Shown here: in pieces, positions 1 to 39,546 of the stretch | Layout: each line of letters begins with the position of its first letter | Numbering within the stretch: position 1 is the first letter of the stretch | Virus record (IMG/VR): IMGVR_UViG_3300005526_000016 | Coordinates: 1 to 39,546 of that record | Direction: 5' to 3' (one strand) | Origin: a virus | DNA: 39,546 nt | Notes under the pieces: model-generated | Databases searched by the model: none | What the model saw: only the letters and a program-made list of their open reading frames with translations | What the model was told of the DNA's origin: nothing | Program-made: the position numbers and the translations under genes

Positions 1-80
1 AATTCATGCACCCGCGCCGGCTTGATGACCATATTGTTCCATTGCCGGGCATAGACCGGCCATTTCAAGCCATAGCGCAT
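1..80 (-). CDS. Endolysin-like protein, N-terminus only
   Basis: A leftward gene starts with ATG at position 80 and runs off the left edge, so only 26 residues are visible, beginning MRYGLKWPVYARQWNNMVI. This start resembles a family of alphaproteobacterial phage lysozyme-like proteins that open with a similar YGLKWP...W..M.IKP segment; that is recalled family knowledge, not a search. The start has an AAGG ribosome-binding core about 10 nt upstream and lies 3 nt after the stop of the secreted 80-residue protein. Its place at the end of the late operon fits a lysis gene. The rest of the gene is needed to confirm a catalytic domain. Confidence 0.55.
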   Translation of the reverse strand, partial: MRYGLKWPVYARQWNNMVIKPARVHE

Positions 81-83
81 GAT

Positions 84-326
84 TCAGACGCCTTGTTGGA
101 TGAATGCACACTGCCCGTTAGGACCAATGGTGCAGACGTGGCAGAATTTATCCTGGCTGGGATAAACTACCGATCTGACAAAGTAATAATCGTGCCAGCG
201 CCATTTCCCGTCCGCTTGCTCAACAAGCTCCTCGCACGGAACCGGCTTGCAATGTTGCTCGGCGCAGCAGCTTTGCGGGTACCAGGAATGAATGACAATT
301 AAGAGAGATATGAAAAACGGTTTCAT
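84..326 (-). CDS. Small secreted Cys-rich protein
   Basis: The 80-residue product starts with a signal peptide (lysine, then a hydrophobic stretch to about residue 20, with possible cleavage near CCAEQ). The mature part carries several cysteines (CKPVPC, CHVC, C near the end), suggesting a disulphide-bonded periplasmic protein. Its ATG overlaps the stop of the preceding tail-spike gene as ATGA, and an endolysin-like gene follows. A role in lysis is inferred from position only; no spanin-like coiled coil is visible. The longer opposite-strand frame at 6-302 is taken as a shadow. Confidence 0.65.
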   Translation of the reverse strand: MKPFFISLLIVIHSWYPQSCCAEQHCKPVPCEELVEQADGKWRWHDYYFVRSVVYPSQDKFCHVCTIGPNGQCAFIQQGV

Positions 327-2446
327 GGCCCCGCCGCATCGGCGACCGGCTTGAGGATGGTTACCATCAGATTTTCGCCCGTTACGGTAAGATGAGTCCC
401 ATCGCTATAATAAGTTCCGTCGGCAGCGGCACCCGATCCAGGCGGGCCGAAATGAACGTTTGCGGCAAAATCTATGATCGCGGTGCCGTGTCCCCATGAT
501 GTTCTGACAATGTTGTTGAACGACAGCGCATTGTTAGTCCACGCCGGGTTCACAATGCCGGCATTACGATCAATAACCGTGCCGATGATGACCGAGAAAC
601 CAGCAGCTTGCAGCGGGTCAACGAACGATGATGCAACCGCCGCGGCTTCTGTCGGGCCGGTGACAGTGCTGAGGTCATTGGTACCGATGAGGACGGAAAG
701 AACGAAGTGGCGATTGGTCCGCCGGCTGGCCGGCGGTATTGAGGCGGTCCAGATCGGCAAATTAGTAGCAGCGATCGTTGCTATTCCTACGCCGCCAATC
801 GCTATGTTCTGGCCGAATACCGACTGCGAAGCCGTGGGCCCGTATTTAGCCGGATAGCCGTTGCTGATGCCGCTGGTGATCGAATCTCCATCGGCAAAGT
901 AGTAGTATGGATGCATTGTATATGTGAACAAGCTCGAAAAATGCACTTTCCAAATATCGAGCACATTGTATAACTGTGCGTTGCTTAAAGCACTCGGCCA
1001 GATCGCCAAAGCTGCTAGTTTGTCACCACTGTTTGCGCCGGTCCCGCCATCAAGAAAACCCACAAATAGATTCGCAATTGCTTGGGACAGTGCCGGATTG
1101 GCTGAGCTAGTGCGGCAACGAACGTCATCAAAAAATAGATCGACCGTGGTGGCATCATATCGTACCGTGATTGCATGCGCACCGATGCCAACGGCATGGT
1201 TCCAGAGCCCTGCTTGCGCGTCAATAAGAGGATCAGTAGCGGCAAAATTAAAGATAAACTTCTCGCCGGCCGCAACCGTCGAAGTGTAGAACACAAAGTC
1301 CAAAAAATGATTTAATTCCTCTAGGATGCTCCTAAGTGAGGCTCCGGTTGCAGTTCTGTTCACAAGTGCGGAAATCGTAAAGGAAGTAAGCGTCTGCGGC
1401 GTGAGAAATTGTAAAAATGCCAGTGTGCTGCCGGAATTGGCGGTAAAGTCCACGTATCCGCCGCTGGTTGTCGGCAGGTTGCTGACCGCTGACCCGCCCA
1501 AGTACATATGACCGGCCAACAGTTCGGGACCGAGATCGCTGCTTCCCTGGAACATCTCAAAATCGCAAACGGCAAGCACGGCGTTAGCGCCCGCATTATC
1601 GACTATAGCTATGCTGCCGGTAACCGGTGCGCCGGCTGTCCAGGTATAAGTAAATCTCTGCCATGCCGAAGTTGCGGTTTTTGCCGCGCTGCTGGTGCCA
1701 TCCGGGGCTTTGATTTTGAATGTTTGATCGGAACCTGTTGCTCTTTTTACGTTGACACCCAGCGTATAGGTACCTGCGGGCCAAGTAATGCCCGCGCCGC
1801 CTAAAATCGGATCTTCATATTGAAGCGCAAATGGACCAGTACAGGTTGCCGTACTTGCTTGGGTGAGACCATCAGGGCCGACGACATTATTATCGACAAC
1901 TACGACACTTATAGATCGCCAAAAACCGCCGACAGCAACAGAAAATACCCGTCTCGGCGCGCGCATGAGATTTTTGGGCACCGCGACGGCCGATAGCAAA
2001 TTAGGAATGACAGGATTGCCGCCGGTCGTGATGGCCTGATCGGCGTACCAAATGCCGAGCGCACCCGCCGGAAGCTGAATAACCGTCAGCGTAATCGGAA
2101 TTACAATCGGCGTTTGACTAAATGAATTATTTGTAAAGCTGATGCTGTCGGTATAAACGCCCGCTACCAAGGCATTGGTTGAAGTATTCGGCGTGAACGT
2201 AATTGCTGTCGGCGTCGTTGTTACCGAGCCGCCTGATGACGATGGCGTCAGCCATACCGGACAACCAACGCTATAACTAATGCTGCCGAATTGTGTACTT
2301 AAACTATAGACGAACGATGAAGGCGTAAACGGGCCGCCGGTTTGGCCACCCATCACAGCACTCGTCAACGGCGAAACAATCAGTTGCGCCCCAATGACCG
2401 GGGTAGGCAAAGGAGTGACGTTCTTAACTCGCAGCGCAAAGTCCAT
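323..2446 (-). CDS. Tail spike with SGNH/GDSL esterase domain
   Basis: This 707-residue protein is modular. The N-terminal quarter contains an Ig/BACON-like beta segment (about residues 20-125). The middle resembles a carbohydrate-binding module followed by a LamG-like beta-sandwich (about 320-500). The C-terminus is an SGNH hydrolase with all the family blocks: GDS at about 520-522 (nucleophile Ser), GTND at 588-591 and DGTH at 682-685 (Asp/His of the triad). SGNH enzymes deacylate polysaccharides, so this is probably a receptor- or capsule-modifying spike. I chose the ATG at 2446 because it forms TAATG with the upstream gene and has GGAG about 10 nt upstream; an in-frame start at 2467 has no ribosome-binding site. 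Confidence 0.8.
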   Translation of the reverse strand: MDFALRVKNVTPLPTPVIGAQLIVSPLTSAVMGGQTGGPFTPSSFVYSLSTQFGSISYSVGCPVWLTPSSSGGSVTTTPTAITFTPNTSTNALVAGVYTDSISFTNNSFSQTPIVIPITLTVIQLPAGALGIWYADQAITTGGNPVIPNLLSAVAVPKNLMRAPRRVFSVAVGGFWRSISVVVVDNNVVGPDGLTQASTATCTGPFALQYEDPILGGAGITWPAGTYTLGVNVKRATGSDQTFKIKAPDGTSSAAKTATSAWQRFTYTWTAGAPVTGSIAIVDNAGANAVLAVCDFEMFQGSSDLGPELLAGHMYLGGSAVSNLPTTSGGYVDFTANSGSTLAFLQFLTPQTLTSFTISALVNRTATGASLRSILEELNHFLDFVFYTSTVAAGEKFIFNFAATDPLIDAQAGLWNHAVGIGAHAITVRYDATTVDLFFDDVRCRTSSANPALSQAIANLFVGFLDGGTGANSGDKLAALAIWPSALSNAQLYNVLDIWKVHFSSLFTYTMHPYYYFADGDSITSGISNGYPAKYGPTASQSVFGQNIAIGGVGIATIAATNLPIWTASIPPASRRTNRHFVLSVLIGTNDLSTVTGPTEAAAVASSFVDPLQAAGFSVIIGTVIDRNAGIVNPAWTNNALSFNNIVRTSWGHGTAIIDFAANVHFGPPGSGAAADGTYYSDGTHLTVTGENLMVTILKPVADAAGP

Positions 2447-3120
2447 TAGAGCGACACTCCACCCCATAAAACTGGCAATCTGCCAATGAACAATTGCGTC
2501 GTATGAATACTGTCGGTCATGGTCATGCAGGCGCCATAGGTACCGCTGCGCAGAGTGCGAAAGGTTCTCTCTGGAATGTAGATTTGCAACGTGCCAGGTG
2601 AGGTTACCTTGATCTCGCCGTTAGAGAGCGATGCTTGCAGGATCGGTGCCTGCTCCGCCACTCCAAAGTCATACCAGGAAATATAGCCAAGCCCTGGTTG
2701 CCAATTCGGCGGCATCTTGCGAATTTCAAATTGATAGGTGAACCCGATCTGACAAACGAGCGCGCCATTTTGCTTATTATAACTCGTCACATAGCCGACC
2801 GCGGTATTTGAGGCAGTGGCAGCATCGGCAATCGTTATTGCCTGACCGGCAGTTATTGCAAGGCCGGGCGCCACGACAAGCGAAAGCGCAGAAAGCTCGC
2901 CTCCCTTCGGATAAACCGGAATGGTAATCGTCGTGCTCGATGTTGTTGCGATACTTCCGACGTTGACTAGCCATGCCGATGACGTGAAGTTTACGGAGCC
3001 GGCGACGACTGTTCCATCAAGCCCAATGAGCGTGAAGGTATCATCATCATAAACCTTGAAGGTCGCGATGAAATCTTCACGACTGCTGACCTGATCGAAA
3101 TACACAGGAGTTTTATACAT
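2446..3120 (-). CDS. Probable tail/baseplate structural protein
   Basis: The 224-residue product has no recognised domain. It is rich in beta-prone Thr, Ser, Val and Gly stretches and sits between the collar-like protein and the esterase spike, which suggests a virion part such as a spike adaptor. Its stop overlaps the next start as TAATG, so the two are probably translated as a pair. A GAGG core lies about 12 nt upstream of the ATG. Function is inferred from context only. Confidence 0.6.
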   Translation of the reverse strand: MYKTPVYFDQVSSREDFIATFKVYDDDTFTLIGLDGTVVAGSVNFTSSAWLVNVGSIATTSSTTITIPVYPKGGELSALSLVVAPGLAITAGQAITIADAATASNTAVGYVTSYNKQNGALVCQIGFTYQFEIRKMPPNWQPGLGYISWYDFGVAEQAPILQASLSNGEIKVTSPGTLQIYIPERTFRTLRSGTYGACMTMTDSIHTTQLFIGRLPVLWGGVSL

Positions 3121-3177
3121 CGTGCTTTCTTACCTCAACATTGCTGGAACAAGCACAAAATAAACGTCCGCGCGGTT

Positions 3178-4209
3178 CTACAATTTCATATAGAAAGTCC
3201 CCAACATAAATGGCGAAAGAACACTAAAGGCAGTTTGTCCAACATTGCCATTGATCGAAGCAGTCGAGCCGGAGATTGCAGGCGCGGACGCTGTAATGTT
3301 AGTTGTGGAAACCCCTGTAGTAGAAGCAGCGGTAGTAATAACGGTCGTTGGTGCCGAACCCGTTCCAAAAGTTGCTGTGATAGTTGGCGCACTTGCTGCC
3401 AACGTTCCGGCCCCCAATGTGACATTGGGCAAATTAGGTTGCGTGAGCGTTGTAGTAGCGCCGCCGCCTACCGCTTGCGGTGTTGTTGCACTACCGGTTA
3501 GAAACAGCCCACCCGCAAGCCGGCTGGCTGTACCAGTGCCCATATCATCCAGGCCGAGCGGCGCGCGCCCTCGCCAGTCCAAGAGCGTGATGGCCTTGTT
3601 GGCGTTGAAATCCGCCAAGCCACTGACGCCGCGACCTGTCGCAACGGGACAATTGGTGTCAGAGCAATTATTCCACAAATAGACATACAGGCTTTGAGTA
3701 TCGGCGGCGGCGCGTTGCGTGGCCCCGGACGCTGCCGATCCGACCGTGGTTCCATTGAGCTTGACCCAGCCGACCAGCGTTTCCGAGGTCGGGCGGAATT
3801 TGACATCACCGGACGTTGCGATCGTCGTTGCGTCGACGGTACCACCCCCGCCACCCCCGCCGCCGGACGGCCCAATAACCAGCATATTCGGATAGTCGAA
3901 TTGGACCAAGCCATTGGCGTCCGTCAGGCGGGCATGGATTGAGCCGTCCGCGAGGTAGAACATAGGCAGGCGGCCATTGGCATCGCATACCACCGGCCAC
4001 GGCAAGGGCTGAGTGAGGGCAGTATCCTGGAACGCTATCTGTGGAGTGGCGACCGTCCCGGTGACGAACAGGGAAAGCAGGCAGCCGGCGAGTGGCACGC
4101 CATTGGCGTTGACCTGTTGCGCCAGAGCCACAGGTATGGAGCCGGCTGCAAATGCAGGCTGTGCGAAAGCCAAAAATGTGGCTATAATCGCGCTTGGGAG
4201 GCTTCTCAT
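3178..4209 (-). CDS. Collar-like tail protein with signal peptide
   Basis: From the ATG at 4209 the protein has 343 residues. It opens with a clear Sec signal peptide (MRSLPSAIIATFLAFAQPAF, cut near AFA-AG). A conserved phage tail segment follows (SIPVALAQQ...GVPLAGCLL...FYLADGS..ARLTDANG), then a poly-Gly hinge of nine residues. The C-terminal half resembles a tail-collar fold (GWVKLNG, WRGRAPLGLDDMG) and ends in Thr/Ala-rich repeats. Frames extending to 4236 or 4290 lack a ribosome-binding site and would bury the signal peptide. The start codon shares the palindrome CATG (4207-4210) with the start of a divergent membrane-protein gene. Confidence 0.7.
   Translation of the reverse strand: MRSLPSAIIATFLAFAQPAFAAGSIPVALAQQVNANGVPLAGCLLSLFVTGTVATPQIAFQDTALTQPLPWPVVCDANGRLPMFYLADGSIHARLTDANGLVQFDYPNMLVIGPSGGGGGGGGTVDATTIATSGDVKFRPTSETLVGWVKLNGTTVGSAASGATQRAAADTQSLYVYLWNNCSDTNCPVATGRGVSGLADFNANKAITLLDWRGRAPLGLDDMGTGTASRLAGGLFLTGSATTPQAVGGGATTTLTQPNLPNVTLGAGTLAASAPTITATFGTGSAPTTVITTAASTTGVSTTNITASAPAISGSTASINGNVGQTAFSVLSPFMLGTFYMKL
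4183..4188 (+). promoter_or_regulatory. Candidate -10 box for the divergent membrane protein
   Basis: A perfect TATAAT hexamer lies 20 nt before the ATG at 4208, on the strand opposite to the late operon. No good -35 box is visible at 16-18 nt; the best match is about three of six bases. It is followed by GGGAGG and an ATG, which is why it is listed. Confidence 0.4.
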
Positions 4210-4438
4210 GCGTGATATCTTTTGGTTTGTTGTCATCTCATATTTTGCTCTAGGAATGGCCCTTTGGGCCGTAGTTTGGTTCCTGAGCATGAAGAACTGG
4301 CTGCGCTGGGCGCTGCTCTATTTGCTATTGGCAGGAATCTGGATGCTCGTAGAGTATCCCTATGGATTATTGTTGTTCTTGCTCTGCGGCGCTTTTCACT
4401 GGACCACTCTGAATAGAGCGCAGCAGGCTGTCAGGTGA
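4208..4438 (+). CDS. Small three-TM membrane protein, antisense to late operon
   Basis: This 76-residue protein is strongly hydrophobic, with predicted membrane segments at about residues 5-27, 31-48 and 51-64. The start has an excellent ribosome-binding site (GGGAGG, about 6 nt spacing) and a TATAAT hexamer 20 nt upstream. It fills a 157-nt gap (4210-4366) that would otherwise be the largest untranslated stretch on the leftward strand. Its last 72 nt run antisense to the end of the 472-residue ejection-type gene. Size and topology would suit a holin or a small exclusion protein, but no family is recognised. It is the only convincing rightward gene left of 31 kb. Confidence 0.6.
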   Translation: MRDIFWFVVISYFALGMALWAVVWFLSMKNWLRWALLYLLLAGIWMLVEYPYGLLLFLLCGAFHWTTLNRAQQAVR

Positions 4439-5785
4439 TACCGTTATTCCGATATCTTTTAAGTTATTCGACAGATTACGCGAGGCAATCGAAAGCCTTG
4501 CAAAATTGCGCGGAATTGGCGCAATCTGAAATGATTGATGCGAGGTGTTCCAAGCTTGTAGAGCGTTTTTGCTTCCCTGTGCTAATGGAGAACGAGAGCG
4601 TATCATTTCATCAAGTCTAGAAATCTGCTTGTTGGTTAAATAAGATGCCAGCTTTTCAGACGGCTTACTGACAAATGAACCTATAACTGGAACGGCACTG
4701 GCCATGCCACCAATCTTCTGCGGAATTTTGCCAGATTGGACAACCGAGCGCATTTGATCCAGTTCATCTTCTGAAAATCCACGGCTTAACTTTGGACTTC
4801 GTACAATCGCCGTAAACCTGTTTTTAATATATTGTTGTGGGTCTTTCGCTAATTCGGCATCAGAAAGAACCTTGTTGAACTGTTCAGACCGCTTGCCGGC
4901 TGCATAATTGCCTCTTGCCTCTGCAAATTTAGATGCTGCCGCTTCTGGGGAGCCCCACAATACAGCATTTCCGGGTAGCGTCTCCAGCATCTTATCCAAG
5001 CTCTCTATTGCCATACTTGCGGCTTTGCGTTCTTCTCCATTAGAGCTTCGCGCGGCATGTCCTAAAGATTTTCGCAAGCTGTTTAGATTGTCTCCGGTTA
5101 TCGCTACCGTTCCAGCAGGCGCACTCTCAAGGCGCGAAAGTCTTTGAAAGGTCAGCGGTGAGCCGATATCATCCAATCCTTCAGCTGTAAGTTCTCCTTT
5201 GAGCTTATACGCCCAATCCCGAACCGCTGTCGGTTTTACGTCTAATGCTTTTACTTCTGGACTTTTATAGGCGGCGCTTGATGCTTCAAACAATTTCTCG
5301 GATGCTGGAGCTTCCTTGGCGATACCTGCAGCCTTCGCAGGCAATGGAATTCGCTTCGGAATAGGCAACATCATCCCGGCAGCAAATTCGCTGTATTCTT
5401 TGGGAATTCCTGTTGTTTCCTGCAATGGTTGACCAACAACAGTGCGCAATGCAGCATTCACAGGGGAAAACACATAGTTAGCCCCGCCGAGCGCAATATC
5501 CTTTGCCGCCTTGAGCGGCTTCATCTTCATGCCCTTGCTGGCTTCCTCAATGCCAATATCGAGCTGGCCACCAGATTCCTTTTGCGCTTCGCGATAATTG
5601 GCCAAATAGCCAGGAAACTTTGGTGGAGGAGGTGGCTTCTGTGGCTCGGCCTTAACCGGCTGATCTGAGAAACCTGCCGCTGACCATGGATCGCTCGCAA
5701 TGGCAGGCTGCGCCGTCATTGTAGGCGGCGCAGATGGTGAGGCATCGCCAAAACCGGCGGCTGTCCATGGATCGGTATCGGTCAT
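4367..5785 (-). CDS. Probable internal virion / DNA ejection protein
   Basis: The 472-residue product has no certain family match. The N-terminus carries two copies of a short motif, DPWTAAGFGD (residues 5-14) and DPWSAAGFSD (32-41), followed by a proline run and a long Ala/Lys-rich, mostly helical body with an amphipathic segment (SPVNAALRTVVG, AAGMMLPIPKR). Such proteins lie after the tail hub genes in podoviruses and are often ejected with DNA. It overlaps the upstream gene as TAATG. The end of the gene overlaps a rightward membrane-protein gene by 72 nt. Confidence 0.6.
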   Translation of the reverse strand: MTDTDPWTAAGFGDASPSAPPTMTAQPAIASDPWSAAGFSDQPVKAEPQKPPPPPKFPGYLANYREAQKESGGQLDIGIEEASKGMKMKPLKAAKDIALGGANYVFSPVNAALRTVVGQPLQETTGIPKEYSEFAAGMMLPIPKRIPLPAKAAGIAKEAPASEKLFEASSAAYKSPEVKALDVKPTAVRDWAYKLKGELTAEGLDDIGSPLTFQRLSRLESAPAGTVAITGDNLNSLRKSLGHAARSSNGEERKAASMAIESLDKMLETLPGNAVLWGSPEAAASKFAEARGNYAAGKRSEQFNKVLSDAELAKDPQQYIKNRFTAIVRSPKLSRGFSEDELDQMRSVVQSGKIPQKIGGMASAVPVIGSFVSKPSEKLASYLTNKQISRLDEMIRSRSPLAQGSKNALQAWNTSHQSFQIAPIPRNFARLSIASRNLSNNLKDIGITVSPDSLLRSIQSGPVKSAAEQEQQ

Positions 5786-7257
5786 TATTGCTGCCAGTGC
5801 TTATAAACCGTGACCTGCAAAGGACTGCTTTTTGGCAACATGACCGAATCGCCCTTCTTGAGACCAACACCCTTGCCCCATTCATTCAGTTTTGCTGGGT
5901 CTGCTGGTATTCCTTTCTCATTGAGAAGTTCTGGCGGAATAGTAGGCGCCATTAGCATCCTCGGATTGCTGCGTTCCTCCTTGGTAAACACTGGATGCTT
6001 GTCCAAATAATCCGCCACATGCTTATCCCATCCCTTATCAAGATAACCATGTTCGGCTCGATATTTTTGAGCCTCTTGCGCAAGAGCAATCTTAAACTCG
6101 CCCATGCGATCTGAGACATTCACAAGATATCGGTTGCCGCCGAGCGTGGTGCCAAGCGATGGCGATGCTTTGGTCACTTGATCTACTTGGCTTGAGAAAA
6201 TGCGGCTGCTGGTTTGGCCCGCTTCTCCTAGTTCAATGCGCTGATTGTTGATTTGCGCAAGCACACTGGAAGCCGTCACCTTCTGCAAGGCTTCCTGCAA
6301 TGCAGCGGCATTTTCCATTCCAACCAAATCTTTCGCTCTATTGACAACCAAGGTCCAATCGCCGCCAATACCGCTGCGCATTCCCGGCGTGCTGAGAATT
6401 GTTCTAGCCAGATCATTATATGGTTTTTGACTTTCCATATATGTTCCAGCGCCTCCCTGGTAAGCAACATTCAGTTTTTCACCTCGATCAATTTGAGTCT
6501 TGTCAAGAAGTTCCTGCCGCTTGCGCTCCATTGCAGTAGGACCATGCTCGGCAATCTGCTCGCGCATCTTGGCTGCACGAGCGGCAAATTGCGCTGATTT
6601 TTCCTTATCCCCACCACCGGCACCTTTTCCAAAACGTCTCTCTGCTATACTGGCACGATCAGCATAAAACTGTGCAGCTCTATCTAGATTCTTTGCCGCT
6701 TTGTCTGATACATTAGGCGGCAATGTCGAAGGTGTAGGCGGAGGCGGTTCCGCTTGTGCCATCTGAGTTGGCGTTGCCGCCGCTCCCGCCGCATTGATCT
6801 CTGGAGCTATATTGCGACCAGCATTCGGCCCACTGTCGGGTACCGCGCTGATCATGCCTTCGGTAGCCTGCTGTACCGGCATTCCATATGGTGTAACTTC
6901 TACAGGTTGACGGCGCTGTGGCTGTTGTGTCTGCGGCTGGTCTTCCTCAAAGTTCGGCGGAGGCCGCATATAGGCTTCATCAAGACGCTGCCCCTGAACT
7001 AAGGGAATGGCCTTCACGGCACCTTCAATTCCACCAGTACGCGCCATTTCCTGAGCAATGGCCCTGATGCCTTCTGACGTGTTCGGATCAGGCATTCCAT
7101 TCTTGAAAGCATTAAGCTGCTGCAATTGCTTATTTTGCACCTGCCCTTTGAAATACTGGTTTCCAAGATCACCAATATTAGAAAAATCCACCAACGGCGC
7201 GGCATAGCTTGGCGCCTCCGGTGCGCGCGGCATTACCACATTGTCCCAAGCGGGCAA
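5785..7257 (-). CDS. Probable internal virion / ejection protein, TTG start
   Basis: This protein of 490 residues has a Pro/Gln-rich linker (about residues 98-180), a helical region with charged heptads (about 185-270) and a C-terminal domain ending in a beta-like segment (GDSVMLPKSSPLQVTVYKHW). No enzyme motif is visible. The start is TTG: AGGAGA lies 8 nt upstream, and the TTG follows the preceding stop by one base. The in-frame ATG at codon 9 has no comparable site. Its placement between the DNA-transfer-like gene and the 472-residue gene suggests a shared role as ejection proteins. Confidence 0.6.
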   Translation of the reverse strand: MPAWDNVVMPRAPEAPSYAAPLVDFSNIGDLGNQYFKGQVQNKQLQQLNAFKNGMPDPNTSEGIRAIAQEMARTGGIEGAVKAIPLVQGQRLDEAYMRPPPNFEEDQPQTQQPQRRQPVEVTPYGMPVQQATEGMISAVPDSGPNAGRNIAPEINAAGAAATPTQMAQAEPPPPTPSTLPPNVSDKAAKNLDRAAQFYADRASIAERRFGKGAGGGDKEKSAQFAARAAKMREQIAEHGPTAMERKRQELLDKTQIDRGEKLNVAYQGGAGTYMESQKPYNDLARTILSTPGMRSGIGGDWTLVVNRAKDLVGMENAAALQEALQKVTASSVLAQINNQRIELGEAGQTSSRIFSSQVDQVTKASPSLGTTLGGNRYLVNVSDRMGEFKIALAQEAQKYRAEHGYLDKGWDKHVADYLDKHPVFTKEERSNPRMLMAPTIPPELLNEKGIPADPAKLNEWGKGVGLKKGDSVMLPKSSPLQVTVYKHWQQ

Positions 7258-7258
7258 G

Positions 7259-7516
7259 TCAATCTCTCCTGATGCGCTTCATTTGCGCTTTGTACGGCCG
7301 TCGAAAACAATCAACCAAATCACTTATGAACTTTTCAGATGGCATTCTTCTGGCTTTTCCCTTGATAATTATGCCATGCCGCCATTTACCAAGTTGAAAC
7401 CCGACACCAATAAATTCCCCATTCCAGCACGATCGAGGAAAGCATTTCAGTCCTGGAAGCTTTCTCTGCGCAAGAGCGCAAATCTTGTTGGAAACAACAT
7501 GATTGACCACACGCAT
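7259..7516 (-). CDS. Small basic protein of unknown function
   Basis: The 85-residue product is Lys/Arg-rich, with a possible beta core (EFIGVGFQLGKWRHGIII) and a basic C-terminal helix. I recognise no family. The ATG at 7516 is chosen because AGGTGG lies about 7 nt upstream and overlaps the stop of the preceding gene; the longer frame to 7594 has no such signal. It sits inside the ejection-protein group. Its composition is less Ala/Gly-rich than its neighbours. Confidence 0.5.
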   Translation of the reverse strand: MRVVNHVVSNKICALAQRKLPGLKCFPRSCWNGEFIGVGFQLGKWRHGIIIKGKARRMPSEKFISDLVDCFRRPYKAQMKRIRRD

Positions 7517-7526
7517 GTTTATCCAC

Positions 7527-8270
7527 CTAAGCGGCAGCCGCAAAAATATTGTCGAACAGGCCGGAGGCCAGATTGCCGCCGATCGTCCCACCACCGGCGC
7601 CGCCGCCGCTCACGCCGAGCTTGGCGGTATTGCCGAGCAAACCCCACAGATTGTTGCCAGCCGTCAAGGGCGCGAGGTCGGCCGACGCCTGCGCATTGCC
7701 CATGCCAACATTGGTGCCATAATCCAGGCCGGCTCGCGCGGTGCCAAGCGTGCCGAGCTGGCCGGCTTCCTGACCAGCCAAGCCGCCGATCTGGCCTGCT
7801 GCATTTCCGCGCGCTCCAAGATAGGGCAAAAGGTTCTGCACGGCGTTCTGATAAGTTTGGCTCGCAAGCCCGCTGCCGTAGTCCGTGAGAGCTTTAAGTG
7901 TATTGCCGGATAGCCCGCCAGGCCCGGTGCCAAAGCCCTGTGCTGCGCTCTGGCGTAACGTATTCTGCAAGCCCTGATCGCGTGTGAATTGATATCCCGG
8001 CGTTTGCTCCAAGGTGGATTGCATGTCCGCCGGATTGCCGCTGAGGCCAAGCAGTTTTGCAAGCTGATCGGTGCCTTGCGTGGCGCCGCCATAGGTTGCC
8101 TGTAATGGCTGCAAACCGGCAGCATAGGTACCTGTGACATCGCCGCGGGCTTGACTGAGATCAGCGCCGCCTTGTGCTTGCGCTTGCCGCAAGGCTGCTT
8201 GTTGATCGCTAGACGCCTGCTGCTGCGCGCCGGTACCGAATGGAGCCAAAAGACTGTCAAATAATCCCAT
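7527..8270 (-). CDS. DNA transfer (ejection) protein
   Basis: This 247-residue Ala/Gly/Gln-rich protein matches the pattern of podoviral DNA-transfer proteins: an N-terminal Gln/Ala helical region (AAQQQASSDQQAALRQAQAQ) followed by the characteristic TPGYQFTRDQGLQNTLRQSA segment and SGNTLKALTDYGSG. Family members are packaged and ejected with the genome. Codon 1 at 8273 is GTG and codon 2 is ATG at 8270; the latter has AAAGG about 9 nt upstream and is preferred. The gene begins 11 nt after a remnant HNH gene. Confidence 0.75.
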   Translation of the reverse strand: MGLFDSLLAPFGTGAQQQASSDQQAALRQAQAQGGADLSQARGDVTGTYAAGLQPLQATYGGATQGTDQLAKLLGLSGNPADMQSTLEQTPGYQFTRDQGLQNTLRQSAAQGFGTGPGGLSGNTLKALTDYGSGLASQTYQNAVQNLLPYLGARGNAAGQIGGLAGQEAGQLGTLGTARAGLDYGTNVGMGNAQASADLAPLTAGNNLWGLLGNTAKLGVSGGGAGGGTIGGNLASGLFDNIFAAAA

Positions 8271-8281
8271 CACACGAGCCT

Positions 8282-8470
8282 TTATTTTGTGCGAGCAAAT
8301 TCGCCATGGAGTTCTCGCGCAACCAATTCCCTAGCTGCACTCGCCTGCTCTGCGGTAGCAAAACACCCAATATGCCGCTCTACACGCAACTTCCAAATCA
8401 GAACGCCTGTTTTGTCTTCATAAGACAAAATTCTGTGCAATTCTGTTTGTGATGGTAGTTGTCTCAACAT
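8282..8470 (-). pseudogene. HNH-AP2 endonuclease remnant
   Basis: The 62-residue frame joins the extreme N-terminus of an HNH-AP2 homing endonuclease (LSYEDKTGVLIWK) directly to its extreme C-terminus (CFATAEQASAARELVARELHGEFAR). The intact relative at 10427-10939 has corresponding ends (FNYDPETGIF and GYYDRLEEAHNAYSNAAQKF, then GEFARV) with the HNH core and most of the AP2 fold between. Here the catalytic DH, Asn and His residues are all missing, while the frame is kept. It starts TGATG after the 80-residue gene. It is either a decayed nuclease or a short AP2-tail peptide that is still made. Confidence 0.65.
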
Positions 8471-8712
8471 CAAACAACCCTGATCTGAACGGCTGACCCA
8501 TTACGATAAAATTGCCCGATCTTCACCCCTGCCGCCGCGGCCGCGCCATCATTGGCGGCATTCACAAGCCCCGACGTGTCGCGAAAGTAGCTGCGCAGCA
8601 TTTGATCGAGCGCGTACATATACTGCGCAAATGACGACTTGGGTTTGCCGGAGCTTTGATGCTCGTCAACCCATGGCACCGTAATTGGAGGTTGCGGGCC
8701 GAGTTGCGTCAT
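8470..8712 (-). CDS. Small conserved-looking structural protein
   Basis: An 80-residue product begins MTQLGPQPPITVPWVDEHQ and ends in a beta-like stretch (KIGQFYRNGSAVQIRVV). It is coupled to the tail hub gene by a TAATG overlap, which is why the ATG at 8712 is preferred over longer in-frame starts. I do not recognise the family. Position between the hub and the ejection proteins suggests a tail or head-completion component. Confidence 0.55.
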   Translation of the reverse strand: MTQLGPQPPITVPWVDEHQSSGKPKSSFAQYMYALDQMLRSYFRDTSGLVNAANDGAAAAAGVKIGQFYRNGSAVQIRVV

Positions 8713-10427
8713 TAATTCTCTCGCAATTCGCTTGATTGCTTGGCACCGAAAAACCCCAAGTAGACCGGATCGGACATATCCCAGCGCCAGATAACACCAG
8801 CCGGCCCGGACAGTCCGGCATTGAGCACCTTGATACGGGTTTTCGATCTTGCCTGCTGACCAAGATTTCTGATCCACGGATTGCCGAACGTAATACCGTC
8901 ATCGCGTGAGCAGGAGATTGAAACTACCGGGTTCTGCATGTTGACCGGCGCGGTGATATCGGTTGCCGTGCCGCCGGAAATGTACGCATTGAGGAAAATC
9001 GAGTTTAGCAACTCGACATGCGTTGCATCCACGATATGCGACGTGAATGCACCATTTGCCTCGGTCGTGCCGTTCACATCGGCGACTAAAAGAGTATCGC
9101 CCTCAATCATGCCAGCCGTGTTATTGACCGTCAGCCGCACCACTCCGCCGGTTCCGGCAACGGCTCCCGTTACGGTCATGACGAGACTATTGGTCGCTCG
9201 GCCAACGCCAGTCACGAAGGAAAAATCCGCACGAGCAATCCGCATGCGATTTGGGAAATCCTCAACTGGTGCGCTTTCCATGCGGGCGAGAATTGCTATC
9301 CCGTTTTCGGTGTAATTTGTTTCATCTGTGAATAGCAGGTTTCCGCTCTGTATGTCGCCGGTAAGCCATTTGCCGAATCCAGGATGGCCGAAGATCGAAC
9401 GCACGCGGCCGAGCACAGAGGTCAATCCGTCGCGACTGGCGCGTTCGTTCCATTTGTTGGTTGCCGTGTTGAATTCCCAGGACCAGCGTGAGCACGACAA
9501 AACCCAAAACTTGCGGCCGGACGTGATATAGGCGCGCGCATCGAATGCCAAACCAGCCAGAAATGCCGATTGAATAAGCCGATCAAGGTCGGGCGGGCTG
9601 ATCTTGGTCGGCTGAAAACTCCCCGGCTGCAACTGCCAGACGCCATAATCCTGCGCCACCCACATGAGGATCGAGAAACCGTCCTCATAGCCGGCAATGG
9701 CATTTTCTTGCAACAAGCCATATTCAAGCACAACCAGCCGAGAATACGGAAAGCCAGGTGCCGGTTGCGCTGTATCCTGCCAAACCTCGGTCGATGACGA
9801 GCAGAAGATAAACAGCAAGCCGCCGAACGGAATAAGCCGCTGCAATATGTCCGATGACTTGGCCTGTACACTGATAAATGTCAGTGCGTTGATGACGATG
9901 GTGTTGATGCCGGTGGCGAACACACGACGATCTGCGATACCAAAGAACAGATAACCGTCCTGGTAGCAGATGGATTTCGGCTGAGGAAGGACACCACCGC
10001 TGGTGTAAGCAGTAACAGTGCCGGTATCGAGCTGATAAGCACCATTATCGAGGTCCACCGCGATGACATTGGGTGGCGAGGCATTGTTTCGTGCAATCTG
10101 CACCCCTTTAAGTCCGGCGAGGACACCGATGAGGGCACTGACCGTTCCCGCCGCATCTACGGTAACAACGTTCGGTGTAGCTGCGTCCTCAGCAAATACT
10201 TCATAGGCAAGGTTTACCACCAACAATCCGCCGCGATAGCCGTGCAGTGCTGTCGACGCATATAGCGTCAGCCCTGGCGAGCGATGCCAAGCAACCGGTG
10301 ACGGGCTTTTGTCACCAAGCGGCTCCGCATAGATGTTGATGATGCGACCCGCGCTTTCCTGCGTGACAGCACCGGGAAAAGACGACGTGGGCCATGGTAT
10401 CTCCACAGCTTTTGAACCTAGTGGCAT
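8712..10427 (-). CDS. P22 gp10-like tail hub / packaged DNA stabilization protein
   Basis: The 571-residue protein matches the P22 gp10 family. It has an N-terminal SKAVEIPWPTSSFPG...RIINIYAEPL segment, a central beta-propeller-like region (YQDGYLFFGIADRRVFATG, EVWQDT), and the family's closing sequence (WRWDMSDPVYLGFFGAKQSS). In P22, gp10 is the hub that plugs the packaged head and anchors the spikes. The ATG at 10427 forms TGATG with the HNH-AP2 gene, which lies between this gene and the adaptor genes and probably inserted there. Confidence 0.85.
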   Translation of the reverse strand: MPLGSKAVEIPWPTSSFPGAVTQESAGRIINIYAEPLGDKSPSPVAWHRSPGLTLYASTALHGYRGGLLVVNLAYEVFAEDAATPNVVTVDAAGTVSALIGVLAGLKGVQIARNNASPPNVIAVDLDNGAYQLDTGTVTAYTSGGVLPQPKSICYQDGYLFFGIADRRVFATGINTIVINALTFISVQAKSSDILQRLIPFGGLLFIFCSSSTEVWQDTAQPAPGFPYSRLVVLEYGLLQENAIAGYEDGFSILMWVAQDYGVWQLQPGSFQPTKISPPDLDRLIQSAFLAGLAFDARAYITSGRKFWVLSCSRWSWEFNTATNKWNERASRDGLTSVLGRVRSIFGHPGFGKWLTGDIQSGNLLFTDETNYTENGIAILARMESAPVEDFPNRMRIARADFSFVTGVGRATNSLVMTVTGAVAGTGGVVRLTVNNTAGMIEGDTLLVADVNGTTEANGAFTSHIVDATHVELLNSIFLNAYISGGTATDITAPVNMQNPVVSISCSRDDGITFGNPWIRNLGQQARSKTRIKVLNAGLSGPAGVIWRWDMSDPVYLGFFGAKQSSELREN

Positions 10428-10939
10428 CAAACTCTCGCAAACTCGCCATAGAATTTTTGAGCAGCATTGGAATAAGCATTATGTGCTTCTTCTAATCTGT
10501 CGTAATATCCTAAGACGATCTCCGTCCTATTTTTATTTATTCTTGCGCGCCATTTATAGACATTCCCGTAACGAAATCGCGTAACACCCTTGTAGCCAGA
10601 AGTGTTATTTGATTGCTTACGTGTGTTTGCTCTATTTTGCCCAGAAGTAGCCTGACGCAAATTACTAATTCTATTGTCCAAGCGATCTAAATTCTTGTGA
10701 TCCAGTTCCCCATCCGGCCAAGTTCCGTATACGTACAGCCAAGCCAATCGATGCGCTCGATACAATCTCTTGTCGATATTTAAGTTCACGTATCCCGTTG
10801 TTGCGCTAATAGTTCCTGCCGGTTTATCGGCATATCGAGAATTCCAGCACGGCCTTACATCAGACCGCATAATGCGCGTGAAAATCCCTGTTTCGGGATC
10901 ATAATTAAATCGCGCCTTTAATGTTTCCAAAGTCAGCAT
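10427..10939 (-). CDS. HNH homing endonuclease with AP2 DNA-binding domain
   Basis: The protein has 170 residues. Its N-terminal module contains the HNH core: HR at 63-64, DH at 80-81, then Asn at 83, 89 and 93 (SNLRQATSGQNRANTRK). An AP2/ERF-like DNA-binding domain follows (SGYKGVTRFR...YKWRARI...GYYDRLEEAHNAYSNAA, about 113-168). This is the usual layout of free-standing phage homing nucleases. It sits between virion genes with only a weak ribosome-binding site and overlaps the hub gene as TGATG. A collapsed relative lies 2 kb away. Confidence 0.9.
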   Translation of the reverse strand: MLTLETLKARFNYDPETGIFTRIMRSDVRPCWNSRYADKPAGTISATTGYVNLNIDKRLYRAHRLAWLYVYGTWPDGELDHKNLDRLDNRISNLRQATSGQNRANTRKQSNNTSGYKGVTRFRYGNVYKWRARINKNRTEIVLGYYDRLEEAHNAYSNAAQKFYGEFARV

Positions 10940-10942
10940 TGC

Positions 10943-11110
10943 TTACATTCCATTGGGCGGCTGGCGATAGTCTTTGGGCGAGGGCTGCAAGGCGTCAGCC
11001 TTGGCTTCGCGCTCGATTTCCTTACGGCGGCGTTTGATAACTGGTTTATCGTCCGAAGCTTCCGCCTTGGCGTCGGCCGGAATGTACATTTGCGGCTCGT
11101 AGATCGGCAT
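10943..11110 (-). CDS. Short protein with EPxMYIP N-terminus
   Basis: This 55-residue gene starts TGATG with the stop of the gp4-like gene and ends 4 nt before the HNH-AP2 start. It reads MPIYEPQMYIPADAKAEASDD, then a basic stretch (KPVIKRRRKEIEREAK) and a proline-rich tail. The N-terminus resembles that of the 158-residue protein encoded just upstream (MEPRMYIPPDVKTDATPD), so the two are probably paralogous at this end. Function is unknown; a virion-assembly role is inferred from position. Confidence 0.65.
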   Translation of the reverse strand: MPIYEPQMYIPADAKAEASDDKPVIKRRRKEIEREAKADALQPSPKDYRQPPNGM

Positions 11111-11517
11111 CAGAAATAATCTGTCCTGAGCGTTTCGTAGGTCGGCCGCCCGCGCAGTATCTTATGCAGTGACATGGCTGCCGTACCCGTGCCTGGCGGC
11201 GTTCCCAGGCCGCGTTGATTGAGCTTCTGGCTGTCATCCGGCGATAAGCCGAATTTCGGGCTCACAAGGTCCGCAACGATGCTGCCAATGTCATCAAACA
11301 ATGCACCTGGAATGCTGCCGCCCATCGGTCCGGGAGAACCGCGGTCAGGCACATAAACCAAGTCAATACCCTCCAGCTTGCGAAAGATGCTCTCGATCTC
11401 AACATCCACGTAAAGTATGTCTTCCAAATCGGCGACCTGGTTAGAAATGGACACGCCGAGCTTCGACAAGGCGTTGTCGATCAGATCGCGCCGGGTGCGG
11501 GTCGGCTGTGAGGTCAT
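11110..11517 (-). CDS. P22 gp4-like head-tail adaptor
   Basis: The 135-residue protein opens with a helical RRDLIDNALSKLGV...DLEDILYVDVEIESIFRKLE pattern typical of P22 gp4-like tail accessory factors. The second half contains IPGALFDDIGSIVADLVSPKFGL. Such proteins bind under the portal and start the tail. It is coupled on both sides (ATGA upstream, TGATG downstream) and lies next to the gp10-like hub, which agrees with the role. The family assignment is by pattern, not by search. Confidence 0.6.
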   Translation of the reverse strand: MTSQPTRTRRDLIDNALSKLGVSISNQVADLEDILYVDVEIESIFRKLEGIDLVYVPDRGSPGPMGGSIPGALFDDIGSIVADLVSPKFGLSPDDSQKLNQRGLGTPPGTGTAAMSLHKILRGRPTYETLRTDYF

Positions 11518-11990
11518 TCGGCGCTCTTAATGCCCATCATCCTAGCGCGTTCAACCCGCATGTACCGCTTGGCCATTTCGGGACTCATATATCTATTTGC
11601 TCCCATGCGTTTCCAAAGATCGTTGGCCATGTGAGCAAAACCTTCTGCTTCCGAAATCCCGTGCTGCTCTGCGATGCGTTTTGCTCCACCCCAAACCGAT
11701 TCGCTTTTCATCACATCATCGGGGTGCATTTGCCGTCCATAGTTTTGCCAGGCCCGCTCCTCAAGTGTCAGCGGCTCCGGAATCATCCTCCTTACCTCTT
11801 CCTGGGATACATTCTGATTTGCCGGCCGTGGTGGTCCGCCAGCACCACCCTCGCCACCCCGAATGCGCCCGCCAACAATCTGCTCAAAAGGATTGCGCGG
11901 TCTTTCCATCGCATATTGCTGCCCCGCGATGACCGGATCGGGCGTCGCATCCGTTTTAACATCAGGCGGAATGTACATGCGCGGTTCCAT
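11514..11990 (-). CDS. Unknown structural-operon protein with EPxMYIP N-terminus
   Basis: The 158-residue product begins MEPRMYIPPDVKTDATPD, a near match to the 55-residue protein two genes on. A Gly/Pro-rich linker follows (about residues 36-62). The C-terminal half is helical and charged (LTLEERAWQNYGRQM, GAKRIAEQHGISEAEGFAH, MAKRYMRVERARMMG). No family is recognised. TAATG and ATGA overlaps tie it to its neighbours. It may be a head-completion or portal-associated protein. Confidence 0.55.
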   Translation of the reverse strand: MEPRMYIPPDVKTDATPDPVIAGQQYAMERPRNPFEQIVGGRIRGGEGGAGGPPRPANQNVSQEEVRRMIPEPLTLEERAWQNYGRQMHPDDVMKSESVWGGAKRIAEQHGISEAEGFAHMANDLWKRMGANRYMSPEMAKRYMRVERARMMGIKSAE

Positions 11991-12469
11991 TAGGCAGCAG
12001 CTTTCTTAAGTTGATGAAATCTACCCTCGTAGAATGGCGTCAGATATCTGCAAATATCACCGTCGTCATGCACGCCAATCCGCTCGCGCAGTTCGGCTTC
12101 CGCCTTCCAGCGTTCCGCCAGCGCGATATGATTTTCCGATCTGGAAAACCAGTCCATTGCATATCCCTTATAATCCTCCGGCGTGCGTGGTGTTCGTGGG
12201 CGCCCTGGCCCTGCCCGTTTAGGTGCCTCCATGCCTTCGATCCTGAAATAGGGGTTGGTTTTGAGCACATCGACCAATGGCACCTTGCGTTCAACGCCAC
12301 GAAATCGCAGGTCGCCGTCTGGCGTTTTGCCGACTTCCGCAATCTGCGTCTGCAATACGGTTGCATCATCTGGAATGTTCACCGGCTCGCCGTTGCGGAA
12401 GTCAAATCCGCCAAAGCTGGTTGTAAGCGGGTCGCCGTTTTCTTGTGGCACATAGGTCACACGCGTCAT
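11990..12469 (-). CDS. Unknown protein, first gene after the capsid terminator
   Basis: A 159-residue protein, probably with an N-terminal beta domain (residues 1-75, including FDFRNGEPVNIPDD and GDLRFRGVERKVPLVDVL) and a C-terminal helical domain with a PGRPRTPRTPE linker. No family is recognised. The ATG at 12469 has GGAG about 5 nt upstream. It is the first gene after the strong terminator at about 12.5 kb, so its expression and that of all genes to its left depends on readthrough or antitermination. Confidence 0.55.
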   Translation of the reverse strand: MTRVTYVPQENGDPLTTSFGGFDFRNGEPVNIPDDATVLQTQIAEVGKTPDGDLRFRGVERKVPLVDVLKTNPYFRIEGMEAPKRAGPGRPRTPRTPEDYKGYAMDWFSRSENHIALAERWKAEAELRERIGVHDDGDICRYLTPFYEGRFHQLKKAAA

Positions 12470-12489
12470 GGAATCTCCATTGGTTGAGG

Positions 12490-12530
12490 AAAAAGAGCGG
12501 CCGACCTGGAAGGGCGGGCCGGCCGCCTCT
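12490..12530 (-). terminator. Intrinsic terminator after the capsid genes
   Basis: On the leftward strand a 13-bp GC-rich stem (AGAG-G-CGGCCGGCC with GGTCGGCCGCTCT, one G bulge and one G-U pair) encloses a 10-nt loop and is followed directly by five U. It lies between the secreted protein next to the major capsid gene and the tail genes. It is the only classical terminator I see in the window and probably limits expression past the highly needed capsid genes. Confidence 0.8.
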
Positions 12531-12555
12531 GCAACTGCGGGGCTGGGGGGAGCTT

Positions 12556-12580
12556 AGCGTGCAGTGCAGAAAGTCACGCT
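12556..12580 (-). repeat. Inverted repeat after the capsid-side gene
   Basis: AGCGTG (12556-12561) and CACGCT (12575-12580) can pair around a 13-nt loop, a few nucleotides after the stop at 12585. There is no U tract, so it is more likely an RNA 3'-end stabilising or pausing hairpin upstream of the main terminator. Confidence 0.4.
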
Positions 12581-12584
12581 CAGG

Positions 12585-13136
12585 TTACATGTCGTCGTCA
12601 GGCACGTACTCGAAGATCACCGTCACCTGACCAACGGTCGGCGTGCCGGCCGATGAATACACCTTGTAGAAGATGTCAAACCCGCCGGAGCTGCCGGTCG
12701 GCGTTGCCGGTGATGTAACCGCCAAACCAAGACCGACTGCCGTGGTGATGGGCTGATATCCGGCAGTCGTAAGCACGCAAGACGAAGTGGTGCCGGTGGC
12801 GCCATTGAGCCAATCGCCAACACCTGCCGCGGTGCCCGCCGAGGTCGAGGCGAGGCCGAGGAAGTTGTTGCCGGCACCGTTCTGCCAGATGTTCGTCACA
12901 TAGCAGTAGATACGCGAGACAAAGGCTTTGGCGGGGACGGCGCCGATTTTGGCGGCGCCGCCTACAACGGTTGTTCCCACGTCGTTGAAGTTGATGGTCC
13001 AACGATAGTGGGTCGTGGTTTGCCACGGCACCCGGCGAGGCGAGATGCTTGCGGGAACCGTGAGCCCGTATGCGAGCGTTGACAGTCCGACAACGGCCGC
13101 GGCTGCGATCAGCAGCTTGCGAGGTAATCTCAACAT
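12585..13136 (-). CDS. Exported or decoration-like protein beside the capsid gene
   Basis: From the ATG at 13136 the product has 183 residues. It begins with a basic-hydrophobic signal-like segment (MLRLPRKLLIAAAAVVGLST, then LAYG) followed by a Thr/Gly/Ala-rich beta domain. The start has GAAAGGA about 9 nt upstream. A start at 13160 would overlap the capsid stop as ATGA but has no ribosome-binding site. Its position after the major capsid gene suggests a decoration or head-fibre protein, yet a signal peptide would send it out of the cytoplasm; the conflict is unresolved. Confidence 0.6.
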   Translation of the reverse strand: MLRLPRKLLIAAAAVVGLSTLAYGLTVPASISPRRVPWQTTTHYRWTINFNDVGTTVVGGAAKIGAVPAKAFVSRIYCYVTNIWQNGAGNNFLGLASTSAGTAAGVGDWLNGATGTTSSCVLTTAGYQPITTAVGLGLAVTSPATPTGSSGGFDIFYKVYSSAGTPTVGQVTVIFEYVPDDDM

Positions 13137-13156
13137 GGTTGCGATCCTTTCCGTTA

Positions 13157-14311
13157 TCATGTGTCAGACGGGGAATAGGTAAACATCGTGAAGATGCCCC
13201 ATTCCTTGTACTTGCCGCTCAGATCGAGCTTGGCGATCTTCTTGAGCCCGTAGGCCATTTGCACACCGACGCCCCGATAGAATTGATAGTCATCCTCTTT
13301 CAGGAAGGTCGGCATGGGCATACGGCCCCACGCCCAGGCCATTGCGCTCTGTCCGCACAGGAACGCGGGCGCGGTCTGGATACCCGCAGTGCCGGCCGTG
13401 GTGTAGAAGATCGGCAGGCGAACGGTGAGTTCGGGAATCTCACGAATGATGACGCCCGAATAGAGCAGATCGCCATCTTGGAACAGCGGATTCTTTTCCA
13501 ACCCATCGCCCTCACGAGGCCGGGCGTTGGTATTGGCGCTGATGATGGTCGCATCGGCCTGTAGGTCGCGGAACTGATACGAGTTGACGAACAGGACGAA
13601 ATACTCACGGCCATTTTTCAGCTTGTATGGACGAATGCGCGGGTTGGCGAGCTTGGCAAGGCGCTTGGCCTTGAGGATGCTCGTTGCCGACATGCCCATG
13701 GCGGTGGTGATATTCGCCAATGAGCTGGCGAAGTTACCGGCCACGAGGTTGGACTGCGCGCCGCCGAACATGATGCGATCGGCGTTGTCCGTCGTCCAGG
13801 TATTGCGCTGCGCTGCTGTCGCCGCATCCAATAATGCTCCATTAACGCGCTGGCCGTTGGTGGAGCCAAGGCCGGCAGGAGCAGTGGACGCGAGCGGGAT
13901 GGTGTAGAACGTATCGCAGATTTCATCGCGTTGGAGTTCCTTGCCCCAATCCTCAAGCAGAGGCCGTGCTTCGCCAAACAGGTCGATTGACGACTTTTGC
14001 TCTTCGGAGGCCGCGATCTTGACTGCGTTACGAGCCCAATCGATCCACGCACGGTCACCATAGTTGTCGATGTTTTCTTCATTTCCAACCAGGGTGCCGG
14101 TTGCGACCGGCTGGTTTTTCAGGCGGGCAATGAGCGGAATGTTGATCTGCTCGCCGCCTTTCTTGAGGTCGTTAATGACCCGGATGATAGCTGTCGCTTC
14201 CGAGCCGATATACGGCGAGAAGAGATTTTGGCGGATATATTCCCGCGTGATCTCCTTTCGAAAGACGATTAGTTTATTATTAGCTTGGATGGTTGAGCCG
14301 GATACCGCCAT
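13157..14311 (-). CDS. Major capsid protein, N4 gp56 family
   Basis: The 384-residue protein has the hallmarks of the N4-gp56/DUF4043 capsid family: an N-terminal arm (NNKLIVFRKEITREYIRQNLFSPYIG), the GEQINIPLIARLKNQPV...GTLVGNEE segment, the helix around WARNAVKIAASEEQKSSIDLFGEARPLL, and a C-terminal KYKEWGIFTMFTY. It folds as an HK97-type shell subunit. The ATG has AAAGGAG 8 nt upstream, the strongest site in the virion genes, as expected for the most abundant protein. The scaffold gene lies directly upstream. Confidence 0.88.
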   Translation of the reverse strand: MAVSGSTIQANNKLIVFRKEITREYIRQNLFSPYIGSEATAIIRVINDLKKGGEQINIPLIARLKNQPVATGTLVGNEENIDNYGDRAWIDWARNAVKIAASEEQKSSIDLFGEARPLLEDWGKELQRDEICDTFYTIPLASTAPAGLGSTNGQRVNGALLDAATAAQRNTWTTDNADRIMFGGAQSNLVAGNFASSLANITTAMGMSATSILKAKRLAKLANPRIRPYKLKNGREYFVLFVNSYQFRDLQADATIISANTNARPREGDGLEKNPLFQDGDLLYSGVIIREIPELTVRLPIFYTTAGTAGIQTAPAFLCGQSAMAWAWGRMPMPTFLKEDDYQFYRGVGVQMAYGLKKIAKLDLSGKYKEWGIFTMFTYSPSDT

Positions 14312-14354
14312 AGCGGTTCTCCTTTCACCGGCTCCTCAGTTTTAGCTATCCCTC

Positions 14355-14373
14355 CTTCGCTTGGACTGCGAAG
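14355..14373 (-). repeat. Hairpin between scaffold and capsid genes
   Basis: CTTCGC and GCGAAG form a perfect 6-bp stem with a 7-nt loop in the 64-nt spacer between the scaffold stop and the capsid ribosome-binding site. No U tract follows. It may protect or process the capsid mRNA so that capsid exceeds scaffold. Confidence 0.4.
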
Positions 14374-14375
14374 CC

Positions 14376-15356
14376 TTATCGTGTTGCAAAATCGAACACC
14401 GATCGCTCGCTCGGATCGTAAAGCTCTGGATCGCCGACTTGATGCGACGAGCCTGATTGCGAGTTGAGCGATGGCGGCATTCGACGCGAATTACTCTGAA
14501 ACTCTCTGGCACCGTTTTGACGGGCCGACCCGCGTGCGCGCTCGACGGCAGCGGCTAGAAAGTCTGGATCGTTCAGACGTTCTTCCAGCTTTTTGTCTAG
14601 CCAGGCATTAGGATCGGTGCCGACTTCCTTGAGAGTCGATTGCTGGGCATGCCAGGACATGAGAGCGCGACCGGGATTGGGCGCGTTCCATATCCGTGTG
14701 ACCGAAGGGCTGTTGCCGAACTGCTGGCGCTCGGTATTGCCGAGTGTTTGCAGTTCACGATAGGCCGCCTGAAATTTCTCGCCATGGGTTTCGGCAGCGT
14801 CTTGCAACGATGCCTCGACGTGGCGGAATTGGGCGGCTTGGTTAGCCTGATCGATCACATGCCGCCGGAAGCCTTCCGGGTCGGCAAACATGTCTGGCGG
14901 CTCGACCTGAGTCGGCTGTTGCGATTGCTGTTGTTGTGCTGGACGCTGAGCAATACCGGCCTTGAAAGCCTCGAATTCGGCCCTCAGGGCTTGGAGCTGC
15001 GTTTCCGCTGCATTAGCGCGCTCAGTCTGTTCGCGGACTCGACCAGACGGAACCAATCGCGGCTCTTGCTCGGCGGGCTCAAAGCGTCCGCGTTCATCAC
15101 GCGGTTGCTCTTCAACCTCGTCGGGCTTTGCCGCAATTTCTTCCGCCTCTTCTGGTTCCGCTTCGTCATCGGCTGCATCCTCGTCTGGCTCGTCTATTTG
15201 CTCGCCTTCGAGGCCGTCGCCCATTTCCTCAAGCGACCTGTCGCCGTCGTTGTCCAGAGGATCGGTGCCATTGGCTTCGGAAAAGATTTCCTGTTCCGTT
15301 TCCGCAATGGCGTTGGCCAATCCCAAATCCTCAGCAGTTACCGTCTGCGTTGCCAC
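14376..15356 (-). CDS. Capsid scaffolding protein
   Basis: This protein of 326 residues is very acidic in its first third (runs of Glu/Asp around 45-90), has a Gln-rich helical middle (about 110-150) and a basic C-terminus. That charge pattern and its place just upstream of the major capsid gene are typical of scaffolding proteins, which line the procapsid and leave before packaging. The start is GTG with AAGGAG 9 nt upstream. Scaffold sequences vary widely, so the call rests on composition and context. A 355-residue frame on the other strand is treated as a shadow. Confidence 0.75.
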   Translation of the reverse strand: MATQTVTAEDLGLANAIAETEQEIFSEANGTDPLDNDGDRSLEEMGDGLEGEQIDEPDEDAADDEAEPEEAEEIAAKPDEVEEQPRDERGRFEPAEQEPRLVPSGRVREQTERANAAETQLQALRAEFEAFKAGIAQRPAQQQQSQQPTQVEPPDMFADPEGFRRHVIDQANQAAQFRHVEASLQDAAETHGEKFQAAYRELQTLGNTERQQFGNSPSVTRIWNAPNPGRALMSWHAQQSTLKEVGTDPNAWLDKKLEERLNDPDFLAAAVERARGSARQNGAREFQSNSRRMPPSLNSQSGSSHQVGDPELYDPSERSVFDFATR

Positions 15357-15400
15357 AGTGTTTTACTCCTTCTGATATCCGTATCGCTGGATTGCGTGTT

Positions 15401-15420
15401 GCAGGCATATCGCTGCCTGC
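15401..15420 (-). repeat. Intergenic hairpin upstream of the scaffold gene
   Basis: GCAGGC (15401-15406) and GCCTGC (15415-15420) form a 6-bp stem with an 8-nt loop in the 84-nt spacer between the secreted 100-residue gene and the scaffold gene. No U tract follows. It could mark an RNA processing point between the accessory block and the capsid block. Nothing else was seen in this spacer apart from the scaffold ribosome-binding site. Confidence 0.35.
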
Positions 15421-15440
15421 GAGCGTGTGCCGCTATTTCG

Positions 15441-15743
15441 TCAGCGGTGAACGAGCTTCATTTGATCCAAGTGCCATTTCAGAATATCGGAACGCGGGTT
15501 GGTCTTGAGCGCATTCTCGACTACTGCAATGCACTGGTCCAAAATCCTTTCATCGCGGAACCGCATGCAGAAATATGCTGGCCCCATGCGTATCTCGTAG
15601 TTGAACGGCCAGGCTCGAGCCGCATTATCGAAGTGGTGCAGGATCGTGCGAAAGCCGATCCGCTTGCTGTTGTACGGGACCGAAAATTCCTGTTCTGCGT
15701 AGCATGAAAGGGAGGCGTACAGGCACGCTGCCGCGAGCAGCAT
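15441..15743 (-). CDS. Small secreted helical (TPR-like) protein overlapping the ligase gene
   Basis: The 100-residue product starts with a signal peptide (MLLAAACLYASLSCYAEQ) and continues with helices resembling a tetratricopeptide pair (AARAWPFNYEIRMGPAYFCM, ERILDQCIAVVENALKTNPR). A similar arrangement ends many O-antigen ligases as a periplasmic C-terminal domain; here it would be a separate protein. Its ATG lies 119 nt before the end of the O-antigen ligase-like gene, in another frame. The longer frame to 15941 has no convincing start. A role alongside the ligase is inferred. Confidence 0.55.
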   Translation of the reverse strand: MLLAAACLYASLSCYAEQEFSVPYNSKRIGFRTILHHFDNAARAWPFNYEIRMGPAYFCMRFRDERILDQCIAVVENALKTNPRSDILKWHLDQMKLVHR

Positions 15744-16770
15744 GACCCGCCATGACAGCAAATAGAAATGCCGTCGCCGGAAGGTGAAGCGGGAAGCCAG
15801 CCAATCCGATCGCCAGAAACGCGATGATCGCAAGCCGTTCCGTTTCATTAGCATATCGTAAAAGCTCGATGACGAGCCATGCCGCGCAAACGGCACCGAT
15901 GCCGAGTTCATAGGACAATTCAAGAGCATCGTTGTGCGCATGATCCGGTCGTGACAGGTTCACATCAAACGTGGCGAACTGTGGAAACGTAACCCAATAG
16001 GAGCCAATGCCGTGACCGAACAGCGTCAGGCCCGATAGCGTATCGGTCCAGATATGCAGCCGATCCGAAATCCCCGCTGTGCTGCGGTTGGCAAGCATAA
16101 AGGCCAGAACAACGCCCACTATGCCCGCCGTGGCCAGTGCAAAGGCGCCTAGGCGCGACCGTGGTGCGAGGTAGCCACAAGCCGCCGCCAATAGGCCCAA
16201 TATTGCGCCTCGCGATCCGGCGAGTACGAGAGTTGGCCACACCCCAAGAACGAGCCACCACAGACGGGACATTGCAAGAGCGACAACGACAACCGCGGCA
16301 GATTCTGCGGCAAAGTTGGGGTTGAAGAACAATCCGACGTGCGGGAGTGCAACACCGCCAAACTCCGGGTTGATACCGATGCCTTGCGTTTCCACGCCGT
16401 ACGCAACACGCTCGACGATCATTATGACGCTGTTGACGGTCATCCCGGCGCCGAAGCCGATATAGGCCGATAGGAGGCTGCTGACAGATCGGCCGACAAC
16501 GAACAGCAGCGCCAGGATGCCGAGCTTCATCAACTCGTCTGCCGCCTCAACGAACACCGGCGACCACGCAACCGACAATGCACAATACGCCACAAACGCA
16601 ACGCCGAGAGCGTCAGCCCTGGTAATGGAGCGCGGCGGTGCCGTCTTGGTCCCACAGATCAGCACCGCCGCACCTACGGCCATGATAGCCCAACGTGGCG
16701 TAATAGCCGCACCTGACCACCATGGCACGTATGCTATAGATACCAGAAACGCGACAACACCAAGCGGCAT
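15625..16770 (-). CDS. O-antigen ligase / polymerase-like membrane protein
   Basis: This 381-residue protein has about ten membrane segments and the Wzy_C-type signature: GLFFNPNFAAESAAV (146-160), AGSRGAILGLLAAACGY (184-200, with the conserved Arg), RLHIWTDTL then GHGIGSYW in the large periplasmic loop, and DHAHNDALELSYELG (276-290, conserved His). Family members join O-antigen or other glycans to lipid carriers. In a phage it could change host surface polysaccharide and so block further adsorption. Unusually it lies within the virion operon, joined by TAATG to a secreted protein and overlapping a second secreted protein. Confidence 0.8.
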   Translation of the reverse strand: MPLGVVAFLVSIAYVPWWSGAAITPRWAIMAVGAAVLICGTKTAPPRSITRADALGVAFVAYCALSVAWSPVFVEAADELMKLGILALLFVVGRSVSSLLSAYIGFGAGMTVNSVIMIVERVAYGVETQGIGINPEFGGVALPHVGLFFNPNFAAESAAVVVVALAMSRLWWLVLGVWPTLVLAGSRGAILGLLAAACGYLAPRSRLGAFALATAGIVGVVLAFMLANRSTAGISDRLHIWTDTLSGLTLFGHGIGSYWVTFPQFATFDVNLSRPDHAHNDALELSYELGIGAVCAAWLVIELLRYANETERLAIIAFLAIGLAGFPLHLPATAFLFAVMAGHAARGSVPVRLPFMLRRTGIFGPVQQQADRLSHDPAPLR

Positions 16771-17174
16771 TAATGCAAGCTGAAATTGATCGTCACGCCA
16801 GCTGCGGCATTGGTTGCATCGTTATCGGCAATGGCGCCGGTGAGGCAGAAGCCAAAGCCGTTATTGAAGTTCAAGCCACCGGGCGGAAAATCCGCCACAA
16901 CGCCGCCTGCGCTCGCTGCCACGAATGGAATTGGAATGCGCCGCACCGGTATCAGACCCGCGGTTGGCGTCACATTGGTATCATATAGCTTGATATAGTA
17001 GATGGCCGCGGTCGTATTGACATATAGCCCACCCATGTACTGTACGTTGCCGCGTTCAACCAACGTGCAGTTAGTACTTACCGCGCTGAGAAAGCTCACC
17101 GGCGCCGGAATGCCTTGCGGCCATGCCATTGCAGGCATCAGGCAGAATACAAGAGCGAGCAGCAATCGTTTCAT
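16770..17174 (-). CDS. Phage virion-associated family protein with signal peptide
   Basis: A 134-residue protein begins with a signal peptide (MKRLLLALVFCLMPAMAWPQ). The rest fits a small beta protein family common in phage structural regions: GLYVNTTAAIYYIKLYD...TPTAGLIPVRRIPIPF...GGLNFNNGFGFCLTGAIADNDAT. In that family the YxKLY and IPIP motifs are typical, but many members lack a signal peptide. It is coupled to the O-antigen ligase-like gene by TAATG. A surface or decoration role is possible. Confidence 0.65.
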   Translation of the reverse strand: MKRLLLALVFCLMPAMAWPQGIPAPVSFLSAVSTNCTLVERGNVQYMGGLYVNTTAAIYYIKLYDTNVTPTAGLIPVRRIPIPFVAASAGGVVADFPPGGLNFNNGFGFCLTGAIADNDATNAAAGVTINFSLH

Positions 17175-17185
17175 TTCCTTATCTC

Positions 17186-17698
17186 CTAATGCATCAGCAG
17201 CAGGATTATGGCCTCTTCCTCGTCGTCCTCTTCGATCTTCTGATACTTAACGACGGCATCGGCTAGCTTTTGTTCTTCAGCGGCCAATGCAAGCAGCGTG
17301 CGAGCCGCCTCGGTACCGCTAATTGCCGGACGTGTGTAAACCTCTTTCTTGACCTGTCGCGCCAGCTTCCTGGTGGCGCGTATGAGTTCGAGCAGTTCGG
17401 CTTGATCGTGCTTGCGCTTTTTCTTGCGCGCTATTCCAAGAAAGCGCTGAAATGCCCGAAAATACTTGCCCGGACGGAACGCTCCGGTGCCTGATACAAA
17501 CCCCGCGCCACCGAGATCGGTAATCGGCGGAGGAGGCGGGGGAGGCGGCGGCGGTGGAGTTGGCGGACACGGTTGCACCCAGCCCGGCACCTGCTGCACA
17601 AAGTTCATTTGTGCAAAGCAGCCGATCAATCCGGCGCTGGTCGTGCCCCAACTGACCGCCCAGCTTGAGCCCCAACTTGAGCCCCATGATGCCGGCAC
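17186..17698 (-). CDS. WGSSW/poly-Pro protein of unknown function
   Basis: The 170-residue product has three visible parts: a Trp/Gly/Ser repeat (SWGSSWGSSWAVSWGTT), a run of about 12 prolines near residues 46-58, and a charged helical C-terminal half with a basic patch (RKKKRKHDQAE) and an acidic end (EEDDEEE). Trp-Gly-Ser repeats also occur in small proteins of other phage structural operons. It lies between a fibre gene and a secreted protein. No function can be assigned. Confidence 0.5.
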   Translation of the reverse strand: MPASWGSSWGSSWAVSWGTTSAGLIGCFAQMNFVQQVPGWVQPCPPTPPPPPPPPPPPITDLGGAGFVSGTGAFRPGKYFRAFQRFLGIARKKKRKHDQAELLELIRATRKLARQVKKEVYTRPAISGTEAARTLLALAAEEQKLADAVVKYQKIEEDDEEEAIILLLMH

Positions 17699-19477
17699 CT
17701 ATGGTCCCCATGGGCTGCCGCTCGTTCCTACGCCGTTGACAGTGACGTTATTGACCGATCGGATATTGACATCGGCCTGATTGGCGACCGTGAAGGCAAG
17801 TTTGTCGGTTTGCAGCTTGATTGCCGCTACGCTGGTATTATCAGGCGCGGTATAGACAAAAGTTGCCATGCGACTCGTTATCGTTGCATCTAGATTTGCT
17901 ATCCGAGTATCGCCAAGAGCAGTGAGACCGGCGCCAGCCGCGCCAATTCGTGCAAAACTATCGCCCGTCTGCGCCGTGCCGATAACCCAATCAGCGAGCT
18001 TCTTACCGATACTGCCGACCGTGGTAAGGGCGGAGGTCAATGCATCCCAAATTGCCTGCACGCCCGCGCTCGATAGCGTATACCCGGTCTTGTCGTTGTT
18101 CGTTGTCAGGTTCGTTGCCGTTGTAATGACGCCGGCAGTGATGTTGGTCGTGTTGGCGATCGTACCCGTTGGAAACGTAGCCGCTAGGAAACCTGTTGGC
18201 TGCGTGTAGGTGGCCATGCGGCTTGAGACAGTGGCGTCAAGGTTAGCAATACGGGTATCACCTAGCGCGGTCAGTCCTGCTCCTGCTGCTCCAATCCTCG
18301 CAAAACTATCGCCCGTCTGTGGTGTATTGCCGGTGTAGGTCGTGAGCGTGGACACTGTGCCCACGAGGTTGCCGGTGATGTTGCCGCGGATATCGACACC
18401 ACCCGTGCCAGCTACCGCCTTGATACCATCGCTCGTGCCGCCATTGCCTCCGGTCGATAGCAGGCCGTGCATGCTGGTACCGACCGGAGCCAGATTGATG
18501 CCATGGCCGCTCGTGGTCGTAACCTTGACGCCGTCGCCCGATGTACCGCCGCCGGCAATGCTGAAACCGATCCCGGTCGCACCGCCTACAAGTTTCATGG
18601 CGGCGCCGGTGCCGTTGCCGGCAATATCGAGGCCAGCGCGATTGAGTGTGCTCGGTGCCGAGATCGTCAGTCCGTCAGATAGCACCACATTTCCGGTGTG
18701 GGTCGTGGCACCGGTGACTGTCAGTGCGCCGAGCGTTGTCGTTCCGGCATTGCTGCCGCTAATGAAATGGCCGCCTGCTGCGCCTGGCGCGATATTGGCA
18801 ATGTAGAGCGCCTTGCCGATCGAGTTTGCGGTCGTAAAATCACCTGCTACCGCATCCTGCCAGACACCGGTGGCAATGGCCGCCGCCGTCAACTGATTTG
18901 TTACCGTCGTGACTGTCGTTATGGTGCCCGCCGTTATGTTGGTCGGGCTCGCGATTGAGCTTGGAAACGTCACTCCCGCCGCCGCACTAGCCGTCTGTCC
19001 GGCTATTTGCTGAACATTGACCGCATCAACGATGCCATCATCCACCACATTGGTTTGCAGAATACATTCAAGTGATACCAAGTGGGCGATGGCAACAGCT
19101 ACGCTTGAGGCGGTCTTGGCGGCTATGCGTGTGGTTGCCGGTATGGGTATCCAAGGGGCGATCGGACGATAAGTTCCCCATTCTGTTGCCGCCACGCCGC
19201 TCGTCGGGCCAACATTGACCAAGTATTGCCCGACAATTGCCTCAGAGCCGGCGGCGCCCGTTGCCAGTTGCACCGAAATATATGTCGGCAGGTTTGCCGC
19301 GCCCGGACATTGCAGATAGAGCCCGGTGATGAAGATCGCCGCCGCATTTGAGCTGGCCGTTATCTGCACATACGTTGCGGTGTAGGTATTCGCGGTGCCT
19401 GACTGAGCGACGGCAACCCCTGGCGCCGGCGCGGTCGGTATCTGAAAGTGGCCGACACCTGCGGTTTTTTCTCCCAT
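17699..19477 (-). CDS. Fibre protein with duplicated 37-residue module
   Basis: The 592-residue protein is rich in Thr, Ala and Gly and looks like an elongated fibre. Residues 388-424 and 504-540 are the same module (TGDSFARIGAAGAGLTALGD...) with only three conservative differences. The start ATG is one base from the preceding stop. It may be a tail or head fibre; composition and position beside a second large fibre gene favour host recognition. It ends GSPWGP, close to the next gene's WGSSW repeats. Confidence 0.65.
   Translation of the reverse strand: MGEKTAGVGHFQIPTAPAPGVAVAQSGTANTYTATYVQITASSNAAAIFITGLYLQCPGAANLPTYISVQLATGAAGSEAIVGQYLVNVGPTSGVAATEWGTYRPIAPWIPIPATTRIAAKTASSVAVAIAHLVSLECILQTNVVDDGIVDAVNVQQIAGQTASAAAGVTFPSSIASPTNITAGTITTVTTVTNQLTAAAIATGVWQDAVAGDFTTANSIGKALYIANIAPGAAGGHFISGSNAGTTTLGALTVTGATTHTGNVVLSDGLTISAPSTLNRAGLDIAGNGTGAAMKLVGGATGIGFSIAGGGTSGDGVKVTTTSGHGINLAPVGTSMHGLLSTGGNGGTSDGIKAVAGTGGVDIRGNITGNLVGTVSTLTTYTGNTPQTGDSFARIGAAGAGLTALGDTRIANLDATVSSRMATYTQPTGFLAATFPTGTIANTTNITAGVITTATNLTTNNDKTGYTLSSAGVQAIWDALTSALTTVGSIGKKLADWVIGTAQTGDSFARIGAAGAGLTALGDTRIANLDATITSRMATFVYTAPDNTSVAAIKLQTDKLAFTVANQADVNIRSVNNVTVNGVGTSGSPWGP
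17858..17968 (-). repeat. Fibre module copy 2
   Basis: This encodes residues 504-540 of the fibre. It pairs with the copy at 18206-18316: 34 of 37 residues agree, but over the compared 104 nt nearly every codon differs at a silent position except a shared 20-bp end. Confidence 0.8.
18206..18316 (-). repeat. Fibre module copy 1
   Basis: This encodes residues 388-424 of the fibre, the partner of the copy at 17858-17968. Conserved protein with heavily diverged codons points to an old duplication kept by selection. Confidence 0.8.
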
Positions 19478-19478
19478 C

Positions 19479-19676
19479 TCACATTAATGCCTTGCCATCG
19501 CTTTGCCCGTTTGCCTTTTCTGGCGGCATGGGCATGCTGGCAGCTACAAGCTTGCGGTTCCAGTGTGCCGCGGCTTCTGCCACGTCCATACCGCTGTGCA
19601 GGCAGGCACGATGGAGCATCTGACGCAGAACGTCGATTTCTTCCTTGGTAGCTTCAATGATGAACATGGCTGTCAC
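19479..19676 (-). CDS. Small helical protein, GTG start
   Basis: The 65-residue product has an amphipathic helix (TKEEIDVLRQMLHRACLHSGMDVAEAAAHWNRKL) and a polar tail. It starts at GTG in a GTGA overlap with the upstream stop; an ATG three codons later is possible. No family is recognised. It lies between the two fibre genes and could be a chaperone or a short structural protein. Confidence 0.5.
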   Translation of the reverse strand: MTAMFIIEATKEEIDVLRQMLHRACLHSGMDVAEAAAHWNRKLVAASMPMPPEKANGQSDGKALM

Positions 19677-19939
19677 AACAGCTTATACAGGAACGATTTT
19701 TGAGTAGGCGTGCCGGAATTAAAAGTGAAATTCAACTGCGTGATAGCACCTGCTGCGTTAGTAAAATCCACTGTGGCAAGATCGCTGCGGCCTGCTGCCT
19801 GCGCGGCGGCAGCGGCGGCAGCAGCCAATCCCGCATCCTGCGCTATACGATCCTGCATCAAAGAAAGTTGCTGTAAAGCCTGAATGTAGGTGCTTATAGC
19901 ACCTGTGAAAGTTCGATAGAATGCCGTTGGATCAGACAT
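19673..19939 (-). CDS. Small structural protein between fibre genes
   Basis: This 88-residue product has a helical N-terminal half with an Ala run (LAAAAAAAAQAAG) and a C-terminal beta-like segment (TNAAGAITQLNFTFNSG). The ATG at 19939 is chosen because AGGGGG lies about 8 nt upstream; the longer frame to 20011 lies inside the fibre gene. Unknown function; perhaps a fibre assembly factor. Confidence 0.6.
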   Translation of the reverse strand: MSDPTAFYRTFTGAISTYIQALQQLSLMQDRIAQDAGLAAAAAAAAQAAGRSDLATVDFTNAAGAITQLNFTFNSGTPTQKSFLYKLL

Positions 19940-19950
19940 GCGCTTTCCCC

Positions 19951-22563
19951 CTAAACGATAGTCGTTGTCACGCCACCATGGCGAAATTTGAGATTTGTCC
20001 CATCGTACCACATGTCTCCATCATTAGGAGTGGTGGGACCGGCTGCCCCGGTTGGATCAAACCGAAGATTTGCGGCCGCGGTGCTTGAATTGGCCAAATG
20101 AAGCACAGCGGTTGGAGCCTTGATGCCAAGACCTATAAGAGCCGTTGAAACAGTTGTTCCGGTGCCACTCAAACCTGTCCCATATATGTAGTTGCCGATA
20201 CAGAGTTGGTTGCTGGCTGTGGCTGATGGCACCCGTACATCAGAACCTATTTGAATGTTGTTCGCGCCGGTTGTCACATCGCTTGCGCCGCCTGAGTTGA
20301 CACCGATGAGAATATTGTCTGCGCCGGATGTAATGTTGAATCCTGACTGGTAGCCGATGGCGATGTTGTTGTCTGCTGCGACAAAAAATAAAGAATTAGC
20401 TCCTATGCTGATGCAATTATTAGCACCAGAACTTTGCAACATGGCTTGGCTACCGATTGATACATTAAAGTTCTCTGCCACTATGCCGAGACCAGCCCTA
20501 TGACCTAAGCAAGTGTTATCCCCCCCTGTGGTTATGTGCGCCCCTGATTGATAGCCAACCCCGTTCTTGTGCCCCCCCGACGTCACCGCATTAAGTGCAA
20601 AACCACCGATGGCGTTATTTCTAGTACCGGTAAGAACACCGGCCAACGCAGTACTGCCAATGGCAACACAATCAGCCGCGGTGCCTCCGGCAAAATTGCT
20701 GAGAGACGAAGTACCTATACCGATGCAGTCATTTATGGCGCCTGTGCCGTTCTGCATTGCGTTCCCGCCGATAGCAATACAGTTTTGCGGAACAGCTACA
20801 GCCAACATAGCATCAGAACCGATGGCCACATTATTAGATGTAGTAGTTACCGTTTGGCCTGCCGAGGCACCGATGAAACAGTTAATCGCGCCACTGGTTA
20901 TGGAGAAACCCGCTGCCACACCAATGCATAAATTATTGCCACCGGTTGTCAAAGCTGGCAGACAGTTGAAACCGGTGCCCAGGTTCCCGCTCCCCGTCGC
21001 TGTGAGATTTCCAGCGCCTCCATCGTAAAAGTTATTTTGGGCTGTCTGCGCAGTGATGACGTTTACGCCATTGTACATATACGCATTGCCGGCAACGACA
21101 TTCGGATTGCCGGATTCAATCGTGAAATTTGCTGCTTCCTGCAAAACGCCGGCAAGATCATAAAGGACATGCTTGGTTGTCCCGCCGGAAATGGCAGACG
21201 TGCCGATTGTCAAAGTAGCAGACGGAGCAGTCCAGGTTCCGTCTGCCCGCAGAAAATTTGATGTTCCACCGCCGGAAGCGGCAACCGTGCCCGACAAAGT
21301 TGAACTGAAATTGTTGATGATGGCGGTCAACTGCGTGTTGGTGTATTCACCAAGCACGCCAGCATTATCATACAAAACCCGGAGCGACGTGCCGCCGGTG
21401 ATGGCAGACGATCCTACGGCCAATGAAGCGGAAGCCGACTGCCAAGTTGCATCGCCGCGAAGAAACTTGGCGCCGTCTCCTATTGCGGGCGGCGGCACAA
21501 AACCTACTGTCCCGCCTCCTCCGGTATCTCCAACGAACGGTGCAGAGTGCAGGATATTAGTACCGGTCCCGACCATGCCGGTTTGTGTCACCGTGCCGAT
21601 CTCTACGCCGGGGACCGCCGCGTCGGAAGCAACATTGATGTAAGCACTTTGACCAGCACTGTATTTTGCATTGCTGGCGGTGCCCGAAAGAGAATTGGTT
21701 TCCCAATTAATGTATGCCCCGCGCTCGGCAAACAGCGTTGCCCCCGTATATGCAGGGTCTATGGAAAGCGTAACTGCCGTGTGCTGAAAGTCCACCGTTG
21801 ACAGCGGATGCCGGCATGCCGCCAGCGCCCAAGCACCTGTCCCGTTGATCGTTAAATTCCCGGTAGCCGTCAACGTGGCCCCGGAACTTGCAGCTACGTT
21901 GGACGCCCCTCCGGTATTTCCAAAAGTGCAATTGGAGACTTCAACTCTACAACCTGGACCAAATGAGGTGACGGTTCCAAATTCAAAATTGGTTTGAGAG
22001 GGAGACGACAGAAGGCAGTTATTGACACCCCATGCCCCACCTGGACCGAATGCCCATAGAGCCGGTCTAGGCCCCGGTGAGACGATGGAAACGGCTGTCG
22101 GCGCGGCGGCGTCTCCACTAATGAAAAGCGTGCTATCCCCTAATACCGGCGGCAGGAAAACTTGCTCGTTGTAAGTACCGTGCGCCAAACTGATGAATGA
22201 GTCATTGAGAAAGAACCAACGCGGGCAGATATCATTGACGGCGAATTGTAAGGTTTTATACGCACCGGCACCCGGAGAAAGACCTTGGCCTGCTACATCC
22301 GTTCCCAAGGCTCCATCGACATAGAAACCCTGAACCCCGGTAGTAACAATAAGTCCGCCGTTGAGTGTCGTCCCGGTGAATGACAATCCGGTTCCTAGCG
22401 TGATTTCCTCTATCGCGCCTGTGCCGGCCGTGGCGCGACCAAGCAGCTTGTTGTTCGCCATCGTCGTGGCATGAACATCATTCCACTCGGACGGCCCTAC
22501 AAGCGTCGGATCGCCGGCATCCAAGATCGGACTAACGAATGGATGCTTGATCGCCAGTGTCAT
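19951..22563 (-). CDS. Large tail fibre with beta-helix and YadA-head-like repeats
   Basis: The 870-residue protein has a beta-helix-like region at about 90-310 (YKTLQFAVND, then FISLAHGTYNEQVFLPP, as in pectate-lyase-like spikes). Two similar linkers follow (LRVLYDNAGVLGE and KHVLYDLAGVLQE). Residues about 540-795 hold many repeats of the type NN-x-x-IG-x-x-AG-x-x-ITSG, like trimeric adhesin heads. The C-terminus is a common fibre end (TPNDGDMWYDGTNLKFRHGG). It is probably a trimeric receptor-binding fibre. The ATG at 22563 is preferred over a TTG at 22575. Confidence 0.8.
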   Translation of the reverse strand: MTLAIKHPFVSPILDAGDPTLVGPSEWNDVHATTMANNKLLGRATAGTGAIEEITLGTGLSFTGTTLNGGLIVTTGVQGFYVDGALGTDVAGQGLSPGAGAYKTLQFAVNDICPRWFFLNDSFISLAHGTYNEQVFLPPVLGDSTLFISGDAAAPTAVSIVSPGPRPALWAFGPGGAWGVNNCLLSSPSQTNFEFGTVTSFGPGCRVEVSNCTFGNTGGASNVAASSGATLTATGNLTINGTGAWALAACRHPLSTVDFQHTAVTLSIDPAYTGATLFAERGAYINWETNSLSGTASNAKYSAGQSAYINVASDAAVPGVEIGTVTQTGMVGTGTNILHSAPFVGDTGGGGTVGFVPPPAIGDGAKFLRGDATWQSASASLAVGSSAITGGTSLRVLYDNAGVLGEYTNTQLTAIINNFSSTLSGTVAASGGGTSNFLRADGTWTAPSATLTIGTSAISGGTTKHVLYDLAGVLQEAANFTIESGNPNVVAGNAYMYNGVNVITAQTAQNNFYDGGAGNLTATGSGNLGTGFNCLPALTTGGNNLCIGVAAGFSITSGAINCFIGASAGQTVTTTSNNVAIGSDAMLAVAVPQNCIAIGGNAMQNGTGAINDCIGIGTSSLSNFAGGTAADCVAIGSTALAGVLTGTRNNAIGGFALNAVTSGGHKNGVGYQSGAHITTGGDNTCLGHRAGLGIVAENFNVSIGSQAMLQSSGANNCISIGANSLFFVAADNNIAIGYQSGFNITSGADNILIGVNSGGASDVTTGANNIQIGSDVRVPSATASNQLCIGNYIYGTGLSGTGTTVSTALIGLGIKAPTAVLHLANSSTAAANLRFDPTGAAGPTTPNDGDMWYDGTNLKFRHGGVTTTIV

Positions 22564-22567
22564 ATTA

Positions 22568-24712
22568 TCAAGCAACCTCTTCCATCAGCCAAGAACCGTC
22601 TTTCTGCTTGCTGGCCTTCTTAGATGAGCCGCCAGGATGGTTATGAATGGTGATATGCGGCGTTGAGCTGCCCTTGTCCTTGCCGGATTTCTTGGCTTCC
22701 TTTGCCTCTTCTGTCTTGCTGTCCTGATCGCGCATCTTAACATGCCGTTCCGCGGCGCGGTCGTCACGATCACGCTCCTTGTCGGCATGCTGCGCTTGCA
22801 GCTCGTTCATTTTCATTTCATGCTCTTGCTGCTTGAACTGCATTTCCATCTGCAATTCCTGCACGCGAGCCGACGCCTGGAATTGTGCAAGCTGCTGCTT
22901 TTGCTGGTTGGCAACCGCATCCTGTTGCGCGTTGAATTTCTCGGCCTCGGCGGCCATGTTGGCCTTCTGGATTTCGGCCTGCGCCTTTTGCATTTCGGCC
23001 TGCGCCTTGATTTGCTCGGCCTGCACCTTGGGATCGGGCTTTTGCTGCTGCGCCGCTTGGCTCATGAGATTACGCAATCGCTGCTTGGTGCTTTCCGGCG
23101 CCGGCATCAGCTCAATCTTGATCGCAGGCGGAATATTCGGATCGTCCTTCAACAACTGATAAGCGTCCTGCATGATGTTGACGGCATCCGGCCCTTCATC
23201 GAGGATAATGTCCACATCGAGCGCGCCGACATCGTTGATAATCTGCGGCCGGCCAAAATTAGGCGATTGCGGATTGCGATCTATGCCGACGCCGTTTAAC
23301 TGAATGAACTGCTGCACGTTCTGATCGTCGGTTATGCGCAGCCATCGCTCGCTAGTCCAGAATTGCTGGACGGTGTTCCAGATAAATCGGTAGCAGCGCA
23401 TTTTCCAGGTGCGATGGTAGAGCAAAAACTTAGATAGCTCGGCCAATCCGGCTCGTTGCATAAGGTCGATTGCAACTCCGCTATGTTCTGTGGGGTCGCC
23501 AGCCGCCAGCAATGCCGGATTGACATTGGCAAAACTGTCGATTTCATTCTTCGCCTCGTTCAAAAAGTCCAGTTGGTTTTTAAGGTCAACGGCCGACAGT
23601 TCATCCGGCTTGATCTTGTCGGAATAACCCGGATTGATCTCCAATATCCCGTCCGGCCTTGCCCATTCCGTCCTGGTACGCTCCACATCATCAACCGCGC
23701 CCTTTTCCATGATGATGCGGCGGCTGTTGCTTATGTGGAGGCCCTTGCTGCGCCGTTGGTTGATTTCATCCTGAGGGCCCTTGAGGTTTCGCACAAACCC
23801 ATATCGATCGCCATCGTGGTCAACAGCAGCAGACCAAGCAATGAAACGCGAAACTGATCGCTTGTGGTTGTCAAGGAAGGGAGACTTCCCGCGCGCAAGT
23901 ACAAGGTTTGCGACATAAAAGCACCAAAACCAGTCGTCTTTGTAGCGATACCAATGCTCCACCATTCTGACTCGGCGTTCATTGGTGTATATCCACTTGT
24001 ATTCCTGATCGCTATGCGTCGTCAGGTCAAATCCGGAGTCCATTGAGTCTCGGATTGCCTGCTCCTGGTCGGGGAACAGCTCGATTGCAGCCTCGATATC
24101 AAGCCATTTAGCAATTCCGTGGTATCGAGCATCTGAAAAATCAGCGCGTCGGGAACGCGGATCGTAAAACCAATCTTCTCCGAAGAAGTAATCTGCTCTA
24201 ATGTCTGGATCGCCGTGATCGCCCTCTGACAGCTTGAATTCAAGTCCTCCAATTCCTTCAATAGCGCATCGCTCGGTAGAATTGTGCTCAAGGGTTTTCC
24301 AATCTATGCTGTCGAGGACGAACCGAATTGCTTGAGTAGCGACGTCAGCCCCGGCGGCATTGCGAGGATTACGCGGAAAGGCTTTTGGATCAGCCCGAAG
24401 CTTTTCAACAAGTCCAACGATTCCATCAATCTTTCGGTTGATTCGATTGTAAGTAACGATAGGTTGCCGTCGCTTTTTGAGCATACGGATTTCTTCGGCG
24501 GTCCAATGGGCGCCATGATAGTAATGTCGTCCAACGCGATGCTCCTCGATCTCAAGTATCTTGGCCTTGATGTAGTCGATGTACTGCTGCTTGAGCCGCG
24601 AGATAGGCAGGTAGCCTTCCTCGTCCGGTCCCCAATCGCCCTCGGATGGCTGGTTGGTGACCTGTTTGCCGACCGTGCCGTCGCGGCCGATATAGCGTTC
24701 AAGGTTAGGCAT
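22568..24712 (-). CDS. P22-type portal protein
   Basis: The 714-residue protein matches large P22-like portals: RPIVTYNRINRKIDGIVGLVEKLRADPKAFPRNP, then ERCAIEGIGGLEFKLSEG, DWFYDPRSRRADFSDARY, and the crown region RWLRITDD...VDIILDEGPDAVNIMQDAYQ. The last 150 residues form a Gln/Ala/Lys coiled coil, the barrel seen in this group. Portals are dodecameric gates for DNA packaging at one vertex. The gene follows terminase at a distance of about 2 kb, with small membrane genes in between. Confidence 0.9.
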   Translation of the reverse strand: MPNLERYIGRDGTVGKQVTNQPSEGDWGPDEEGYLPISRLKQQYIDYIKAKILEIEEHRVGRHYYHGAHWTAEEIRMLKKRRQPIVTYNRINRKIDGIVGLVEKLRADPKAFPRNPRNAAGADVATQAIRFVLDSIDWKTLEHNSTERCAIEGIGGLEFKLSEGDHGDPDIRADYFFGEDWFYDPRSRRADFSDARYHGIAKWLDIEAAIELFPDQEQAIRDSMDSGFDLTTHSDQEYKWIYTNERRVRMVEHWYRYKDDWFWCFYVANLVLARGKSPFLDNHKRSVSRFIAWSAAVDHDGDRYGFVRNLKGPQDEINQRRSKGLHISNSRRIIMEKGAVDDVERTRTEWARPDGILEINPGYSDKIKPDELSAVDLKNQLDFLNEAKNEIDSFANVNPALLAAGDPTEHSGVAIDLMQRAGLAELSKFLLYHRTWKMRCYRFIWNTVQQFWTSERWLRITDDQNVQQFIQLNGVGIDRNPQSPNFGRPQIINDVGALDVDIILDEGPDAVNIMQDAYQLLKDDPNIPPAIKIELMPAPESTKQRLRNLMSQAAQQQKPDPKVQAEQIKAQAEMQKAQAEIQKANMAAEAEKFNAQQDAVANQQKQQLAQFQASARVQELQMEMQFKQQEHEMKMNELQAQHADKERDRDDRAAERHVKMRDQDSKTEEAKEAKKSGKDKGSSTPHITIHNHPGGSSKKASKQKDGSWLMEEVA

Positions 24713-24782
24713 TGAGCACCATTACCGCCAATAATGCTGCCCACCCCACGATGGACAAGCAAACCCAAATGGGCTCATTCAT
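24705..24782 (-). CDS. Single-TM microprotein (25 residues)
   Basis: The frame reads MNEPIWVCLSIVGWAALLAV then MVLNA, essentially one membrane helix. It starts ATGA on the lipoprotein stop and overlaps the portal start by 8 nt, exactly filling the gap in an operon where such overlaps are the rule. No strong ribosome-binding site is visible, so translation would rely on coupling. Confidence 0.4.
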   Translation of the reverse strand: MNEPIWVCLSIVGWAALLAVMVLNA

Positions 24783-25411
24783 TGGATCGTCAATCCATCA
24801 ATCTTCAAAGTAGCATCGCCAGCACTAACGGCAACGCCGTGACCAGCAAAGCAACCACCACCAAACACCAATCCAATGCTGCCCTGTGCTGCCAAGGCCA
24901 TGTCAAATCCGGCCTGATCGGTTGATTGTCCATTGACATTGATCCACTTGGACAACAGCAGCGGCACAGCCCATGAAACTCTGCCCACAGCCAACGCTTG
25001 CCGCTCTTGTGAAAACCAGCGCATCGAGGGCGCAAATCCGGTATCGCCAATCTGATGGATCAGGAGCGATAACGCAGGAGGCCCGCCGCATGTATTGTTC
25101 GGGCTATCATTCACGAATGACGTGTTGTCGCCGGTTATCTCATAGCTCAGCAGCAGCGAGTCCTTGCCGGTAAGGGCAGTTCCCGTGTGCTTCTCGACAT
25201 AGCTGATCCAGCACGTCGAGGCCGATGCGCACTGCGGCAGGCTGATCGTGGGCGGATCGGCCAATACCACATAGCCCATGCTGCCTTCCGTGATGGCCCA
25301 GCCGGCCGCCGGCTGCGGTAGCACAGGCGTTGGCGAAGGCGGGGAAGGTGTCGGGCTCGATCCGCCACAGCCAACAAGCAGAAATGCAAGCAGTAGAGCG
25401 AGCGCCCTCAA
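24779..25411 (-). CDS. Phage-encoded lipoprotein
   Basis: From a TTG start at 25411 (TTGA overlap with the upstream stop) the product has 210 residues. It starts with a lipoprotein signal (MRALALLLAFLLVGCGGSS; lipid-carrying Cys at 15) and a Ser/Pro/Thr-rich stalk (SPTPSPPSPTPVLPQP). A beta-rich domain with cysteine pairs follows. It would sit on the outer or inner membrane. Phage lipoproteins often block receptors or DNA entry of other phages; here that is only a suggestion. A GTG at 25450 would extend the N-terminus and spoil the signal. Confidence 0.6.
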   Translation of the reverse strand: MRALALLLAFLLVGCGGSSPTPSPPSPTPVLPQPAAGWAITEGSMGYVVLADPPTISLPQCASASTCWISYVEKHTGTALTGKDSLLLSYEITGDNTSFVNDSPNNTCGGPPALSLLIHQIGDTGFAPSMRWFSQERQALAVGRVSWAVPLLLSKWINVNGQSTDQAGFDMALAAQGSIGLVFGGGCFAGHGVAVSAGDATLKIDGLTIQ

Positions 25412-25557
25412 TTGATCGGCCCGCTCGGCATGAAATAGGCAATCCAGCACGCCACCACGACGACGATGATAGCCACCACGGCGCCGTGCAGCGAAACGAG
25501 CGGCACACGCTTGGGCAGCGGCGCGTGCTTAGCCGTGGATCGGCGGCCCAAAGGCAT
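25408..25557 (-). CDS. Small single-TM protein (49 residues)
   Basis: The product has a basic N-terminus (MPLGRRSTAKHAPLPKR) and one long membrane helix (about residues 25-43, AVVAIIVVVVACWIAYFM), so the N-terminus is expected inside. It overlaps the two-TM gene by 29 nt and the lipoprotein start as TTGA. The arrangement of an inner-membrane protein before a lipoprotein recalls spanin pairs, but no coiled coil is present, so that is only a possibility. Confidence 0.5.
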   Translation of the reverse strand: MPLGRRSTAKHAPLPKRVPLVSLHGAVVAIIVVVVACWIAYFMPSGPIN

Positions 25558-25690
25558 GCCAGCCAAGCAGCAGCAACAGGATGAACAGCAACAGATTACC
25601 GCCGACGAGGTAGTGATTGGGCCATGTTACCCATAGCCCAAACACCAGCCAAAGCAGCATCAATATCCAGAATGCGAGGCCGAGCGTCAT
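25529..25690 (-). CDS. Two-TM small protein, holin candidate
   Basis: The 53-residue product has two membrane segments (LAFWILMLLWLVFGLWVTW and GGNLLLFILLLLLGWHAF) with a short polar turn (PNHYLV). Two-TM proteins of this size include class II holins, and I recall similar short proteins in alphaproteobacterial phages. It begins TGATG after the 163-residue gene. The endolysin-like gene is 25 kb away at the other end of the operon, so the holin assignment is uncertain. Confidence 0.6.
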   Translation of the reverse strand: MTLGLAFWILMLLWLVFGLWVTWPNHYLVGGNLLLFILLLLLGWHAFGPPIHG

Positions 25691-26181
25691 CACACCACCG
25701 CTACAACCTTGCGATCGAGGTCCACGATCATGATCTTGTCGTCCACTAGGCAATAACTGCACCCGGCAAGATCGGGATGTGCCGCCACAACCGCGGCTGG
25801 CACAGGCGTCGTCACCAAGTTCACCGGCACCGGATCGCCCTTCTCCTGCAAGAAAGCGTCCTTGGCTACCTTGGTAACGGTAGCCGTTGCCATGGCCTTG
25901 CGCTCGTCCGCAGTAAGCGGCGTGGGCTTTAGCTCCTTGCCGAGCGCCCAGCGCAGCTCAGCAAGCTCCGCGGGCGTCCGAGGCGTGTTGTGTTCGAGCC
26001 CGAAGGCATAGCCGGCAATCAGGCTGTCCACCCGCTGCTCTTTGGTCGGCTCTTTGACGTGCGGCGGCTTGCGGGCCGCCCTCGCCGCGGGTGCCGCGGC
26101 GTCATGAGGCGCAGGCGTGGGCACAATCGGCTTGCCGGTCATCGGATCATAGCGCGTGGCCGGCGTATCAACGTTAGTCAT
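25690..26181 (-). CDS. Unknown protein with DUF1236-like C-terminus
   Basis: The 163-residue product has a Pro/Ala-rich N-terminal part (residues 1-45) and a middle helix (TADERKAMATATVTKVAKDAF). It closes with YCLVDDKIMIVDLDRKVVAVV, which resembles the end of alphaproteobacterial DUF1236 proteins. In that family the motif is periplasmic, but there is no signal peptide here. It lies between terminase and the small membrane genes and is coupled on both sides. Confidence 0.5.
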   Translation of the reverse strand: MTNVDTPATRYDPMTGKPIVPTPAPHDAAAPAARAARKPPHVKEPTKEQRVDSLIAGYAFGLEHNTPRTPAELAELRWALGKELKPTPLTADERKAMATATVTKVAKDAFLQEKGDPVPVNLVTTPVPAAVVAAHPDLAGCSYCLVDDKIMIVDLDRKVVAVV

Positions 26182-26366
26182 GGTCTTGGTCTCCTCTGTT
26201 GTATTCTCAGTCCGTTATATGGCACGAAGTCCGGCATTGGTTTGTCGTTTTCAATCGCATCAATCTGCTTGCGAAGTTGATACGATGCATTCCGCATAAC
26301 AGCCCACATCACCATTTCTTCCTGTAACAAAGGAAGCCAGAACTCAAATGGTTTTGAAGCTCTCAT
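26178..26366 (-). CDS. Small helical protein after terminase
   Basis: The 62-residue product contains FEFWLPLLQEEMVMWAVMRN, a short amphipathic helix, then a charged tail with PDFVPYNGLR. The ATG at 26366 has AGGA about 9 nt upstream and overlaps the end of terminase by 23 nt. ATGA joins it to the next gene. Unknown function. Confidence 0.5.
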   Translation of the reverse strand: MRASKPFEFWLPLLQEEMVMWAVMRNASYQLRKQIDAIENDKPMPDFVPYNGLRIQQRRPRP

Positions 26367-27876
26367 GCGTATCGTCCTCATACGTCCGCCAGCCATCCTT
26401 GACTTCCTGCGGCTCAGGCTTGGCATGCAGCCATGGACGACTCATGCACGCATAACGCCATTCGTCGGCCGCATGATCCTCGCCGCTCACGTCCTCCGCT
26501 CGCGCCTCGTCATGCTGCAGCGTCGGGATCGTCCGAATGCTGTCGGTGCAGGTCTCAAAGCAATAGATCATCGGCCGGCCGTCTTGCCCGATGATGCGCT
26601 GCCGCATGGCGTCCCAGCCGCCCATAGCGCCGCCTCGATCCGTGCCGCTAACGCGTGGCACCTTCGAGTTGTCCGCCGGGCGGAACGCGATGCACTTCTT
26701 GCCAATGAGAGCAGTGTTGATACGCTCGGCAATGGACGGGCCGCCGTCCTCGTTGAAGGCCGACGGGTCGAGGACGCCGTACGAAAGTGCAGGATCGTCG
26801 CGCTCACGTTGCGCTATGCCTTCGCCAACTTGTTCCGCAGTGAGCTTAGCCTTGCCGCCACCGACTCCGTACCATTCTCGATATCGGACAAGCGCACCGC
26901 GGGGAAGCGTACGCGATCGAGCGCCGCCATTTCCTCTTCCGTCCAGTTCACCCGGAAACCGGAAATCATCCTGGACGACTGCCCACCATCCAACGCTGAA
27001 CGGGCTGTAGCTGCCCCAATCGGCAGAGCGAAAGCGCAGCCAATCCACTGGAACAGTGAACGGCGGGATAATGTTCTTTTCACTCCAACAGTCAAAGAAT
27101 GCTCCCTCAATCGCTGTCCAATCGCCTTCTAGCCACGCCTTGACCAGTTGGGCTGATCCGACCAAATGCAATCGTCCGATATAGCCAGGGTCCTGCGTGA
27201 CAAGGATTTTGTTGTCGGTAATCCGCGAAGGAATGACCGCAATCGTATGCGTCTCACCTGTCGGTAATGCGCGCTGTATAAGCCGCGGCTTGCGCGGGAA
27301 TGGATGAAGTTTGTAGCGATCAAGTATCCAATGCTGACCAGGCCCACCAGGATTAGCAGTAAGAATGAGCTGAACAGGAACAGAATGAGCAGAACGCAAC
27401 ACACCGAATAGGCGATCGATTGCAGCAGGAGTTTCATATTGGCCTGCCTCTTCTACCCATGCGTCGGTGACGTTTCGGCCTTGGTATTCTCCGGCGTCGG
27501 CAACGCTTTCAAGATAGCGGAAGCTGATTCTACCGCCGTGAGGCATTTTCCAATGAGGGACTGGTGAACCAATATACTTGCCTCCAAGCGGTCCATATAT
27601 CTCTTTGCTTCGCTCAATTGCGTCCTCAAAGCTGACAGTTGATCTGCGGAAGCCGATGGCGTTGAAGTGCCGTCCATAGTCCTGCTCTTTGATGGCCCAC
27701 TTGCCGAGCACGCCGTCCGTTTTGCCGCCGCCGCGGGCGCCGCCGAAGAACACCTCCTCGCATGGGCACTCAATGAGAGCGTGCTGAGGGCCCGACTGCG
27801 GCCGCCAGACGACTATCCTCTTCGGCGCTATGCTTGGTTTGCCAGTCGGCTGCGTTCGGCTGTCGTTCAATGACAT
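26344..27876 (-). CDS. terL: Terminase large subunit
   Basis: The 510-residue protein powers genome packaging and cuts the concatemer. Visible motifs are a Walker A variant FFGGARGGGKT (about 43-53), Walker B DAWVEEAG (138-145), the coupling motif LTANPGG (172-178), and the nuclease start SADWGS (Asp at about 286), with a further acidic motif (YGVLDPSAF) later. The start is uncertain: ATG 27876 gives a 107-nt overlap with the small subunit, and ATG 27927 adds 17 basic residues and a longer overlap. Neither has a ribosome-binding site, so coupling to the small subunit is likely. Confidence 0.9.
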   Translation of the reverse strand: MSLNDSRTQPTGKPSIAPKRIVVWRPQSGPQHALIECPCEEVFFGGARGGGKTDGVLGKWAIKEQDYGRHFNAIGFRRSTVSFEDAIERSKEIYGPLGGKYIGSPVPHWKMPHGGRISFRYLESVADAGEYQGRNVTDAWVEEAGQYETPAAIDRLFGVLRSAHSVPVQLILTANPGGPGQHWILDRYKLHPFPRKPRLIQRALPTGETHTIAVIPSRITDNKILVTQDPGYIGRLHLVGSAQLVKAWLEGDWTAIEGAFFDCWSEKNIIPPFTVPVDWLRFRSADWGSYSPFSVGWWAVVQDDFRFPGELDGRGNGGARSRTLPRGALVRYREWYGVGGGKAKLTAEQVGEGIAQRERDDPALSYGVLDPSAFNEDGGPSIAERINTALIGKKCIAFRPADNSKVPRVSGTDRGGAMGGWDAMRQRIIGQDGRPMIYCFETCTDSIRTIPTLQHDEARAEDVSGEDHAADEWRYACMSRPWLHAKPEPQEVKDGWRTYEDDTHESFKTI

Positions 27877-28219
27877 GTTCGGTGGTTTCGACTTTTGCTT
27901 CCTGCTTTTCGACGTAGAGGCCGGCATAGATTGACTTGAGCTTTAGGCCTGCGATCGCGGCCGAGTATTGCTCTTTGCCTTCGGCGCCTTGCAGGAGACG
28001 ATCGGCTTCCTCGATTAGCGAAGCTATTGTTATTTCGGCCTTTTCAACTGCTGGCGCTTGTAATTCGTCAATCCTTCGTCGTATTTCGTCGCTTTTCGTC
28101 AAACGTGTTGAATTGCGTGCATCCTTGATGCCAGCTAACTCCATTGCTTCTGTTGCAGTTTTGCCTTGTGCAAACTCCTGGCAAAATCGTTCATGACGTT
28201 GGTTGCGGAGGATGCCCAT
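27770..28219 (-). CDS. Terminase small subunit
   Basis: The 149-residue protein begins with a helix-turn-helix-like segment (RHERFCQEFAQGKTATEAMELAGIKDARNSTRL..SDEIRRRI) typical of small terminase subunits, followed by helical oligomerisation segments. It recognises phage DNA for packaging. Its last 35 codons overlap the large-subunit gene in another frame, so both frames are under constraint there. Confidence 0.8.
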   Translation of the reverse strand: MGILRNQRHERFCQEFAQGKTATEAMELAGIKDARNSTRLTKSDEIRRRIDELQAPAVEKAEITIASLIEEADRLLQGAEGKEQYSAAIAGLKLKSIYAGLYVEKQEAKVETTEHVIERQPNAADWQTKHSAEEDSRLAAAVGPSARSH

Positions 28220-28407
28220 CAGTCCCTTGCCATACGGTATGCCAACAGCATGCGGTCAATGCCATCAATGAAGTGCTTGCGAGCAAGCTGTGGATTGTCT
28301 CCCGATAGCATCATCGTCACGGAGGCCGAGCATAGCGCCGCCATGGCGGTTTCTGGCGGTTCCCCTTGATTGCGCAGCCAAGCGAGCAATTTTTCGGACA
28401 GGCTCAT
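28219..28407 (-). CDS. Small helical protein upstream of terminase
   Basis: The 62-residue product is mostly helical (SEKLLAWLRNQGEPPETAMA, then RKHFIDGIDRMLLAYRM). It starts in an ATGA overlap with a one-TM gene and its stop abuts the small terminase start. The longer frame to 28521 is discarded because it lies over the TM gene. No family is recognised. Confidence 0.5.
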   Translation of the reverse strand: MSLSEKLLAWLRNQGEPPETAMAALCSASVTMMLSGDNPQLARKHFIDGIDRMLLAYRMARD

Positions 28408-28526
28408 AACTGCAATCCCATAGCCAGGATCAGCATGTGAAACCGATGCTTTGTGCTCGTGAAGAACGCTGTTGCGAAAAACAGGATGATGATGGTCCAT
28501 AGGACGATACAGCGTAGCCATTTCAT
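28404..28526 (-). CDS. Single-TM microprotein (40 residues)
   Basis: The product reads MKWLRCIVLWTIIILFFATA, then FFTSTKHRFHMLILAMGLQL, with one strong membrane helix. It is joined by ATGA overlaps at both ends, which is good evidence in this operon even though the ribosome-binding site is weak. Unknown role; candidates are holin-like or exclusion peptides. Confidence 0.55.
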   Translation of the reverse strand: MKWLRCIVLWTIIILFFATAFFTSTKHRFHMLILAMGLQL

Positions 28527-28612
28527 ATCAGGCCAATGATGCGCGCGAGCAAAGCTGCGGCTTGTAACGCAAGGAAGAACTCGATTGCCCTACAAGCCGC
28601 TACGTCGGTCAG
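28523..28612 (-). CDS. Candidate CTG-start TM microprotein (29 residues)
   Basis: A frame beginning at CTG, overlapping the previous stop as CTGA and ending ATGA with the next gene, would encode LTDVAACRAIEFFLALQAAA, then LLARIIGLI, a membrane helix. GGAG lies about 10 nt before the CTG. It exactly fills an 82-nt gap. CTG starts are rare, so this is a proposal, not a firm gene. Confidence 0.3.
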   Translation of the reverse strand: MTDVAACRAIEFFLALQAAALLARIIGLI

Positions 28613-28944
28613 CCGGAGGATGCTCCATCGCGAAGCCTTTTCAGTGATTTCTTGCCGAAGTTCTCAAGCCTGAGCAATTCGCTGTCTGATAAAGAGGCCA
28701 ACTGCTCGCGCGTCATGCCAAGCCTTTCACGGCAGTTCTCAATTCGAGATTCAATGGATTTCTCTGCTTGGACCTTCCATTGTTCGGGAGTTCGACGCTT
28801 TTTAGCTTCGACAAGTTTTTGCCGATGGGCATCATTGAACCACGTTGGAGGCCGTGATTTTCCCAAAGGGGGCTTATGGGGCCAATGTGGCCAATAATGC
28901 GCAAGCTCCTCCTCGCTCATAAGCCTCGGCAAATCGTCATCCAT
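28609..28944 (-). CDS. Small protein ending in an RpoA-CTD-like helix-hairpin-helix
   Basis: This 111-residue protein has a Trp/His/Pro-rich N-terminus (AHYWPHWPHKPPLGKSRPP), a basic helical middle, and a C-terminal segment SLSDSELLRLENFGKKSLKR (84-103). That segment matches the helix-hairpin-helix of the RNA polymerase alpha C-terminal domain, which typically reads ELL.i.NFG.KSL.EI. This motif contacts DNA or partner proteins. A regulatory role is therefore possible. It sits among small genes upstream of terminase. Confidence 0.55.
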   Translation of the reverse strand: MDDDLPRLMSEEELAHYWPHWPHKPPLGKSRPPTWFNDAHRQKLVEAKKRRTPEQWKVQAEKSIESRIENCRERLGMTREQLASLSDSELLRLENFGKKSLKRLRDGASSG

Positions 28945-28946
28945 CG

Positions 28947-29351
28947 TCAGCCGACAACCTCAAGCCGTGTCTGCTCTTTAGCTTCCTGCTCGGTCTTGGG
29001 AGCGGCTGGAAGTTGTAGGACGGTTGCGAGCTGTCCTGCCGGAAAATAGGTCAGCAGGCATACCTCGCCGTCCGGGAACTCGAGCGCGTCGTGGTGGGTG
29101 CGCTCAGTCTCCTTGTTGATCTGGCGAAAGATTGCAACGTGATGCTTGGCCTTTTCACTATTCTGGAATGGATTGGCTCTTTTCTCGAAGGCGATTTCAG
29201 TGCCCGGAAGAACGCAAACTGCCGTCCGAGGATACTCTTGATCGTCTGCGCTGGCGAAGCCGCCGGTGCCGGTGCCGAAATTGTGAGTTACGAGCTTGTC
29301 ACCTACCGCCGCGGGGCGAGATTTGACGTTTTGCAAGCTATAATCGCACAT
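28947..29351 (-). CDS. Conserved MCDYSL-family protein
   Basis: The 134-residue protein opens MCDYSLQNVKSRPAAVGDKL and contains VCVLPGTEIAFEK and a His-rich segment. I recall many Bradyrhizobium and related chromosomal proteins with this MCDYSL..SRPA.VGDKL start and the LPGTEVAFE motif, of unknown function. It supports a Rhizobiales host. The ATG has AAAGGAG upstream, one of the better sites in this part of the operon. Confidence 0.65.
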   Translation of the reverse strand: MCDYSLQNVKSRPAAVGDKLVTHNFGTGTGGFASADDQEYPRTAVCVLPGTEIAFEKRANPFQNSEKAKHHVAIFRQINKETERTHHDALEFPDGEVCLLTYFPAGQLATVLQLPAAPKTEQEAKEQTRLEVVG

Positions 29352-29363
29352 TTCTGTCTCCTT

Positions 29364-29606
29364 TCATGATCCCCCTCTGCGAGCGCGGTCTAATGCCGAA
29401 TGGCCGGTGACAAGTTTGTCAGATACCCTGCTGCTGTTGCTTACCTTGCCGCGATGGCGGCCGGAATTAGCTCTACTGAGAAGCTTCGAGCCCTTGTCGG
29501 CCTGATTAAAGTCCCGCCCTACGCTTTGCGGCACGCCGCCGTAGCCACCCGGCGTATGAGCAGCGGCTGCCATCAGGCGCGCTTGTGCAGGCGATTTGGA
29601 GGGCAT
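29364..29606 (-). CDS. Small conserved phage protein (PSKSPAQ family)
   Basis: The 80-residue basic protein begins PSKSPAQARLMAAAAHTPG and contains VPQSVGRDFNQADK, a pattern I recall from many short phage proteins in early-to-structural junctions. Function is unknown. The tail is Ser/Arg-rich. The stop of this gene is 12 nt from the MCDYSL-family start. Confidence 0.6.
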   Translation of the reverse strand: MPSKSPAQARLMAAAAHTPGGYGGVPQSVGRDFNQADKGSKLLSRANSGRHRGKVSNSSRVSDKLVTGHSALDRARRGGS

Positions 29607-29807
29607 CTAGCGATCGTCCTCGACGCGCTTGATGGTTTGACTTGCGGGATCGATCCACCAGCAATCGCCGTCGACATCGGTCACAAAGCAGGCTTTCTCG
29701 ATGATGGTTCCCTCTTCCAGGCGCGGCGCGAGCTTGCGATCTTCATCGCGAAGCGCCGCCGCCGCTTGGACGGGATCGGCAATGTAATCTCGAAATTTAC
29801 CGTTCAT
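29607..29807 (-). CDS. Small unknown protein
   Basis: A 66-residue product with a helical first half (DPVQAAAALRDEDRKLAPRL) and a beta hairpin (TIIEKACFVTDVDGDCWWIDP). Starts at the stop of the preceding gene (shared base) and ends next to the PSKSPAQ gene. No family is recognised. Confidence 0.5.
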   Translation of the reverse strand: MNGKFRDYIADPVQAAAALRDEDRKLAPRLEEGTIIEKACFVTDVDGDCWWIDPASQTIKRVEDDR

Positions 29808-30151
29808 TACGCAGCCGGTGTGTTAGCGACAACCGCGGCTGCGAGCTGTGCGGCTCGTGCCTTGAGCCCATCCGCAAGCGCTTGCACGCGCGTGATGGTG
29901 GCTGGGTCAGTCGTGGTGAGTTTCAGCGCCGCGATCTGCTGCGATAGCGTGTTGAGCAATGCCTCGACTGCATCCTCGGCATCGCTGTTCGCCTTTGCGT
30001 TGGTTTCGGCCTGCGCCAGTACGTCCTCAAGCTGTCCCATGATTTCATTTCCCTTGTGCAAGACCTTGAATAACAGATTGAGGACTCGGTCTAATTTGTC
30101 TTCAATCCGATTGAGATTATCACCCCAAAAACCAGCGCCCTGATAGCTCAT
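29807..30151 (-). CDS. Coiled-coil protein
   Basis: The 114-residue protein has two long helices: NLNRIEDKLDRVLNLLFKVL, and a second running from about residue 40 to the end that includes AEDAVEALLNTLSQQIAALK and RVQALADGLKARAAQLAAAV. Similar Ala-rich coiled-coil proteins are frequent in phages near lysis or head genes. Unknown function; oligomeric structural or scaffold-like role is possible. Confidence 0.55.
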   Translation of the reverse strand: MSYQGAGFWGDNLNRIEDKLDRVLNLLFKVLHKGNEIMGQLEDVLAQAETNAKANSDAEDAVEALLNTLSQQIAALKLTTTDPATITRVQALADGLKARAAQLAAAVVANTPAA

Positions 30152-30154
30152 TTG

Positions 30155-30619
30155 CTACCGCTCGTTGCTATTGGGTCCGCCGTAGTAATACTTACCGTCG
30201 CCGCCCTTGTTGGTGTCGCTGCCGCCGGAATTGCCTCGCGTACGATAGCGAAGATTGCCCTTTTTCACTTTGGAGCTGGCAGGAAACTTCTTGGCGTTGC
30301 CAGGAGCGTTGATAGCGTCCCGCGTTGGTTGACCACCCTTGGCGCTCTTGTATTCGCCCTTGCCGGCATGACCGCCAACGCCAATGACCCAACCCTTTGC
30401 GATCTGCGTCCGGTGCTGCTGCTCGCGATTGTTGATTTCGTTCTTGGGCACCTTGCCCTTGTCAGGCTTATATTCGTCGGTCGCCTGCGAGCTGTCGAAA
30501 CCCACAACCTTGCCCTTGAGGCCCATTTTGGCCGAGCCTTGGCTAAGGGTCAGCGCACGCGCACGAGCCTTGGGCGAAACCATTCCACGGCTATAGGCGT
30601 GGTCGAGCGTGATCGGCAT
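30155..30619 (-). CDS. Basic Gly/Lys-rich protein
   Basis: From the ATG at 30619 (AAGGA about 10 nt upstream) the product has 154 residues. It is strongly basic, with KARARALTLSQGSAKMGLKG and a Gly/Ser/Asn-rich C-terminus ending in KYYYGGPNSNER. It may bind nucleic acid. In-frame starts at 30628 and 30685 are poorer. No family is recognised. Confidence 0.55.
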   Translation of the reverse strand: MPITLDHAYSRGMVSPKARARALTLSQGSAKMGLKGKVVGFDSSQATDEYKPDKGKVPKNEINNREQQHRTQIAKGWVIGVGGHAGKGEYKSAKGGQPTRDAINAPGNAKKFPASSKVKKGNLRYRTRGNSGGSDTNKGGDGKYYYGGPNSNER

Positions 30620-30624
30620 GACGA

Positions 30625-30753
30625 TCATTCCTTCCTGAATTTTCGCGATAAACCGCCGGCCGCTGCCTGCAAGGTCGAGCGGCAATGCGAGCTACTAACC
30701 AGCTTCGCGGCTGATTGCGATTGCTGAGCCAGCAATAACAAATCAGTTGACAT
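30625..30753 (-). CDS. Small unknown protein (42 residues)
   Basis: The frame starts at an ATG with AGGAG 7 nt upstream and reads MSTDLLLLAQQSQSAAKLVS, ending in a basic tail (SRKFRKE). It overlaps the NusG-like gene by 11 nt and ends 5 nt before the next start, filling a 123-nt gap. The ribosome-binding site is the main evidence. Confidence 0.55.
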   Translation of the reverse strand: MSTDLLLLAQQSQSAAKLVSSSHCRSTLQAAAGGLSRKFRKE

Positions 30754-31153
30754 GGAAGTACTCCTGTTCGCTCAAAATTGCAAGTTCACGGAAGCTCTTG
30801 AGAATTTTCCGCAAACGTCGCTGGTCCCTTGCCGTGTCCCGAAATACAAATTCCCCGTTGCGCTCACGCTCCTGTAATTTTTCAATTTCACACGCCGGAA
30901 CTGGAATAGGTTCTTGCTCGTGCGGTAATATTTCCTGCACGCCGCGAATATTGTGGACAACAGCCAGTTCCTCCGGTGGAATGCACACAAACAAGTAGCG
31001 GGCGAGCAGTGGGCTTGTCCGGGTCACCACCCGCCCGCTAATTTGCCGCTTGCGTGATAGCAGCGGCAAATAGCATTGGAAATTATGTGCGTTCAGGCCA
31101 GCCATGGCTTTGAATTCGCTGGCAATCGCCGTGTAGAGGCAAAACCAGGTCAT
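30743..31153 (-). CDS. NusG-like (NGN domain) transcription factor
   Basis: The 136-residue protein matches the NusG N-terminal domain: MTWFCLYTAIASEFKAMAGL, then NFQCYLPLLSRKRQISGR, and SPLLARYLFVCIPPEELAVV followed by HNIRGVQEIL. NGN domains bind the RNA polymerase clamp and promote readthrough. No KOW domain follows; the C-terminus is a charged helix (RDQRRLRKILKSFRELA). Its place near the head of the leftward operon suggests it modifies polymerase to pass downstream terminators such as that at 12.5 kb. It starts ATGA after the methyltransferase. Confidence 0.8.
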   Translation of the reverse strand: MTWFCLYTAIASEFKAMAGLNAHNFQCYLPLLSRKRQISGRVVTRTSPLLARYLFVCIPPEELAVVHNIRGVQEILPHEQEPIPVPACEIEKLQERERNGEFVFRDTARDQRRLRKILKSFRELAILSEQEYFHVN

Positions 31154-33522
31154 GCCGTTGGTTCCTGTGAGAAATCAAATGGGCGCTGCCACATGGCATC
31201 CCATTCGGGTTTTGATGGTGCAGGCGAGCTAAACAGCGGTGCATCGCTGTAAATGCGCTTCTCGGCCATATCGGCATATTGAGGATTGAGTTCGATCAGG
31301 ATGGCATTGCGGCCGAGGCGGTCGGCAACGAGGCCAGTGGTGCCCGCGCCTCCAAATGGATCAAGGACAAGCCCATCCTTCGGGCAACCGGCCAGTATGC
31401 AAGGCTCAATGAGCTTAGGAGGGAAGGTTGCAAAGTGATCTATTGACATTCTCTCGCAAGTACATTTATTATTCTTGGATGAAAGTTTGTTTGCGTTGCG
31501 GTGTGGCTTTTGAGCCGAAAGATGATCGACCAAATCGGCCCGCCCGTTATTGTTCTCGGCGTTGTGGCCAGCCAAATCAAAAAACTCTGGTAATTCTAAC
31601 TTGTCGCCAATGCTCTCGCCAATTTGAGCGGAAGCGGTACATGCAGGACTGGTCGCAGGAGCGGGGGCCGTTTTGTGGTTTTCGCTGTTATGCGGCTTGG
31701 CAATCTCAACACACGCGGGGCGCGGCAAATCCATCGCATAAGCCGCAGGCTTGGATAACGCTTGCTTGTCATCGCTGTGGCAAGAAAATCCATCGACGGT
31801 TATTGGACCATCAACGGGGCGCGTCTGCAACCGGGCGAGCCTTTTGCTCTCGATGCTGTTTTGAAGATCATGCGCGGGAGACGTTTCCTCGCATGTCTTA
31901 TAATTGGTCATCGAAGGTATGGCATCGGGCAAAGCGAAAGGCACTGAAGCGAGATCAATACCGCTGCCAAGATTGTGGGCGGGTTGATGATTTAACGGTT
32001 CACCATTTAAAGCCGTTTGCGGAATTTCACGGCGATCACGCTGCCCATGAATTGGACAATCTTCTGACCGTTTGTAGGGGATGCCATCGGCGCCGACATA
32101 ATCAGCTAAGAGATGCGATCCGTTAAATGGTGCAGTGGCTATTTCCCAGACAGTGCGGCGGTTGCGGCCGGCAATCTCACCTGCTGCGTTAAGTTTTGGT
32201 TTGCGCTCCGTGACCGATTTTCCCCAATTATCAGACTTAACCTTGCCAAGGGCGTCATTCCCTTGTGGCCGATGCAAGCAACCAAATGTCGTATATGTTT
32301 TTTCCTCTAGGGGCTCCCTAATGGCTTCGCTGTCATAATAATATTTCTGGCAATCAGACCAGCGCCCGAACTTAGGTTCTGGCACGTCAGTCAAATCAGG
32401 ACTGCCAAAATGATTACACTGCTTGTTCCTCGCCCAAAGCGACAGTAGTTGCTCGTTTTCAGCCGGTGCTCGCTGTTTGCGGGATAGCATTTTCCCACCG
32501 CGATAATAGACTAGATCATCTACATAAATAGCAATGCGCGCCTGTCTCTGTTTGACAATCAGATACGGATAAATACGGTGGAGAAAATCGCGAGCAATAT
32601 TGTTTCCAAGTTGCCAATAGAACATTGGCGCGTTTTTCCCCGGTCTAGTAGCAATATTCCCGTGTCCAATGATTTCTTGGAATCTATAAATTAATTCTTT
32701 GCTAGTCCCACCAAAAGTAACCTGCGGCCCAAACGCATCGGCCCCGCCATCATTTTGTTTTACTCGCTTAACAACAATACATCCTTCTGTATCAATGCAA
32801 AGGGCGAGCCATCGCGCGTCCTGATCTGAAATATGGCCAAAGCGCCCAGGCTGCGGACCACTCCATTTAGCCTTAGCAAACATGAAAAGCTGCTCATGCC
32901 CCTTCGTGCATCTATCAGTAACTGACTCAGGCATCGGATTCGACTTCGCCCATATGATCTCTTGACGCAGTACCCATCCATCCGCCTGCAACGCGAAGGC
33001 AAGCCGCCAGGGGATGCCGATTAAATCTTTAGGTTTTAGTCCGGCAACATAACCAACCCCGTTTTTATTGCTGACGCCGCCATTCTTATCTTCATTGCCA
33101 GGCCGCCATCCGGGCAGATTATGACCGGCAAAAGAGTCGCCCATATTAATCCAGCAAGTCCCATCCTTGCGCAGCACACGCTTCACCTCCCGAAACACCG
33201 CCACCATCATCTCGATGTAGTCGGCAAAGGACGGCTCCAGGCCGAGCTGGCTGTCAATGCGACGGGCGCCGCATTTGCCGCATATCTCCTTAAATACCTT
33301 CTCCGACATGGGCATGGAGCCTTTGCGCCCTCCTGGCGTCTCTTGACCTGGTGGGTATGCAAATTGTCGATGATCGCACCCCACATCGCCGCCCTCCCAT
33401 TTCGCCGTGCCGTAGTCCCTTAATCCCCAATAAGGCGGACTCGTCACACAGCAATGCACGCTCTCGTCCGGCAAGGTCTTGAGCACATCCCGACAATCGC
33501 CGCGTAATATCTGCACTGTCAT
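31150..33522 (-). CDS. DNA methyltransferase (N4/N6 type) with two insertions
   Basis: The 790-residue protein has the beta-class order of motifs: catalytic TSPPYWGLRDYG (27-38) near the N-terminus and the AdoMet motif DPFGGAGTTGLVADRLGRNA (721-740) near the C-terminus, with RRTVWEIATAPF and HFATFPPKLIEPC between. It should methylate exocyclic N of cytosine or adenine. Residues about 218-395 are a LAGLIDADG-type insertion (ARWLALCIDTEGCIVV). Residues about 466-695 have low resemblance to methyltransferases, and 466-681 lie antisense to a complete HNH gene. A typical enzyme of this kind has about 350-450 residues. Whether this one is active is unclear. Confidence 0.85.
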   Translation of the reverse strand: MTVQILRGDCRDVLKTLPDESVHCCVTSPPYWGLRDYGTAKWEGGDVGCDHRQFAYPPGQETPGGRKGSMPMSEKVFKEICGKCGARRIDSQLGLEPSFADYIEMMVAVFREVKRVLRKDGTCWINMGDSFAGHNLPGWRPGNEDKNGGVSNKNGVGYVAGLKPKDLIGIPWRLAFALQADGWVLRQEIIWAKSNPMPESVTDRCTKGHEQLFMFAKAKWSGPQPGRFGHISDQDARWLALCIDTEGCIVVKRVKQNDGGADAFGPQVTFGGTSKELIYRFQEIIGHGNIATRPGKNAPMFYWQLGNNIARDFLHRIYPYLIVKQRQARIAIYVDDLVYYRGGKMLSRKQRAPAENEQLLSLWARNKQCNHFGSPDLTDVPEPKFGRWSDCQKYYYDSEAIREPLEEKTYTTFGCLHRPQGNDALGKVKSDNWGKSVTERKPKLNAAGEIAGRNRRTVWEIATAPFNGSHLLADYVGADGIPYKRSEDCPIHGQRDRREIPQTALNGEPLNHQPAHNLGSGIDLASVPFALPDAIPSMTNYKTCEETSPAHDLQNSIESKRLARLQTRPVDGPITVDGFSCHSDDKQALSKPAAYAMDLPRPACVEIAKPHNSENHKTAPAPATSPACTASAQIGESIGDKLELPEFFDLAGHNAENNNGRADLVDHLSAQKPHRNANKLSSKNNKCTCERMSIDHFATFPPKLIEPCILAGCPKDGLVLDPFGGAGTTGLVADRLGRNAILIELNPQYADMAEKRIYSDAPLFSSPAPSKPEWDAMWQRPFDFSQEPTA
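31443..31472 (+). promoter_or_regulatory. Promoter of the nested HNH gene
   Basis: TTGACA (31443-31448), an 18-nt spacer and TATTAT (31467-31472) form a near-consensus sigma-70 promoter. The expected start of transcription, about 7 nt after the -10 box, falls on the A of the ATG at 31479, so the mRNA may be leaderless. Confidence 0.65.
31479..32126 (+). CDS. HNH endonuclease nested antisense in the methyltransferase gene
   Basis: The 215-residue protein has three treble-clef-like zinc ribbons (CxxC at 4/7 with C25/C29; 42/45 with 66/70; 97/100 with 123/126). The HNH core follows: C163-x2-C166, HH at 175-176, Asn 194, C199-x2-C202-H203 and His 207 (DDLTVHHLKPF...DNLLTVCRGCH). It is probably a homing endonuclease. 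A near-consensus promoter lies just upstream and would give a leaderless message from this ATG. An alternative TTG at 31428 has AGGAGG 5 nt upstream and would add 17 residues. Confidence 0.85.
   Translation: MKVCLRCGVAFEPKDDRPNRPARYCSRRCGQPNQKTLVILTCRQCSRQFERKRYMQDWSQERGPFCGFRCYAAWQSQHTRGAANPSHKPQAWITLACHRCGKKIHRRLLDHQRGASATGRAFCSRCCFEDHARETFPRMSYNWSSKVWHRAKRKALKRDQYRCQDCGRVDDLTVHHLKPFAEFHGDHAAHELDNLLTVCRGCHRRRHNQLRDAIR
32338..32871 (-). other. LAGLIDADG-type insertion inside the methyltransferase
   Basis: About 178 codons (residues 218-395) interrupt the methyltransferase between GHEQLFMFAKAKW and KYYYDSEAIREP, which are normally near neighbours. The segment contains one LAGLIDADG-like motif (WLALCIDTEGCI) and a conserved helix (ARDFLHRIYPYLIVKQRQAR). 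I see no intein splice blocks (no Cys/Ser start or HN-Cys end at the edges). The boundaries are approximate. Confidence 0.65.
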
Positions 33523-33743
33523 GCGCTTTCCTTGCGCGGATATTTCGCTTCAAGTTCTTCGCGCGAATAAGGCTTGAATTCTTGAGTTTTTTTCGGGTTT
33601 AGAAGCTCAACAGCAGGTTTGCGCGGCGGACGCCATCTTTCAAATCGGCCTGTCGGCCGACCGTGATTTGCGCTCAACGTGAAATAATCCTGACCTTTCG
33701 GCGGTCCTGGACGAACAGTTCGAGGGGGAAATCTCTGTTCCAT
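33519..33743 (-). CDS. Small basic Pro-rich protein
   Basis: A 74-residue protein rich in Pro, Arg and Lys (RTVRPGPPKGQDYF, RWRPPRKPAVELLNPKK) with a short C-terminal helix (SREELEAKYPRK). It overlaps the methyltransferase start as ATGA. No family is recognised; likely disordered. Confidence 0.5.
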   Translation of the reverse strand: MEQRFPPRTVRPGPPKGQDYFTLSANHGRPTGRFERWRPPRKPAVELLNPKKTQEFKPYSREELEAKYPRKESA

Positions 33744-33763
33744 CTTGCTTGCTTTCTTGTCGC

Positions 33764-34219
33764 CTAACCACTTTCTTTTTTCGATCCCGGTCGCACTAAG
33801 TAAGAAAGATTCTTACTATGTGATTGTGATTGGTCGACCATTTGCTTCGCCGTTGAAGCGGCAATCAACCGTTGAACGTTGCTTTTTCCTCGATTGAAAA
33901 ATCCGCCTTTAGCGCCTGCAAGTGCGCGTTTTTGCGAAATAATTTCCGCTTTTGACAGTTCTTGATCTATACGATTGTGGCGAAGCAATTGCTTAGCATT
34001 TGCTTCGTAGAAGAAGCGCGATACGACCTTGAATGGAGCTCGAAACGACCTCGAATGGAGGCCCAACATCTTTGCCAGCTTCTTCTCGTCATTCGGCAGC
34101 GGACCGATATCCCAGTAGAGCATTATCAAAAGAAAATAGAGACCATGCTGATCAAGCGTTAAATGGCGCGTGTCGCGCAAATAGTCGCCTGTATAAAGCG
34201 GCATCCATCCTTTTTTCAT
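33764..34219 (-). CDS. DUF1376 protein (replication-associated)
   Basis: The 151-residue protein matches DUF1376: MPLYTGDYLRDTRHLTLDQH, GLYFLLIMLYWDIGPLPNDE and KKLAKMLGLHSRSFRAPFKV, a winged-helix type found in phage replication regions. The C-terminal part is basic and may bind DNA. The ATG at 34219 forms ATGA with the upstream gene and is preferred over a GTG at 34240. No helicase-loader partner is seen next to it. Confidence 0.8.
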   Translation of the reverse strand: MKKGWMPLYTGDYLRDTRHLTLDQHGLYFLLIMLYWDIGPLPNDEKKLAKMLGLHSRSFRAPFKVVSRFFYEANAKQLLRHNRIDQELSKAEIISQKRALAGAKGGFFNRGKSNVQRLIAASTAKQMVDQSQSHSKNLSYLVRPGSKKESG

Positions 34220-34407
34220 CGCGGCAGCATTACCGGACACTCTGTTCCCGGCGTCTCGTTCACATATGCCACCAGTTCAGGGTGCGCCGTCAGCATGGCT
34301 TCCTTGAAACGCTCGTCATCGGCAATGCACCGCTTGCGCCATTCCGACTCCTCGTCGGTGCTAATCGGCTCGCCAGCCGATGCAAGGTGATAAACGCGAG
34401 GGTGCAT
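34216..34407 (-). CDS. Small unknown protein with strong ribosome-binding site
   Basis: The 63-residue product (MHPRVYHLASAGEPISTDEE...ERFKEAMLTAHPELVAYVNE) is acidic and helical. The ATG at 34407 has AGGAGG 5 nt upstream, so the longer frame to 34443 is rejected. It is the second gene of the leftward operon. No family is recognised. Confidence 0.6.
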   Translation of the reverse strand: MHPRVYHLASAGEPISTDEESEWRKRCIADDERFKEAMLTAHPELVAYVNETPGTECPVMLPR

Positions 34408-34461
34408 GCGGGCCTCCTGGATAGGAGAGCGGGAAGAACGCACGACTACAGCCGCGCAGCG

Positions 34462-34695
34462 TCAGGTGACTTGCGCGGGAACCGGAATGGGCGTTGAATG
34501 ATCGCAGTAAAGATCAGGACGCAGATCGGCGCGTTGAAGGCCGGTAAATGCTGCTATCGAGGCCACGCGCTCGGCTGGAATCTGACCCTCTTCCCAACGC
34601 AACACGGTTGTCTTGTGGACACCGAAAGCGTCGGCCACGCTCTTGAGGGTTAGTCGATTGTTTGCGCGATAGGCGCGCAAAGGATTTGTACTCAT
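34462..34695 (-). CDS. YdaS/Cro-like HTH regulator
   Basis: The 77-residue protein is a short Cro/YdaS-type DNA-binding protein: RLTLKSVADAFGVHKTTVLRWEEGQIPAERV, then ASIAAFTGLQRADLRPDLY, which matches YdaS-like phage regulators. It is the first gene of the leftward operon. A promoter with TTGACA and AACTAT would start transcription almost at the ATG, so the message may be leaderless. An operator of form ATAGTTGC-N7-GCAACTAT overlaps this promoter, suggesting self-control or repression by the facing regulator. Confidence 0.8.
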   Translation of the reverse strand: MSTNPLRAYRANNRLTLKSVADAFGVHKTTVLRWEEGQIPAERVASIAAFTGLQRADLRPDLYCDHSTPIPVPAQVT

Positions 34696-34702
34696 GGCGT
34701 AC

Positions 34703-34725
34703 ATAGTTGCGTATGTAGCAACTAT
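34703..34725. promoter_or_regulatory. Operator O1 (leftward promoter)
   Basis: A perfect 8-bp inverted repeat, ATAGTTGC-N7-GCAACTAT, centre 34714. It covers the spacer and -10 box of the leftward promoter. A degenerate second copy lies with its centre exactly 33 bp away. Confidence 0.8.
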
Positions 34726-34731
34726 TGTCAA
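34703..34731 (-). promoter_or_regulatory. Leftward operon promoter
   Basis: On the minus strand TTGACA (34731-34726), a 17-nt spacer and AACTAT (34708-34703; three of six consensus bases) are followed 8 nt later by the regulator ATG at 34695. The -10 box is weak, the -35 perfect. Confidence 0.55.
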
Positions 34732-34737
34732 GGAAAA

Positions 34738-34756
34738 GGTTGCGTATCGCGCTAAT
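34738..34756. promoter_or_regulatory. Degenerate operator O1'
   Basis: GGTTGC-N7-GCTAAT is an imperfect copy of the operator (centre 34747). The spacer begins GTAT as in O1 and O3. Its 33-bp distance from O1 equals the spacing of the other pair. Confidence 0.5.
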
Positions 34757-34789
34757 GACGGCGTGAAATCGGCGGGACTAGGGTTGCGC

Positions 34790-35110
34790 ATGCCGCGACC
34801 ACCCCGTGCCTCACAGAGGTTCCATTACATTCCAGAATGGGCGATCCGACGCGGTGTAACTCAAGCCGACCTAGCGCGTGAGTTGAACACCGAGAAAAGC
34901 ACAGTAACCCGCTGGTTTCAGGGCACAATTCCAAACGAACAATATCTTGTTGCCTTAGCTGGGTTTTTTGGGCTGGACGAGCCTGCCAGCCTGTTTCGGC
35001 ATCCTGACCACGATTGGATGACAGAACTCTTCCGTGGCCGTAGCCGCCAAGAGCTAGAGCGCATGCGGGATACGTTAAAAGCCGCCTTCCCTAGGGCGGC
35101 TAAGGTCTAG
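34790..35110 (+). CDS. Repressor-like HTH protein
   Basis: The 106-residue protein has an HTH of the Xre/Cro type (WAIRRGVTQADLARELNTEK then STVTRWFQGTIPNEQYLVAL) and a helical C-terminus (RSRQELERMRDTLKAAF) that may dimerise. It lacks a peptidase domain, so it is not a LexA/CI-type cleavable repressor. It faces the YdaS-like gene across a 94-bp region holding O1 and O1'. TAGGG lies about 7 nt before the ATG. A 7-bp hairpin (AGCCGCC/GGCGGCT) spans the end of the gene, but no U tract follows. Confidence 0.75.
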   Translation: MPRPPRASQRFHYIPEWAIRRGVTQADLARELNTEKSTVTRWFQGTIPNEQYLVALAGFFGLDEPASLFRHPDHDWMTELFRGRSRQELERMRDTLKAAFPRAAKV

Positions 35111-35199
35111 GCCAAAACTCGCGCCAGCGGCCTTCCTAGGGGTTTCCTTACCCTGCTACCGCAAAACCTGAGTGCGGCATTTTGGCAACATTTCGTGAT

Positions 35200-35218
35200 A
35201 GTTGCCTATTGCGCAACT
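35200..35218. promoter_or_regulatory. Operator O2
   Basis: AGTTGC-N7-GCAACT, centre 35209, in the 184-bp gene-free region 35111-35294, which holds only regulatory sequence. It lies upstream of the candidate rightward promoter. Confidence 0.75.
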
Positions 35219-35224
35219 TTTCGC

Positions 35225-35256
35225 TTGACGGCAGTTGCGTATCATGCAACTAATAT
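35225..35256 (+). promoter_or_regulatory. Candidate rightward early promoter
   Basis: TTGACG (35225-35230) is followed by ACTAAT at 18 nt or TAATAT at 20 nt. Operator O3 fills the spacer. The first downstream gene starts at 35295. Confidence 0.5.
35233..35251. promoter_or_regulatory. Operator O3
   Basis: AGTTGC-N7-GCAACT, centre 35242, between the -35 and -10 boxes of the candidate rightward promoter and 33 bp from O2. Confidence 0.75.
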
Positions 35257-35294
35257 CCCCGACGCCAGAACACAGCAAACCAGTCGGGGATACC

Positions 35295-35378
35295 ATGAAA
35301 GACACCGCCATCATCCTCTCTTACGCGCTGCTCATGCTGTTCTCGTTCGCAGTCGGCCTAATGGCAGGTGCGCTGTGA
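35295..35378 (+). CDS. Single-TM microprotein (27 residues), first rightward gene
   Basis: The product reads MKDTAIILSYALLMLFSFAV then GLMAGAL, a single membrane helix. GGGGA lies about 4 nt before the ATG, and its stop overlaps the next start as GTGA. It would be the first product of the rightward operon. Function unknown. Confidence 0.5.
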   Translation: MKDTAIILSYALLMLFSFAVGLMAGAL

Positions 35379-35557
35379 ACAACGAAGCACCCGGCCTCGT
35401 GCGTGACACGCCCTCGCAATGGGCCGCCGAGCGCATCAAAGAGGCTCTGCGCAATTACCACACCGTCCGCTTCCAGCACCGTCGCGGAATGCTGATCGCA
35501 GCCTTCTATACCTATGATGGCAAAGTTCACATTCACGATCGGGAATTCGTATTATGA
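35375..35557 (+). CDS. Small unknown early protein, GTG start
   Basis: The 60-residue product has a helix (SQWAAERIKEALRNYHTV) and a beta part (RRGMLIAAFYTYDGKVHIHD). It is linked by GTGA to the microprotein and by ATGA to the ERF gene. The long frame from 35195 runs through the operators and is not used. Confidence 0.6.
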   Translation: MNNEAPGLVRDTPSQWAAERIKEALRNYHTVRFQHRRGMLIAAFYTYDGKVHIHDREFVL

Positions 35558-36162
35558 AATCCGAACAAATAAACGAGATCGCAGCCGCGCTTTCCAAAGC
35601 GCAAGGCGCAATGCAAAACGCAGTGATGGACAAGATTAATCCGCACTTCCGGTCACGTTATGCAACGTTGGCATCAGTGCTCGACTCAATCCGCAAGCCG
35701 CTATCAGATAATGGACTAGCCGTCACGCAAACCATCGGCATACAAAACGGCGGCATGGTTCTGACAACCATGTTGATGCATACCAGCGGGCAATGGCTGT
35801 CGAGCGAATATCCGTTGCCCATCGGCAAGCCACAGGAAATGGGATCGGCGCAAACGTATGCGCGGCGCTATTCTTTGGCCGCGCTGGTTTGCAACTCTTC
35901 CGAAGAGGACGACGACGCCAATGCGGCTCAATCGGCAGTGAATGGCAAGAATAATGGCCGCGACATTCCTGCCGAACTTGACCAGAGTTCGATCACAAAG
36001 GAGCAGCTTTCCGAAATTCAGGCCCTCATTGTCGAGGCCGGCGCGGACATTAAGCGTTTCTGCACCTACATGAAAATTGACCGTCTGGAACAGCTAACGC
36101 CGAATAATTTTTCTAGCGCCAAGGAAGCGTTGGAAGCCAAGAAAGTAAAGGCACGCTCATGA
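35554..36162 (+). CDS. erf: ERF-family single-strand annealing protein
   Basis: The 202-residue protein matches the ERF family: KAQGAMQNAVMDKINPHFRS, RYATLASVLDSIRKPLSDNG, LAVTQT and the conserved GSAQTYARRYSLAALVCN. ERF proteins anneal complementary strands and drive phage recombination and genome circularisation. It is paired with the YqaJ-type exonuclease that follows by ATGA, a common two-gene recombination set. The C-terminal part (ITKEQLSEIQALIVEAGADI) is a helical domain common to such proteins. Confidence 0.9.
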   Translation: MKSEQINEIAAALSKAQGAMQNAVMDKINPHFRSRYATLASVLDSIRKPLSDNGLAVTQTIGIQNGGMVLTTMLMHTSGQWLSSEYPLPIGKPQEMGSAQTYARRYSLAALVCNSSEEDDDANAAQSAVNGKNNGRDIPAELDQSSITKEQLSEIQALIVEAGADIKRFCTYMKIDRLEQLTPNNFSSAKEALEAKKVKARS

Positions 36163-36794
36163 CCGAGATCATTCAAGGCTCGGAAGAGTGGGTCACCATT
36201 CGGCTCGGCAAGGCTACCGCCTCACGCATTGCCGACGTGGTGGCCAAGACAAAAACCGGCTGGGGCGCAAGCCGCGCCAACTATGCTGCGCAGCTCATTG
36301 CCGAGCGGCTCACCGGCACGCTGGCCGAGAGCTACACCAACGGCGCAATGCAGTGGGGCATCGACAATGAGGCGGACGCGCGCATTGCATACGAGTTTCA
36401 CTCCGACGTGACGGTTGAACAGATCGGCTTCGTCGGTCATCCGAAGATCACCATGTCGGGCGCAAGCCCCGATGGCCTTGTTGGCGACGACGGCCTGCTC
36501 GAACTGAAATCTCCCAACACGGCCACCCATATCGACACGCTGCTTGGTCAGGCCGTGCCGTCGAAATACGTCACGCAGATGCAATGGCAGATGGCCTGCA
36601 CCGGCCGCAATTGGTGCGATTACGTGAGCTTCGATCCGCGCCTGCCGGAAGCCATGCGGTTGTTTGTTAAGCGCGTACCACGCGACGACAAGATGATTGC
36701 GGACCTGGAAAACGAGGTCCGCGCATTTCTGCGGGAGATCGACGACAAGGTTGCCGCACTCAAGACGCGCTATGCACTGGCGGAGGCAGCATGA
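36159..36794 (+). CDS. YqaJ-type viral exonuclease
   Basis: The 211-residue protein has the lambda-exonuclease fold signature: SEEWVTIRLGKATASRIADV, GIDNEADAR, then MSGASPDGLVG..GLLELKSP with Asp 105, Glu 115 and Lys 117, and QMQWQMACTG. It should digest one strand 5'-3', giving 3' tails to the ERF protein. ATGA overlaps on both sides keep it in step with its neighbours. Confidence 0.9.
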   Translation: MTEIIQGSEEWVTIRLGKATASRIADVVAKTKTGWGASRANYAAQLIAERLTGTLAESYTNGAMQWGIDNEADARIAYEFHSDVTVEQIGFVGHPKITMSGASPDGLVGDDGLLELKSPNTATHIDTLLGQAVPSKYVTQMQWQMACTGRNWCDYVSFDPRLPEAMRLFVKRVPRDDKMIADLENEVRAFLREIDDKVAALKTRYALAEAA

Positions 36795-37315
36795 GTCCCG
36801 CCGCCATAGCCGTCCAGCTTGTCAGCTACGAAAACGACAAGCAGCACAAGGGATATATCAAGGTAATTCTTCACGTCCCGGAGGAAGGCGGTAATGCGCT
36901 CAAGGAAATGTTTCCTTGGCCATCCTACAGCAATCCGGTGCCTGTCACATTGGCACCCATGAATTGGAAGGAAGGTGATGCCGTTGAGAGCCCGCAAATA
37001 GGGCAACACAATGTTTCGCATACAAATCTTGCTACTGAAAAAGCTGCGGGACAGGAGCGGGACGTACCCGCACCTGCCTCGCGGCTTACAAGACAGGCCG
37101 CGATCTGCTGTCGAGATCAACGCTTCCGCACATTCCTGCAATGTAACGGCATGCCAGCTACTACGCCGGAACAAGCTGCAATCGCGGTCAAGCTGATCTG
37201 CCACGTCGAGAGCCGGAAAGAGTTTATTGCCGGAACGTCAGCTGGCGATCGTTGGGAACAGCTCTATGGAAAATTCATTGCATGGCGCGATCATGACGTG
37301 GGGAGCGCGGCATGA
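36791..37315 (+). CDS. Conserved early protein beside the recombinase pair
   Basis: The 174-residue protein has a beta-type first half (VQLVSYENDKQHKGYIKVIL) and a helical C-terminus (DQRFRTFLQCNG...AAIAVKLICHVESRKEF...WRDHD). I recall the C-terminal pattern in proteins that follow ERF/YqaJ in other Rhizobiales phages, sometimes linked to single-strand DNA handling, but the function is not known. Confidence 0.6.
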   Translation: MSPAAIAVQLVSYENDKQHKGYIKVILHVPEEGGNALKEMFPWPSYSNPVPVTLAPMNWKEGDAVESPQIGQHNVSHTNLATEKAAGQERDVPAPASRLTRQAAICCRDQRFRTFLQCNGMPATTPEQAAIAVKLICHVESRKEFIAGTSAGDRWEQLYGKFIAWRDHDVGSAA

Positions 37316-37509
37316 CCAGCAAACAATTTGCAGAAACGGTTCTAACGCTGGGCGAAAGCCTGCGACGATTAAATAACGCAAGACGCGGCTATGAAATGCG
37401 CAATCCGTCTATTTCAGTGAAAGTGTTGCTACAACGAATAGCAGAAGAACAAGTAGAGATTTTTGACCATGAAGGAGAAATCCATATCAAGTGGAAACAT
37501 AACGAATGA
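37312..37509 (+). CDS. Small unknown early protein
   Basis: The 65-residue basic protein contains LTLGESLRRLNNARRGYEMR and VLLQRIAEEQVEIFDHEGEI. It is linked by ATGA overlaps at both ends. No family is recognised. Confidence 0.55.
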   Translation: MTSKQFAETVLTLGESLRRLNNARRGYEMRNPSISVKVLLQRIAEEQVEIFDHEGEIHIKWKHNE

Positions 37510-37880
37510 GAACAGTCGCAGAATGGATTGCGAAACATGACGATCAGGCCGTGCCGCCTCGTGTGCGCCTGCGCATTCTGGAAAAATATGGTCGTCGGTG
37601 CGCCTGCGGCTGTGGTCGACAGATAGCGACAGGTGAGCCTTGGCAGCTAGATCATATTACTGCCTTGGCCAATGGCGGAAAGCACAGGGAGAGCAACATG
37701 CACCCTCTGCTTACCGAGCACCATAAACGCAAGACAAAGGACGATGTGGCCATTAAGAAATATCACTACCAGCGTCGGCTTGCGAATGCTGGGATCAAGC
37801 GGCGCAAGTCGCGGCCACTTCTCGGCACTTATGCAAGCGGATGGTCTATCACGTTTAGTCGCGGCGCAGTGCGCCGTTGA
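37506..37880 (+). CDS. HNH endonuclease
   Basis: The 124-residue protein has a Cys-rich loop (RRCACGCGRQI, 30-40) and the HNH core: LDHITALANGG (DH at 49-50), Asn 64 and HPLLTEHHKRKTKDD (His 72-73). It is a short HNH protein of the type found in phage early regions, where members can act in packaging or recombination, or be homing elements. Its operon placement with ATGA coupling suggests a phage function. Confidence 0.85.
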   Translation: MRTVAEWIAKHDDQAVPPRVRLRILEKYGRRCACGCGRQIATGEPWQLDHITALANGGKHRESNMHPLLTEHHKRKTKDDVAIKKYHYQRRLANAGIKRRKSRPLLGTYASGWSITFSRGAVRR

Positions 37881-37903
37881 GTTTCACAGAGGAGGAGAGA
37901 GCA

Positions 37904-38332
37904 ATGTCTTGGCTGAATGGAAAGCAGGGTAATAACGATCTAGCGGCAACACCATTACCACCACGACAACCGAAAAGCCATCGCTTTGCTAGCGCGGTGG
38001 AGGAATTCAAGACGCTAGAGGACGAGTTGATCTGCGAGCGTGAACGTGCGGACGAGGAAGAGCGTCGTGCTCTCCTCGCAGAAGGCGAGCGTGATCGCTT
38101 GGCTGCTGAGCTTGATCGGGTCAAGCATGAGCGCGATGCATTCCAGCAACGCTGTATCGCGATGCGGTCCAAATTGACCGTATCGGGAAAGATCATCCTC
38201 GACGTGTTGCAGGAGGAGAAAATAGACGAGGAAAGATATGCTCCCGATGCGCTACGTGCAGTCGAGGGCGCACTGATTGAGACCAAGTCCCCACCGTCAT
38301 TGGACGCTCATACGGAAACACCGCACACATGA
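37904..38332 (+). CDS. Coiled-coil early protein
   Basis: From the ATG at 37904 (AGGAGG upstream) the product has 142 residues. A strongly charged coiled coil (about residues 30-85, including AVEEFKTLEDELICERERAD and RDRLAAELDRVKHERDAF) dominates. A TTG at 37877 overlaps the HNH stop but lacks the ribosome-binding site. Similar proteins occur beside phage recombination genes. Function unknown. Confidence 0.6.
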   Translation: MSWLNGKQGNNDLAATPLPPRQPKSHRFASAVEEFKTLEDELICERERADEEERRALLAEGERDRLAAELDRVKHERDAFQQRCIAMRSKLTVSGKIILDVLQEEKIDEERYAPDALRAVEGALIETKSPPSLDAHTETPHT

Positions 38333-38345
38333 ACAGTGAACGGCA

Positions 38346-38447
38346 ATGAGCACCGACACATCTGATACACGCGCCGAACAGGTGGCGCATACGTCGGAGA
38401 CGCTATGGGAACGAGCGCCCGAACATGGATCGGCGGTTTTCTCATAG
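38346..38447 (+). CDS. Possible short acidic protein (33 residues)
   Basis: The frame reads MSTDTSDTRAEQVAHTSETL then WERAPEHGSAVFS. It has no good ribosome-binding site and overlaps the next gene by 43 nt. Listed because it fills the gap after the coiled-coil gene. Confidence 0.25.
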   Translation: MSTDTSDTRAEQVAHTSETLWERAPEHGSAVFS

Positions 38448-38518
38448 CGACGATTGGGCTGGCGATGCTTGGCGGCATATCAAATCCGGCAAAGTTAGAT
38501 GGGTTGCCGTGGGGGTAA
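38405..38518 (+). CDS. Single-TM microprotein (37 residues)
   Basis: The product reads MGTSARTWIGGFLIATIGLA then MLGGISNPAKLDGLPWG, with one membrane helix. GGAG lies 5 nt before the ATG. It fills the space between the coiled-coil gene and the PPC-motif gene. Unknown function. Confidence 0.5.
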   Translation: MGTSARTWIGGFLIATIGLAMLGGISNPAKLDGLPWG

Positions 38519-38537
38519 ATTATGCGCGAGGCACGCT

Positions 38538-39191
38538 GTGAGTGACACTCAGACGGCTACAGGTGTGGGGATCGCTGCGCTGTTTGTCGAGCGCAATGGC
38601 GTCTACTTCGGTCTGCCGCATGTTGATCCTTGGGACAAGCAGCGGGACGCCCGCACCTACGCCGGGCCGCATCCAGTCATCGCCCATCCGCCATGCGAGC
38701 GCTGGGGGCGATATTGGGGCGGCGCTCCGTGGCAAACGGAGCGAAGAAAACTCGGCGACGATGGCGGCTGCTTTGCAGCAGCGCTCGCATCCGTCCGCCA
38801 ATTTGGGGGCGTAATCGAGCACCCGGAGGCATCGCACGCTTGGTCGGCATTCGGGCTTACTAGGCCCCCGCGTAACGGCGGCTGGGTGGTCGCTGATTTT
38901 GTTAGCGGCTGGACGTGTTGCATTGAGCAGGGACACTACGGGCATCGAGCTCGCAAGGCAACCTGGCTCTACGCTCACGGCATTGAGTTGCCATCGCTGA
39001 AATGGGGCAATGCTCCTGGCGACTTTACTCTGCTCGATGAAGGCTACCACTCCAAAGAGGAGCGGGCGCGGCTGATAAAAACCGGACGCTGCCAGAGACT
39101 ATCAGCGCGGCAACGTGCAGCCACGCCGATTGAGTTTCGCGATCTGCTCATTTCGATGGTGATGCCGAGCGCCGCGAGGGTCGCGGCATGA
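38538..39191 (+). CDS. Conserved phage protein with HPPC motif
   Basis: The 217-residue protein begins at GTG with GAGG about 6 nt upstream. It contains GPHPVIAHPPCERWGRYWGG, GGVIEHPEASHAWSAFGL and CIEQGHYGHRARKATWLYA, all diagnostic of a family I recall from many phages of Proteobacteria. The PPC motif is reminiscent of cytosine methyltransferases, but no AdoMet motif is visible, so a DNA-modification link is only a guess. Confidence 0.65.
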   Translation: MSDTQTATGVGIAALFVERNGVYFGLPHVDPWDKQRDARTYAGPHPVIAHPPCERWGRYWGGAPWQTERRKLGDDGGCFAAALASVRQFGGVIEHPEASHAWSAFGLTRPPRNGGWVVADFVSGWTCCIEQGHYGHRARKATWLYAHGIELPSLKWGNAPGDFTLLDEGYHSKEERARLIKTGRCQRLSARQRAATPIEFRDLLISMVMPSAARVAA

Positions 39192-39546
39192 TCCCCGTTC
39201 ATTCCGAGCAAATAATAGCGCGCACGATCAAGGAGTTCTGCCGCGCCTATGGCGTGGGACACACGAAGGCATATGAGTTAATCGCGCAGGGCAAGGTCGA
39301 GGCTCGCAAGGCTGGCCGCCGCACGCTTATTACGGAGGCTAGTGCGAGAAAATGGCTTGAAGAGTGCGAAGAAACGAAGGAAATAGAGAAGAAACAAAAG
39401 AGCGCATTGGCTGTCTGGGAGGAAAAATTAAACTCCATATCGCCAGGAGGGCCGACGCAGCTTTATCGGCATTACGATAAAAATAATGTCCTTTTATATG
39501 TTGGCATTTCGTTAAGCGCGGTAGTGAGGTTAATAGGGCACCATGC
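39188..39546 (+). CDS. Excisionase-like HTH fused to GIY-YIG nuclease, partial
   Basis: The frame starts ATGA after the HPPC gene and runs off the right edge; 119 residues are seen. Residues about 10-58 form an excisionase/MerR-type HTH (TIKEFCRAYGVGHTKAYELI, then GKVEARKAGRRTLITEASAR). A charged linker follows. From about 91 a GIY-YIG-type segment begins (LYRHYDKNNVLLYVGISLSA with VVRLIGHH). This is either a regulator with a nuclease domain or a homing-type protein. No stop is visible. Confidence 0.7.
   Translation, partial: MIPVHSEQIIARTIKEFCRAYGVGHTKAYELIAQGKVEARKAGRRTLITEASARKWLEECEETKEIEKKQKSALAVWEEKLNSISPGGPTQLYRHYDKNNVLLYVGISLSAVVRLIGHH

Follow-up and report, generated by a model that had tools for sequence, protein, structure and literature searches.

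The virion block of a phage contig holds a gene, wzy, for a WaaL/Wzy-superfamily membrane protein and, over its 3' end in the +1 frame, a second and very likely real gene, hel. The pair is read, with a probability of about 0.5, as a two-gene transferase of lipid-linked glycans that would act on host surface polysaccharide late in infection. Phage-encoded Wzy is already known, e.g. from D3. New are the phage clade of WaaL-fold proteins in virion blocks, the overlapping hel and the apparently secreted protein that often ends at the wzy start. To our knowledge, the phage O-antigen enzymes described so far serve lysogens. Finding a separate phage clade of WaaL-fold enzymes among capsid genes suggests that glycans are rewritten during lytic growth; how such enzymes are controlled could be studied well on their conserved, overprinted partner. 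The recurrence of the pair suggests that these viruses may rework the host sugar coat late in infection.

The window, i.e. the whole stretch analysed, is a virus contig of 39.5 kb (IMGVR_UViG_3300005526_000016, positions 1 to 39,546). End repeats were looked for in this contig and not found. The capsid protein is only 24–34% identical to those of the closest named phages, which are thus too distant to confirm Bradyrhizobium as the host. The features of the block are, from its upstream end:

22568..24712, minus strand: portal protein (phrog_156, 2.8e-89), upstream end of the block.
17186..17698, minus strand: proline-rich protein of 170 aa, upstream of wzy in the same block, without a family in Pfam or phrog searches.
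16770..17174, minus strand: sec, 134 aa, apparent Sec signal peptide, stop overlapping the wzy start.
15625..16770, minus strand: wzy (waaL-like), 381 aa, putative membrane glycosyltransferase with the WaaL fold; R187, R237 and H279 are candidate catalytic residues.
15441..15941, minus strand: hel frame, in +1 across the 3' end of wzy, conserved from about 15760 onwards.
14376..15356, minus strand: scaffold-like acidic protein, directly downstream, named from its position beside the capsid gene and its conservation in relatives.
13157..14311, minus strand: major capsid protein (Pfam Phage_capsid_3, 1.9e-41; phrog_334, 1.7e-70).

An earlier note on this DNA had described the frame at 15625-16770 (minus strand) as an O-antigen ligase/polymerase-like protein inside the virion operon. 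The frame is present at these positions. It lies between the portal and the scaffold/major capsid protein on the same strand as the rest of the virion block; placement inside the virion block is supported in diverged phages too. Coupling to the upstream secreted protein, also claimed, is real in the sequence: the sec stop and the wzy start form TAATG, with base 16770 common to both. The secreted helical protein said to follow wzy does not follow it; the frame at 15441-15941 overlaps the wzy 3' end in +1. Judged by position only, wzy is expected to be expressed late. Scans for promoters and terminators gave no more than chance.

The wzy product is a multi-span membrane protein of 381 aa with the motifs SRG (R187), RLHIW (R237), GHGIGSY (G252/G254/G256) and HAHND (H279); SRG, HAHND and GHGIGSY had been recognised earlier as a Wzy_C signature, correctly. 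All 12 phage homologues keep R187, the three glycines and H279, and 11 of them keep R237. The conservation of the HAHND loop and of the glycine motif is partly due to selection, because the search patterns were placed on them, and members with an altered loop would be missed; the two arginine positions lie outside the patterns. R187, R237 and H279 align with R215, R288 and H338 of E. coli WaaL, the residues essential in WaaL/PglL (PMC3643930). Pfam Wzy_C (PF04932) is matched by 12 of 12 phage members, at best with E 1.1e-11. The source protein itself scores 23.3 bits (E 5.9e-5), below the curated cut-off of 31.7; its close homologues L005 (41.2 bits) and L006 (33.1 bits) score above it. PHROGs and NCBIfam are without a family for the product.

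The profile of 12 phage homologues, run against the whole PDB, finds WaaL alone (7tpg/7tpj, E 3e-8). The AlphaFold2 model of the wzy product (pLDDT 82, pTM 0.81) matches WaaL in Foldseek (E 4.9e-5) and superposes on it over 314 residues (VIA Z 21.0, rmsd 4.0); the next structural matches are the SEDS proteins FtsW and RodA (Z 9–11). Membership of the WaaL/Wzy superfamily is supported. Fold, Arg/Arg/His set and HAHND loop are shared with WaaL. Unlike WaaL, to which it is 17% identical, the phage protein is about 30 residues shorter and is encoded in a virion block with an overlapping TPR-like partner.

Fourteen phage homologues, with identity down to about 28%, form the family: the source protein, L005, L006 and 11 more from profile-guided scans (L085–L093, L137, L140). 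In the tree all 14 stand on one side of a branch (support 97/99), apart from the sampled bacterial Wzy_C proteins. Profile scores are 160–476 bits for phage members, jackknife and held-out scores included, and at most 67 for bacterial proteins. Readable flanks of the homologues are blocks with terminase, portal, head adaptor, structural, tail or endolysin genes. In L089 a PhyH dioxygenase-like gene (7400-7990; Pfam 1.3e-7) lies directly upstream of wzy. The bacterial sample comprised about 780 genomes and one pattern scan of a species-level genome collection; two bacterial class samples overlapped almost completely. A bacterial origin of the close members was sought in the roughly 780 genomes, with a best match of 60 bits, and the pattern scan of the collection gave distant relatives only. 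The frame L144 is bacterial, 698 aa. A tblastn search of named phages (50,697 records) and of plasmids returned no wzy match; since none of the named phage records matches, the wzy-hel system appears undescribed.

The wzy-hel pair recurs in at least 13 diverged phages. Among about 50 related loci with both portal and scaffold, wzy is found only in L005 and L006, whose capsid proteins are 86–87% identical to that of the source phage. Present in 2 of 50 close-relative records, wzy is therefore dispensable. Other relatives fill its slot differently, which makes it an accessory gene.

In 13 of 13 evaluable phages (source, L005, L006, L085, L086, L087, L089–L093, L137, L140), hel lies in +1 across the 3' end of wzy, at the homologous place; the contig of L088 breaks off at this point. 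What is conserved is a transmembrane (TM) helix and then helices with a motif like A-x-x-x-FPL-x4-R. Under synonymous recoding of wzy, the TM helix in +1 is more hydrophobic than wzy alone gives (p<0.03 in 9 of 11). The helix is thus under selection, and within the overlap hel can very likely be taken as a genuine gene. The model of hel has pLDDT 87; its best Foldseek matches are TPR proteins, with probability 1.0 but E 0.05. Pfam TPR matches are weak, TPR_16 reaching 4.4e-5 in one member and all being below cut-off. Hel is thus modelled as a TM-anchored protein with TPR-like helices. A profile of hel gave chance-level matches only against the fetched bacterial loci.

For the expression of hel, internal initiation is favoured over frameshifting by the internal ribosome-binding sites. 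Start candidates in the source phage are ATG 15743, ATG 15848 and ATG 15854 (minus strand), the first being the best, with a weak ribosome-binding site. A convincing start is absent in the source phage, L005, L086 and L140. GGAG(G) followed by TTG 53 bases before the reference codon occurs in L089, L090, L091 and L137. Ribosome-binding sites with a start upstream of the hel TM helix exceed the recoding null (Fisher p ~3e-6, a test whose independence is broken by shared ancestry). A conserved ATG was rejected as the hel start, being present in four members only, and no start codon is common to all hel members in the aligned junctions. A programmed +1 (or -2) ribosomal frameshift giving a Wzy-hel fusion would also fit the lack of a common start and the fact that 13 phages keep both the frame offset and its position; this alternative, which could be combined with any function, is considered unlikely. 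The aligned wzy/hel junctions are without a conserved slippery sequence. The hel TM helix is encoded over the last wzy TM helix; a frameshift would merge the two into one and the fusion would lose a TM helix, leaving the domain on the other side of the membrane, and two proteins are therefore favoured.

The bacterial proteins L095 and L096 bear on the same question. In each, one continuous chain (632/669 aa) runs from a Wzy_C domain through a further TM helix into a helical region, the order of the phage pair, which speaks for a fusion; their tail is only weakly assigned to TPR (E 0.19). Since some bacterial proteins join these three parts, the phage pair may correspond to such a single-chain Wzy_C protein in two pieces.

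Under the preferred reading, the transfer of lipid-linked glycans, Wzy would take an undecaprenyl-linked glycan at the periplasmic side of the inner membrane. R187 and R237 would hold the pyrophosphate, with H279 as the candidate catalytic residue. Hel, probably translated from its own start inside wzy, is predicted to cross the membrane once, with its N-terminus inside and its TPR-like domain in the periplasm. It may serve as a partner of the enzyme, binding it or guiding its substrate. The pair, presumably expressed with the capsid genes, would act late in infection on a polysaccharide of the host surface, altering its length, its linkage or its ligation. The altered surface could reduce re-adsorption of progeny to the dying cell or its debris, or block superinfection. 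The superfamily acts most often on host surface polysaccharide. This commonest role, and the action of D3 Wzy-beta, a phage Wzy enzyme that changes O antigen (PMC4815439), make host surface polysaccharide the most likely substrate. Surface remodelling, release from debris and superinfection block, as proposed in the earlier note, are reasonable as hypotheses. It counts against the preferred reading that a late polymerase or ligase has little time to change the whole cell surface, that wzy is rare among close relatives and that the source protein falls below the Pfam cut-off.

Protein glycosylation is the main rival, and an unlikely one: as a protein O-oligosaccharyltransferase, Wzy-hel would glycosylate proteins from a lipid-linked glycan of the host, the upstream secreted protein being the likeliest target. 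The Wzy_C core and the three essential residues are common to WaaL, Wzy and PglL, and PglL genes mostly adjoin their target genes (PMC3643930). Like PglL genes, the phage gene often stands next to genes of secreted proteins. In eight phages (source, L086, L087, L088, L090, L091, L137, L140), the gene that ends at or close to the start of wzy encodes a product with an apparent signal peptide, as assessed by eye and with a simple hydrophobicity rule. PglL genes and their targets are arranged in a similar way, which makes this the main alternative. PglL and PilO glycosylate pilins encoded next door. Unlike PglL, the phage members are without a PglL_A match: PglL_A (PF15864; searched at E 0.01) and Wzy_C_2 are matched by 0 of 12. 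In L005, L006 and L089, the gene before wzy encodes something other than a secreted protein; where secreted proteins do precede wzy, they are not visibly alike, except that one similar to sec is found there in L088; and relatives of the secreted proteins also occur in phages without wzy. A bolder combination, a dedicated two-component machine so far seen in phages alone, with an overprinted partner, either placing host glycans onto phage secreted proteins or re-laying the host coat in lytic growth, is offered tentatively and is improbable.

Very improbable is a lysogenic conversion gene of the D3 type that lies near late genes by chance. D3 and VarioGold do carry Wzy_C-type proteins linked to lysogeny (D3 Wzy-beta; VG_p25), of similar length to the phage protein studied here and with essential Arg and His, and a repressor-like gene is present in the source phage. 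In D3, wzy-beta is antisense to the late genes, near attP, in a seroconversion unit that also has iap and oac genes, is without a +1 partner and has no significant match to the profile of the phage family; in VarioGold, compared by description, the Wzy_C gene is in a cluster opposite to the late genes. The wzy of the source phage is within the virion block on the same strand, overlapping sec at TAATG, and not alone outside the late operon. The contrast with lysogenic O-antigen genes drawn in the earlier note thus holds for D3. Tyrosine integrase was unmatched in 11 of 12 records and matched once, weakly, in the L089 record; these records may be fragments.

Least probable of all is an inhibitor or decoy, a protein that would block O-antigen assembly without catalysing transfer, by binding either the Wzy/WaaL machinery of the host or the lipid-linked substrate of that machinery. 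The short late window of action would suit it, as would the inhibitor of host polymerase (iap) that D3 also encodes. Against it, even very diverged members keep the essential residues, which is what one would expect if the enzyme is active.

Further features of the source phage are as follows. A 714-aa protein with an SGNH/GDSL hydrolase domain, rare in relatives and possibly a glycan deacetylase, is encoded at the end of the tail block (326-2467, minus strand). A link between it and wzy was dropped: in 43 records it occurs only in the source and in one wzy-free relative. The 790-aa DNA methyltransferase frame at 31150-33522 (minus strand) consists of two parts flanking an HNH endonuclease-like stretch (residues about 233–356), which suggests an inserted mobile element or intein. 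A free-standing HNH endonuclease is encoded among tail/connector genes (10427-10939, minus strand). Small proteins with apparent Sec signal peptides (12585-13160, 16770-17174) are frequent in the head blocks of many related loci, and occur there in phages with and without wzy.
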